Source: Acarospora socialis (taxonomy: Eukaryota > Ascomycota > Lecanoromycetes > Acarosporales > Acarosporaceae). From it: a stretch of DNA of 64,000 nucleotides. The translations under genes were made by a program, and so were the position numbers. The stretch spans positions 1,506,818-1,570,817 of the forward strand of contig JAMYGW020000011.1 of assembly GCA_025617375.2 (NCBI GenBank). The letters run 5' to 3'. The notes under the pieces were generated by a model. That model was not told where the DNA came from. It saw only the letters and a program-made list of their open reading frames with translations, and searched no databases. Below, piece by piece: positions 1 to 64,000 of the stretch (position 1 is the stretch's first letter; the number at the start of each line of letters is the position of its first letter).

Positions 1-383
1 TGCCATATCATGCGATGCGAGGCGATGTGATGCGGGGCTCATCTGTTTGTCTGGCTCGCTTTGGCCCGAACGTCCGGCAGCGAGTCCAAAGCACTTATTA
101 ATAATAATTTAATTCTCCGGAATTACCCGATAAGGCTGGTCTGCTGGCTGGAACAAATACTTTTAGTGTAACTGGCTGGAAAGTGGCCTGATCCTGACTA
201 ATCCTTTACGTAACCTCCTTTCTTGACTCTTGACATTGCCGAGCGGTATCGGCCAAGTCGGCCGAGTGATCAGTTCTCGAAACCATTTACTCTTGTCGGA
301 CGGGGCCATCATCTTGGAGAGTGGAGCTTTAGTTATTCCGTATTGAATGCTATCCTAACGGTACTGCATTGATCAGTGAAGCT
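1..383. other. Left edge, no gene seen
   Basis: No convincing reading frame or RNA gene is seen. The segment lies downstream of the 3' end of the membrane-protein gene that stops at 384 on the minus strand, so it may hold that gene's 3' untranslated region. Confidence 0.5.
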
Positions 384-1751
384 TCATCCACCAGCCCACG
401 CGCCAAAATACGTCATGCCCCAACTCGAAAACAGACCATCGTTCCACCCAATAATGGCCCCCCTCACCCCTGCCGTCGCCAGCGTCCCGGCATACAACGA
501 GACCTCGCCGTGCACATCCATGACCACCACCACCCGCTCCGTGATGCCCGGCGGCAACTCGTACGCATACCGAATCCCATAGAGCAGCGTCACGCCCAGC
601 ACGGCCATGCCGCCGAAGATGGTGCACCACGGCCGACGCATCTTGACCTCGGCCCACTTGGACTCGGAATTGACGAGCACCAGAATCAGCAGGTCGACGG
701 CCTCCAGGACGAGCGTGAGCGAGGTGACGATCAGCGTGCCTTTGATCCACGCCATCTGCTGTATCCCTGGGATGTGGATGCAGCCGATGCCTTTGTTGAA
801 GGTTTGCTCGACGGCGTAGACGTGGCAGTTGCCGTCCAAGACGGCCACTCCGAATGGCTGAAAGATGGGCGAGCACCAGGACACGGGCGGTGCGGCGCCG
901 TGGTTTTCGAGGGCGGCGGCGGCGTGCAGGCCGAGGAGTTGGAGGACGAAGACTGCGATGAAGAGGGTGAGTGACGCTATGGCTACCCAGAACGTGCGGT
1001 CTTTCCGTAACGGTTTGCTTGTGCCGTGTCCTTGCTCCTGTGGGGATGGCTTGGGAATTGTCAACACTTCAGCCGGCGCAATTGGAGGTGATGTGTTGGG
1101 AACATCGTAGGATATGCCAAGCGACGTTCGCGAGGGTGCTTCGTTCTCATCAGATGTATCTCGATCCGAGATAGCCGTACGAGTTATCCTGACTTCGCCC
1201 TTCTCCTCATCCGCACCATCCCCTCGACCAGCGAACCCAACTTGCCCACGTCCCCGTCGATGTCCGCAACCAGAACCAACCCTCGCCCCCACCCGCCTCA
1301 ACCCCACCATCCACCCCGCAACCACCCCCTTGACACGCACGACTAACCCACCCGCCTCCACCACCAGCACGAAAAGCTGCAACATGCTCCCCGCATCCAC
1401 AACCAGCAACAGTGGCGTCCACGTCAAGACCTGCTCGGCCGCAAACCCCGTCGACACATACGCCTGCGCATACAGCACCACCGTCAGCAACGTCGCCGCC
1501 CAGCACCACGTCTGCGCCGTCTCCCACCGTTGCACGCGGATGATGACCGTCGGGATGTGCACGACGATCACGACCACGGTGTAGTTCCACGGCAGCAGCG
1601 CGCCGCCAATGTCCGGGCGCAGGTAGCTGGAGCCGGTAAGGGTGTGGATGAGCGAGGAGAAGGCGGTGCGCCAGGGTGACGGAGGTGTTGGGAATGGTGA
1701 GGTTGGCGAGAGCGGGGCAGAGGTCCATTCGTAAGGTGGTGGATGGGAGCC
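384..1751 (-). CDS. Multi-pass integral membrane protein, function unknown (5' exon unresolved)
   Basis: The minus-strand frame is open from an AG acceptor at 1753-1752 down to a TGA at 386-384, giving about 455 codons. The frame has no ATG near its upstream end: it begins Gly-Ser-His-Pro just after a stop codon that overlaps the acceptor, so at least one upstream exon must exist. I could not place it; an ATG at 1885 is a candidate. Several hydrophobic stretches are visible: three or so in the N-terminal third (WNYTVVVIVVHIP region and onwards), one near the middle (FWVAIASLTLFIAVFVLQLL), and more in the C-terminal part, on both sides of a hydrophilic, charged central loop. That pattern fits a multi-pass membrane protein. 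I do not recognise a named family. High GC content leaves long shadow frames on the other strand. Confidence 0.6.
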   Translation of the reverse strand, partial: GSHPPPYEWTSAPLSPTSPFPTPPSPWRTAFSSLIHTLTGSSYLRPDIGGALLPWNYTVVVIVVHIPTVIIRVQRWETAQTWCWAATLLTVVLYAQAYVSTGFAAEQVLTWTPLLLVVDAGSMLQLFVLVVEAGGLVVRVKGVVAGWMVGLRRVGARVGSGCGHRRGRGQVGFAGRGDGADEEKGEVRITRTAISDRDTSDENEAPSRTSLGISYDVPNTSPPIAPAEVLTIPKPSPQEQGHGTSKPLRKDRTFWVAIASLTLFIAVFVLQLLGLHAAAALENHGAAPPVSWCSPIFQPFGVAVLDGNCHVYAVEQTFNKGIGCIHIPGIQQMAWIKGTLIVTSLTLVLEAVDLLILVLVNSESKWAEVKMRRPWCTIFGGMAVLGVTLLYGIRYAYELPPGITERVVVVMDVHGEVSLYAGTLATAGVRGAIIGWNDGLFSSWGMTYFGAWAGG

Positions 1752-3198
1752 CTAACGTTCGATTCGGAACAGGCGGAATAATCGACAACTGGAGCGATGA
1801 GAGCTCCGATGCGACTGAGCAGCCAGTGTAGTATCAAAACTGAACCGAACCAATTCCGATCTTCTTTTGGAATCACATCTCTCATATACTATTGTTGTCA
1901 AGACGCATAAACGACATCTTCAAGAACCGAACGCCAAGTGCGCGCAGCCTCGCACCATATAAACCCACAAAGTGAGGCAATGCACCACTTTAAAAATGCT
2001 GTATCACCTCTCCTCCCGTCCCGGCCAAGACAGGCCCAGGTAAAGCCCAGGTAGAGCCATTGGCCCATCATATTATCTGACGAAAAGAAAAAAGGACACC
2101 GAACGAAAGGCTGAGTTTCCCCCGCTAGCATTACATATATATGCAAGCCACCGTGCCGTTGCCGTAGCCTTGCAAGATACCTTCTCTCGCACAAGAGACT
2201 GCAGTTCTCCGGAGCAGAATCGTATGGAAGGAAATAATGCACACCGTATTATTGATTTGGGAAAGGGTGTTACTTGTTAAGCCCAGCTAGGCTTCTTCTT
2301 GTAGCTAATTGTCGGGATGGCTGCTCTGGGCAAGTTGGCTGTGCTTGGAGTAGTTACCCCGTTCGTATGCTGCTGGGTACCTCAAGCTAGGGTTCGCCCT
2401 TGACTCATCCCGTCGTCAGTCGACTGTCGCTTTTGCTCCGTATTTCTTTCTCAGCGCGATTGCATCCCACCAGCCAGGTGGCGTTAGGGCTGGCGACGAA
2501 TTATCACGTGTCTGAGAATCAGTACAAGTACACATATTATTGTCAATGCTTTGACAGCGTCGAATCAACCACCTTACCCTTCGCCGCTAGTCACGCATCT
2601 GTGAGTCAAAGTAATATCCCTCGCCCAAGACTACCTAGGTAGGTATAAGGCAACGTATGATTCACTGTAGAGTCGATAGATACCTTAGCTTTGTCAAGGT
2701 ATTCTACCATAATCCACGGAGGTAGGCCTACGCCCTTGCTCCATGACTATGGTAGGTAGACTGACTAAGCCCTTCTTACCCTACTCGTGCGAACACACGA
2801 CTCGCCGCCATAGAAGGTAAAGGATCACACAATCCAACACCTCTTCAATTCCATTTCCGCCACAGCTAAGGTATCCTATCCTTAATACAACACTAACCAC
2901 AAAGGCACAACGACTCGGTATCCTACCCACCCAACAAGTGACTCGGATGGACGTCAACGCGCGCAACGCTATACGGAAAATTAGGCGCCCGCGGACCGGA
3001 CCGGACGGACACAATAATACCCAACCGACCATCGCTCGCACGCTATGCTATGCACCGCTGAAACGGGTCCCGGCTGTAATTCACCGCTGGCCATAAAAAG
3101 GAGTATAATACACAAGGAACACAAGAAAAAAGCGACTACAAGACATACAAGACTCGGGGAAAAGAATCTATGTGCGCCAAAACGCACCAGTGCGCAGT
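1752..3198. other. Intergenic, no confident gene
   Basis: Apart from a probable first exon of the preceding gene somewhere in 1752-1900, nothing coding is convincing. The stretch includes a palindromic CCTAGGTAGG-type motif at 2633-2645. It is the 3' flank of the formin gene. Confidence 0.4.
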
Positions 3199-6100
3199 TC
3201 AGTCGTCTATTTCCAACGGCTTCGTCGCTGTCCCGTATGGCGATGGTGGAGAGACGATCGTTGTTGGTGTAGGAGGGTTATCCAGCATGTCTCTTTCCGC
3301 ACTACCATTTCCGTTGCGGAGGTCAGTCCTGCTATGGCACGCTTCGCCGGCTGCTGACTCCTCGATGATCGTCCCGGGTTCGGTGGCGGAGGAAGAGGAC
3401 CTCGGGTCGTGGTCGCCAGTCCCACTACTACTGCTGGCTGCAGTTCGGCGCCGTCTTCGATCTTTCCGCTCGTCATTCGAGCTCTCCCGCCTTCTGCGGA
3501 CACGTAGGCTGCCGTCGCGCGAGTGGTTTTCGTCTCCATCCCCATCACCACGTAGACCTTGGAGCATGTTCGCCGCTCGATCGGCGACATCTTCAGTCTC
3601 CGGCACCTCGTTCTCAGGGATGGTGGGGATGGCTTCACCAGAGTTGCGGTTCGGGCTCAGGAGGCCGGTATCAGTCGTGTCAGCATCGCTCTTGGTGGTG
3701 AGATCGGCGATGTCGGGGATCTTCTGACCAGACGCGATCCGGACTTGATGACGGTCCTTTAGTCTAGCACGCCGTCTACGATCTCTTTGATCTCGTGCTT
3801 GGGGCGCAGCAGCTCGTAGCTTCTCGAGCAAGGAGTCCATCGCTCCGGTCGCTCCGCTGGACGGTGAAGGGGGAGCTTCGGTGGCGCTGGTAGCGTTTAC
3901 CAAAGCGGGGTTATTGCGCTTCCGGGCCATTGAAGCCTCAATTCGCCGGCGGTTTTCCTCCATGGTGACGTTCTTCTCTTTGGATTTCTGGGAATTGGTC
4001 AGTTCGACGGCTCGTAGCTACTATCTGCCAGTATAGACTTACTCTCCACTCAGTCACGAATATAGCCAACTTCGCAAAGAAATCCCTTCGAGCGTTGTCA
4101 TCCTTGGGGTCCTCACCGTAGAAGGTCATGATGTCGTCGTATGTTCTCGTCATCTCCTCTAGGTAGAGTTGCATCTGTTCTGCCTTTCGCCGCGCATCTT
4201 TCATAGATCGTTGTACGACTTGGCTGACACGATCCTGCGGATGGAACTTCTTCGAATCACTGAGATTGCCGGAATCGAGCGAGCTCTGAACGTTCTTGAT
4301 GTTGTCAATGTACTGCTTAGCGTCCAACTGCAGCTGCTCTACATTGATCTTCTGAGCTGTAACAACACCGCCAATGTCTTCAACAAAACCTTCCCACTCC
4401 GGGTACTGGTTTCGGACGATTCTCTCCACTAGGTCGGCGAAAGTCGACTCGTTCTTATCATCCTTGACCATCCCTAGCCTTGCGAGAGAACTGAGCTTGA
4501 ACCCATTCGCTTGCTTGTTCGAGTCATTCATATAGTTACCGATATCGAGGATAAGACCCAAAACGTTCATCAAAGCCACGGAATCGCGTAGAGACTCGGA
4601 TACTTTGACGACGCCTTTGAGCTTCTCAGATATGATGTCATATTCGGGTTCGAAAGATCGGGTCAAGGCCAAAGCTCGCATCCGTGACTTCCAGTAGTGG
4701 CGTAGCTCGAACGCAGTCTGTAGATAAATCTGGTCCTCCCTTGTCAATTCATTGGGATCCTGCTCCCGTGGTGTGGTAAGTGCATTGGGTCCAGTCCAGT
4801 CCTTGCTATAAGGGGCCATAAGCTTAGCAGTATTGTCGGGTATGGTACACAAGTCATTCTTTTGCAAGAAATCCATGACAACTTCGTTATCTAGAACTTC
4901 CTTGTCGCAGTGGATGATCATCCGAACAACCTCGTCTACAGGGATCTGAGAGAATTTGGCCATGGAGATGTGGAAACTTCTCATCAGATCGCTGGAGATA
5001 ATCTGCTTCTTGTCACTCTTCTTACCTCCACCGGATCCTATTACCTTGATCTCTTTCGCCATGAAGAGCTTCTCAACCTCATCGAGGACGCCCTTCCTCG
5101 ACAGTTCCAAATACTTCTCTTCTTTGGCTTCATGCGTCGGAGCATGAGCCGCCCATACTGTGACCTGTGGTGTGTCAACCTTCTCCCAGTGCAGCGCCTT
5201 GAGTTTCTTCTTCGGGCGGATGAAAGGTAGGCCAATGGTTGCTGAAGGAGAATATGGCGACTGAGGGAGATAGCCTCCCTTCTTCATGCCCGGAAGAGGC
5301 GGAGGACCAGGTGGAGGTGGCGGGCCCATAGCAGCAGGTATTGCGAACTTGCCAGGCATAGGGGGTGGTGGGGGTGGAGGAGCACCTGTACTGAACCCAG
5401 GCATTGGAGGAGGAGGTGGCGGAGGAGCGCCTGAACTGAACCCAGGCATCGACGGAGGCATTGCTGATATAGCTGACGAGGGTGGTGGTGGTGGAGGTGG
5501 AGGAGGCGGGGGCGGAGGGCCACTTTCAAAGCCAGGCATTGTAGCAGGACTTGACGGCATAGGAAGCGGTGGCGGAGGTGGAGGAGGTGGCCCACTGAAC
5601 CCTGTTTCAGATCTCGGCATACCTTCGTCGGACGGCGTCTTAGGCGAACTCGAATCTAGGCTTGGGTGCGATGGGCCGGTCGTCACGCCGTCGTCATCTA
5701 CATCCTCATCCTCACTGGCATCGTACTTTCGGACCTTAGAGGCGATCTCCTCCAGCACTCCAGTCGCCTGCTGTGTATTCATCCGCGGCCGTTTCATCTC
5801 CACGATCCGTGGCTTCTCAAAGATGATGGCATCCTCGCCGTCACCTTCGGTGAGATCGTCTAAGCGTTCACTTTCAGCCAGAGCATCAGCTGCCGCTCGC
5901 CTCGGCCCTCGAGGTAGATTGCTCTTGGCTCTCGACACACTTCCAAGCGTACTGTTGCTGAAGTTCCGCCGGGTAGTATCTTGTAGATCATCCCTTTGAC
6001 CTAATTCGCCATCCATCTTCTCCCGTAGCTCGCGTAGTCGGTCCGAAGGCCCAGCCTGTTGCCATACTTTACCCTCAAGCTTGCACTGGGTCTTGGCTCT

Positions 6101-8998
6101 CTCAAGCTGCATTTCCAGTCGGTCCATTAACCGGGTGCGGTCCAAAATACCCTGCATCTGCTTGGGATCAATAGCACCAAGGTCGTTCTTGCCTCCCTTT
6201 TTGGCAGCTGACGCAGCAACTTCTTGCGCGTCTCGCAGCATGAGGTACAATTCCCTAGTCTCGAGCTCGTTCCGCTGCAATTCCTGCGCACGAATGCTTT
6301 GGAGATCAGCAAGCTCGCCCTTCAATGCGTCGTTTTGTCGAGCCTGAAGCTCAATGATAGCCGCCTGTTCATCCAATTGCTTTTGCAGCCTTGCAACCAT
6401 GCCGTTTGCCCCGAGCTCGACTTGTGCCCTCATTTCATCACGCTCCGCTATTGCAGCATCCGCGATCTGTCTGGCTTCCGTAGCTTCGTCCAGGGCCAGA
6501 CGAGCCTCGGAGTCTGTGTGGAGCTTGTCGAGGAGGTTCTGCACAGAGAAGTTCAAACTTTGCTTGAGATCCATGTCTGGTAACCGTCGGTCCATAGCAA
6601 CATAGCTCAGCATCGAATCAACCAATTGGAACATTCGCAACCGATCCTCGCCGTCATTGTCTCGAATAAGTAGCATATGCTGCATCGCTGACATGAAGTA
6701 ATCTTGTGACCTAGTCCCTTGGACTTTGGTCATGATTGCATCCACAATCTGAGCCGGATCGTTAAGGTCCTTTACTTCTCCTTCGAAGCTGTCCTTGATA
6801 CTGCTGTTTTCCCGTTGGAGAAGGTCTTCATGGTCGATGGCCTCGTTCTCCCTATACCGATCTATCTGCTTGTCAATGACATCGTACTGAAAGCCTTCCA
6901 TCTTGGTCAGTATCCGCCGGATGCCACAGGATATGAATTGAGCTCGGATGTGACATCGTAGCTGCAGGTCTCTCTCCGGTGCGTCGATGATCATGTTGAT
7001 AAGGAAGAGCGTAGTCACAACATACTCCATGAGTAGGTTCTCCATGCCAATACCGCCGCTTCGAACTTCCTCGCTGGCACCAACAAGACTGCCCATCTTG
7101 CCTCGGCCGTCGACAGTAACCTCGACGATCCGCATCCACGCGTCAAACCGGCCGTTCTCTCCTTGTTGAGACTTGACATAGTCCATGGCCTCCAATACTT
7201 TGACATGGCCATGTCCATCGGCCCAATGACACAAGAATGTCAGGACCTCGCTGACAAGCTTCCGCGTAGTCAAGCGAGGGGAGATCAGAGAACTAGCCAT
7301 GGCAACCAGAATTTGTTGATGAGACAGAGCATCGTCTGCGCCGTACTTGTTGTTCATCAAGGCTTTGAGGCATTTCACAATGTCATACTCGCGGTCAAGG
7401 TCCTTGTCACTGGTCGAGCCGGTGGCGGGTGCAGGCCCTTGAGCCTGCCTTCGATTGATTTTCGAAAGGACATTGGTCAATGCAATCTGCCCTTGAGCTT
7501 CCACGAACGATTTGACCCAACTACCTTTGTTAGTACGCAAGGACTGTACGCGATCGCGGGACGAGGAGCACCAAATTCGAAAGGGAACATATATAGGTAA
7601 TTTGGCCTCTGACTGTTTGAAGGCAACATGGAAAATAAACAGTCAACATATTGTTGGCCATGTCAAGCCGACATTCTTGCATTAGATCTTAGATCTTGGA
7701 ACAAACCTATATGCTCTCGCAAGAAACGTACAGAAAGTAGAGACAGATTAAGAACAGCGTGCTAATGCTTACCTGATTGGCTGTGTCCGCAGGCTAACAC
7801 TCAAACTCTGCAATTGTTTCGCGTTTATAGAGTCATCCATCACCCTCTTCACGAACCATTCCGGGCTGCCTTCTTCATCGACGCGGCCATATATTCCAGA
7901 ATGCCCGTCGGCGCTAGCAACAGTCTGCCGAACATGTTGCCTTCTCTTCTGCTCCCCTTGCCATTCCGTCAACCTATCCTGGTGCACCAAGGTCCACTTC
8001 TTATCTGACGGATATGCCAGCATCTGTCGCTTTGCTTGCTCCGGAAGGTTCTGCCACCCACGCTTGTGCATGAGCGCGAGGAATTGCGCCTCGACGACAC
8101 TGTCATCGCTGGGTCGTACTAGATGAAACCCTTCTGGGCTGAAAGATGTGGTGGAGCCGAAAGCAGACGGCTGCTGTGGATGCCAGTTGGTTTTGGGTGT
8201 GTTCGATTGACGAGAGGATGAGTGTGATACAACAGGTGATGGTGTGGGATACTCCATGCTCTGTGAAGGTATGGCGGTGCGTGATGAATTGTCGGATGAG
8301 AATAGGCTTGAGCCACGTGTTGCGGAAGAAATCGAAGAGTAAACGCTGGCTTGATCGAATGATGTGCGAGGGTTGGTTAAGGAATCCGCGGTCGAATAAG
8401 AGTTGTAGTTGCCGTAAGCAGGAGTATGTGTCGAGTTCGCAGCGCCTCCACCTCTTGCCCACTGCTGCGGTTTTCCATTCCGATCGGCTGTAGCACTTAA
8501 GCTCACTGTGGTACCGGTAGAGTGTGGAGGAGGCCTGGGCCCTGTAGGATGCGAAGAACCGTTCGTAGTCGGACTCGTAGGATTCCATGCTGGATATTGA
8601 TGGAAGTCTCCACCTCCTTTATTGAGATGATGTGGTAGTGGCTCTTTTCGAGCGGGGATTTGATCGCTGCGAGGTAAGTAGTCGACGGATATGGGCGTTT
8701 TGCTGTCCGCTAACACGCTGTCGTAAGGTATTGAACTTATCACTCCTGCCGTCGTCGAGAGTCCTGACCCGTCCACGCCATTGGGAATATCTACCGATAC
8801 TGACGCACGGTGCGAGTGCCTAGATGATCTCGACCCTGACGCGCTGCCGCCATAGTTTGGTACGGCGGGCATAAGATTTGCCTCCTCATTATCACGGCTG
8901 TCGGATGACTTGTCTTTGTGGAGCTTTCGCCCGAAGAAGGACCTGCCACCTGAGGATTGTCTCGTCTTGGAGTCGACCGGTGCAGTTGTCGTCGGCAT
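3199..8998 (-). CDS. sepA: Formin, SepA/Bni1 type (actin nucleator)
   Basis: Three exons, 8998-7773, 7520-4043 and 3987-3199, give 1830 codons plus stop, close to the size of Aspergillus SepA. Intron 1 (7772-7521, 252 nt) has GTAAGC, a TACTAAC branch point and TAG. Intron 2 (4042-3988, 55 nt) has GTAAGT and CCAG. The start is the ATG at 8998 (MPTTTAPVDSK). Order of parts: Ser-rich N-terminus; GTPase-binding region around residues 320-400; FH3 to about 640; coiled coil about 740-870; FH1 with several polyproline runs about 1050-1150; FH2 about 1180-1530 (starts near KALHWEKVD); DAD about 1617 (MDSLLEKLRAAAP followed by an Arg cluster). Formins of this class nucleate linear actin filaments for polarised growth and septation and are released from autoinhibition by Rho GTPases. 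All expected domains are present. Confidence 0.95.
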
Positions 8999-9749
8999 GT
9001 CTAATTCTTTGAGCCAGTATCGACCTTTGCCCCGGCCCTGGTTCTCTAAGCGCAGCGTCTTGATCACTGCCGCTCACATCAACACTGAACGGTGACCACC
9101 TCTATACGAACATATTCGCTGTCGAAGAATATGAAAGGATAGTCGGTCAGATACTGATGAACGGTCACGAAATACCCAGCTCTCAGTCAATGCCAGACTG
9201 TTCGATACCGCATACTCCGTTGTCGCGACGTCTCCTCTCACTTGTTGAACCAAGGAAAGCAGCAACAGGACAAATTGCGACCAGTGTTTGAATATCGAAT
9301 GAGCCTTCACTACCACCTCACCACCATGGAGAGAGCGTGGCGAGAAGAATTATTGGTATCTGACAGTGATGCTTGAGTAATACGGGGTTGTATCTCAATG
9401 TTCAAACATCCTTTTCCGAAAGCAGGACCCCTGAACATTTCATAACAAAGTCGAGGTTCCCGTCACGTCGGTTCGATGCATAAGGTAGCGGGAACTGGAA
9501 TTGTGCCTTCTATTTTCGGCATCTTCCACTAACGCGCCTTTCACAAGCCAGCCGACAATTGGAGTCTGGAGCCAGTCGTCGGGCTGACAGCACTGTTACA
9601 CACCCAGTGGTATGCAGTACGTGTAAGATCGGATCAGACTAAACCAGCCCATCTCAGCCTCGACGCTTCGACTGATCTTGTCTCGCAGAGAAGGTCAATA
9701 TACGGACAACCCGACCGATGGCTGAGAGTGCAACAATCCGTCGCATATC
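8999..9749. promoter_or_regulatory. Divergent intergenic region, formin / small membrane protein
   Basis: This 750-bp gap separates the divergent start codons of the formin gene and the 192-residue membrane protein. No third gene is visible. It probably holds both promoters, but I see no recognisable operator. Confidence 0.4.
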
Positions 9750-9782
9750 ATGACATCCACGCCTTACCAATACATCGCATGA
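9750..9782 (+). other. Upstream ORF overlapping the main start (ATGA)
   Basis: A ten-codon ORF (ATG 9750-9752, TGA 9780-9782) ends inside the start codon of the next gene (ATG 9779-9781), so the two share ATGA. Another short ORF begins at ATG 9718. The arrangement allows termination-reinitiation, or repression of the main ORF. Whether the transcript really begins upstream of 9718 cannot be seen. Confidence 0.4.
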
Positions 9783-10443
9783 ACCCATCCATCTCACCTC
9801 CGCCCGCACAGCGCTCCCTACCCGGCAACATCCCGCACATACCTCCACCGCCGCCGCCGCCGCCGGAAACCAGTCAGCCCCAGAACCCAATGGGTAGCTC
9901 CCTCAGCTTCTTGAAGGTCCGTCCTCTTCTAAAGCTCTTCAACCCCTCAGCGAGCCCCTATCAACCCACCGCCCACTAACCACCCTCACTCTACGAGCAT
10001 AGACGATCCTCATCCCTCTCCTCATCTCCCTCGCCCTTTACCTAACCCTCACCTACGCCCTCCTCCCCCTCTACCGCCGCCACCGCGCCCGCTACGCGCA
10101 ATACCTCCCCCTCCACACTCTCTCCACGCAGACGTCGTCGGTCCGGACCCGTCTCTCGCGAACCCTAACGTCCTTCCTACTCCCTTCTTCCTGGCAGCGG
10201 CGGTGGAACGGAAGACGGGGAAGTGACAGCGATGACGGGCTGTTTGATTACGAGGAGGGCGAGGGCATGGTGGGGTTCGAAGTCGATGCGGGGAGGAGGG
10301 AAGAGTTGGAAAGAGATGCGGCTGTAAGGGGAGAGGGTGGGGCGGACGAGAGGAGGTTGAGTAGGGATCTGGAGGAGGGGTTTAGGGATGATAGTGATGA
10401 CGATCAGGGCCATGACCAAAGGAGCTTGACCACTGGGCGCTAG
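9779..10443 (+). CDS. Small single-pass membrane protein, conserved-looking, function unknown
   Basis: Two exons, 9779-9916 and 10003-10443, encode 192 residues. The 86-nt intron (GTCCGT donor, CACTAAC branch point, TAG acceptor) is in phase 0. The N-terminus is Pro-rich (a run of eight prolines). It is followed by MGSSLSFLK, and after the splice by one strong hydrophobic helix (ILIPLLISLALYLTLTYALL) ending in a basic stop-transfer sequence YRRHRARY. The C-terminal 100 residues are charged, with acidic patches. The layout suggests a tail facing the cytosol behind a single membrane anchor. I do not recognise a named family. Confidence 0.7.
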
Positions 10444-10626
10444 CGTCTTGAGGCAGTACGGTATGGAATGTTTTAAGAAGGGCTACAGTGTTAGGTTTCA
10501 CTTGGCTGGCTACACATCGGGGTACTAGGCGGATCTGTACCGGACGGATAGATTGGAGTTACCGAGTTACCGAGTTACCGCCTGGCAGGGGCGTTTATAG
10601 TCCCACAAATGACGCACTTCGCTGTT

Positions 10627-11262
10627 TCACGCGGCTTTGGAAGTGGCTCTTTTCAACGCGAGTTCATTGAGTTCTTGGGAACATCCTCTTGCCCTCTGGC
10701 TCCTTCTCCATCCCCAGCGACCAAAACCTCCTAACGTCCATACACCTTCGATATTATCCCCTATCTCCCGCAGATCATCGCTTATCCTTCTCAGATCATC
10801 GGTCGTCGCTCCTAGACTATCATTTATCCCTCTCAGACTATCACTCATCCCTCTCAGACTAACGTTCATCCCTTTCAGACGCTCACTCATCCGTGTCAAA
10901 CTCCGGCCTATCCTTCCCATCTGCTCCCGAACCTCACCCATCATCGCTCGAATCTCACCGAGGTCTTTTCTCTTGGCGGAACGCGACCTGCGGCGATCAG
11001 CCAGAATGATGGCGCCTGAGACCGTTTGTGCGCAGATTAGATAGAAGGGCAGGCTGTTGGAGGCTGCTAATACATAGCGAAGGGCTATGGGGTTTAGATC
11101 AGGGTTAATCTCATAGGTTTTGCAGCAACTTACGGAGTGTGACGTTGACGGTGCCTGTCGACCAGTCAGCAAGAGATGCTAGAGAACAAGGACGAACGTA
11201 CGAGGAATCCTGGAAAGAAGTGAGGGCGCATGCCGAGACTTATGGTTGATAAGCGCAGCCAT
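10627..11262 (-). CDS. Small protein with one hydrophobic segment and a long heptad coiled coil
   Basis: Proposed exons 11262-11202, 11154-11134 (a 21-nt micro-exon) and 11084-10627 encode 179 residues. The introns are 47 nt (GTACGT...ACAG) and 49 nt (GTAAGT...ATAG), and the phases agree at both joints. A moderately hydrophobic segment lies at about residues 30-55 (YVLAASNSLPFYLICA). After a basic patch come seven or so heptad-like repeats, e.g. RMSERLKGMNVSLRGMSDSL, predicted to form a coiled coil. At the DNA level this appears as imperfect 21-nt units at about 10800-10900. No homologue is recognised. The splicing is by inspection, so the N-terminus is less certain than the coiled coil. Confidence 0.55.
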
Positions 11263-13087
11263 CTTGGCGGTGGCGATGTTCTGTGCTTGTCTATTAGCTC
11301 GTGAAGTCGTTCGTAGGACTGTCTATATGATAAGTGGAGAGGAGGACGAGAAACGGAAGAGGCTGAGGTATGTAGGTACCTAGCACTCCCCTCGGCCTCA
11401 ATGCGAATCCGCCCACTTGGACACCCTTCATCCTCCACTGGCTGCTCTTAGGTACCCAGAATGTGTTTGTGCGGAGCACCCGCCTGACACTCTCATGCTT
11501 CTCTTATCCTCTCACTCCCGCCACCACCCACACCGACGCTATTGACTTCGCAGCGGTCCCATATCCCATGAACGTCCATCAATCATACAATATCGTTGGA
11601 ACTGACGTCGAAACCTCAGTCTTCTGTCGAAGATCTCTGGATATTGCAAGTTGTAGCTCATTGGTGCTCTTTTGAGATCACTATAGCTACTGAAGACACT
11701 GTCGAAGCACGCTATATAACCCCTGTCCATGAGCGTATCTCAGACTCTCCACCTCGGCGGTGGCAAGATTGTCTTGGCCGCATGAGGAGATTTTGGTCAA
11801 CATCTTCCACGAATTCTTTCCTTGCACGTCATCCTGCAAATCCAAGCCGACGACGCCCGCACCTTTCCAGGCCTCTATCTAACAGCATAGCTGCACCCAC
11901 TTCATTCAAGAAATGATATTCAAAGCCGGGAGAGCTAGGCCAGTCAAACGCCTCAGCAGCCCGAGGGAAAGACAAGAACAGCTTTTCGAGCTCACGTACT
12001 CGTACCGAAACACAGCATACCTTATAGAGGACCTCAAGCGCGAAGCAATCGCTCCAAAAACAAATGACAGACCAGACCACTCCCCATTCCCATTCCCATT
12101 CCCATTCCCATTCCTAACCTCAGCAATAACAACACGCCAACAGACCAACGAAACAAATAGCACCCGCAGCAACAACAGACAAACCCATCTCTCCAAACCC
12201 CCCCCTTCCCGGAACTCAGACCCCTCCATCCCCCCGCTCCCTCTCTCCCATCGGACTGACAACCCACAACGTCATCCACATCCATCCATCCTCCCATCCT
12301 CCCACCACCACCACCACCACCTCCCACCCCGTCCCCTGATCTGCACTCCTCCTTCCCCCTCTTCCTAAACCATCCGCCCATCTAGGTACCCACACCCACA
12401 CCTGTATAACTACCTTATGCGTCGGAAACATAAAACACGTGCACAAGCCTGAGTCCAAAGCCTCTCGTACCTGATCAAACAACTGGATCAGAGCGTGGGG
12501 CTGAATATGCTTTTTAGCCCCCTCTGAGATATGTATAGGTGTCTTGGAATGCGGCTGCGCCGCGCTACCTACTGGAGGCCGCCTCCTTGCATGTAAGCTT
12601 GGGGTCGGTAGGAGAGGGCGAATGGATATGTATAAAGGTGTAGATTGCTCCTCGGTGGGAATGGTCAGGGAGATGGGTTTTCATTCGTTTGGATGCGATA
12701 CGTGAGGATGGCACAAGGTAGTATGTATCGTTTGATGATGGCTTGAATATCTATTACGCACAAATTGCAATGTACGTCAGTCATGCACATTCAAGACGGT
12801 CAGAGGGTGTGAGCTGATTGGGCAAAAGAAGGGTATCATTTGTGCGTAGTGAGTATTACATCCTAAGCTTATGCCGCATAAACATTGACCGCTTCCAGCC
12901 AGCCATCGAGCCATCTATCCCCGACTTGCTCCAGCTCATTCGTCGATTACCGCCCTCGACTCGGCTATTACCAACCCCGAAAGAGAGAGATAGAGAAAAA
13001 GAATGTAAATACAAAAGACTGGAGGAAAGTGATGCGCCGCTATGATCGCAGGAAAGACAACTCTGTGCACATCCATCCAATTGATGT
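11263..13087. other. 1.8-kb intergenic stretch, low-complexity DNA
   Basis: No gene is convincing: short open frames on both strands have no recognisable content or splice support. Simple-sequence tracts occur, such as CCCATT repeats near 12082-12114 and CCA repeats near 12301-12325. The 3' flank of the CFEM gene lies at the right end. Confidence 0.45.
12082..12114. repeat. Microsatellite (CCCATT)n
   Basis: About five tandem copies of a six-base unit lie in non-coding DNA. Confidence 0.9.
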
Positions 13088-14292
13088 TTACAAAAGAGCC
13101 AAGGCTACGAGACCGGCGGCACCAAGGAATCCACCAGCGACCAGTTGATCGGCACCGGAACCAGCGGGCTTGCTAGTGCTGGCCGCTGCGGCAGAGCTCC
13201 CACCAGCCGATGAGCCAGCCATTGAGGATGGCGTCATGCTCGTAGTGATGGTCGCTCCGGCGGAGTTGGTGGTAGTGACGAGACCGCCGGTCATGCTGTT
13301 CATGCTGCTCATGCTTTCACCCGACGTGGTACTGGTGGTGATGGTCGAACCGGCTGAGTTGGTGGTGGTGATCATAACGATCCCTCCAGCTCCCATACCT
13401 CCGGTAGCAGTCATGTTGCCGCTCAAGGTCGAAGTGTACGTGCTACCGGCAGAGTCGGTGCCGGTGGTAATGACAACGGTGGCAGCACCTGTCGCAGCAC
13501 TCGAGTTCATCGAGGGGCTCAGGGTCGAGGTGAAAGTGCTACCGGCAGAGTCGGTGCCGGTGGTAACAACGACAGTCGTAGCGCTGGCACTTGTGCTCGG
13601 GGTGAGGGTGGAGGTGAAAGTGCTACCTGCAGAGTCGGTGCCGGTGGTAATGACAACGGTGGCAGCACCTGTCGCAGCACTTGAGGAGGTCGCTGGTCCG
13701 CTGACGGTGGAGGTATAAGTGCTGCCTGCAGAGTCGGTGCCCGTGGTGATGACGATGGTTGCTTGACCACCCTGAGCAGTAGAGGTGGCGGTAGAGACGC
13801 TAGCGCTGCTGGAAGAGACCGTGGTCGTGACCGTCGCTGTGCCATCGGAGGCTGAGCCGGAGGAGGAAGCAGAACCGGAACTCAAGGCAGCTACGTCGCG
13901 TGTTAAATCCAATCTACGCGTCTTGGGTAGGGTGGAAACCCATCGGTTTACTTACCTTGACAGAACGATTGACCAAACGAGATTGTCTTCTCCTGATCGG
14001 CTTGATTGCAGATGGCAGCGCTGCAGTCCCGGATCCCAAAGCCGAAGTTTTGGTTGTTGCAGAGGCACTTGACATCGTTGGCGGAGCAGCCAAGATCCGC
14101 GGCTTTACCCAACATGCTGGAGATGCATTGTTGCTGCAAAGCACGTCAGTACGAGGACGTGTACAAGTCGCGCTCACAGTTGCGAAGCGATTGAGGTTGG
14201 CATCAACTTACACCACATTGCGGGAGCTGGCTCAGGTCCTGCGCGACGACTCCAGCCGCGAAAACGGCGGCAGCAACGAAGAGGCCCTTCAT
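13088..14292 (-). CDS. CFEM-domain, GPI-anchored cell-surface protein
   Basis: Exons 14292-14212, 14133-13956 and 13890-13088 encode 353 residues; the introns are 78 and 65 nt with GTAAGT donors. Residues 1-18 form a signal peptide (MKGLFVAAAVFAAGVVAQ). Residues of about 20-87 form a CFEM domain with all eight cysteines, including the CGQQC start and the KCLCNN core; the Asp of the usual heme-binding position is present as CSANDVKC. A Ser/Thr-rich region follows with five near-copies of a TTGTDSAGSTYTST module and two shorter relatives. The C-terminus is a hydrophobic GPI signal (LVAGGFLGAAGLVALALL) after a Ser/Ala/Gly-rich omega region. CFEM proteins sit in the cell wall or membrane and can serve in heme-iron uptake or adhesion; which applies here is unknown. 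Confidence 0.9.
13330..13790 (-). repeat. Tandem repeats inside the CFEM gene
   Basis: About five degenerate units encode a TTGTDSAGST-containing module of the Ser/Thr-rich stalk. Several share long identical stretches, for example around 13450-13500 and 13630-13680. Copy number may vary between strains. Confidence 0.8.
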
Positions 14293-15527
14293 GTTGAACC
14301 GACGACGAGACTTGACTTTTGAGATCGACGACGACGAGCACAAGAAACGAGGGTTGTATGTTTCGATTGAGACGCGTGGATGAAGAGGCGGTTGATATGT
14401 CTTGATCACGAGAGGGAGTGAAGTGGAAGAAGGTGAAGAAAAGGGAGAGAGGGAAGTTTAAGTTGAGGAAATTATGATTGAGTTTGGCTTTGGTAAGGTA
14501 TGGTGAATTACCTAGGTTAGTGGAAGGCGTAAAGGGAGATTACGAGGACTGTCTTGATGAGGTTTGGTAAGGTATCGATTCTCGTTTATTACAAGATCTT
14601 GCCCGTCCCCTTCAAGGTTCTTCACCGGCTGACCACGCCAATATAGGTAGTAGGTAAGGTTTAGAATACTCCTCTATGAAGTACCATTGCTATCTATTGA
14701 CACCGATTGATACTTGCTTACGTTGTACTGACGATGAATTGAAATTGCAATTGTTTTGCTGTTCTTCAACGCGGAAATTGGCAGCGCGAACGGCAACCAA
14801 TCGTTCGTTCACTAGCGACAGGCTAGAAGACCGTAAAACCGGTTCAGTTGAGGAAGCCGATGCAGGCACGAGCACAGGTTCTTTAAAAATACCGAAGTGG
14901 CTTACGCATGAAAAAACACCTCATCTCAGGGCAGTCACACCTTAACGTTAGCTGATTCCGACGTGGCTCTCGTGTTTACTGTGTACTTGTGTCTTTCCAA
15001 GATCCGGCCGTGGAAGTTGATCTCTCGAAGCTTGAAGATGCTTGTCTTGCTCAAGCTCTCGCTCAAGGAAACTGCATACCCAACGCATACACATACGTAC
15101 ACATACGGTACGGTACGGTATCCTGGCCCACGCTAGCCCAGGTCAAAGCTTGTTTGTTTGCAGGTGCCTCAGCCACCCGATGGACGTCATCCCGACGACC
15201 AAGAGAACCAACCATATCATTCCGGTCCCTTCCTCAGCTCACCTTTCAATTTCCTCGCTTCATCGTCTCTGGTGACATCAACGGTGCGACGATTTTGTCT
15301 GTGCATCTTTCGTGGTCTGATTATACGCACAAGACAGCATCATCATTGCTGCAACTACGTCATCATCATGATCATCACATGTCCCAACTCGTGACTTGTA
15401 AGCACCTTAAACTTAAAGGTGATCCGTGAAGTCACCCTCGCTTGCAGATTTGCAAGGCAAAGTTGGTCGAGGCATTTGCCGTGTGGCGAGTGACTCTTGT
15501 TCCTGACTGGGACGGGGGTCGCGGCAT
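14293..15527. other. Intergenic, nothing convincing
   Basis: This is the upstream flank of the CFEM gene. Short frames on both strands show no domain, signal peptide or splice logic, so I do not call a gene. Confidence 0.4.
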
Positions 15528-16166
15528 CTAAATAAAGGACCTCGTTGGGCCACGACGGAGTGGCTTGATCTCGATCGCCATGTCGCGTGACCGAACTTGC
15601 TGCCTTAGCTTTGTTCCGGTATGCTGTTTCTCAAACTTTGAGGAAGGAGCTTTGCAGAACGAGGAACTCGTCGAGTTTACAAGGGTAGAATAATCCAGAC
15701 AGACGACTGTTGACGTTGTTACAACAAGTAATGCCATAGACGCGATGAATGAACGTCCTGCTAAGAACCGGACCTTAAGTTTCGAGGAGGAGTGCTTTGC
15801 AGTTGGTGAGAGTAATGTACTCCGATGTGGCTTCACCTTTCTCGTATCACTGTGCCTCTGAAGTGCCTCAAACTGAGCACTTCCTTCCTCTCGTACGGAC
15901 AGTGTCGAGCTGCGGGAGCATTGGTACGACCGGACGCCAGATAGGGCTGAATCGTGGAGGCTGAGAAACAATGTCAGAGACGCTAAAAGCAAGGCCGTTG
16001 TCGACTGAGGCATTTCCGCCGAAGAGCGAGGCTTGCACTTGACAGAGGTCAGACTGTATGTGTTGCTCACAGCATGCCTCCGGGCACTGAACCAGTTGAG
16101 GCTTTTCCGCCAGTGGCGCACAAGGCTGCCTCGTGGGGCACAGCGGTCCTGAGATTTAGGGCTCAT
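15528..16166 (-). CDS. Doubtful ORF, 212 codons
   Basis: A single uninterrupted frame from an ATG at 16166 to a stop at 15528 is the only long one in a 2.4-kb gap. The predicted product is Ser/Arg/Lys-rich with two weak hydrophobic patches (ALLLASLTLFLSL and ASMALLVVTTSTVVCL). It resembles no family I know. Length alone is weak evidence at this base composition; it could be chance. Confidence 0.25.
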   Translation of the reverse strand: MSPKSQDRCAPRGSLVRHWRKSLNWFSARRHAVSNTYSLTSVKCKPRSSAEMPQSTTALLLASLTLFLSLHDSALSGVRSYQCSRSSTLSVREEGSAQFEALQRHSDTRKVKPHRSTLLSPTAKHSSSKLKVRFLAGRSFIASMALLVVTTSTVVCLDYSTLVNSTSSSFCKAPSSKFEKQHTGTKLRQQVRSRDMAIEIKPLRRGPTRSFI

Positions 16167-16673
16167 GGAGATGGGGCGTGAGGATGCCAGTGTTTGAGGG
16201 GTTTACTGTGCTTTGTGTGCGAGTATGATTGTGTATGAAATAGAGCGCCGGAGAACAGACCAAGTCCCCTTTCCTCTTGATCAATATTCCGAAGTCTCTA
16301 CTATTGCATGGAACATATATCCATTACATCACAACAAGTTTTATTTCCCGTTGCGGTGATCAGCGTGACGTGTAATCATTGTTTGTCCTCAAAGGTATCC
16401 TGTCTGCACGGATCTCCTCTCATTTCTATCTAACACGAGGATGGTAGGTTGATGGGGAGAGGCGGTTACAACAAGACGCACACAGTCTATCTATCGACGA
16501 CGTAAGCTGACCGGAAAACGACAGGAATACGCCAACGGCATTCCAGATGGACCAGGCGCCTCGAGATGTAATCGGTGGTTTTAAGTTGGTGATGTAGGAG
16601 CGGTGAAATCAGTGCATACAGGGAGGAAAGGCGGACTGTCATGGAGTCTTCTCAGATTTTTATAGAATCCTGA

Positions 16674-18659
16674 TTATTTTCCAACACAGAATCTGTGGGT
16701 TAATAAGTAGTTGTTACACCTTCCTCAAAATTGATATGGGCTTACTTCTCGAACACCACCCCCAATACTTCCTCAACATCCCCTGCTTCGCCTTTCCCTG
16801 TGATCTTTGCCAAGCAGCCGGCAGCTGCTCTGAGGTGTTCAGCCGCGAGCACAACATCATAGTCGTCGCTGACTTCCGGAGATAGGTTGGTTGGGGATTC
16901 GTCGCTCCGTAGGAAAGCATCGAGATGCCCTAGACTTTCCTCAAGAAGTAGCCGCTGCCGCTCCGTAGCCCCGAGAGATAGCTCATACATCGCCGGTTCA
17001 ATTGGCATATCTTTGGTGTTCGAGCATATGGGTGCAGTAATCCTCTCCAAGACGTGAGTCAATCCTCGGAGGAAGTATTGGATTCCCCCAGCATCATGGT
17101 CATGGCTGTTTGCAATTTCAGCAATTTCAGCATTTGCGCAAGAAATTGCGAGGATTCCATCAGCGTGACCATGAGTGTCTAGCATTGTCTGCGATAGTAG
17201 CCTCGATACTCCAGGCTCAAAGTCCGGTGGCTGGCCCGGGGTAAATATGTCACTTTTGTTGACGACGTAAATCACTGCTTTACCGTCTTCGGTACATCTG
17301 GTGGCCATTTCAGCCACTTCTGGATCAATCTTGACGATAGGATTGTGCCTATAGACGATGTCCCATTCGGCAGACAGAACAACAATGACAACATCGGAGT
17401 CAAGCGCTCTTGCTTTGGCCCTTCTTATACCCTCCTCTTCCACCTCACCAATTGTGGATTTCGAGCTTCTACGTCGAGCACGAGATGATTTCTTGGACGA
17501 AGGTGTGCCGCTTCTCAAACCAGCCATATCACCAAATTTGCAGTAGAAACCACCAATATCTACACCAACTTCGACAACATCCCTCGTTGTTCCTTCCTCT
17601 TGACTGACAATAGCAGCTTCCCTTCCCACGATAAGGTTCAGAAGGGAGCTCTTGCCGGCATTCGGAGCACCCAGAAGGGCCACCTTGATCCCATTGCGAA
17701 CAAGCTCACCTCTTGATGCGTTCGAAACATGAACTTGCATGTGCTTCTTTAGAGTCACGATCTGCTCAGTGACAGACGAGACCAGCTGCTTGGGCGATTC
17801 GTCAAAGTGCTGATCCTCCGCGAAATCGATGAGAGCTTCTAGCTCACCACGAGCATGGAGCAGTTGCTGCCGCCATGATTCGTAACGCCTTGCTAGGGCG
17901 TTGCTCGTTCCACGAACCGCGAGACGGCGCTGTTGTTCGGTATCGGCCGCCAAAGCATCCCCCAGGGCTTCGATCTGAGTCAAATCCAGCCGGTCATTCT
18001 CGAAAGCTCGACGAGTGAACTCCCCAGGTTCTGCGTAGCGAACAGTACGTCTTCGCCTTGACTCGTACCCTGGAAATGTCACGCACTGGGGTATGGCTGC
18101 AAGAACGGCTTTTACGATCGCAGGCCCACCGTGTATGTGCAATTCTAGAACGTCTTCACCCGTGACAGTCTGTGGGCCGGGAAAGTATAAAACTAGGGCC
18201 TCAGGGTCGAGGACGCCATCTGCTCTAGGACCTTTGATAGGATCATAGAGCGAGCGCAGTGTAGCATGTCGTGGTTTGAGGGGTGGTTTGCTCGGGCATA
18301 ATGCTTGGTATATCTACGTGACAATACTTAGCAAGCTTAACGTCTGCAAAGGATATGTGACACACTTCAACACATCGTGGACCAGAGATCCGAACTACGG
18401 CAATTGCAGCCCTGCCCGGCGCTGTTGAAAGCGCATATATGATTGAACCGCTCTCATCGACATTTTGACCGTATTTCTGATTTTCCCGAACTGGTGGATT
18501 AACTGTCCGGTATCGAGCAACCTGTATGGTTGGGAGTAGAGATGGATATACAATGTGGCTGCAATCACAGGACAAACGGGATGTTGGCTTCCAAGCTTGC
18601 GGGAGACGCCGATCACAATGTATGCAAAGGCGGCCACCTGAACGAAAGAGCTGTCGCAT
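16674..18659 (-). CDS. MSS1: Mitochondrial tRNA modification GTPase MSS1 (MnmE/TrmE family)
   Basis: Exons 18659-18366, 18313-16746 and 16692-16674 encode 626 residues. Intron 1 (52 nt) is needed to restore the conserved CVEIYQALCP run. Intron 2 (53 nt, GTAAGC...CACAG) leads to a 19-nt last exon that supplies the C-terminal FCVGK, the CxGK motif of the family. The N-terminus is Arg-rich and fits a mitochondrial presequence. The TrmE N-terminal domain is followed by a helical domain and an inserted GTPase: G1 GAPNAGKSS, G3 as DMAG rather than DTAG, and G4 NKSD. With MTO1 the enzyme installs the 5-taurinomethyl/carboxymethylaminomethyl group on wobble uridine of mitochondrial tRNAs. It is divergent from MAK16, with 243 bp between start codons. 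Confidence 0.93.
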
Positions 18660-18902
18660 TGACCGATAGTATAAGGCAACGTCAGAGGAGTTGAACCACG
18701 AGGCTCTGCCCTTGCACCAACATGCTACTCTACCTAGCGTTCCTCGCGTAAAATTTCCTTGTCAACGTCTCATACTGGGGGCAGATTTTCGCTCGATCAA
18801 CAGCAACTTACCCCGTCCGCCACCTCCATAAACGTATCTTCCACCACCTCTACCACTCTTCAGTAACTCCCAGGCCCTGTTCTGGCATAGGGCGCAACCG
18901 AG
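18660..18902. promoter_or_regulatory. Short bidirectional promoter region, MSS1 / MAK16
   Basis: Only 243 bp separate the two divergent start codons, so control elements are probably shared. Pyrimidine-rich stretches occur just upstream of the MAK16 start. Confidence 0.45.
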
Positions 18903-19939
18903 ATGTCGTCGGACGAAATCGTTTGGCAGGTCATCAATCAGCAGTTCTGCTCATTCAAGTTGAAGTACGCTGCCCCACAGCTGACAATACTATAACGTCT
19001 CTAACAAATCACTTTAGAACGCCGAAGCTGCAGAATTTCTGCCGCAATGAATACAATGTGACCGGTCTTTGCAACCGGCAATCCTGCCCTCTCGCAAATT
19101 CTCGCTATGCTACGATTCGCTCACATCCTGGGTCGGGGACGCTGTATCTGTACATGAAGACTGTCGAACGTGCACACATGCCTTCGAAGTGGTGGAAACG
19201 CATCAAGCTGTCGCAGAACTATGCAAAAGCGTTGGAACAGATCGATGAGCGGCTGATCTACTGGCCCAAATTTCTCGTCCACAAGTGCAAACAACGACTC
19301 ACTAGACTCACACAGGTGGGTATCAGAACGAGAAGACTTGCAAAAGAAGAAGAGAGGCTAGGCGAAAAGCTTGTGCCCAAGCTTGCACCAAAGGTCAGGA
19401 GGAGAGAAGAGACGAGGGAGAGGAAGGCGGAAGCTGCGGCAAAGGTCGAAAGGGCGATTGAACGGGAGTTGATTGAGAGGTTGAGGAGTGGCGCCTACGG
19501 TGACAGACCGCTTAATGTCGAGGAGGGTGTGTGGAAAAAGGTTCTCAAAGGCTTGGAGAGGGGCGGTGAAGGGCAAAGGGACGAAGATCTAGACGAGGGA
19601 ATCGAAGAGGAGGAGGAACTGGAGGGCGAAGAAGAGCTGGAGGAAGAGGGTGTAGGAAATGTGGAGTATGTTAGCGATATTGAGGGTGAAGAGGAAGAAG
19701 ACCTGGGAGACCTGGAGGACTGGCTTGGTGGTGAAAGCGGCGATGAGGATGAAGAAGACAGTGAAAGTGGAAGCGGTAGTGAGGAAGAAGATGGTGACAT
19801 CGCAAAGACCGCAACGCCAGGAGCGAAGAGGAAACGGGCGGACGCGCCACCCCCGAAACCAAAGAAGAAGGGACCTCGTGTGGAAATTGAGATCGAGATG
19901 GAAAACGAACTCCCAGCACGTGAAGCGGTCTTTGCTTGA
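18903..19939 (+). CDS. MAK16: Ribosome biogenesis factor Mak16
   Basis: Two exons, 18903-18964 and 19018-19939, encode 327 residues. The 53-nt intron (GTACGC...TTTAG, branch CTAAC) joins [20 protein letters not shown] to [19 protein letters not shown], the highly conserved N-terminal signature of Mak16 with its Cys cluster (FC, LC, SCPL). The middle holds the WWKRIKL and [18 protein letters not shown] blocks. The last 130 residues are mostly Glu/Asp-rich, then basic, typical of nucleolar proteins. Mak16 acts with Rpf1/Nsa1/Rrp1 in early 60S subunit assembly. Any start other than the ATG at 18903 would lose the conserved N-terminus. Confidence 0.97.
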
Positions 19940-20397
19940 GACTGTTCGCTTTGATATCAGCGTTTTTTAGCCCTAGTTTTATCAATGGATGCTACTCTAG
20001 ACAAGCTATCACCTTTGCACAAGTAATATCAAGTTGCAACGTCATTTCTTTATACAGTATTGAAGTTGGTAGTAGATAGCGTCCTCGCAATTTTCCCTGT
20101 GGATGTAGTTCGAGACTTGAGACAACCTTGACCGAGAGTATATCTGTATTCACCGAGTTGACGATGTGCTAATGATAATACAACATCCACCGCGGCGGTC
20201 TATCAAGCACCAACCCAGCACGGATCTCAGTTACTACTTGTCAGTAACATACCGGAGTGAGCTAGCCAAGCCGCCATGTTCAAGATAATCTGGCTCCTAC
20301 TTACCTACACCAGTCTTAACGAAGAGTCCGAGATCAACCAACAGAATCACATCAGCCGTTCACACTGCCTCTTCTACACAGATCCTGAACTGCCAAC
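19940..20397. other. Intergenic, MAK16 3' flank and upstream of Mso1-like gene
   Basis: No gene is seen in these 458 bp. Confidence 0.5.
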
Positions 20398-21312
20398 ATG
20401 TCCTCATACCTTTCCTCTCTAGTCAGCACAACAACATCCCGTTACAACACCCTTCGCCGAACACTCCTCTCGGATGAAGCAGACGGGGATACAGAGGATG
20501 ACACCCATATCTGCCGCGTCTTGAGGGCATACTATACGGAGAAAGGAAGACCGTTCCCGCCATGGCTGCCTCCAGATCCGAAAGCGACCCAACCATACCC
20601 GAGTGCCAGCTACGGCAAAACCAGCGGCCCGCAAAGGGGAAGCGGTGGGGTTGGATTGAGTGATCTGTGGGAGGGTCCACAACAGCCTCCAGCCGAGGAA
20701 AACATGACGTTGAGAAGATCAGGTCAAGGGAGGGCTCCTGGTAGAGGAATACCGCCAAGGCCCGGGAATACCGACCCTTACAACAGTAGAGTCGCTGGAT
20801 TACAAGCAGAGCCGGCAGGCCGGCCACTGCCGAGTCAACGGGTGGGGAGCTATCAGACTCAATTCCCTCAACAACAGAGTTCACGTAATGAGAGTACCCC
20901 CAGTCCCGCTCCCAGCAACAGTTCAGGAACATCAGCACAGGAAAGGTTGAAAGCTAGATTATTGGGCGCAGCCAGGGCTCCAAGTCCAACGCAGAGCGGA
21001 GGCCCTCAGAGTCCTCCAATATCACAAGGCGGGTCAAGCAACCCTTACGCAACAGGAGGGAACTACTCTGGGTATGATGGAAGTACAAAAGTTGGGTCTG
21101 GTTACGGTGCAAACGGGAGCCCTTATGATGGTCGAGGGTCTACAGGAGGTGGGCGCAGTGTGAGCGACCAGAAGCCTTTTGTATCAGCTACGGCGCCCTG
21201 GAGCAGTGGCGATGACGGAAGAGGAGCGCCTGCAAGTCAGGATCTTCCTCCGACCAAGGGTATAGGGCGATGGGCCGCAGGAGGAAGACTAGGTGGGTTG
21301 GGACGAAGGTGA
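20398..21312 (+). CDS. Mso1-like Sec1-binding exocytosis protein
   Basis: Single exon, 304 residues, ATG at 20398. Residues 1-60 (MSSYLSSLVSTTTSRYNTLR ... HICRVLRAYYTEKGRPFPPWLPPD) match the Mso1 Sec1-binding region as I know it. The remainder is disordered, rich in Gly, Ser, Pro and Gln, and ends GIGRWAAGGRLGGLGRR, a Gly/Arg tail often seen in the filamentous fungal members. In yeast Mso1 binds the SM protein Sec1 and membranes and helps SNARE assembly at the plasma membrane. Family membership is inferred from the N-terminus only. Confidence 0.8.
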   Translation: MSSYLSSLVSTTTSRYNTLRRTLLSDEADGDTEDDTHICRVLRAYYTEKGRPFPPWLPPDPKATQPYPSASYGKTSGPQRGSGGVGLSDLWEGPQQPPAEENMTLRRSGQGRAPGRGIPPRPGNTDPYNSRVAGLQAEPAGRPLPSQRVGSYQTQFPQQQSSRNESTPSPAPSNSSGTSAQERLKARLLGAARAPSPTQSGGPQSPPISQGGSSNPYATGGNYSGYDGSTKVGSGYGANGSPYDGRGSTGGGRSVSDQKPFVSATAPWSSGDDGRGAPASQDLPPTKGIGRWAAGGRLGGLGRR

Positions 21313-21765
21313 AAGCTGCTCGAACAGGGCGTCAGACTGTTTCTATCATTACTCAAGACGGCGTTCTGCCTAGACCACCGGATATGTCCAATAATTAGTT
21401 AGCCCTCTAATGAGCATTCGAATTTACCACGCCTATACTCTGCCTCCCCCAGTGGTGTTTATCAGTTAGTTATTCATTTGAAAGTGAATTCGAAAAAGCC
21501 AGTTTGAGGTATAGTGCGTTGCAAACATCACTATCTGATGACCACTTCCGTCACGGAGCCCACTGACCTAACCCCGCCACCTACGCAAACCCCTGCCCCT
21601 CCACATTCCAGTCTCCAACCTTGGAGTCTATAGGACCGCAACACACAACAAGCCCTTCGACTGAACCACCGATCTCCAGGGCACTGATAGTTGTTCTCTA
21701 CCAAGAGGAAAGAATCTTCGAAATTCCAACGTCGTGCTTTGCGCGGCAGACGCTGGTAACAAACA
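21313..21765. other. Intergenic, upstream of GYP7
   Basis: No coding signal. Probable 3' flank of the Mso1-like gene and promoter of GYP7. Confidence 0.5.
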
Positions 21766-24523
21766 ATGACGACGCTGGCTGGCCGTCATACTCCACCACC
21801 TACGCCTCCCTCACCGTCCGCTTCTTTCTATGATCTCAGTGACGACGAAGAGGGAGAATACAATACCATAACTCACACTAGCTCAGGCAGAGGGGTGAAG
21901 TTGCTTTTCTCAAAGAGCAAGGTAAGCTGCAGGGAGACTGATACATACCTGCGTTGTCAATAATGAACACCTGCCAAGTCAGCTCATGGCAAAAGAATGT
22001 TGCTGATTATATGCGAAAATAGGTCTATGTCCATCCAACACCGTCCGCCAAAGACAATATTCCAGGCTTTGTTGCACTCATTCAGCAAAAAGCCCCACTA
22101 GATACAACTACACGTCCGCCACCGTCGTCCTCACCTAAAAGCTCGAGAGCTTCGTCATTACTTCTTGCCTGGTTGCCCGAGTCTTCACTGGGTGATGCTT
22201 ACGATGCATATGTAAAGGTGGACCTTTCCGACTCCTCTTCCCCACCACGGCAAACTTACCTCGTTCCTCCTCCGCCCACGACAACGACCCACAGCAGCGC
22301 TGTTGGCACATATGCTTTTGCCGTTCCTGTCAGCGAGATATATTCCTTGACTGTCCGCCCGCCAAGTATCGGATGGTGGTTTGGTAGCGTCATCTTCAAT
22401 ACTCGTGCTGGCGACAGTTTCCCGGCTTTGTTTTTCCACGACAGCGAGTGCCAATCTACAATACTACAGAAGAAGAGGAGGGCTAGAGAAAGTTTTGATC
22501 CTTTTAGTGATGATGGGGGTATGTTCTGGGGCGGTGATGAGGTTCTGAGGTGGCTGAAGAGATATGTGAACGTGGAGCGCTCGGGCGCCGACCCAAGCAT
22601 TTACCTCATAGAGCCGAGTGTAGAGGACAAGCTCGGGTTTGGCGCAAAGTCTCCAACAACTGGATCTCCAACCGACGGACAGAAGAATGTTGGTGTTGTG
22701 GCAGGTCAGGCCGGCGCGGTGGCTGGCGCTTCCAGCTCACGAGATGGAGGTATGGACCCGCTTACCAAAGCCTTGAAACAAGCAAGATGGAGCTTTCTGG
22801 AGAAGATGAGCCAAGTGACAACATTCACAAGGCGGACTGCGCAGGATATTGTAGAGAACCCAAAAGTGCCGCCCCAAGTGAGGCGGTTGATGAAGAATCC
22901 CGAAGTCCAGACCCTGCAAGATGAATTTGACAGTGCACGTTTGTACCTTGCCAGATGGGCCATGGGCATCGCTGAGCAAAGCGATCGGGAACGGAGACAG
23001 CGAATATGGACAGCTAAAGACGTCTTGGAGATGGAAGAGAGCTCTGTTGGCGAGTTCGAGATCCTCGATATGGAGGCCGGCAGTATGTCTTTGGCAGATA
23101 AAAGAAAACCTGTAACTCTGAAAGAATGGAATGGCTTCTTCGACGACCGTACAGGGAAGCTTCAGATCACGCCTGACGAGGTCAAAGAGCGGATCTTTCA
23201 TGGTGGATTGAATCCAAACGATGGGGTACGAAAGGAGGCTTGGTTATTCCTGTTAGGCGTTTACGATTGGGATAGCACCACCGATGAAAGAAAGGCGTTG
23301 ATGAACAGTAAAAGAGACGAGTTCATTCGCTTGAAGGGCGCCTGGTGGGAACGGATGGTGAGCGGGACAGGATCATCAGAGGAAACCGAGTGGTGGAAGG
23401 AACAGAAATTGCGTATAGGTATACACCCTGTGCTTAGTTTTGACGTCTTTACGAAGATAAGCTGACACAACCCATTCCTTGGGATCCATCATATAGAAAA
23501 GGACGTTCATCGTACCGATCGTCATATACCGCTTTTCGAGGGCGAAGACATTCCACACCCGGACTCGGAGTCGCCCTTTGCGGAGGTTGGCACAAATGTG
23601 CATCTGGAGCAGATGAAGGACATGCTCCTGACGTACAACGAATACAACCGAGACTTGGGCTACGTCCAAGGCATGAGCGATCTACTGGCGCCTATCTATG
23701 CGGTTATGCAAGACGACGCCGTAGCGTTTTGGGGTTTCGTAGGTTTTATGGAGCGCATGGTAAGATACCCTCGAGTTGAGGTCTGTAGCGTTACCTTACA
23801 TATCACAGGAAAGGAACTTCCTACGAGACCAATCAGGCATGCGCGCTCAGCTTCTCACCTTAGATCATCTGGTCCAATTAATGGACCCCAAGCTATACCT
23901 GCACCTCCAGTCCGCCGATTCGACCAATTTCTTCTTCTTCTTCCGCATGCTTCTCGTCTGGTACAAACGCGAATTCGAATGGGTCGACGTTCTACGCCTC
24001 TGGGAGGCATTGTGGACCGACTGGCTTAGTAGTAACTTCCACCTGTTTGTAGCGCTTGCCATTCTGGAAAAGCATCGGGACGTCATCATGGAGCACCTCA
24101 AGCATTTCGACGAGGTGCTCAAGTACGGTACGCTACCATTCCCCAATACAACACTGACTGCGCTGACCTACCTATCTAGTTAACGAGCTCTCCAATACCA
24201 TCGATCTTCAGCCCACTCTCATACGAGCAGAAGGCCTGTTCCGCCGTTTCCAGCGCACAGTCGAAGCAATCGACAAGAAAAACAACTTCCCGGCACCGAG
24301 CGTTCGCCAGCGCAAACCTGCTCAAAACGACAGTCCCTCGCAAAGCTCCAATGCGACGGGCGCGGATGCCGGCAGTGCGATTGGAAAAGCTGTCGCGCAG
24401 GGCATCAATGCCGAGAAAGAGAAGGAGAAGGTCATCAGTCCGGAGCTACGGCAGCTGTTGAGCAGGAAAGTCGTCAAACTCGACAAGACGGCGGTTGTAG
24501 AGAGTGGAGGGGGCGTAAACTGA
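21766..24523 (+). CDS. GYP7: Rab GTPase-activating protein Gyp7 (TBC domain)
   Basis: Five exons, 21766-21921, 22023-23418, 23497-23759, 23809-24127 and 24180-24523, encode 825 residues; introns are 101, 78, 49, 52 and all phases agree. The N-terminal half contains the Gyp7-type lipid/Rab-binding region (PSIGWWFGSVIF ... PALFFHD). The TBC domain has both catalytic fingers: the Arg finger in IEKDVHRTDR (assembled only after splicing at 23418/23497) and the Gln finger in GYVQGMSDLL. Other TBC blocks are WEALWTDW and FVALAILEKHRD. Gyp7 stimulates GTP hydrolysis by Ypt7/Rab7 at the vacuole and late endosome. The last 80 residues are low-complexity. It is convergent with HUS1. Confidence 0.95.
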
Positions 24524-25311
24524 GTGGGTCTTCGGTGAAATGAGGCGTTCGGTCGCTTGTGTCGGTATGGTGGCCAGGAGAGGTATATTGGGGCTTTTGA
24601 CTTTTGCTTGAGGCGCTTGTCTTTGTTGTTTTTGTGACCGGCTGATGATGATTCAGCCCGTGTTGTACTTTATGAAGGATATATGTCCATGCAGTTCCAA
24701 AACTCAATATGTCCTGCACTTTCTAGATCCTCATGGGTGTCGTATTCCAACCGTGAACGAAGCTAGATTGATAGATAGCGTAATAATGGACGACACTTCG
24801 AAAGCCCCGAGTTGACAAGTAATTTTCAATCATCCAGGTCAGAGATGATACGGCAAGGAACAAAGATCGTTATGTCGAAGAGCATAATTGTGTCCACCCT
24901 AAGCTCAAGCTCGCAACCATGCCAAGCCCCCATCAACACACTATCCATTATTGCCCATACCCGATCTCTCATCTCATCCAGATCAAGCTTTGCGTATCTC
25001 CAGCCATTGCCATGCAGTCGCAACAACGGAGCTCTAGTACTAGCTTCTGCTCTTCTACCATCGTTTTTACCCTATGCTGTCCCTGCACATCCTCGAGCAT
25101 GCACGTACTCGGTCACCATGGACTATCCTTCTCACCAGGGCAACGCGTAGATAGCGGATGATGGGCACCTATTTTGGGCAGTCTCTTTCAACAGCCCACC
25201 CGCGGAGACCTGGGTAGCACTTAGTACGACAGACTGACATGTCTGTTTCGGGACTACCTCGCCGAGCGTTGCAAATCGTCGTGTTCGAAGGGAGCCATAT
25301 TGAGTGGATAG
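24524..25311. other. Convergent intergenic region GYP7 / HUS1
   Basis: These 788 bp lie between two 3' ends. Short frames look like chance; no gene is called. Confidence 0.5.
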
Positions 25312-26722
25312 CTAAGCACTGTAGGTGCTAATGTAGTACTAATTCAACATCAGTCCGGTATTCATACGCCATCACGATTCCCGGCAACAACAACTCACCG
25401 TCAAGACCGACTCATCGCCGCCATCTTCGTCGTTGGAAATGTATACATAGAGTATAAGCGCATGCTCATGGCAGAAACCTATCGCTCACCAATCAGCAAT
25501 CCTTACCTTCACTCCTCCCACCCTAGCCCCACCGCCAATACCAGCAATAGCAACGACACTCACAAGCAATGACCCTTCCACCCAGTCTTCCCACACTCAA
25601 CACCCTCCCCCAATCCCTCCCATCAATCCTCACCCTCGCCCACCCCTCCTCCCCACTCCCATCCCCCCTCCCAAGCCCCTTCATCCTCGTACTCGGATGC
25701 TCCCTCACCCCTTCTACCCCGCCCTCCACCTGAGTGTGATCCAACTCCGGATTCACCAACCCAGACCACAAACTCGCAATCCGCAACCCCTCCGTCACAA
25801 GCCCCAACCTCAAGCACCCATGCATATTCGCGCTCAACTCCAACCTCGGCCCTGCTGCCAACCCCCCACTCCTACCTCCGCCATCGCCCGTCGCCAGAGC
25901 AAGCTTCGTGAACCGCTCCGACACGCTCTTCAGCTGCAGCAGACTCGGCAGCAGAATGTGCACGTCGGGCGCGCGGCACCGCGGCTCGTGGAAACCCTCG
26001 ACGCTCGCGGCGCTGAGGACTCGCACGGGCACTTCTTGCGTGATGGTCGTTTCGCGCACCCGCGAGTCGCTGCCGGCCGCGTGCAGGTCGAAGCTCAGGT
26101 CGCCGTCGTAAGCGGCGTCGTGGTCGGCGTCAGCGGCGGGACCGGGAGTGGCATTGGCACTGGCGCTTGCGAGGCCGATGCTGGTTGCATGGCTGATGGT
26201 GCTGGTGACGATGGTGAGGATGAGGAAGGGCTTGTCGTCTTTCTTCGTGAGGCGGAGCGATGCGGAGGTGGCGCCGAGGGCGGAGCGTAGTGCGCGGTGT
26301 AGTGGCGCCACGGGGAGTTCGAGGTTAATTGTGTTTTTGGGCGCGCCGGATTCGATGGTGTAGGTCTCGAAGATGCTGTTCTAAGGGCGAGTCAGGGACT
26401 CGGCGTGTAGATGTGGATGTGAATTCAGAGGAGCGGATAGCATACGATAGCTAGGACGCTGCAAAGGCGTTAGTTGAGAGCTGCGCCAGGTGGAAGGGTA
26501 GGGTAAGGGGAGCGGAACGTACGCCCATACTTGTGTGCCCTTCTCGGGGATGACTGTGAAGCGCAATTGATCGTCTTCGAGGCGCACCCAGGCTACTTTC
26601 CCGAGGGATGATAGTGAGGCGGTGAACTCTATAATGTCTTGGTCAGAGCTGGAAGGGTAGATGGGAAGTCAATGCTTACTAGTGAAAGTGCTGATATTCC
26701 TGATCGACGCTCGAAAGCGCAT
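25312..26722 (-). CDS. HUS1: DNA-damage checkpoint clamp subunit Hus1
   Basis: Six exons, 26722-26680, 26628-26523, 26458-26446 (13-nt micro-exon), 26380-25564, 25478-25399 and 25338-25312, encode 361 residues. Introns are 51, 64, 65, 85 and 60 nt, all GT-AG with consistent phases. The start MRFRASIRNISTF and the run AWVRLEDDQLRFTVIPEKGTQ are typical of Hus1. The end ALILYVYISNDED... followed by YYISTYSA after the last intron matches the family's C-terminal strand. Hus1 is one subunit of the PCNA-like 9-1-1 clamp (Rad9-Rad1-Hus1), loaded at DNA damage to activate ATR. The region after residue 180 has fungal low-complexity insertions. Confidence 0.92.
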
Positions 26723-26960
26723 CGCGACTGGAAGGGAGCCTGTAGGGGTGTAGGTTACCTGAAGCGTTTCTTACATGGCGCTCAATCTTGGGTGTTGACT
26801 AGATAGTGAGGACTACGGCATCATGACGATCGAAATAGTAGTCATAAGGAAACATCAGTAGACAGATCATGGGTGAGTCAAGTGCACGTCTACTGTTGAT
26901 AGAATTGCATGCATTCTAGCTAGCTGCTTTCGCCCATCTAAGGTCTAATAAAGATCCGCC

Positions 26961-27951
26961 CTAACTGAACCCTATCGCGTGCCGCCGCCCACGATATACC
27001 AAAGTCCAGACTCCCTTCACACCAACAAAACCCGCTGGAAAAGATCCACTACCGACATGCCACTTATTGCTGCGCACCCACGTCCACCAGAACATCTGCC
27101 TCCGAGCGGTCTCACACCATATCCTTCGAGCTAATAAACCAAAGCTGCCGTATAAAATCGTCTGTTCAAGCTCACGTGTCCATTCCGTATCCCTTCTACG
27201 TCCATCCTGGCGTATCTTCATCATCCCTTTCAGTACCCTCTTCGTTAACCATAGGCAGAATGAACGTAACCCTCCGCACATGAGCAAGGTCAGTCCTTTC
27301 ACCCGCCGTCTCCAGGCCAGCAAGAACTTTGGGACCCTTTCCACTTTTCGACTCGTTCGACTTGCCGTCAACGCCGCTGGGGACGCTATCGCCATCGTTC
27401 CCCTGGCTCACGATCTGTTGAGAAAGCGCTTCGACATGCAGCCTCGACTTGGGACCCTCGGCCCCACCGACCAACCGCTGTTCCTCATGCAGTCGTCTTT
27501 CTTCTTGCACAGTTGCCAAACCGCCATCCGGAAGCTTAGAGCCTAGCAACCCCAACCCAAATCCCAACCCTCCCTCCCTGATTCCACCCGCGGGAGTCCC
27601 TCCCAATGTCTCCGCACCATCTTCCCTTACCAAAGAACCCGCACCCTCCACCCCTATTACATCAGAAACCTCACCAGCTCCTCCTCCTCCTCCTTTAGCG
27701 TCCTTCGACTCCGTCGACTCCGACCACCGCCTTCCACTCTCCCCATCACTCTCATGATCCAACAACTTCTCATCCGTGTCTTCGTCCGCGGGCATCCATT
27801 GATAAGCGCTCTGCTGTTGTCGCTGAAGCCTGAAGGCGCGGAGGAGATGGTCGATCTCGTCGAGTTGGCTTGCGAATGCGGTGGGTTCTAGGTGTGGTTG
27901 TGGTGTTGGGGGGTAGGTGCGTGGTAGAGGGAGGTGGGCGTGGTGAAGCAT
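26961..27951 (-). CDS. Unknown protein, conserved-looking C-terminus
   Basis: Model: exons 27951-27303 and 27226-26961, 304 residues. The 76-nt intron (GTGAAA donor, GTTAAC branch point, AAAG acceptor) is my inference; without it the upstream frame stops at 27196 just where the other frame becomes protein-like. The N-terminal part has a Gln/Arg-rich helix (LRAFRLQRQQQSAYQW) and then Gly/Glu-rich disorder. The C-terminal 80 residues are rich in Trp and aromatics (EWTRELEQTILYGSFGLLAR, QMFWWTWVRS, HVGSGSFPAGFVG) and look like a real folded or membrane-associated domain. The frame is also open upstream to about 28422 with a Ser/Arg/Leu-rich, presequence-like stretch, so an earlier start is possible. 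No family recognised. Confidence 0.55.
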
Positions 27952-28471
27952 TTTTGAAAATTCGCGGGTAAGGGGGCGTGGTTGGATCAGCACCCGCGGT
28001 GGGAGCGTTTTGTGGCGATAAGAGGGGTGAGTTGTGTGGTAGAGAGACTGGTGAAGGGACTGAAGTGTGGGCTTGTTTAGAGAATGAGATGCCGTAGAGA
28101 TAGCCTGTTTAGTGATCTGGGATAAGGGTCGTGTGATAGGCAAGTGTGACTGGCGATATGCTGAAGATTGCCTTAGTGGGGCACATAGGGATGAAGGTGA
28201 ATAGAAGCAATGTTGCACCAGAACTGAAAGAGCCAAACACAGATTAAGCCATAATGCCAGTGAATCAGACTTGAGGATTCGACTGAGTTCAAAAGATGGA
28301 TAACTTCTCATTTGATAAAGAAGTGAGCATATGTACAGTATCCCGCCACGGTGCACTCCTATGTACCGATTCTTCAGCCGCCTGCAGCCATATGCTCCTG
28401 ATAAATCCCAAACACCTAGCAATGCTCGCTAACGTAGCAGACTGCAAGTGACAAATGAGAGATCTACTCTA
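27952..28471. other. Possible 5' extension of the unknown gene / intergenic
   Basis: The frame of the preceding gene stays open on the minus strand to about 28422. This may be 5' untranslated sequence or a longer N-terminus; I cannot decide. It also includes the 3' flank of the GAS2-domain gene. Confidence 0.35.
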
Positions 28472-31400
28472 TCAAGCTTCTTTGCTCGATCTCATAAAGA
28501 CTCTTTTGGTCCCACCTACCTTACCAAGGTCGCCGAACAAGTTTTCGTCGGTTTTCTTCCTCTCGGCACTGGCTCTCTTCGCTTGTTGCATCATCCCATC
28601 CACCCAAGCCTGCTTACCAGGCGAAACCTCGATCCTCTTACTTTTTGGCCCTGCCAAGCCAAGCGGAGCATCTTCACCGGTCCAAGACGAACGCGACGAA
28701 GGTCGAACAGATGTGTTGGGCGACTCGGTTGAGCCGGGAGTAATGTCGTGAAAACTAATGAAAGGTTGGTCGGGTGTGCTTGGTGTAGCGAAATCTGCTG
28801 GGGAGGCGCTCGAGAACCTCGACTTCCGCACGCTGAGGGCCGACGCTGGCCTGCCTAACGCTGAGCCCGGCCTGCTGGTTGGCGTGGTCGAGAGACCTGC
28901 CAGTGTGGCGATCGACGAGGTTGAATGACCTTGAGGAAGTCCTTTGATTTCGAATCGCCCATCCGAGACTGATCGCCGACCGTGGTGATTCGCATACTCT
29001 TTCAGATATTCGCCGAGATCCGCCCAGCCACCGCCGACTCTGACCATGACCCTCTCCCCGTACTCGCCGACCAGTCGTACATACAGTTTGATGGGTACGT
29101 CCTTGCCTGCTTGATGTAGATGATACAACCTGATCTCCGGATCTCCAGAGGAGGCAGAGGATGGAGATGATTTCGCATAAGCCGGCGCGAGCGTCAGTGA
29201 TGGCCCTTCACTTGAGTTTCGCGAGCTACGCATCGCTGGCGAGAGAATGTCAGGCCTTTTGGTTCCCGAAAGGGATCTAGGTCGCACTACTTCTGGAGCA
29301 TTAGCGTCTGGCCCCGAGGTAAGTCGGATTCTGGCCGGTATAGTCGTTAAAATGGAACTGATCTTCTCCTCCAGTTGATCTTCGGTACTCTTGGTAGGGC
29401 TAGTCAGATGGACAGGCTTGTTGACTCGGTTAGTGTCATCCCCTAAGGGCTCTGAAGCCCCTCTTCGGCAAGGCCTTACACGCGCCCCCTGGGAGCGACT
29501 GGGACTGGCAGGAGGTCTTGCTGAACCTTTGGGAATAGAAAGTGACGCTGGTTTAGTCTTGTGACCACCAATCTCCTCATTCCGCCGCTTGCTCTTTTTG
29601 ACTAAGGGAGAAAGTTCTTCTTCGCCAAATGTTGGCATTAACGGTGATAGAGGGCTGTCAGACTTTATTTCGTCTTGAAAGGTATCGGTATGGTGGGCTC
29701 GCCGTATTGATGAGGTGGGTGTACGCTGTCCGCTAGCCTCAACTAATGGACCTGATGGCATTGGCTGAGAGGAGGAGTAACTGCCACTTCTTCGCCGTAC
29801 ATTGATGCTCTTGACCTACTTGAAGTCAGTTGTCGTGTCCAAATCGATTCTTCTAGTTAGTGCTGAGAGTTTGCTCACCTCTTTCCGTGAGAGAACCTCG
29901 ATAGATGCGATTGAAGCTCTTCGCATCTCAGTGTCTCTGTCATCTCCTTCATGACCTAGATCCTCAGTTTGTCTGCTAACGGCATCTTCGTGTATGGTAG
30001 GCTCGAGTGCGAAGTTTGAGCCGCGATTACATTGAAGGACAGGAGTCGTCGAGGCACGTGAATCATCTTGTCCAGGGAGATCATGATTCGCACGAACCGT
30101 TTGCTGGCTTGGGCTCCAAGTATCAAAACTCAAGCGATCATGGTCTCGTCTATTCGACGACCTGATAGGCGATGTCACTTCCACCGGCTTGCCAAAGCTC
30201 TGTGCAGCTCGAGCGTCTCGAATTTCAGGGCTGGATGCGTTAGAGTAAAAGTCGGAAGTGGCTGATCCGGGCTGTGAATGCTCCGAGGGTGTTGATTGAT
30301 CGGCATAATTTATATGTGATAGCAGAGTAAGAGCTGTGGGTCTGCTGGGTCTGTTCTCGGTAACAACCTTCTCAACATTATGCATGTGAACGTCGTTCCC
30401 TAAGCTGTCCTGCTGCGGTGGCGAGGTTGTTTCTGTTCCGTTCTCAACAAGAGTCTCGGAACCAAGAATATCGTTGGGTGGCGGAGTTGCTTTGGCTGTG
30501 GCCTGTGTTGTTCCTGTGTCAATGCCCTCTCCATCCCAAGATCCGGGCATAGGCAAGGGCGTTGCGGTATTAACTGTCGTATCAGAATTAGATTTTGCGG
30601 GTGTTTCTGAAGTGAATATCGGAGCATCATATAACGAAGTGGATGCGTTTGATTCCTCAGATAGCGAGCTTTGCTTCGCCTGGGGTGGCTCTGGATTCAT
30701 GATGGACCCAGGGGAAGTAAGACTGTTGTTTGCGTATATTGAATCTTGCCCACTATTATGATCATTCCACGCATTGGACAAGCTCTGATCGGTATGTTCA
30801 TCTGAATTTATCTGCGGAATCTGAAATCCCGAGGCTCCGTCCGTCTGCAGCGTATCTCTCGCATGAGTCTCGGGTTGCGGGTTGAAGGATTCCGGAGGTA
30901 GCGGTTCTGAAATAAGTATTCCTGGCTGCACTTCTTCTATAGGCTGTGGTTCTTTGTTGTCTTCGTGATTTGTTAGTAACCTAGAGTCTGCGTCGTGCGA
31001 CGGTTCCCAGCTTTGCTTGCTGCTGTTGAATTCAGGTTTCCCATGCTGCTCTATTGCAGTAGCATCAGAGCCTTCCGGCTGGTGGTATCCTGAGTTATAT
31101 GTGCTTGCTGGCAGTTCCTGGTCCTTAGTGTTGGACGGATTTATCATATCAGCTGAACTGATGCTAGGTACCAAGTCTCTGGCCGTAGAAGGCGGCTCTG
31201 ATGATGCTTCTACTGATAGTGGAGACTGTCCTGCCGGTGTAGACTTCACCTCTAGCGGCACTACTGTCACTCCGTCCTGAGCCATATCATTCTCAACCAC
31301 ATCCGGAAGCCCTTCTTCCTTTTGTCGTACCATCGAGCGCTCCTTGTCGAACGGTCTGAAGTCGATACCTGAGGGGCCAGAACTCAAGTCAGTCGCTACC

Positions 31401-32677
31401 GACGAGTTGGACAACTCCGAAGCCTGCGACGAGGGTTGCACTTCAATCGAATGACTTCTCCCATTGTATTTGGGTGATGTGTCGGTAGATCCGTCTCCGC
31501 TCATGGGAGGGTGCTCCGAAGGGCTCGGTGGTTTCTGCACATTTTCTTTTGAATCTGCAGGCTGGTGCTGCGATCCATGTTGTTCTTTACGATATTGGCG
31601 CAACTCGTTTTCCAACACTTTCTTCTCGGCCTCCACGACCCAGTTGCTATAGTCAGCCTCCAGCACCTCCATCTCGTCGATCCATTGCTTCGGAACGGTA
31701 TCTTCTCGACCTTCTAAAGCGTCCAGCATACGGTCTAACCTTTGCCCTGCCGCCGTCAATCGGTTTTCCAATATAGGCTGCATGACATTTAAAGCCTCTC
31801 TCGAGATACTAGTGTCACAGCTGGGAGTTGAGGTACCAGATCCTGAGATAGTAGTCCACCCAGATGTGATTGCTGTGCTGGCATCTTCTAGAGCTCTTAG
31901 AAATCCAGGAACTTGTCGGAGAACAACGAAACGGACAGACCAGGTGTGCAGAAGTATATTGAGGCGTGCCACGTACGGAAGGGCTTGCAATATCGTTGCA
32001 GTGACGACGGCAGTGAAGTCATTTAGATGATTATGGCTAGCCTTTTCGAGGGACGCTTCTTGTTGATAGGACTCTGACGCTGATCTTGATCGTGGTGGCA
32101 TATGCGCCTTGAGGACGTGACTCTTCAACTCTTCCACATCCAAAGCCTCCATTCCATCCGCGATTACCTCGATGCGTTCCTCATGTTCTTCAACAATATG
32201 CCTAGGGAGGCTACCCCAGTATTCCTGCTCCTTGTCCATCCCCGCACTTTGGTTCTGTCCACGTGCATCACGCGCGCTCAGCCCAGCGTCTCTGTCACCC
32301 GCATTTGGCACATCGAACCCATTCGTGTCCTCTGTAGATGCCGGCCACGCCCACCCCAACACCTCTGCATGCCATTCCTTGAGCTTCTTGGCAGCCGATG
32401 CCGCTCTGATACCCAGTGCTCGTTCCGAACTCGAGGCGCCCGCGATGCTTTCTCGGAGTTCACTGCTTGCCTTGCGTGTCTCAGCTGGCCGCAATTCCGT
32501 ATATGAGAGGGCTTCAAGCGTGGATGTCGGAGAGAGGTTGGAGAGTAGTGGATCGGACTCGTGCGAGGAACGTTGGTATCGTGTTCGCGATCGTGACCTG
32601 GAACGAGCATTCGAGCTGTATTCTGTTGGTGGCGGTGGCTTTGTCGGGTCGAGTGTTGTGGTATGCTTGTGTGACAT
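28472..32677 (-). CDS. GAS2/GAR-domain (microtubule-binding) protein
   Basis: Two exons, 32677-29879 and 29815-28472, encode 1380 residues. The 63-nt intron (GTGAGC, CACTAAC, AGTAG) is in phase 0. The start is the ATG at 32677 (MSHKHTTT). The N-terminal third is helical (PRHIVEEHEERIEVIADGME, then a possible spectrin-like segment with LRQVPGFLRALEDAS and VEAEKKVLENELRQYRKEQ); a long disordered Ser/Pro-rich centre follows. Around residues 1160-1213 lies a GAR domain (IRLYHLHQAGKDVPIKLYVR, then VMVRVGGGWADLGEYLKEY). GAR domains of GAS2 and spectraplakins bind microtubules; the fungal proteins are poorly studied. The C-terminus is Ser-rich and basic, ending in an Arg/Lys-containing tail. Confidence 0.85.
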
Positions 32678-33434
32678 GTTTAAGTTCACGTCATCGAGCA
32701 GTAGCTTCACTGCTTATCGAGATATTCTCGACCCAAGTCATAATTGTTCTGGCCTTCCGATAAGGCTTTCACCTACGTCAGGAAAAGCAGGAGTGGTCTC
32801 TTGAATGTTGTGGCGAGGGTTGGATTTTGGTGCCGCTGCAGTGGAATTGGTATCAGTGAATCCCTGCTGCAGCATCCCCATTACAGATTGTTTTTCGTTG
32901 TTATGAGATTAAAATTGAATGTACACATCACAACATATAGAGTATCCAAGGTGCACTGGTCAGATTCATGTATTTATATGCAAGTTCTAGTGCACATTTC
33001 AGGTTCTTGGGGCGCTCCAGTCGCTCTCTTTTTTTGAAGTGTTGCCTATCTACTGAGCTACTACTCTTTTGGGATATATGTTCTTCCACCTAGTATTCAA
33101 GATGATTGCTGTTTTATGCATGTAACAGCCATATATCCACGAGGCTGTAAACAGGTCTCAACCCATTCGTTGTGTTGCATGATGTTGCCAGGGTGCTGAA
33201 GTGCGCCTGGGATTGGTGCCCACTCATATTAAGTATGCAAACATGACCTGGCTGGATAGATTGACCTGCAGGCATGTTGAACGAAGGTTCGAGAAATCGT
33301 AGCCTCATGTCAGCTTCGACCGTGACAATATTTCGGTCACTGCTGGCCTGCTGTTCTGGCGGTCTCCATTCAGTTTTTGTCCCGTCATGTCCCATCAATC
33401 CAAGGAAAGCAAGAAGAAAATATAAGTCTCGGTA
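32678..33434. promoter_or_regulatory. Divergent intergenic region, GAS2 gene / deaminase-like gene
   Basis: 757 bp between two divergent start codons. No third gene is convincing. Confidence 0.4.
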
Positions 33435-35482
33435 ATGACGGGTAACAAAAACAAAGGGAAGATACGGGAGGGCGGGCTTAAGGCGGAGAGCTACTCAGAC
33501 CCAAGCAATATTGGTCCAGGCATCTCGCCGCAGAGGCAGCTAAAGGGGAAACACGCCACAGTACCTATCGCTCAGTCTAAGAAGGGGAGTTTGCAGTACG
33601 AGTCAGCTCAGGATGAGAAGGCCATCGCGACGCCGAACTCGTTCACTGAATCGACCCGGCAATACAAGCCATGGAAAGCCGTACGAGATGGTACATCTTT
33701 CGGCGCCACGAAGTCAGTCAGCCCGAATACCGGAAACAGGACCAGTGGCAGTTCCACGGATAGTCTAGGACATCCACCCTTTCTCCATCCTTCCGATGCA
33801 GATGTCAACTGTGTTCCAGTAAAACTCAAACTCCTTAAGCGATTCTATGAGCCGCTGGTGCTTCTTCATGTGCTTGATCCCAGTCGCGGAGATCGTATCC
33901 CTCGGTATACCGGCGATGTGGGGTGCGAAGAGGAGGAACTCCGGAGATCTTTCATCGATTCCGTGGCATACATATGCGACTATGAGAAGGGAGGCGATAC
34001 TGTCACCGCAGCAGCGATGCAGAAAGAGCCGGCCGGCGTTACGATATGGTTGGCGGCCAACACCACCATTCAAGTAAAGACACTTCGCTTTCTGCACGAC
34101 GTTCTCGATTGCCTCGCCGCGATCACTGTAAGTAACCGTGCATCAACCGAAGATATTCTTGCAGCCAGAATTATCGATTTCAACACGAAGAGGCTGCAAG
34201 CCTACAAAACCTTCGTTCGTCCGCCCCTCCAAAAGTGTCTCGAGATATTGGGAAAAGTCCGTAGCCGTAAGTATAAGTCACAGGGGTGCCACCTTGTCTT
34301 GCTAAATGGGACGCCCGTCTGACAGGGAAAAAAAGCATTGACAAGGGACAGGCTTGGTGACTTCCGAAGACCTCAGCCAGACCTCAGCCTGGCTGGAGGG
34401 ATTCGCGGACCTTGTTCACACCAAAGATGGCGATTTACACAAGCTCGTGCAGCATTGCTTCATGGTCCGCACGATGACCCCTTTCCGGGTCATATCTCAT
34501 CTGGCGATGGGCGAAGAGTCCGGATCGGCATACAGCAATCTGCGCCACTATATTGGACGGCTCGGAGGACATTTGAAGGCCATAAGAATTTTAGTCTCCA
34601 CCGCGTTGGTAACGCCGTCCCTGTTGGACAATTTTAGCATCAAGGTGCGACGCTCTTCACGCACTATGCCATCCCCGCTTGCGTCTGATCGGATCGATTT
34701 GAACGGCATTATTGGCCGCGCATTCCATACCGAGGAGGAAATAGCGCACTATCGTGCCCTGATAACCTCGATGGATCGAATCGTCGACGGGGGTCTCCAG
34801 CGGGGTGTGAGAGACAGATGTTCACTCTCCACTCGAGTGCATGCCGAACTTCTGCTTGTCGACCTGTTCCAAGAGCATGGCTTTGAGTTTGTGGCAGACG
34901 ACAGGTATGTTGGCTGCAGTAAGCCAGCGTGCTATTGCTGCTACCATTATATCTTAGCTTTGCGCGGGGGCTTTTCGCTCTCAATGCCAGCATGTCACAA
35001 CAATCTGTATCTGCCTTGGCGAGCTCCTGATATACCCAAGAATCGAGGCGCAGCACCGGTAAAGATGCGAGAGAACGCTCTGAATACCATGATCGTCAGT
35101 TTTCGCGCCGATCTACAAAGACAGATTGACGGTCAAGCACCACGGAGATCCTCGCAATTCGATTCATTGACCGGAGTCACGTCTCTGCGTGAAAGAGAGC
35201 TCCCAGGAGGGGGCGACTTCGAGCCAACTTTTCTTGAACATGTGGAGCGTGGGTACCATCTTTATTTGCTGGAAGATATCACTTGATACTGACTCTTCTC
35301 GAAAAGCTCATAGTGACGACGAATCCACAGGTCTTGGGTCAAGGAGCTCTTCAGTTGACGTGTGTGAAGAGCACTTGGTCGACGCTTTGCGATTGAGTCA
35401 AGACACCACCGATTCAAGTCAATCCTCCGAATCTTTCGAGGACTCTGATAATGGAGGTGTCTGGCTTCGGCAATTGCTCTAG
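33435..35482 (+). CDS. OTT_1508-type nucleic-acid deaminase-like protein
   Basis: Preferred model: exons 33435-34266, 34352-35252 and 35314-35482, 633 residues. Intron 1 (85 nt) is well supported (GTAAGT...ACAG, phase kept). Intron 2 (61 nt, GTACCA...ATAG, CTGAC branch) is less certain; if retained the protein ends at 35286 with 588 residues. Residues 1-110 are disordered and basic. The C-terminal half has a zinc-deaminase signature: HAE at residues 441-443 (VHAELLLVDLF) and GCSKPACYCC at 465-474, giving PxC(x2)C. This combination fits the OTT_1508-like deaminases known mainly from fungi, whose substrates are unknown; membership in the cytidine-deaminase fold is from established comparative work, the assignment here from motifs. 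The tail ends in Ser/Asp-rich repeats and DNGGVWL. Confidence 0.8.
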
Positions 35483-37582
35483 TAAAGATCAGGGGCCCGT
35501 CAGCATTTTCTGCCGAAAGTCCGTTTTGTTTATGCTCGCTGCTCGTCTGAGCACCGAGCTGCCTGTTACTGTGAGGAGTTGATTGCTGTGTTTCCGTTGT
35601 TGGATCTATGCCAAATCGAAATAAAAGAAGACGCGAGCTTCACTAGAAAATGAGAATATAAGTATGACCATAGAGATGACTGGAACTAGGAATAATTGCG
35701 CGCTTCATCACTTGTCGATCTTTGAAGTGTGATTAACAGATGAAGTCAGACTTTCATGATATGGAAACCCTCCATAGGTACGTACAGTCAGACTGGTGTG
35801 TGCCAGCCCTCGCCTTGTGGACATCCATAGGGCTATAATCTACACTTCGGCTTCAGCACTTCAGGCAGGCGAATAAGGTGAAGCTCTGTGTTGACCTTTG
35901 CTGCAACAGGGTACTCTCCTTCGTACCTGGTCTCCTATCCGAACAATATTCATCAGTGGAAAGAGAGATGCTTTGAAAGTGATAACTCATAGTACAACAT
36001 TAGGTAGGTAGTGCAGCAAGTACTTGCATAACCCTGAAGTACGGAGTATCAGTACTTGAATTAGCAATCCTGCAGACTCCGGTCGAGGCCCTGACAATAT
36101 TGCAGGACGAAGAGCTGCATTCTTTATAAGCGAGGTAGGGCACATCTCCGAACTTCGTCCACTGAAACCCCTTTTGTATCTCGTCATTGTGGAAGAAAGA
36201 AAGATCAATAATCAATGCTTTCGAGATACGTTTGTCGTCCGGTCTCGACCTTTGCTTCCTCACAAGCAGAGTCTGAGCAACAGGGCTCCCACTGAGCCGC
36301 AGATAGCTTACAACAGTCATAGTCTAAGCAATCTCCACGGCGTCAGAAGGCAGGAAACCTAATACAACCATCAGGTAATAGATACTCCGTCCCGCTCGAG
36401 CATGCGGCACCTCAGCCGACGACTTTCTGAAACTGCAGCACATGCTGCAGCTGTCAAGGGTGTCTCTTGGCATCTGCAAAACCGTTGACTTATGTGTACA
36501 CGCCTGTCAGCGATTCGCGTCACGATCGAGGCTCAGTAATAATCTGCAATGCTGAAGCAAAGCACGTAAGCCACGACAAGAAGAGGCGTTGAATGAGTGC
36601 ACGTGCACACATGGCCGAAAAGTTGCTTGAACGCTAATCCGGAAGCCCCAATCTCCGAGATCTTCCTGAAGGGGTGCTGTTTCATATTTTCGGTTAGCCC
36701 ACCCCCAAAGGAGTAGATCGCTCGCCGATTTAGGAAGGAGCGCAGCTCATCGAAGGAATACACATCTTTGCGCTACTCCGTACTAGGTCCGTAACGGGCC
36801 CGTTCGCAATGCTTACTTTCCCGCTCGATCCTGACCAGGAAGTCATCCCTGGCTTCTACGAGTACCTACCTAGGTAGGTATCCGAAGATCCTCCACCACC
36901 CTAACATCTTGAGACTGACGAGTTCCTCAGCAAACACCTCATATGGAGTATTGGAAGGCATTGAAAGAGGATACAGGTATCCATCTATCGAAATTGCATA
37001 CAAACCATGGTGTACATGCGCATCATGTATATAAGACGTACTTAGGTTACTTGTACCTGCTAAACCGCGCCTGCATAAGCTTTTGCGGATGCCCATCGAG
37101 GTTGGCTCGCTAGACGAAGGTCTTTTCCTCTCATTCTTTGTCGATGCTCTAGCGACGAGGAATGTTCAGATGATCCAATCACAGCTTGCTGATTTCAACT
37201 GCAATGTTAGAAACATGCCTTGAGCTGTTATGGTTTCCGGGGCTTCCTGCCACGAATGATACGAGGACTGGTCGGCTCCGCGTGAGGATGACAAGCCCTA
37301 CGTGAAATCGGCCGTTCCATGTCCAGGTTGATCATGGGGTCCAAAACTGTGCCTGTCTAGCCCGCTTTGCCTCGTCGAGCTCTTTTGTCCCCCAGTGATC
37401 CGTGTGCCGCAAGCAGCCATTTCATAAGAGACCTTTCCGCCCTGACAGTCCCCTGTTGCTCCTACCCGACGTCCATTCCTCTCGCGGTCCCCCTTAACAC
37501 CAACACTTTTGCTACTCTCTTCTACTCGTGCTATTCTGCTTATCACTATACCTATCCCATTGACTCTTATCAAGCCCTCATC
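35483..37582. other. 2.1-kb intergenic stretch
   Basis: No confident gene. Short frames on both strands lack domains or splice support. A CCTAGGTAGG-type palindrome occurs at 36866-36880. The right end is the promoter of the secreted GPI protein and contains pyrimidine-rich sequence. Confidence 0.4.
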
Positions 37583-38666
37583 ATGCAATTCAAAGCTCTT
37601 GCTCTCCTCGCTGCCGTTGGCACCGCCATCGCGCAGCGGCCATCAAACACCTCCATCTGTGACTACTACACCACTGCCCTCCTCAAAGAGAACAACGCGA
37701 CCAACCAATACACCCTCCTGACTCTCGTCGTCAACACCGCCGTCATCGGCAACTACACCAAGCCTAACGTTGGCATCAAGGTCCCCGGTATCCTCGCGAC
37801 GGGCACCATCAACGGGACGACCGTCAACCTCCTGCCATACTTCGATGGCGGTCTTGCTTCCACCAACAATGGAAGCGATGCCGGTGTTGCCGTCAACTTC
37901 CTCGACGACGGTGGCGCGGTGCCGCTGATGATGAACAAGCCTGCAAATGGCACCAGCTCGAATCAATAGTAAGACTCGTTACTTCCGTCCCGGGAAACTG
38001 AATAATGACTGACAGTCTATTAGCACGCTGTTGACGCACTTGTACGAGTACTTTGGCGTCCTGCTCGGCTGCTCCAAGGTGGGAACCACTGGCTTCCCGA
38101 AATACGGTGGTGACGGCAGCCAGTACGAAGTCCACAAGTAAGCAAGCCGACGAGTCGCGAAGTTCAACTTGCCGAACAATTGACCAATCAACCTCAGGTT
38201 CATGGCTCTCGACCAATACCAAGTCGGCTATTTCATCCAGCAAGTCGGGCTCGCCGCTGCCTCCTTTGGTGTTGCAACCGAGGATGTAAATGCCGTCGGC
38301 AAGGCTCTCACCCAGCTGTTCGACTACAAGTGTGCCCCGAACACCACCGTCGTCCCAGAACAAGGTCCTCAACTCCAGGCCATCTGTATCGCAGACACTT
38401 GCCCTCTCGCCATGAACGCGACATGCTCCGCTTACGCGCCTGTCGTTGAACCTTTCGCTGCGAACGCGACATTGGCCATGGGCGAAGGACGCAACCAGAG
38501 CATGAACGGCACCGGTTCCGGTTCCGGTTCGGGCTCGGGCTCGGGCTCGGGTTCGGGCTCTACCACGAGCAACACGCCACCCATGCAGACCAAGAACGTG
38601 GCGGCGCAGAACTTTGGATCCGTTGCTGCGGTCCTTGGTGCTGCTGCTCTTGCCTTCGCACTATAA
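37583..38666 (+). CDS. Secreted, GPI-anchored protein of unknown function
   Basis: Three exons, 37583-37968, 38024-38137 and 38198-38666, encode 322 residues; introns are 55 and 60 nt with GTAAGA/GTAAGC donors. The ATG at 37583 opens a clean signal peptide (MQFKALALLAAVGTAIAQ); the frame is open further upstream but without a signal. The body has many N-glycosylation sites and conserved-looking blocks (LLTHLYEYFGVLLGC, YQVGYFIQQVGLAAASFGV, LQAICIADTCPLA) with paired cysteines. A Gly-Ser linker encoded by hexamer repeats precedes a C-terminal hydrophobic GPI signal (FGSVAAVLGAAALAFAL). I recognise the layout as a recurrent ascomycete family but know no function for it. Confidence 0.88.
38513..38561 (+). 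repeat. GGTTCC/GGCTCG hexamer repeat coding Gly-Ser
   Basis: About eight six-base units encode the (GS)n linker of the GPI protein. It is likely to vary in copy number. Confidence 0.85.
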
Positions 38667-39605
38667 GCGACGATATTCTCTGGCTTCCAATAAGATAGTA
38701 ATCATAATGGATTCTCGGCGTTGTTCAGTGTATACCTAGCGCCAGTGTAAAACATTCTCGATATCGTTGTCATCCACGTGTGACATTGTGCCCTTTTCTG
38801 ATCAGTCTCACAGAATGTCAGCTTGTCTCGGAGATACGTTTTTCTACAGTAGCATAACAGCACGGGTAGAACTCTGATAAAGGGAAGAGACCAGCTTCTG
38901 AGAAGCCATTGACGCTGCTCAGAACGGAATGCCCATCTACGTTTGATTGTCGACTCGCCCGCTGCGCAGGCTCAGTAACCGCAAGGGTTCAGCCATCTCT
39001 CCAGACAAGCTGTAGTGGAAGACAACTGTAGTGGCGAGATCAGCTGCTCGATGCTTCATGCTGCATCTTGAAACCCTGGTCTTTCAGGCTCTTCAGCGGC
39101 AGGATCTCGATCTGTCCCTAGTTGCGCATCTGAAAAGCTGAGATAGCTTACTCAGCAGGTTTGCCTAGGAATAGAAAGTTTGTGCTACGAGTACAGCTCT
39201 CCCCAGATTTCGCGAACGCAGGTACGGGAAGTGCACAGACCATCTGTGATTCTTATCCTAAACTTATCGTATATGGCAGCAATCGTGATTCCATCATAGC
39301 ACAATGGATACTCTGAGTTGCGTGTTGGGATTGAGATCGTAGTTTGCTCTCATGGCTTCGAACGAGATGGTAAGTTGAGAGTCAATGTTATTGTTCAACT
39401 GTGCTTACCTCACTTAGGGTTGCATTTAATGATCAGCGTCAAGAGTCACATTTACATGGCTTCGACTGTTCACTGTTCACTCACATCACATCAATCGCCC
39501 ATTCTTTGACGTAAAGCTGACTGCCAAACACGACACCTCCTTCATTTATACTCTCACCAAGTCTTGTACAACATTGTCACCAAATACCGTCCACACTGTT
39601 ACTCG
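38667..39605. other. Intergenic, nothing convincing
   Basis: No coding or RNA gene signal is seen in these 939 bp between the GPI protein and the DUF7918-like gene. Confidence 0.45.
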
Positions 39606-40875
39606 ATGGCAATACTCGATAATGTTGAGGTCCGCATCTGGTCCGATGGCAAGTTGTTGACCGAGTACGAGGATCCCGATGAGCATGCGGCCGATGATAC
39701 CAAGACAGCGATAAAGTTCATTGAAGCGACACCAGGGGTGAAATTCTTCATTGAGGTTACGATCATGGCAGGTTATAGGTTTCATGGTGCTGATGGCGTA
39801 CGAGTTGATCGGCGCATGGATGGACAGCTTTGCATTTCAAAGATACTCAAGAATCATGGTTCTGGCGATTCAGTTACCCAAAGTATAACAGCAAAGTTCC
39901 AGCGCGATATACGTTTTGATGATAGGAGCGGGCAGTGGATCGAAGCATTCTTCAGCTTTGGACGGCTAGAAATTCGTATGTCATTGTCTAATCCAGGCGT
40001 CACAATGTGCAACATATTAATTGAGCTCAGTGGAGCATAGCGAGTTGCCAGATGACCTCAATCCTCAAAAGGCGATGCAGCTTGGTACGATAGAGCTTAC
40101 CTGCCAACGCGCTCGCAAGATTCCACTACATGTACCCTGGGTACCGTCAAAGATTCCTGGGTTGACCTCCGTGGATCAGACTTCGGAGAAAGTCTTGAAA
40201 GGGAAGACAATCGAGAATAACATACGGTTGATCCGAGCAAAACCACTTGCCGGAAAGTAGCTAATTCTGTCTAGATACACCGATGAACATGTCATACCCC
40301 AACCGGCGGCCAGAAACACACATTATGTTGCTACGAACGGACCTTATGGAGGTTGTCTGACCTTCAAGTTTCATTATCGATCCCATAGTAAGCTTCACAG
40401 TCCCCCTACTTGCATAGTTCTTCAGATTTTGACAAGTATAGGGGCCCTCCAGACACTCGGTTGCATTCCTCGAAGCGAATCTCCGGCTATAGTAATCCAA
40501 GATGACAAGGAGGCAGAGGAGAAGCCGATCCTAGCAACCTCAGAATCGGACAACGCTGAGCTAGAGTCTTCGCAACGGGCCAAAGAGATAGAAAGACTTC
40601 AGGCGAGCACATGGCAAGCTATCAATGGCACACTTTCCATCGCTAACCTCTCCCAGGCGGAACTCGCAAAGCTTCGTCGTCTCGACCAAGCACCTCGCGG
40701 CGTCAAAGTAGAAGCTGGCGATAACGAGAACACCTCAGGGGAACGCGACACCCTGCCGAGCCTGAAGCGCGAACTTGAAGAGAATAATGTCCGCATCAAA
40801 CGAGAGGAATCCGGACCTCGAAAGCGGTCCAGAACGTCAGGGCCGATTGAGATGGTTGACTTGACCGCAGACTGA
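39606..40875 (+). CDS. DUF7918-like protein with C-terminal acidic/basic tail
   Basis: Model: exons 39606-39975, 40031-40226, 40275-40387 and 40442-40875, 370 residues. Introns 1 (55 nt, GTATGT) and 3 (54 nt, GTAAGC) are good. Intron 2 is uncertain: the natural-looking joint would need an impossible 18-nt intron at 40257-40274, so I place a 48-nt one with a GTTGAT donor that skips it. The N-terminus (MAILDNVEVRIWSDGKLLTE ... IEATPGVKFFIEVTI) and the segment KFHYRSH joined to RALQTLGCIPR are the marks of a common fungal domain of unknown function. The end, EMVDLTAD preceded by basic KRSRTSG, resembles a SUMO-interacting motif next to a nuclear signal. Gene decay at intron 2 is possible. Confidence 0.7.
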
Positions 40876-41357
40876 GCGTTCAGTAACTCCTCCAATCTGG
40901 CATTTTCCTTCCTCTTGCAGCAACCACCACGTAGTTGTTGTGAGCTTATTCCTTTCCTATTGCACTCCGTGTACCGGTTATTACATTTTGGGTCGGCAGC
41001 TTTCGTTCCTCAATTCAGCGCATCTATCGCTGTCGCACCTCTCTTTGCGGGCTTGGAAGCTTGTTACACTACGTATCTCGCGATCTCTATCTGGCGGTTG
41101 ATGTTACTTTCTCTTGCTCACCTTCGCACGATACCCTTCTCGCATACTTCTGGCTGAGCTTGTGCCATCTTCAGGTTGACTTATGGTGGTGACATTAATA
41201 TATTCATACTCGCGGTGTTCGTGGTGACAACGAAATAGTCTTTGGTATCAACAAAACTGCAAACGTGTGCCCTTCTAAGCGAAGAAATAATGATACAATA
41301 CAGAAGCCAAAAAGGCAATATACACAACCAGAAAGAGCAAGACCCAAGCGTTGCAGA
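40876..41357. other. Convergent intergenic region, no gene seen
   Basis: 482 bp between the 3' ends of the DUF7918-like gene and SEC16. Confidence 0.5.
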
Positions 41358-44300
41358 TCACGGCCGTGCCTGATCATTCGCCATGATGTCAACGTAACCC
41401 CTCCCCTTCTTCGTTTTCTTGACTGTTCCTCCTTTCCGCACTGCCGGTGCGCCGATCAGATCGTCTATGGAGCTGGCATTACTCATTGACGTCGCAGGTC
41501 GGGATGGTGGACCAGAAGGCGGACCACCCCCGGCACCCGATGCTATTGCGGCCAAGCTGGGCGGTACAAGTGTGCTGCCGGGCTCGACAGGAGAATCGGT
41601 CCTTTGCGGCGTCCCGGTACCGGAGGGCGGCCCTGATGGCGGTAGAGCCGCAACAGAAGGCATCGAAGTAGATGCGGCTGCCGATAGATTCGAGCCTGAA
41701 GTAGGCGCTTGCGGCCTTGCGCCAACTGGGATCGGGTTTCGAGTAACCGGCGGACTACTCACAGCTCGAGTTGGTGGTCCCCTCGGCGGAGGCGGTTTGG
41801 CACTGGGTACGGAAGTGTCGGTGCCGCCTTTCTTGTTGATCCATTTCTTGAGATCTGGATCGTAGTAGAAGGAGTTTTCTTCGCCGAGCTTGGCTTTGAT
41901 GGGTCCAGGGGCTGCGTTGGGATCTTTCTTGCCGAACCAGCCTCCAAACCAGCCCTTTTTATCTCCGGACTTCGCATCCCTTTTGGCTGTGGTATCTGTC
42001 AGTACATCTACGCCGTTATCCTTCGCGGTGCGTGACACTTACCATCTTCCGCAGCGGCTTTTCTGAATGCCTCATCTGCCTCTTTGTCTTTCCGTGCTTT
42101 CTCGTTTTTGAGTACATCTGCTGCTTTCTTCGTAAACTCGTCGTCATCGTCCTCGTCCATGGTGAACCTCTTCTTGGGCTTTTGTAAATTGGGAGAAGCT
42201 TCAGGATCATCATACTGGGGTTTGTACGATGGGGGTTCGTAGGTGTTTCCATGGACATTCTCGGCTTGCGAGTCATGCCCCAAGGATGCCACGGGTTCAT
42301 ATGGGGAGGAGTTGTAGTTGGAGCCTGAGTAAACATGTCCATCGTTCGATTGTATCGTACTCTGATAAGCATCGTAGCCATCAAACGGAGTATTGTGCAA
42401 AGAGGGAAGTGGGGGCCTAGAGGCGTTCTGCTGATAAGGCGACGGTAGAGGCTTCAAGGAAAACGGAGTTTGCGCCGAGGATTGTTGAGAGGATTCTGTG
42501 CTGTCAGGTAGATTAGATGAGACTTCGGGACGTTGCCAATGCTCCGAGGGATGGTATTGTGGGATATGGTTGCTGGGTAAGGAAACGTGCGGCTGGTATG
42601 GCGCCCCGTAGTCGCTTCCTTGGCTTCTGGCAGGCTCGTAGGGTGAAGGCCTTTGCGATTCATATGAGGATCGACCGGGTTGCTCCAATGAAGTGCGAGG
42701 TGCGTAGGATCCAACTGGCGCATAGCGGGTATTGCTCATACCAGCCACAGATGGCGGTCCGCTTTGTACACCTGAGTATGATCCATAAAGTTCAGTGTTT
42801 GATGGTGAGCGACTGATTGTAGGTGTGCCACCAGCGACTTTGGCGAAAGGTCCGACATCCGATTCAGCTTGTCTGCCCGAACCTGTTGATGGGCCATCGC
42901 TATCGTCACCGGCAATAAAGCTATTGAACTTGGCCCAAACCGAGCCCGATACCTTGTCCATGCTTGGTTTCCACGAAGACGACCCGTCTTTCGGTGATTG
43001 TTGCAGTCTCTTCGTAAGATCATCCAAGGCACTGAACAAAAGGCTATGATAGTACGGCGCAAGTTTCGTCGTCAACTTGAGCGAGTTAGCGATAGCGTCA
43101 CAGTACTGCTGTGCTTCTGCTCGATAGCCGTATTCCGCCAATTTCATTGCATGATAGAGCTTGTACCCCTGGAGATGAGGCACCACCGATGAAGTCGAAG
43201 AAGAAGGAGAGATGGAGATGCAGTACTCGTACACTTCACTAAGTAATATAGCATCAACGCCGGCAGCGTCACCAAAATTTTGCTGGCCTAGATCAGCGCC
43301 GATCAGCGCGATGTGGGCGTGGGGGTTGTCCGACCCTCCAAAGATGATCAAAGATCTCGCGAACAGGTAACAAATGTGCGCTGCCTCAATTCTGCCATAT
43401 CCCGAGAGGAGTCGTCCTAGTGCTAGTATGGCCTGGGGATCGCCCGTACTGCGATTGCTCAGTATCAAGCTTAGAGTCTCCCGCCATCGGTCAAGACCAT
43501 CAAGAGCGTTCTTCGTGGGTCCACTGTTTGGGATTTTGCTAACCATCTGTAGTCCAGCACGGGCTGAAGGTGGGACAAGCTCGTCAATGCATTCTTCCCA
43601 GTTCCCGGCAAATACCTCATATAGAGCGGCCAAAGACTCTGTGTTGTTTCCGACCAGCTTCACCTCTTGCCGCACGAACTCTTGAGCGACTTGTTTCCAC
43701 ACATTTTTACTCAGAGTTGATGAGATCAACATTGCATGAGCCCACAAGCGTTTGTCCACAGCGTGCCACACCGCCTTCTCGCGTTCTCCATTGACCAAGA
43801 GTTTCCTGAGTGATTCCACGAACTCGTAATTGACCGGATCCGGCTGGACAGATGAGCCGCTGGGTTTAGATATGCCAACAAGATCCACTCCTGTACCGTA
43901 CGATGGATTGGCCTCACTGTTACTTCCATCCTCTGCAAGCTCAGGGGACAGAATGGTTCGAGTAAGTTTCTCGAGGTTAATATTACCCTCGAGAACTCCA
44001 TCATGCTCAACAAGCGCTCGTAAAACCTTCAACAACAACACTCTTTCTTCGAGTTGCTTGCGAGGATCGGGAAGTGTTGTCCCTTGGCTAACGAAAGGAA
44101 GCTCTGATTCAAGCGCCAAGATCCTATTGTCTAGCCAAGTAAGGATATCTTTCTTCTTGCTTTTGGTGCGGAGTGGACCTGGAAACTTCGCAACGTGATC
44201 TTCGAGTGGTATAACAACATTTGCACTCCGAACCTGTACTTCACCTGGGCTGCACTTAATCATTGGGGCCAGATGTCCTGCACTATAACGAGGTATGTGT

Positions 44301-46741
44301 TTAGGAAAACTGCTTACAACAGTCCCACCAAAGCCGAAAACAAACACTGGACACCCTTTCCATCGCTGCAAAGGGTCTGCTTCACGGCCGTCCGTCGGAC
44401 TGATAAAGTTTGCTGTCTGAGGAGTACTTTGCTGAGGTCCAGACTGCTGAGGCGCAGATGAACCATGCGGTGTCGATTGATGCAAGTAAGATGTTGGTTC
44501 ATGGACCGAAGCAGGCCGCTGATAAGGTTCCTGTGGTATTGTCGGAAGCCTCGAGCCAGAGAATAGTTTTCCAGGTGATTGTGTCTGAGATCTACGTGGA
44601 GCAGCAAACACTGGATCCTTGACAGGTTGGTACGTATGAGGTTGCGGAGCGTATGCAGACGTTGCTCGCTTTAGTGGAGATAATGCAGCAAGGGGAGGTG
44701 AGTTTGATGGTGGAGTTTCTGATATGCCTCGGTTCAGGATTGAATGATCTTCAGACTCAGCTGGAGACTCAAGAGCAGTGCCCTCAAAAGAGCCATGTAC
44801 TACGTCATCAATTGAAATGGGTTCCTCGGTCTGTTGTAATGCGAGATCCAAGTGGTTGGATTCATGCGGTACAGTGTTTAGACCGGCGTTGCTCGATGCG
44901 TGTATTTCTTCGGAGGCTCTTTGGAGATGGGGAGTTGAAGTAGGAATTTGTCGCTGTCCTTCGTAGGATTTCTGATGATGAGCTAGTGGGCTTGAGGTAC
45001 GGGGCTGAAACGGCAGCACTCGAGACGGTGGTGGACCGCTTGTTGGTGGAGTTGCATACTTAGTCCGGCTTTGTGCAACATTGGGTTGAGTAGGAGGGGC
45101 AGATGAGTACCTTGAGGTGGTGTTGGGTATAGGAGGAGCACCGAGAGTTGATTGTGGCGGGTCGGCATACGGGTTAACCCGCTCTGGTGCTTGTAATTGG
45201 AACGCTGCCGGTGGCGGAGAGTAAGAGGGTTGTCGATCCGCGAACGATGATGCCGGCAAAGGCGAAGGTCGGATAGAAAGCTGCTGGGGCATGCCTCGGC
45301 CAAGTGCACTCTGAGGGCGTGGTTTAGTGGTTATGGGAAGCTCTTCGAAGAAACTGTCGGACTTTGACTTTGTTATTTCAGAGCTTGCTCCTGTCCTCGA
45401 ACTTGCGCTACCCACTGACGGTGCTGGTTGTAGAGAGTTTGCAGTGACATGATTCGAAGAGAATGCCGGAGCATGAGTTTGGGCAACCCTCGGAGGTTGA
45501 CCGGTGTACATACTACTGCTCCTGGGTGGTGGAGCCGGAGCTGCAGGCAAGGAGCTGTTCAAAGCAGTCGAACCCCAAGATGTCTGTTGCAGGTGGGTAC
45601 GTTTCTTCGGCCTCGATATGTCAAATGGCATATCATAAGGTGACGTATAGCCCCCCTTGGATTGGTCTGCAAAACTCTGCGTCTTCGCTGGTAAAGATGG
45701 CCTTCCTTGCTGGGCCTGCGTGAGAGGATGTGTAGTATATCGTGATTGCTGAGTAAAGTCACTAGCAGCGGACACTGGTGAGGAGGAGTTGGAGAGCCCA
45801 GACGCATTAGGAATGTATCTGCTCGGAACGATCTGTTGATAACCATTTGCTTGCGCGTACGGAGAGTTTAGATCGCCGGAGCTATGAAATTGTTGACCGG
45901 GAAAGCTGCCATAGCTTGATGGAGACGGACTGTGACCTTCATACTTTGTTTTCTGATGTAATGCAGCCTGGTTATCATCCAGAAATCCCTGTCCATCGTC
46001 TTCGAAGAGATTGGGTTCATCCAGTATTTCTCCATCAACCAAGAAGTCATCATCGTCCAAGGCAGCTTTCCACATCGCAGCAAGGTCGTCGCTCGGAACA
46101 TCCGCCTGCGCGATTGCCTGCTTTGCATTTTGCAAGGACGGAGGGTTCTCAACTAGAGTCTCGTTTTGTTGGGCGTCTAAGGATTTATCAGGTGCGGCCT
46201 CGGTATGATGGTCATCGAACAGGCCAATGTCGGTATGAGTGTCCTGTTGTTTCTCTGCAACAGTACCCTCATGTAGGTCATGTACCCGGTTCGCGCCCTC
46301 GGCCCCTTCCTCATGGTTCCCAGCGACCCCATTGTCTGTGTCATCAGCTCCACTGACTCTTTCGAGATGCCTCGACTTGGGTTCTAAGTTGGTTTCTTCT
46401 GACGAACGGCGTGTTTCGCGGTGGGATGAAAAGTCTAGCGAGTCTAGTACTTGCTCTGTAGTCTTACGATCCAATGGTTCGGGCCTAAAAGGGCTGCGAT
46501 CCGTGTTCAGGGTTGCCGCATCGACAACATCCTCGTCGAATTCGTGCTGAGACTCTTTTCCAGCCTCTTTGGCAGAAGGTGTCCCAGGTCCGGAGGTAGG
46601 TGTCGGCCACTCGAGCTGTGCCTCCGGTTGGACCAGGGGGATGCCTTCCTCATATCTAGCCTCATCGTCGGGCGGAGTAGTTACCTCTCCTGAACCTGTC
46701 ATGCTTTGCCGACTGAAGAAATCAGCCCCATCATCCTGCAT
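41358..46741 (-). CDS. SEC16: COPII coat assembly scaffold Sec16
   Basis: Two exons, 46741-42043 and 41995-41358, encode 1778 residues. The 47-nt intron (GTAAGT...ACAG) is in phase 1. The start is the ATG at 46741 (MQDDGADFFSRQSM). A long disordered N-terminal half (Ser, Pro, Gln) is followed by the central conserved domain, entered at RWKGCPVFVFGFGGTVVSS and continuing through an alpha-solenoid region (KLLVNGEREKAVWHAVDKRL, AHIALIGADLG) where Sec13 and Sec31 dock. The C-terminal exon holds GWFGGWFGKK and FYYDPDLKKWINKKGG, the conserved C-terminal motif that contacts Sec23. Sec16 organises ER exit sites. All three expected regions are present. Confidence 0.95.
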
Positions 46742-47019
46742 ACCGACCAAAACCGCAGCTCCTCAAATTGGGAGTTGGACTTCGATGATCGGTCTTCGTC
46801 GTGTTGACAGCTGTTGCGAGATCATGTCGCAACCGAGGCGGCGACCGGGAAGTTCCGTCACGCATAGATCACTGCTAAAGGGCGATTCAAGGCTTCACTT
46901 GGCTGCCATCGTCTCTTGTCAATCCGTAGTCCGTATTCACATAATTACCATGATACTGGGTTCTTGGTCGCATGCTAATACCAAGCGTTCTGCGGGGTGC
47001 ACGATATGTTCAATGAAAC
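46742..47019. promoter_or_regulatory. Bidirectional promoter region, SEC16 / NEO1
   Basis: 278 bp separate the divergent start codons of two secretory-pathway genes. Confidence 0.45.
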
Positions 47020-50000
47020 ATGTCTGGCCCCCATCAGCAACACCGACCATTTCCCTCCAGCCCTCGATTTGAGGACTCAACTTCGGAAGACGACCTTGAC
47101 CTGGAGGAGCTAGACCCTAAGACGGCGTCAACGTACTTGTCACGGTTTGACCGGAACGACAACGGCGTTGTCCTCACTACAGAAGAGACAGGCGATGTCA
47201 TCGCGTTGCGTAATATTCGCACGGTCAGATCAGGAGAGCTAGGAGATAGACCTCGAAGATATGGAAACCTCGGAGGGCGACGGGGCGAACAAGATCAAGA
47301 TACACAGGGTTTGCTCGGATACGATGGCGAGGACCACATACATGATGCAACATATCTTCCCAAGAAGGTAGATGACGGCCCGTTTGTGTACCCTACAACT
47401 GCGCGCAAAGGGCGGAAGAAGCACAATGGTGGATATAGATCGCGTTTAGGCTCGACGCTTCGACTTCCAAGTTTCAGGTCAGCTGCTTCAGGAGAGTGTG
47501 TGCCGGAGCATGTTGAGCAGAACAGTGAGGAGGAGCATTATCCCACTGCGGCCCGTCACGTCCTTGTTGGGCAACTACAGTCTTCCCGGTTCCCTCCCAA
47601 CTCTGTCTCGAACGCCAAATATACGCCCTGGAGCTTTCTGCCACGCACGCTTTACAAAGAGTTCTCTTTCTTCTTCAACATGTACTTTTTACTCGTTGCG
47701 TTATCTCAGATTATACCCGCGCTACGGATTGGTTACTTGTCCACGTACGTTGCACCACTTGTGTTTGTGTTAGCTATCACACTTGGAAAGGAGGCGGCGG
47801 ATGATGTTGCTCGGCGTAGGAGAGATGCAGAGTCAAACGCCGAGGCTTATACAGTACTACAATTTCATGGATCCCAAGATGGCCCTCGGAGTAGGGGTGG
47901 ACTTCGGCGCGGTATGCTTCAGCCCATCATTTCTAGGCGCAAAGCGACAATAGATGAGGTCGGGGATCGCTTGCCTGCAATACAGGAGGAAGAAGAAAAC
48001 TTGATCGGGCACAATGAACCAAAGGCTCTATCAGCCGGCGTTCTTGAGGTCTCCAAGAAGTCCAGAGACCTTAAGGTGGGGGACGTCCTGAAGCTGGGGA
48101 GAAACCAGAGGGTTCCCGCCGATGTGGTGGTTCTCAAAAGTTACACGGCGGAAGCCGCTTCAAGCACAGCTTCAGAGGACAAGGCTCCACGAGCAGAGCC
48201 TGAGATTCTACTCGATCCAGCCTTGGACATATCAGTTGAGGAGACACTAAACACTCACGACGACTCCAGTTTAGCGATACCCAACGGTGAAAACGCCCCA
48301 ACGCCTGATGCAACAGCCATTGGGGAAGCCTTCATACGCACAGATCAGTTGGATGGAGAGACAGATTGGAAACTACGCGTTGCCTCCCCGCTGTCACAAG
48401 CACTTGAGATCTCCGCACTTACGAGACTTAAGGTTGTTGCGGGTAAACCAGATAAAAAGGTCAACGAGTTTGTTGGTACTATCGAGCTTCGGGCAGTAGT
48501 CGGCATGACACAGAAGCAACAAAGTACCAGAGGCCAGAAGACACGAGAAGTGGGTGTTGAAACTCCCGGCGATGGGGACATTACGAGTCCTGCTGCCGAA
48601 TCTGCACCGCTCACAATCGATAACACTGCGTGGGCAAACACTGTCCTAGCGTCGGCTTGCACGACGCTGGCAGTCGTGGTCTATACTGGTCCGCAGACAA
48701 GACAAGCACTCTCCACTTCTCCGTCGCGGTCCAAGACCGGCCTCCTCGACTCTGAGATCAACAATCTAACCAAGATATTGTGTGCCTTAACCCTGGCTCT
48801 CTCCGTCATTCTGGTGGCGCTAGAAGGCATTGAAAAACGGGAAAGCCAGAAATGGTACGTTGCAATGACGCGTTTCCTAATCTTGTTCTCCACGATCATA
48901 CCAATCAGTCTACGGGTCAATCTTGACATGGGTAAAACGGTCTATGCTCGTTTTATCGAACGTGACCCAGATATACCTGGGGCAGTGGTAAGGACTAGCA
49001 CCATTCCAGAAGAACTGGGAAGGGTGGAATATCTACTAAGTGATAAGACGGGTACTCTTACTCAGAATGGTATGCAAGGTACATCACCTCCATCACGGGT
49101 TACTGATTTAGGCGCAGACATGGAATTGAAGAAGATACATGTGGGAACCGTGTCGTACGCAAACGAAGCAATGGATGAGGTTGCGACATATATCCGACAA
49201 GCCTTGTCCGTCCTCTCATCCTCCAGTGTCACTCAACCGCACCAACTCCTAACACCCTCGTCAGCGTACAATACTCCATCAGCAAACGCTCCGGCAACTC
49301 GGACTCGGAGAGAAATCGGGTCACGCGTACGAGACTTGGTCCTTGCGCTTGCGCTCTGTCACAATGTCACGCCCACACTCGACGAGGAGAATGGCCGAAT
49401 GGTGACAACCTACCAAGCATCGTCGCCCGATGAGATTGCGATTATTCGTTGGACTGAAAGCGTAGGCCTCCGCCTCATTCATCGCGACCGACATAACATT
49501 ACACTCTCCTCTGTAGACAATGGACGCATCGTCGTACGAGTGCGTATCCTGCATGTGTTTCCGTTCACCTCCGAGACCAAGCGGATGGGGATAATCGTAC
49601 AATTCTTCCGAGGCTCCGAGACTACGCGATTTATCAGCGAAGATGCGGGGGAGATCTGGTTCTACCAAAAAGGCGCAGATACTGTCATGTCATCAATAGT
49701 TGCAGCCAACGATTGGCTCGAAGAGGAGACCGCTAATATGGCCCGAGAGGGTCTCCGCACACTTGTCGTAGGCAGGAAGAAGCTCTCTGTTGCTCTCTAT
49801 CGGGAATTCTCAGCAGCCTATCTAGAAGCCTCAATGGCTTTGCAAGGCCGCGACTCCGCAATGGCGAAAGCTCTGAAGTACTATCTGGAAAGGGACCTTG
49901 AGCTCCTCGGTGTGACCGGTGTGGAGGATAAACTTCAACACGACATCAAGCCTTCATTAGAGCTGTTACGTAACGCTGGGATAAAGATTTGGATGTTGAC

Positions 50001-51165
50001 AGGCGATAAAGTCGAGACTGCTCGCTGTGTTGCCGTTAGTGCCAAGCTGGTCGCTAGAGGGCAGTACATACATACAATAGCAGGCTGTAAGTACGCGTGT
50101 CCTGTAAGTGCATCAGTACTGACGATCAGCTTAGTGAAGAAAAAGGATCTCGCCCAAGACTCCCTAGAGTTGCTTCGTAACAAGACTGACGCGTGTCTAC
50201 TCATCGACGGCGAGTCGCTCTCATTGATGCTAACCCACTTCCGGGATACCTTCATCTCTTTGGCCGTCCTTCTGCCTGCTGTTATTGCATGTCGCTGTTC
50301 TCCAACGCAGAAGGCTGACGTCGCCCTACTCATTCGGCGCCACACCAAAAAACGCGTCTGCTGTATTGGCGATGGCGGCAACGATGTTTCGATGATCCAA
50401 GCTGCCGACGTTGGCGTGGGCATTGTCGGAAAAGAAGGCCGCCAGGCGAGTCTGGCTGCTGATTTCTCCATCACTCAGTTCTGCCACCTTACCAAATTAC
50501 TCGTCTGGCACGGACGCAACAGCTACAAGAGGTCTGCTAAGTTAGCGCAATTCATCATCCACAGGGGACTCATTATCAGCGTCTGTCAGACCATGTTTAG
50601 CATCGCTACGCAGTTCGAGCCGCATGCCTTGTATCGGGATTGGCTTTTGGTCGGTTACGCAACCGTCTACACCATGGCTCCTGTGTTTTCGCTGGTTCTC
50701 GATAAAGATGTGGATGAAGAGCTTGCGAACATGTATCCTGAACTATACAAAGAGCTCACCAGCGGCCAATCGTTGAGTTACCGGACCTTCTTCATTTGGG
50801 TTCTTGTATCAACGTACCAGGGTGGTGTAATCCAAGGTTTCTCCCAGATCCTGGTAGCAGTTGAGGGCGCTCGGATGGTTTCGGTCAGCTTCACAGTTCT
50901 CGTCATCAACGAGCTCATCATGGTGGCGTTTGAGATTACGACTTGGCATCCAGTTATGATTTTCTCGCTCGTCGGTACGGCGATGCTTTATTTTGGCAGC
51001 ATTGCTTTCCTCGAAGGATACTTTGAACTGGCCTACATTGTAACCTGGGCATTTGTGTGGCGCGTTGCAGCGATTTCGGCCATTTCACTGATTCCCCCAT
51101 ATGCAGCGAAGGTTCTCAGGCGTACCTTGAAACCACCAAGCTATAGAAAGGTTCGAGCCTTGTAG
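47020..51165 (+). CDS. NEO1: P4-type ATPase (phospholipid flippase), Neo1 type
   Basis: The frame is open from the ATG at 47020 to the stop at 51165 (1381 codons), but two 48-nt in-frame introns are likely (49070-49117, GTATGC...GCAG; 50087-50134, GTAAGT...TTAG). Removing them restores TLTQN-DMELKK and HTIAG-LKKKD and gives 1349 residues. P4 signatures: QLDGETDWKLR (actuator), LLSDKTGTLTQN with the phosphorylated Asp near 675, and GDGGNDVSMIQAADVGVGI. The N-terminal cytosolic part (about 150 residues) leads to FPPNSVSNAKYTPWSFLP and the first membrane helices. Neo1 works without a Cdc50 partner at Golgi and endosomes and maintains PE/PS asymmetry. Confidence 0.95.
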   Translation: MSGPHQQHRPFPSSPRFEDSTSEDDLDLEELDPKTASTYLSRFDRNDNGVVLTTEETGDVIALRNIRTVRSGELGDRPRRYGNLGGRRGEQDQDTQGLLGYDGEDHIHDATYLPKKVDDGPFVYPTTARKGRKKHNGGYRSRLGSTLRLPSFRSAASGECVPEHVEQNSEEEHYPTAARHVLVGQLQSSRFPPNSVSNAKYTPWSFLPRTLYKEFSFFFNMYFLLVALSQIIPALRIGYLSTYVAPLVFVLAITLGKEAADDVARRRRDAESNAEAYTVLQFHGSQDGPRSRGGLRRGMLQPIISRRKATIDEVGDRLPAIQEEEENLIGHNEPKALSAGVLEVSKKSRDLKVGDVLKLGRNQRVPADVVVLKSYTAEAASSTASEDKAPRAEPEILLDPALDISVEETLNTHDDSSLAIPNGENAPTPDATAIGEAFIRTDQLDGETDWKLRVASPLSQALEISALTRLKVVAGKPDKKVNEFVGTIELRAVVGMTQKQQSTRGQKTREVGVETPGDGDITSPAAESAPLTIDNTAWANTVLASACTTLAVVVYTGPQTRQALSTSPSRSKTGLLDSEINNLTKILCALTLALSVILVALEGIEKRESQKWYVAMTRFLILFSTIIPISLRVNLDMGKTVYARFIERDPDIPGAVVRTSTIPEELGRVEYLLSDKTGTLTQNGMQGTSPPSRVTDLGADMELKKIHVGTVSYANEAMDEVATYIRQALSVLSSSSVTQPHQLLTPSSAYNTPSANAPATRTRREIGSRVRDLVLALALCHNVTPTLDEENGRMVTTYQASSPDEIAIIRWTESVGLRLIHRDRHNITLSSVDNGRIVVRVRILHVFPFTSETKRMGIIVQFFRGSETTRFISEDAGEIWFYQKGADTVMSSIVAANDWLEEETANMAREGLRTLVVGRKKLSVALYREFSAAYLEASMALQGRDSAMAKALKYYLERDLELLGVTGVEDKLQHDIKPSLELLRNAGIKIWMLTGDKVETARCVAVSAKLVARGQYIHTIAGCKYACPVSASVLTISLVKKKDLAQDSLELLRNKTDACLLIDGESLSLMLTHFRDTFISLAVLLPAVIACRCSPTQKADVALLIRRHTKKRVCCIGDGGNDVSMIQAADVGVGIVGKEGRQASLAADFSITQFCHLTKLLVWHGRNSYKRSAKLAQFIIHRGLIISVCQTMFSIATQFEPHALYRDWLLVGYATVYTMAPVFSLVLDKDVDEELANMYPELYKELTSGQSLSYRTFFIWVLVSTYQGGVIQGFSQILVAVEGARMVSVSFTVLVINELIMVAFEITTWHPVMIFSLVGTAMLYFGSIAFLEGYFELAYIVTWAFVWRVAAISAISLIPPYAAKVLRRTLKPPSYRKVRAL
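49070..49117 (+). other. Probable in-frame intron of NEO1
   Basis: 48 nt without a stop codon; GTATGC donor, TTACTGAT branch, GCAG acceptor. It interrupts the invariant TLTQN-x-MELKK run just after the phosphorylation site. Confidence 0.8.
50087..50134 (+). other. Probable in-frame intron of NEO1
   Basis: 48 nt without a stop codon; GTAAGT donor, TACTGAC branch, TTAG acceptor. Splicing joins HTIAG to LKKKDLAQDS as expected for the family. Confidence 0.8.
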
Positions 51166-51314
51166 TCTAGGATAATACATCTAAGTTAGTAGGCAAACGT
51201 TGTCTCTCACAGCAGGCTAAGTCTTATGGTTCGAACCTTTATCCAGATCCATGAGCAAGATTTGACCAACTTTGAGAAAGTGACATCTTTGATTCAATTG
51301 CGATCAGCGAAGTA

Positions 51315-51412
51315 CAGTGCCGGAAAAAACTCTGTGCTGTTCACATCATAGACAAAAAAACCACCACTTTTTCTAGTAAATCCTGCCACCCCCATATTCA
51401 CTCACAAAATCA
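51315..51412 (+). repeat. Left terminal inverted repeat
   Basis: It pairs with 54295-54395 over about 95 bp. This arm keeps CC and CCGG sites that are TC or CAG in the right arm. Confidence 0.85.
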
Positions 51413-51947
51413 TCACAAAACAAAGTTCATGACCTTCACAACTGCACCCCATACATCAGCAATGTCTCACCCATTGTCTGAGTATACTAAAGATCTCATC
51501 AACAATTAATTGTTCTGTGAAATGTCAATCTCATTGATTCATGAGAACACAAAAATATCTATTTAACAAATTCAAAACATGCAGAGCAATCAGCAGATAT
51601 AAGAATCTTTTAAGATTTTCAGATTTAGAAAAAATGATTATTTTAGAATTCTGATCTCAGCAATGAAAAAGATCTTTGTTGAATATCTTGAGAAAAGATT
51701 CTGAACATATTGTGATGAGATAAGATGATTTCTTTGAGATGAATTTGAAATCAATGTCAATCTCAGAACATTGTTTAATGTTCTAAAGAGAATGAAATAT
51801 ATATGAAAGATGATAAGAATTTTTGTTTGATGATTCAATAATTAATATTTGTAATTTTAATAGCTACAATGAAAAGCTGTTCAACAAGATCATGAATTAT
51901 GTGTAAAATAACTTGTATAATTAGTCAATTGAACTGCAGATCAGCTT

Positions 51948-52500
51948 GTCTTTGTTGATGAGTCAGCTACAAATAAATGAAATAAAAATTAAAAGTTTAA
52001 CTGAGTTCATCAAGAGATGAGAATCTCAATGTTGATCTCATTAGAACAGAGTGAATAATGAAGTGTATTGTTAACATACACTGTCAAAAAATACATAACA
52101 TAAATAATTAGACAGAGCTCTATAACAGAAGTCTTATTTAACTTCTTTATACAAAATGAGATTCTGCTGCAGTACAGTTCTTTTTTAAGATCAAAATCTG
52201 TTTTTATTATAAATAATACATCTATTCATTATTTCAAGATATGTCTTCTGATTTCTCTGTATTTATTTACTAACAAATTACTGAAAATTAATCAATATAT
52301 GCACTGAAACTAATGTAGAGCTTGTTTTTCTTTCTTTTTACTTTCTCAACTACAATTTCATTGAACAGTTCTTCATCACTCTCAAACAGTGAATACAGTG
52401 ACATGAAAATCTTGCAAAGAAGTATAAAAATAATTTTGAAGAATTTATATGACTGACAATGAAAAAATATAACAAGAACAAACATTCAGAGATACATTTT
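51948..52500 (+). pseudogene. Broken DDE transposase
   Basis: Catalytic-region relics of an IS630-type transposase occur in at least two frames: first Asp kept (VDES), second Asp position changed to Asn (INNTSIH), third acidic residue kept (FIEQFF), then a helical tail (HENLAKKYK, FEEFI). Several in-frame stops break it. The usual N-terminal DNA-binding part would lie in 51500-51940 but is not readable. Confidence 0.7.
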
Positions 52501-54294
52501 TGAAGTGTATATATAGAAATGAAATTAACAGTCACTGACAATGATTATAACTATGACTATGAGTTGTAGATAGATTTAAAAGATAAAAATATATAAATTT
52601 AATATTATTTAAGACTCTAGAAACTCTGCAACTGTTGTTAACTGCATTAATGAGTTAACAGCATCACTTCTTTTTCTTATAATTTTCATATTCTTCATAG
52701 TTTTTCTCTTTTTATTTCACTCTTTAACTCTTTTCTTTAACTGTTTTTCTAGATTTAAAGAAATATTCAAGTTTCTTCAGTCTTAAATCTCTGCTTTTCT
52801 TATCTGTTTTATATTATACAGCTAATTTCACAACTGTTTGTATGCATTCTTCAGCAATATTGAGTACTCTGATATTTGCTTCTTAAATCACTTTATATAC
52901 TGATATAAAAGCTTCATGAGCTTTGTATTGTCACTGCTGATAAAGTTACTTTTTTTCTTATGTGAAACAAATCATTATAAAAATAAGTAATGCAGAGACT
53001 GCAAAACAAACTTTAAAAAAGAATTCAGAGAATTCAGAGATAGTTAAAGTGAGAATGAATGAGAAAAATGCATTGAATAATGTAGAGAATATTGTGAAAA
53101 AGATGAAGAAGATGAAGCAGTATATAAATGTTGATAAAGTTGCAGATATGATGATGAAAACAGATAAAGTAAAGAAAACATGTACAGTAATGAGTACTGT
53201 CAGAGACTTTGCATGAACATTGATGATATTGATGATATTAACAACATTAATGATATTTATTTCATATGAACATGAATAGATGCAGAGAACAAAAATGATG
53301 TGAAAAATGAAGTAGACTGTGAAACAGACTTGAAGATTGAAGAAAAAAGTCAATTAAGTATGTAAAGCATTTGAAGAAAAAAGCTTTCAATGATGACATC
53401 ATCATTGCTAATAATTTTATTTCAGACAATGAAATGATTAGAATTCAGAACATGATGTTTTTCTTTTAGCATTAAGTATTTTTTATTTTTATTTTTGCAC
53501 TTCACATTTTCACAATGTCATCAATGAATCAGCTGTTTCACATAATTGTTTAACTTCAATTTCAGTTTTTTTTGTTTCTTCATAACTGTCTGATGTTTGT
53601 CTATAGTTATTTTCTAAGTAAAATTAGTATAAAAGTTCTACAGAAAGCAATTGACTTATTTTTTTCTTTTAAGAGAAGACTTCTTTTTTTGAGAACTCTG
53701 ACTCATTGTTGTTTGTGAAAAAGTCTTAAACAGATTTTGAAACTATTCTCTGTGTAGATTTAATATCTATAAATATTTAAATATGTTTTTGTGTTAGATC
53801 AGAAGTATAGTCTTTAAATTGATTTATCTCTCAACATTTTTTAAATTCAAGATCATAATAATTTGTTTTTTAACTTCACTGAATAATAGTTCTGTTCTGA
53901 TCTGCTGTTATTGCACTTGATATTTCTTTAATTAAGTTTTTTTCTTCTATCTGATCTGCTCATTTGTCAAAAATATTGAATAGTTGAAATTGATGAGATC
54001 AATCATTTTGATCTTAAAATACTGATTTATCTTATTCAGAAAAACAGTTCAATGAATAAGAAACATAACTGAGATCTTAGATGAAATTTTCTTCATTAAA
54101 TTAACAGTATTAATGTTCTTAAATTCATCAACATCAATGTTCTCAGCATTCTTGAATAATAAAGACAAAAAAGAACATTTAAGATCTTTCAGAGTCAATT
54201 TTGATGAAGTTTTTGTCTTAAAATTTTTCTTTTTACTCTTCAATATTGAAACTGTTGTTATAGAACTCAGAAGATGTCAATTGATCTTGTGAAT

Positions 54295-54395
54295 GCATAA
54301 TTTTGTGAATGAATACAGAAGTGACAGAATTTACTAGAAAAAGTGATGATTTTTTTGTCTATGATGTGAATGACACAGAGTTTTTTCTGACACTG
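54295..54395 (-). repeat. Right terminal inverted repeat
   Basis: Reverse complement of the left arm with about a dozen differences, nearly all C to T in the reverse-complemented reading. A TA follows it. Confidence 0.85.
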
Positions 54396-54532
54396 TATCT
54401 TAAATGACAAACTATGAGTCAAAACTGTGTTGCACTAGAATTTCTCACTTTACACAACTGATGTAATCAAACAATTCTTATCAGTACTGAAAAGCACATA
54501 TTCAGTACTCAAAAGATTTAACAACAAGACAG

Positions 54533-55793
54533 TCACATAAGCAAAGACAGATTCAGTTTCTGAGAATCATCAGTACAACACAAATCTCTATCATAATTTC
54601 TGCACTTATCACTGCAACAATTCTCATCTTTATTGTAAAACTCTGTCAGGTAACATATGTTAGTTTGATTTGATTTAAAAGTTTTGTGAAAGTGAAAAGT
54701 ATATTAATAAGATTTTCAGCTCATATGAGCAGAAGAACTTAACTGATATAAAGAAGAAGAGAGATCAGAAAAATAAAGAGAAAGTACTCACTGTCTGCAT
54801 GTAAGCAATATGATTTTTTCTGAGAGTTGTAAGTACAATAAGAATAATCTTCAACTCAAGATGACTTCTTGCACTCATCACTGCAACAAGTCTTATCTTC
54901 ATAGCATCTCACTGTCATAACATATGTTAGTTTGATTTGGTTTATAAGCTCTGTGAAGTGAGAAGTATGTTGATAAGATTTTCAGCTCATATGAGTGAAA
55001 GAACTTAACTGATATAAAGAAGAAAAAAGATCAAAAGAATGAAGAGAAAGTACTCACAGTCTTTATGTAAGCAATCTTGTGATTTTCTCAGAAGACTTGC
55101 AAGATGACAGTGTGCTATTAAATACTGCATGTTAGTTCAATTTCATTTATAGAGTATAAGTCTTGAGAGAGTGAGCAGAATTCTCAAGAAGAATAGACTA
55201 TATGAATTATATCATTATAATGACAGACTATGAATGAGAACTGTGTAGTATGATTCTCTTGATCTCTCACATGTGAATGTAGTCAAGTTTTGCTGATATT
55301 AATTACAATAGTTAGATCATAAATCTCAGTGACAAAAACCACTGCAACAATCAGAGTCATGATCACAACTATTTATCAGACAACATTTGTTAGTGCAGCT
55401 TGACTTATAAGTCTTGCTACAGCTTGCAGAAACTTTCAATAAGATTTCAGATCATATTGAGTTGAATGAGTGAAAGAACTGTGATGATTTGAAGAAAAAG
55501 AGTATGAACAAAAAGATACTCACTGCCAAATTTTAGACAATCTTGTGGTTTCATTAGAAGACTCACAAGAATTGCATGAGTCTGTTTGAGACTTTGACAA
55601 GCATCTTTTAACTCTATTGTATTGTTTGATTAGTAGCATTACATGCATTAACTTAAGAGAGAGACAGGACCATATCTTGGGCTGGAGCCTCAATGAAAGA
55701 GAGAACCTCAACAATCACATTGAAGTCTGCCACAAGTACAGCACAAGCAAAGCTCACAAGAACAGTTGATAGAACCAACTTGGAGAAGTGCAT
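54533..55793 (-). pseudogene. Relic of a cysteine-rich secreted protein gene with duplicated modules
   Basis: At 55793 an ATG opens a signal peptide (MHFSKLVLSTVLVSFACAVL) followed by about 26 residues and a TAA at 55655. Downstream on the same strand lie three related cysteine modules: CDHDSDCCSGFCH at 55330-55368, CYEDKTCCSDEC at about 54871-54910, and a third with ENCCSDKC at about 54601-54637. Each is preceded by an intron-like stretch ending CTAAC...CAG or TAG and followed by a GTGAGTA donor-like sequence (at about 55060, 54790 and 55520). The last exon ends in TGA near 54533. In-frame stops in several modules indicate a pseudogene. The CC-x3-C spacing resembles small disulfide-rich secreted proteins; no function can be assigned. 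Confidence 0.5.
54598..55110. repeat. Imperfect tandem repeat, period about 267 bp
   Basis: Two clear copies begin near 54598 and 54866; the shared TAACATATGTTAGTTTGATT lies at 54651 and 54918. More diverged relatives occur at about 55120-55300 and 55330-55560, and the segment 54401-54480 resembles 55215-55290. Each unit carries one exon-like and one intron-like part of the gene relic. Confidence 0.75.
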
Positions 55794-58446
55794 GGTTGAT
55801 GAAGGTGATTGTTGAAGGATGGGATCTCAGTGTGATGTTGTTATTGTTAGTTGTTAAAGAGTTGAGACTGATGATCTGGTTTGGAATTGAACAAGGGAAA
55901 CTGAGTTTCTTATAGATGAATGATGTCAGGCAACATTCAGAAAGCATGAGCAACGCAGAAGCTGATTGCCTTGATGTCACACATCTTCACTCAAACATAA
56001 GCTAGATAACACATATAAGCCAAAGATTACAGTAAGAGCTGGAAGCTGCAGAAGGCTAGAAAACAAGACAATGCATAGTTCATGATGATTTGATGAGTTT
56101 GCTGTAGTGTTGTACAAACCATTGAGTGCATTATGAGCATGTGCCTAGAAACTGCTCAATGGTAAACTGTGTACTGACCATGCCCTGTGATTGCAACAAT
56201 TAACTTGAAGCTGCGAAAAATCATGGTACAAAATGTCTGTTGAGAAAGTCCCAGAGAATGAACCATGAATTGAGGCCATGTACGTAAGCTTGATGCTGTG
56301 GAACACTGCATGATAGGACTGTACACCGCTTCAATGATTGGACGCCAGAGAACTATGATTGTCAAGTGCATAGTCTAGAGCCACATATGCGGGCTGAAAG
56401 TTCATGTCTTGGAACAATTCAGAAATGTGAACACCTGCTTCATCCGTTTGTTACACATTTTCCGCTGTTGTGTATCTAGTGCTCAAATCTTAAGCAGAGC
56501 AGCATGACTTGTCTCATTTTGCAAAGCAACAAACAAGAACGAGGGAAGCAACGTCAAATTGGGAATGCCAGCTAAAGCTGAAGCTGAATGTTATACAGTG
56601 AGCATATGGATCTGGGCAATCCAATTACAGCGACCTCATACCTAGAGCGCCCACGCGCTACCTTAGCACCTTAGATACTCCGGATGCAGCAAGGTGCATC
56701 TTGCCTGTTTGGTTCTTCAGCCTCTGAATCATGAGGCAATATTGAGGCATGGCACGGCGAGTAGCAGAAGCGGGGCTGCACCACAATGTTGGACAAGTGA
56801 TCTGGTGTACCTTCGCTTTTCGAGATCTTACCTCATGGGTTACCGGGACAAGCCAAAGATCATGCATGGATGGTAGTAAAGCGTTCCTAGAAGATCATGA
56901 ACTCATGCGGGGAAGCGTCAAGTACCCATCAGGATGCGAGATGTAGACGAATACTTTGGTAAGGAGACTTGAGAAGACAAATGCCCGGAACGCCTTGTTC
57001 CACCCAGTACAGAGAAGTGCGAGTGTTGAAAGTGCACTTAGACCATTTGCCGTCCGTGTCCGGCTGACTAGGTAAATAGGTAGGGAGGTAGCAATGGTGA
57101 GCGGGGGCGCGGACAAACGAGCTATTAGGCCCTTATTGAATAATCCTTGAAAGAGAGGTGAAGACTGCGGAAACATTTGTTAGATAGAGGAGCCACCTAC
57201 TTAACCTTACCGGTAGAGACTTGAGCGGTCGGTGCGGCTCGATAGGGATAGGGTCACGGTGGGCGGTTACCGCACTAGAAAACCAAGCGTCCGCTCATGT
57301 GCCTCGCCTCGTACCAAGCCTTGCGAGTGGAGGTATGCTGCGTCAGTCTGACGATAAATATATCAATAAGGAACCAAGAAATGCTCTGGTTCATCATCAA
57401 ACCAGAGTTCTGTGTGTGCTGCGATGTCTCAATATACTGTTCCCCGCTACCTGGTCCTGTGCCGGGTCCACGATCGGCTCCGTGTCGATCTTAATCTATG
57501 CATTGTGGCTTCATGTCTCACACGACTGTGTTACTCCTGCTGCACCTCGCGCTCTGCATATGGCTGTGTTGCGCTTCCAATTCCAATCCCTTTTCTGTTG
57601 GTCGAGGCTCTCAGCCATGTATTGACACTGGGGTCTTGCAAGAGCCAAAGTTCTTCGACTTTGACGAAGCTCGTCATAGAATTAACACTACGTTTACTAA
57701 TCACACAGATTCTGCGGGAGCAGCTGTGCAAGCGATCTGATACTACAACTGGCAGCAATGGGTGTGACGTCACCCTTCAGATGGTGATGAAAGCAGCTTT
57801 CGCGCCTAGTTGGGCAAGAACGTTGGTTGGAGTGGGTGCTACACAATCGCAAGTCCGATGAGCGAAACGAGAAACATTCTAAGGATGGCATTCGCAAGGA
57901 ACGAGAAGTCAATATAGAATAAGTTCTCCCAGTGGCGTTGATACTAAGACGGGTTGAGATGAGGGGTTATGGGTGCGGCAAGGAGGGAGCGGTTGAGTCT
58001 TGTGAACGGCGAAGGCATAGTAAGCGGCTCTCTGTCATTGTGAGGTCATTAGGTTGAAAATAGTTTTCAATTCCAGGTCACTTCCCGAGCTCCCTCTGCC
58101 TCCACATAGTTTCGTTCTGCACCATTAGATGTGTGCTTGCTCAGAGTTGATATCGATGCCATCTTTCTCCCTTTATCTTCTCCATGAAGCTCGCTTGAAC
58201 TGCTTGACTTCTATGATTTGTTGATACACATTTTACAAGAATGCCTTCATCTGCTTGTTATGTCCCGCAAGAACAAAGATGACCTAACACTAGATCGTCG
58301 CCCAAATTATCCAAGGAAATTTCCTGTTGACAATTGGGGACACTATAGTTGGATATGAATTGGAGACTATCTTATCGATGTCGTCTACCACTGGCTTGTC
58401 CTGCATCAAGCTGATAGTCGCGTCGTCGCCTTAGGGAGCCCTTTGG
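55794..58446. other. Subtelomeric intergenic stretch, no confident gene
   Basis: CpG-poor to about 56300, then normal composition. Open frames on either strand up to about 150 codons (for instance around 57221-57861) show no domain or coherent splicing. It may include degenerated sequence, but nothing identifiable. Confidence 0.4.
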
Positions 58447-59238
58447 TTACGATGTTAAATGATGGCAATGTCCGTTCTCATCATCCCACAAAAATCCTTC
58501 CTTTAACCATCTCCATCTCAGGTAAGCACGTAGCTCCTTGTCTCGCGGCAAAACACGCTTCCATTCTGGCTCGAAATCCTTGAGGGTCGCCCCAGTTCCC
58601 AGCCAGTCAACCGCAAGCCCTCGCAATTCATCACGGTGAAATATGCGAAAGCTATCGAGAGCATAAGGACCCATGCCTGGTAGATGAGCAATCTCGTACC
58701 CTTCATGTGTGTTCGCACTCGATGACTGGGTTGGATACCCCTTGCGGAGATACGTTTGCTCTGCCGTCGGAGGATCTTCGTTCCAGCGTAAGGCAAGCGC
58801 GATGCAGCGTCTCGCTCGTGTATTATGTAGCCCCAGTGGTCGAAGCAGTGCAGTGAGCTCTGGTAGGGAAGCTTTTGCAAGATGCGTCGGATCCGGGTAC
58901 CTTTCGACCATCGCATAGAAAATGGGCCGCGCTTGGATCCCAGACGTTTGATTCCATAGAATGGCTTGAAGTACGAGGAAATAGAGGTTGTGTGCGATGG
59001 TTTCTTGGATAATGCCAAAGGTGTTAGCTTCGATATTTGGGAAAGGGTGCCGACTCTGTGGCTGGCTGCGAAGGTGTCCAGGAGCGTTGCCCAAGCGGTG
59101 GGACTTGTGTGATGCCTTCTTCTTAGGCAATGCCTCGTTCAAAAGTACCGATGAGGCACGTTTGTTGTTGCCGAGAGGTGACATGGTCATTGACCGAGTC
59201 ACTGGGCGATCAGGTCGAGTAGATCTCTTTTGATGCAT
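58447..59238 (-). CDS. HhH-GPD DNA glycosylase, MBD4-like
   Basis: Single exon, 263 residues, ATG at 59238. The first 65 residues are basic and disordered. Residues 70-263 form the glycosylase fold: IIQETIAHNLYFLVLQAILWNQTSG (the usual place of LNRTSG in MBD4), then the helix-hairpin-helix HLPGMGPYALDSFRIF at 185-200 with the catalytic Asp at 195, and the C-terminal KELRAYLRWRWLKEGFLWDD typical of the fungal members. MBD4 family enzymes remove T or U opposite G, i.e. the products of 5-methylcytosine or cytosine deamination, mostly at CpG. There is no methyl-CpG-binding domain here, as in fungal relatives. It is an intact gene between two heavily CpG-depleted blocks. Confidence 0.88.
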   Translation of the reverse strand: MHQKRSTRPDRPVTRSMTMSPLGNNKRASSVLLNEALPKKKASHKSHRLGNAPGHLRSQPQSRHPFPNIEANTFGIIQETIAHNLYFLVLQAILWNQTSGIQARPIFYAMVERYPDPTHLAKASLPELTALLRPLGLHNTRARRCIALALRWNEDPPTAEQTYLRKGYPTQSSSANTHEGYEIAHLPGMGPYALDSFRIFHRDELRGLAVDWLGTGATLKDFEPEWKRVLPRDKELRAYLRWRWLKEGFLWDDENGHCHHLTS

Positions 59239-59504
59239 GTCAAGGTTTGAAGAGAGACGAGCGATCCGTGCTTTACGTGAATTACTTTTGGTTTAGAAAA
59301 GGGTTAGAGTGGGAGATTCCGAGTATAACTAATGCAAAATCATACAGCAGTGGTTAGTCAACACCGACCTGTATGGTCTCTGTGCCGGATCGCATGCATC
59401 TTCTCAGCCTTGCGAGCGTTGGTTGTATACTTGGTATTGAACATCAAGTGAACGTCAGGACTGTTGGAACCTTTTCTGATTGTGAACCTTGCGAGTAACC
59501 AAAG
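59239..59504. promoter_or_regulatory. Divergent intergenic region, glycosylase / 772-residue gene
   Basis: 266 bp separate the two start codons; a shared promoter is likely. Confidence 0.4.
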
Positions 59505-61823
59505 ATGTCTCTCTCTTTTACTGTGAATGCTGGACCACTTTCTCAGATTGGGCTTGAGATTGCGTCCCTGAGCACGGCATATCAACTTGCTACGGGCGCC
59601 TATGGGTGGTTCAAAGCGATTGAAAGATCTAAATCCCTGACGGAGCTTCTGTCAGTCAGTGGGGGGGAATTGGTTGCTACCAGCTCCTTCAACTTCGATA
59701 TTTATAAAGACATCCGTATGCCCCATACCATGATGCAAGGCGTTGTGGTCCAAGAGCGAAGGATGCAGTGCACTGAGCTTCCGAGAGGCTCCACCGCGGT
59801 TCCAAATCACCCTGGCATCGCCTGCTTACGAGCTTTGACGGCTGGTCTCTTATGTCTCTATAGACCTGACGCGACCGCAGAGATATTACAGGATCTGATT
59901 CCTTATGCGCTTATACAGCTCAATCAAGAGGACACGGTCATCGAAATAGAGGGTGCACTCCTGGCCAGTCTCCGACATTGGGTCTCTGCGGTTGCGCTTG
60001 AAGAGGACAGTGATAAGTTTCGAAAATACATGCTTGAAAGAATAATGCTACAGCAATCGAGGCTGACGGGAATGGCGTTTGATGACAACATGGGCATGGA
60101 CTACACCGATATTAATGAGATCCCATACGTTATCGGGGTTTTGAGATGGATCCTTACGCCGTTGCACAAACGGGATCTCAAGCAGTACCCTACTCGATCC
60201 TTGAAAGTATGGATCACGGCTTCAATCATGCAAACCCTTGGCTTCGAGATCCAAGCAGCACCTGTTGTGGTTCATAGCTTTCATGATTATGACGACAAAA
60301 TGCGTGCCTCGTGTCGATTTGGAGAGGCACCGGACGTCTTTCTCGTTGTGATAAACGATGCAGAGACCGACCCAATGCCGGTAAATCATGTACCGGGTGC
60401 GGATGACTCTCCAAGACCACAGGTCACCATGATCAGAGGCATTCCTTGGATCGCGTTCAGGCATCTTCGGGGATCTTCTGAGGAGGTTGATACTCAATAT
60501 CTCGTTGATGTTTGGAAATATTCTTTCAAGAGTGCCAAGGCGTGCTTTCGAGGCATTGTCACCTATCGTCAGGATATCCACCTTGAGATAGCAGAGTCCG
60601 AACTTGATGGGGTATCCGAACATCACAAATCTTTGATTTCTGATTTCTCACCGGAGCTTGAACGTATCTGTGGGCCTGCCATGCGCCAATTCGTTCCAAT
60701 GTCATCTCACAGCCCAGGTTGGAACCTGTCCGAGCTGAGAAAGCAAATGCGCCTACTTCGGACGGAACAAGAGCTTTTCCTCACAAGCTCGCCTTGCAGG
60801 GGTAATTGCTATGTGTTGTATGCGATTATTTGTGGTGCACTTTATGGATTGTGCAGTAACGCCTGCTTTGACAACGGCGACGTACTCAGCGAGGATTCAG
60901 AAGTCGCTTTCATACCCGACATTCTATACGAGTCTGGCGGTGAGAGACTGAGAGGCTGGGCAAGAACAGTTGGTCATTCCCTGAGAGGCCATCAAGCCCT
61001 TAGTCAATGGCGTGATCTGTTATTCGAGATGTTTCTAGGAAAAGACACCGAGTCTGGCACTTTGAAAACTTTTCAAAATTCACAGAAGACCAACTACATC
61101 AACCAGCAGAATCCATACAGAGATCGTCTTTTGTTAGGCGCCCAGGCAAATGGGCTTGTTGCTGTGTCAGAAATGCTAATAGCTACAACCATGCGGGTCG
61201 AATCATTCTGCTATTTCCACATCAAACGCGGGCAAATACTCAACTTGCCCCTTACAGAAGATCAATACATCCAAGCATCTTCCTACATAGAGCCCGCTCT
61301 CACTCTTGACCTAGACCCTGAGCCCAAAAACAGCACCCTCTACCGATTTGAGGCTGACGACACCCATTCCACGATGCGAATTGACGTCGAACCATCCTGG
61401 GAAGGGGATCCCAGAACCGTAGTGTTCCGGGTGAGGTTGCGAGGTGTGCCCATCGCCTCCCTCAACATCTCCGCGTTTCTGGACCGATTGTCTCATGACA
61501 CCGTGCCGTGCAGATGCCCGGAACCCTCATGGGAAGTTATAGTGCCCTTTAGCGAGCGATGGCAGCTTGTCACCTTACATCAGCTGCAGCGAACGAGATT
61601 CAAAGGGATGTCATTGCGAAGGGTTGATGTCAATGATGCAGACACCAGAATCCTGATCGACGCTTCACAGAGCGTCGCAGCTACCATTTACGCTGTGTGC
61701 ATCCTGCATGTTAGGCAACTGTCTGTCGCGCTGGAATGCCTAGATTGTGCTTATAAGCATGCTTTGAGAAATGTGCAGAACACAGGCGTTGCAGTCATCA
61801 TTCCATTTCGAGAAAACTCATAG
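59505..61823 (+). CDS. Large protein of unknown function, subtelomeric
   Basis: Single exon, 772 residues, ATG at 59505, stop at 61823, no frame damage. The N-terminus (MSLSFTVNAGPLSQIGLEIASLSTAYQLATGAYGWF) is moderately hydrophobic. The body is mostly soluble in character, with helical stretches (GIACLRALTAGLLCLYRPDA, YIEPALTLDLDPEPK) and hydrophobic patches near residues 445-460 (CYVLYAIICGALYGLC) and near the end (AATIYAVCILHVRQLSVALE). No catalytic motif or domain is recognised. The composition matches euchromatic genes, including normal CpG. I believe related long unknown proteins occur in other filamentous fungi, often near chromosome ends, but cannot verify it here. Confidence 0.75.
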   Translation: MSLSFTVNAGPLSQIGLEIASLSTAYQLATGAYGWFKAIERSKSLTELLSVSGGELVATSSFNFDIYKDIRMPHTMMQGVVVQERRMQCTELPRGSTAVPNHPGIACLRALTAGLLCLYRPDATAEILQDLIPYALIQLNQEDTVIEIEGALLASLRHWVSAVALEEDSDKFRKYMLERIMLQQSRLTGMAFDDNMGMDYTDINEIPYVIGVLRWILTPLHKRDLKQYPTRSLKVWITASIMQTLGFEIQAAPVVVHSFHDYDDKMRASCRFGEAPDVFLVVINDAETDPMPVNHVPGADDSPRPQVTMIRGIPWIAFRHLRGSSEEVDTQYLVDVWKYSFKSAKACFRGIVTYRQDIHLEIAESELDGVSEHHKSLISDFSPELERICGPAMRQFVPMSSHSPGWNLSELRKQMRLLRTEQELFLTSSPCRGNCYVLYAIICGALYGLCSNACFDNGDVLSEDSEVAFIPDILYESGGERLRGWARTVGHSLRGHQALSQWRDLLFEMFLGKDTESGTLKTFQNSQKTNYINQQNPYRDRLLLGAQANGLVAVSEMLIATTMRVESFCYFHIKRGQILNLPLTEDQYIQASSYIEPALTLDLDPEPKNSTLYRFEADDTHSTMRIDVEPSWEGDPRTVVFRVRLRGVPIASLNISAFLDRLSHDTVPCRCPEPSWEVIVPFSERWQLVTLHQLQRTRFKGMSLRRVDVNDADTRILIDASQSVAATIYAVCILHVRQLSVALECLDCAYKHALRNVQNTGVAVIIPFRENS

Positions 61824-61849
61824 TGTTGTCTATTGCCCCACCAAGCAAC

Positions 61850-63857
61850 TGTGCTCATCACACCCTGAGAACTACATGAATTCTAAAGCTTGATATTGTT
61901 TTCTTTTGTTGTCAGAGAAGACAGAAGTCATATCATGCTGTGATGATCTCACTCTGAAAAATACTTCAATATTGACAGCAAGATCATATAAAATATCACT
62001 AAACAAGTGATGTACTTCTTAGCAAACTGTTAGAGTGTAAATCTAAGCTATGTGATTCAAGTAATAATATATAAGTGATAGTTATGAATGTAAGTGAGTA
62101 AAGAAGTGTAATTACTATATATTGTAATAAAGTGAAAGCATGTAACAGAAAGAGATTTAGTGTATTACAGAGTTTAAGTTTTAACATCATAGTGTTACAT
62201 TCTAGACCTAAGATTTCTCAAGTATGTTAAAGTTAGAGATTTGTGCTTGTGAATATAACAATTTGTGTAATATAATGAGTAAACTAGTAAATAGTAACTC
62301 TTTATTACTTAATAGCTAAGTAAGTTGAATATTGAGAGATAAAAGAATACTCATGCTATACTGCTGACTAACTGCCTATCTAGTAAAACATACATTATTA
62401 ACTTGATCATGATCAACATGAATTGTAGAGATTGTCTATTCACATACTCTGTCATGCAGACTATATGAATAATGAACAATTTCTGACATTAGTTTCAACT
62501 AAGACTATGAAAGCAGTTAGAACATCACACTTCTTAACACTTTCACTCAGTGATGCTGCATCTATTGACTTTCATTAACAGCAAATTTCAATTGTTCAAC
62601 AAAGCACTCAAAGATTCATCTAAATAAGAACTTGATTAATTCATCAGTCATCATGTCTTGACTGAGCACAAAGTTCACATCAATCTGATTTCACTTGTGC
62701 AAATTACAGATATGATAATAGACAATATCAATGTGTTTCAATCACTCATACACATGTGCATTCTTAATCAAAATCAAGACAGTCTGATTGTTTCTCTTAA
62801 GCTGAAGAAATGAGACTGCTCAATGAGCTTCATTCTTTTTGATGTTCACACAATATGAATTGTCTTCAAGATACTTACTCATATTCATGTCTCACAGCAT
62901 CTGTATAAGTTAGACTTCAGTCTTTGCACATATTGACATGATCATGTATTCAGTCTCTGTAATTAAGATAACAATAGACTTCTGTTTTTAACTTATTTAT
63001 GACACTAATTTATCTTTAAACATGTACACATGTTTCAGAATTGACTTTCAATCTTGCTTGTTTGATGCATAGTTAAAGTCAGAGTATTCAAGCATGACTT
63101 GACTCTCACTGAGTCTGTACACAATGTTAAAATTAATGATTGATTTTACATATCACAACAGTTTCTTAAATACATGTTCATAATGCTTTGCAGAATCATT
63201 AAAATACTGACTTAGTTGATTTAGAACAAAGATGATGTTTAATCAAGTATGAATTGCTGCATACATCAGACTTTCAATTGCATGTTAATACTGTCTTTAA
63301 TTTATTCTTTGATCAGCTAAGTCAGCAAGATGAAGAGCATCATATTTATTGAGTGAGATTGTCATAATTTTGTGCTTATCAAATCACATATGAAGATCTC
63401 TCAGCATCTTGTTTACATAATGAGTCTGATTTAGATGTAGAATTCTTCTCTTGTGATTGTGTGTGACTTGTATGTCAAGAATTTTCTGTGTTTTCTTCAA
63501 GTTCTTAACTTTGAACATCTTCACAAGAACTTTCTTAAATTAAAGAACATATGTCAGACTTACTGAAACTACAATCATATTGTTTACATAGAGAAGCAGC
63601 ATGATTCTTTTGATGCTGTTGATGAGAAAACATAAGTCAGTATTGTTTTGATGAAAGTTTAGCTTGTGCAGATCAGTGATGCATTATTCATATCAGTCTC
63701 ATATAATTTGCTTCAGATCATAGAAACTACACAATATACACAGTACACAGTCAGATGCAACTTGAACTTCAGAAGAAACTGTTATGTAGATGATCTTTTT
63801 AGGAAAGAATTCTGTGAAGATGTTGTTGATGTTTATTTGATAACATTTAAGGTTTTC
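61850..63857 (-). mobile_element. Ty1/copia retrotransposon fragment, truncated by the telomere
   Basis: On the minus strand the C-terminal part of a copia polyprotein is readable through many stops. Reverse transcriptase motifs start next to the telomere: a VNNAFTE-like run (now INNIFTE) at about 63820, LKQ of the LYGLKQ motif near 63690, and the YVDD box, now YVNN, at 63573-63593. Then come ESLMYAAIHT at about 63255-63290 and RNase H blocks, with TETEYM for TEAEYM at about 62930-62960. The frame ends near 62565. The upstream parts (gag, protease, integrase) are missing where the telomere begins. No CpG is present from 61811 onwards. Confidence 0.85.
62028..62260 (-). repeat. Possible 3' LTR of the copia fragment
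   Basis: The segment has inverted TGTTA...TAACA ends, as copia LTRs have, and lies downstream of the RNase H region. The second LTR is lost with the truncation, so this cannot be confirmed, and no clear polypurine tract precedes it. Confidence 0.3.
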
Positions 63858-64000
63858 TAGGGTTAGGGTTAGGGTTAGGGTTAGGGTTAGGGTTAGGGTT
63901 AGGGTTAGGGTTAGGGTTAGGGTTAGGGTTAGGGTTAGGGTTAGGGTTAGGGTTAGGGTTAGGGTTAGGGTTAGGGTTAGGGTTAGGGTTAGGGTTAGGG
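63858..64000 (+). repeat. Telomere repeat (TTAGGG)n
   Basis: About 24 uninterrupted copies run to the window end. The first unit is joined to the copia fragment at TTTTC-TAGGG with no subtelomeric spacer. Confidence 0.99.

Follow-up and report, generated by a model that had tools for sequence, protein, structure and literature searches.

A probable RIP-like hypermutation of repeats with a reversed cytosine context (CpG and CpC) in the lichen fungus Acarospora socialis

The transposon, its flank and the chromosome end

The window analysed, i.e. the whole stretch of 64,000 nucleotides taken from Acarospora socialis contig JAMYGW020000011.1, contains a depleted block made up of a Tc1/mariner-like element and a flank carrying a local tandem repeat (Table 1). 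The inverted repeat arms of the element (51313-51413 and 54297-54397, ca. 100 bp) are 85% complementary and, as in Tc1/mariner elements, they go with a TA target duplication, TACAGT being present at nine of nine left ends and ACTGTA at all five right ends read. Eight further copies with matching ends were found, ca. 82-87% identical to the block copy and differing mainly by transitions; among five copies compared, transitions amount to 10-14% and transversions to 0.2-0.7%. Minority-strand matches (inverted-repeat cross-hits) were left out of the counts. The transposase gave only a sub-threshold match to HTH_33 (E 0.0086), none of the 19 DDE_3 matches falls inside the 64-kb window and no DDE_1 locus matches the element at the DNA level. 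A sub-threshold match of a read-through to ADPrib_exo_Tox (E 0.0058) was taken as chance.

Table 1. Features of the depleted blocks and of the chromosome end, in window coordinates
Feature	Position	Strand	Basis
Tc1/mariner-like DNA transposon copy with heavy C-to-T mutation of both strands	51313..54397	.	Inverted repeats, TA ends, further copies
CpG-free tract	51323..55953	.	CG positions and dinucleotide counts
Left edge ramp: without CpG or GG, 14 CC retained	51323..51471	.	Positions and copy alignment
Tract without CC, two GG (54649, 54939)	51472..55338	.	Dinucleotide positions
Local repeat, ca. 266-bp spacing, CpS-depleted	54557..55600	.	Repeat families D1, D2, D5, D7
Right edge ramp: a single CpG (55954), CC and GG return	55339..56213	.	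Dinucleotide positions
Second CpG/CpC/GpG-depleted block, with Copia-type reverse transcriptase remnant reaching 63851	61865..63800	minus (remnant)	Dinucleotide positions, RVT_2
Telomere repeat TTAGGG, chromosome end	63863..64000	+	Repeat; window end is contig end

The original prediction, that CG is absent between 51323 and 55953 and that CC and GG nearly vanish from 51480 to 55300 while other C- and G-containing dinucleotides stay common, is borne out by the counts. CG occurs at 51321 and 55954 and nowhere between, where 95 (94.9) would be expected; over the same tract, there are 21 CC vs. 84.6 and 18 GG vs. 106.4 expected from base composition. From 51480 to 55300 (26.9% G+C), CC is found 0 times vs. 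59.8, CG 0 vs. 68.8 and GG twice vs. 79.1, and the minima reached in 1000 shuffles were 41, 46 and 56, respectively. The observed/expected ratios are 0.94 for GC, 1.44 for CA, 1.46 for TG, 1.30 for CT and 1.27 for AG. Both RIP indices proposed as a check leave the block without a classical RIP signal, TpA/ApT being 0.72 and (CpA+TpG)/(ApC+GpT) 1.55, vs. 0.71 and 1.19 in the reference positions 1-51000. By contrast, (CpC+GpG)/(TpC+GpA) is 0.004 vs. 0.874 and CpG/(TpG+CpA) 0.000 vs. 0.453. A strand-specific action at the left edge, where CC but not GG is kept, was rejected, since the nine-copy alignment is GG-poor there in all copies and the edge is simply less mutated.

The right flank of the window copy (54400-55300) is mutated and holds the local repeat, although it has no other copy: a DNA search of the genome with 54400-55400 returned only itself, and no other copy of the right edge ramp was found in the genome. 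Either the process acts on this local repeat, or it extends into neighbouring DNA. The second block, which adjoins the telomere, is in the same state as the first, with no GG between 61786 and 63801 and two CC from 61865 onward. Its RVT_2 match (C11:1570201-1570668) corresponds to window positions 63384-63851; with TGA read as W, RVT_2 is also seen at 63297-63539 (E 0.0015, below cut-off). The telomere accounts for almost all of the GG excess seen in 63001-64000.

Sequence context and extent of the C-to-T changes

CpA-to-TpA, which would have spoken against the proposed reading of the depletion, is not the main change in repeat alignments, three families showing the opposite. In the DDE_1 family, the open copy L023, which retains CG, CC and GG, was compared with its mutated sister L026: 41 of 114 CpG and 61 of 220 CpC are hit, vs. 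3 of 274 CpA and 1 of 260 CpT (CpC vs. CpA+CpT, Fisher p 7e-31), with 106 C-to-T changes forward, five reverse and one transversion. In the more degraded sister L029, CpC is hit at 177 of 220 sites, CpG is left at 1 of 57, and CpA and CpT are changed at 30 of 274 and 38 of 260, respectively, for a total of 305 C-to-T changes, three reverse ones and no transversion over 1813 aligned bp. The more distant pairs are noisier; L023/L025 (59 transversions), for instance, gives 23/110 for CpG, 39/214 for CpC, 26/271 for CpA and 20/251 for CpT. Both CpG and CpC are hit in all five comparisons with L023 and, depending on the sister copy, 28% to 80% of the CpC are changed.

In the second family (16 RVT_1 segments), the variable sites include 38 of 45 CpC and 7 of 8 CpG vs. 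8 of 130 CpA and 12 of 93 CpT. The third is the window element itself, whose left 170 bp in six copies has 54 of 126 CpC hit vs. 2 of 149 CpA and 2 of 81 CpT. In its core, read from six near-full copies of nine, the CpG cells are CA 228 times, TG 213, TA 77 and CG 0 (4 gapped); the core hit rates of 0.20 for CpA and 0.31 for CpT are less firm than the values obtained against the open copy, their starting bases having been inferred from alignment columns.

It is the first C of CC that is lost, and the 3' base that decides: in L026, CCA became TCA at 27 of 77 sites and CTA at none. The effect of the 5' base at CpC is mild in this copy (TCC 29/71 vs. ACC 11/49, GCC 13/54 and CCC 8/46). Because a cytosine is usually spared once its 3' neighbour is T (CCG gives CTG, seldom TTG), the order of hits matters. 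Concerning CpA and CpT hits, no CHG-like rule was found with respect to the base at +2. In heavily mutated and old copies, slower C-to-T changes occur at CpT and CpA, which may reflect exhaustion of the preferred sites or a second activity. A 300-bp scan of 230,537 bases around repeats and methyltransferase genes, plus the 64-kb window, gave 244 segments with a GC content below 0.35, of which 238 are without CG and none has CA+TG below 0.8 of expectation.

The changes are C:G to T:A transitions on both strands, other changes being rare; they go to saturation and, in most of the repeat copies read, do not extend past the ends. At nine left ends taken together, the 50 bp just outside have 5.3 CG per 100 bp and the first 50 bp inside 2.4, with 0 beyond; at most element ends read, mutation begins no more than 50 bp from the end. 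Left flanks (nine copies) and right flanks (four copies) keep CG, with the exception of the window copy's right flank.

CpG sites are mostly changed on one strand only (TG or CA), differently from copy to copy. The TG/CA choice is identical between copies at 0.37-0.76 of sites, with 57 of 75 states shared by C4 and C9b and 47 of 67 by C4 and C2, so that not all mutation was independent; as the changes differ largely between copies, they mostly arose after transposition. Single-cycle RIP shows strand coherence of hits. Here, unlike in such a cycle, it was found neither in the window element (199 of 371 pairs of neighbouring hits share a strand, a value reached in 146 of 2000 shuffles) nor in L026 (0.436 vs. 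0.515), and it is weak in L029 (0.564 vs. 0.504; 67 of 5000 as high).

Stop codons in broken reading frames fit the expected CGA to TGA and TGG to TGA changes. TGA accounts for 418 of 499 stops in the RVT_1 frames (150 matches listed of 151 reported, 150 of 435 candidates being scored) and for 53 of 75 in 17 DDE_1 frames. As for Copia (RVT_2), the first 60 of 148 frames hold 193 TGA, 255 TAA and 18 TAG; labels such as LINE-type, Gypsy and Copia are judgements from Pfam family and match length. The excess of TAA in these older copies means that CpA was also hit over time and that CpA-type hits are common in Copia, and the core CpA and CpT rates of the window element point the same way.

Candidate enzymes and competing explanations

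Three PF00145 genes were found. One is DIM-2-like (best PDB match 9bap, E 1e-191, which we take to be DIM-2) and another DNMT5-like (PDB match 7r76 'Rad8', E 2e-67, presumably Dnmt5). In the third (L020/L022), PF00145 lies in two pieces, Pfam finds no BAH domain, the motifs were read by eye and the homologues carry no RID name; by exclusion from the other two, it is a putative RID/Masc1-type gene. The acting enzyme would be one of these three.

Our preferred explanation, which we hold to be probable, is that the block is a repeat in which a RIP-like genome defence with an inverted context rule (CpG >= CpC >> CpT, CpA) has caused hypermutation. C would become T if followed by G or C, with CpG somewhat preferred to CpC, and much more rarely before A or T. 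The TAA-rich Copia copies and the core CpA and CpT rates of the window element speak against this rule. The catalyst would be a cytosine-methyltransferase-type enzyme, most likely the RID/Masc1-type protein, DIM-2 perhaps acting on older copies, and the action would take place in the sexual cycle, as in RIP.

The original prediction had left the choice between one mutator with both preferences and two successive processes, specific for CpG and for CpC. The former is simpler, as both contexts are hit in every comparison with L023 and, per cytosine, CpG is changed 2.0, 1.2 and 1.5 times as often as CpC in three comparisons drawn from two families of very different load, as expected of one enzyme with a mild CpG preference. 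Two processes, which we regard as distinctly unlikely, could be read from the element edges, where CpG is gone while CC persists for 150-300 bp, and from 12 further RVT_1 segments, 11 of which lack CG while ten of these 11 keep at least two CC+GG and six at least ten; the mild preference of a single enzyme accounts for the edge pattern. A slow decay of repeats methylated at CpG and CpC by DNMT5 and DIM-2, with 5-methylcytosine deaminating spontaneously over long times, has the corresponding genes in its favour, but we know of no maintenance methylation at CpC. Such a decay is also hard to reconcile with the near-absence of reverse changes and transversions between L023 and L029: with transversions as the clock, the rate at CpS exceeds the 95% upper bound for transversions by a factor of at least ca. 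750. In favour of slow decay, methylation followed by deamination has been invoked for CpG-type loss in fungi (PMC4352252), and truffle TE methylation is described as mainly at CpG (PMC7862722); overall, we consider slow decay unlikely.

Some APOBEC3 enzymes favour CC, and editing of element copies by an APOBEC/AID-like cytidine deaminase would suit both the almost pure C-to-T hypermutation and the mild preference for T 5' of CpC in L026. These enzymes, however, recognise the base 5' of their target and change the second C of CC, the reverse of what is seen at CCA, and DNA-transposon and reverse-transcriptase families are alike hit on both strands, which makes editing extremely improbable. Systematic C-to-T miscalls at methylated CpG and CpC in repeats might be suspected, as the context resembles that of methylation and the case is judged from an assembly; we find this very improbable, given the one-strand CpG changes varying between copies, the unequal CpC load of sister copies and the intact dinucleotides of L023.

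Comparison with known systems and significance

The process resembles Neurospora crassa RIP in its repeat-bound C:G to T:A changes on both strands, carried to saturation, and in the presence of a putative RID-type and a DIM-2-like gene. It differs by its order, CpG >= CpC >> CpT, CpA vs. CpA>CpT>CpG>CpC, as quoted in PMC5496416. CpG is a main target here, as in the variants summarised for the Aspergillus nidulans element MATE (CpG, then CpA) and for Trichoderma reesei (CpA ~ CpG, then CpT, then CpC; PMC2621366, PMC5496416), but there CpA stays a main target and CpC is the least affected or, in the extracts, not named. The CpG to TpG/CpA change also recalls the basidiomycete Microbotryum, for which the passages cited report TpCpG hypermutation, do not name CpC and propose a Masc2-like gene (PMC4352252), whereas the PF00145 genes here are DIM-2-like, DNMT5-like and putatively RID-type. 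Cladonia rangiformis, another lichen fungus (Lecanoromycete), has strong repeat mutation and reported RID and DIM-2 homologues (PMC12542154), the text of that paper mentioning neither CpA nor CpG. Its TE sequences peak near 16% GC, whereas DDE_1 domains without CG and CC still have 22-32% GC here, because many CpA and CpT cytosines survive.

On balance, we lean towards a RIP-type defence run by a methyltransferase-like mutator whose 3' reading is switched from A/T to G/C (a CpS rule) and which exhausts its own target sites, leaving almost no C before G or C on either strand; it would go unseen by CpA-based indices, hence be easily missed in kingdom-wide surveys, and it might be run by a non-RID enzyme, e.g. 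DNMT5 or DIM-2. The two standard RIP indices miss this mutation because the context preference is reversed. With values of 0.72 and 1.55 for a saturated block, and given the thresholds in use, a survey relying on them would probably class a genome of this kind as RIP-free. Also, pseudogenes made rich in TGA by TGG to TGA and CGA to TGA changes might be taken for a sign of a code reading TGA as Trp. According to a kingdom-wide study of 2025 (PMC12543289), RIP-like defences share a CpA preference. The A. socialis genome would be a counter-example, with this preference turned round, and it makes testable the question of which feature of RID or its partners recognises the base 3' of the target C.

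Composition of the tract and the transposon beneath it

The window forms the terminal part of a 1.57-Mb contig, in a genome of 31.1 Mb and 38 contigs. Dinucleotide counts confirmed the original prediction of a tract without any CG (51323-55953) and with CC and GG almost missing (51480-55300), deficits which are far outside chance. In the same block, CA, TG, CT and AG exceed expectation and GC is close to it. The region to the right of the transposon (54400-56700), which includes a local repeat with a spacing of about 266 bp, matched only itself in a DNA search of the genome. Loss of CpS (S = G or C) is almost total there up to 55338 and fades beyond, where CC and GG reappear with CG still nearly missing as far as 56213. 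As for the subtelomere (61865-64000), it holds a Copia-type remnant with CpS loss, and the unmutated telomeric array is reached within about 65 bp.

Coordinates of the features (window positions, unless a contig is named)
Feature	Position	Remarks
Phospholipid-transporting ATPase gene	47020-51165	Best-scoring relative in Pleopsidium flavum, 71% identity
DNA transposon	51313-54397	Inverted repeats of about 100 bp, TA ends
Second block, same CpS-depleted state	61865-63800	Adjoins telomere
TTAGGG repeats	63863 to window end	Contig end
Stop-free RVT_1 cluster	C1:2654838-2799451	
Stop-free RVT_1 cluster	C14:11456-85392	
Stop-free RVT_1 cluster	C10:186970-249666	

Judged from its ends, the transposon is a putative element of the Tc1/mariner kind; its transposase has decayed too far for classification. 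Nine copies were aligned, the eight others being about 82-87% identical to that of the window, and none of the nine has a CG in its core. Among five of them (window, C4, C2, C6 and C9b), transitions affect 10-14% of the sites and transversions 0.2-0.7% (e.g. 375 and 6, respectively, over 3062 sites). Copy C3a, with 55-65 transversions vs. the other full-length copies, is older. At 87 inferred CpG sites in six copies, 228 CA, 213 TG, 77 TA, no CG and 4 gapped states were counted. The TG vs. CA state is concordant between copies at 0.37-0.76 of the sites, so that most pairs look independently mutated, with some shared history for C4/C9b and C4/C2. Because these states are mostly independent, most of the mutation post-dates the transposition of the copies.

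Choice of the target cytosine

The target cytosine is chosen by its 3' base. The cleanest test of context took an open DDE_1 element (L023) as the starting state for its sister copies; a second family consisted of 16 RVT_1 (reverse transcriptase) segments of 750 bp each, LINE-type in our judgement, and a third of the two ends of the window transposon, which are lightly mutated, in six copies. These alignments bear out the earlier reading that C is lost before G or C, the inverse of repeat-induced point mutation (RIP).

Changed cytosines by context
Comparison	CpG	CpC	CpA	CpT	Transversions
L023 to L026	41/114 (41/57 dinucleotides)	61/220	3/274	1/260	1
L023 to L029 (1813 bp)	1/57 remaining	177/220	30/274	38/260	0
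L025 vs. L023 (more distant, noisier)	23/110	39/214	26/271	20/251	59
L036 vs. L023 (more distant, noisier)	31/60	99/128	24/167	33/164	30
L033 vs. L023 (more distant, noisier)	59/114	168/218	69/273	80/259	56
RVT_1, variable sites	7/8	38/45	8/130	12/93	0 in 78/120 pairs
RVT_1, minor alleles only	5/6	36/43	7/130	7/88	
Transposon, left end		54/126	2/149	2/81	
Transposon, right end		29/68	2/60	0/40	

Forward changes prevailed over reverse ones in both L026 (106 vs. 5) and L029 (305 vs. 3). The CpC rate in L026 is about 30 to 80 times that of CpA or CpT, with a mild 5' effect (TCC 29/71, vs. 8/46 to 13/54 for the other 5' bases). CCA became TCA at 27 of 77 sites in L026 and 62 of 77 in L029, and CCT became TCT at 26 and 62 of 79, respectively; in L029, the second C was also changed in 9 of the former cases and 13 of the latter. 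CCG gave CTG ten times and TTG once in L029 (three times and once in L026), the first C being mostly spared because the second had already changed. The hits are therefore successive, towards an end state with almost no C before G or C on both strands.

Per cytosine, the CpG:CpC rate ratio is 2.0 in L026, 1.2 in L029 (near saturation) and 1.5 at the transposon ends. For nine left ends taken together, the CG density per 100 bp is 3.6-3.8 outside (50-200 bp) and 5.3 in the last 50 bp, then 2.4 in the first 50 bp inside and 0 further in; that of CC + GG is still 14.0 at 50-100 bp and has dropped to 0.2 by 200-300 bp. A single process with a mild CpG bias would account for both the ratios and the edge pattern. 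In L029, CpS sites have mutated at a rate which exceeds the upper bound for transversions by a factor of about 750 or more; spontaneous deamination would thus be too slow if transversions are a fair clock.

The onset in L026 is abrupt (L023 positions 893-1193), with 1/64 CpS sites changed in the first 300 aligned bp and 101/270 after. Concerning the poorer sites, the CpA/CpT share grows in heavily mutated copies, with a CpC:CpW ratio of about 43 in L026 compared to some 12 in L029; CpA/CpT hits are likewise up relative to CpC in the transposon core. It is as if the mutator takes poorer sites once the preferred ones are exhausted.

Other repeats of the genome

A non-random sample of 230,537 bases was analysed (the window plus 31 loci, some of which overlap, selected for the presence of repeats or methyltransferase genes nearby). 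Among its 244 windows of 300 bp with a GC below 0.35, 238 lack CG, 219 have two CpS dinucleotides or fewer, and none has CA + TG below 0.8 of expectation. Eleven of 12 further RVT_1 segments are without CG, and the twelfth (L066) retains 10.

Stops in broken RVT_1 frames (the 150 matches listed) comprise 418 TGA, 60 TAA and 21 TAG, and those in broken DDE_1 frames (17 matches) 53, 16 and 6, respectively, an excess of TGA which fits TGG and CGA, not CAA and CAG, as the breaking codons. In the 16 RVT_1 segments, stops arose from TGG to TGA (15), CGA to TGA (5), CAA to TAA (2) and others (3). The opposite holds for Copia-type (RVT_2) frames, where TAA exceeds TGA in the first 60 of 148 matches (255 vs. 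193, with 18 TAG); CpA hits, direct or atop an earlier TGA, are thus common in this family, which may be an effect of age.

RVT_1 copies whose matched stretch is free of stops, with frames up to 1329 aa, group on a few contigs, perhaps in centromere-like regions. One open segment (L040, C1:2716587-2717339) is nevertheless CpG-poor (3 CG in 753 bp, G+C 0.36), and may be adapted to the mutator or its survivor. On the window's contig, two oppositely oriented RVT_1 copies separated by about 3 kb (C11:926970-927722 and 930888-931640) are identical in score, frame length and stop count, perhaps an inverted duplicate.

Candidate enzymes and relation to RIP

A PF00145 search of the genome, with introns ignored, gave four matches, representing three genes. 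The first is DIM-2-like (DUF7893, sub-threshold BAH, methylase) and matches PDB 9bap, which we take to be DIM-2 (E 1.3e-191); the second is DNMT5-like and matches PDB 7r76, deposited as Rad8 and presumably Dnmt5 (E 2.4e-67). The third, consisting of methylase pieces alone, is taken by exclusion as RID/Masc1-type, and the first named relative of its protein is in Pleopsidium flavum (51%). Pleopsidium belongs to the Acarosporales (Lecanoromycetes), so that the ATPase and the RID-type protein both point to a probably lichen-type ascomycete close to that order. We lean towards RID as the mutating enzyme.

A CpG-type RIP is reportedly described in the Coccidioides genome paper. The order of preference in N. 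crassa is CpA>CpT>CpG>CpC, and in T. reesei CpA and CpG are about equal, followed by CpT and lastly CpC (PMC5496416); CpG together with CpA is affected in A. nidulans, TpCpG in Microbotryum, and CpA dominantly in S. nodorum repeats, with CpC among the dinucleotides lost (PMC2621366). In Monilinia, RIP is of the CpA type, accompanied by some double changes from CpC to TpT and by an effect of the second nucleotide (PMC8959702). A fungal TE survey names CpA, CpT and CpG signatures, and a search of its text for CpC found nothing (PMC4352252); a kingdom-wide study states CpA preference as shared (PMC12543289). No report of a CpG-plus-CpC rule was found in the available portions of the literature searched, most subscription journals lying outside its scope.

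The mode of working in A. socialis repeats is like that of RIP, but the CpA preference of RIP is absent there. The evidence supports a RIP-like process with its preference turned round. Classing it as RIP proper is a matter of definition, namely of whether RIP must by definition prefer CpA and require RID.
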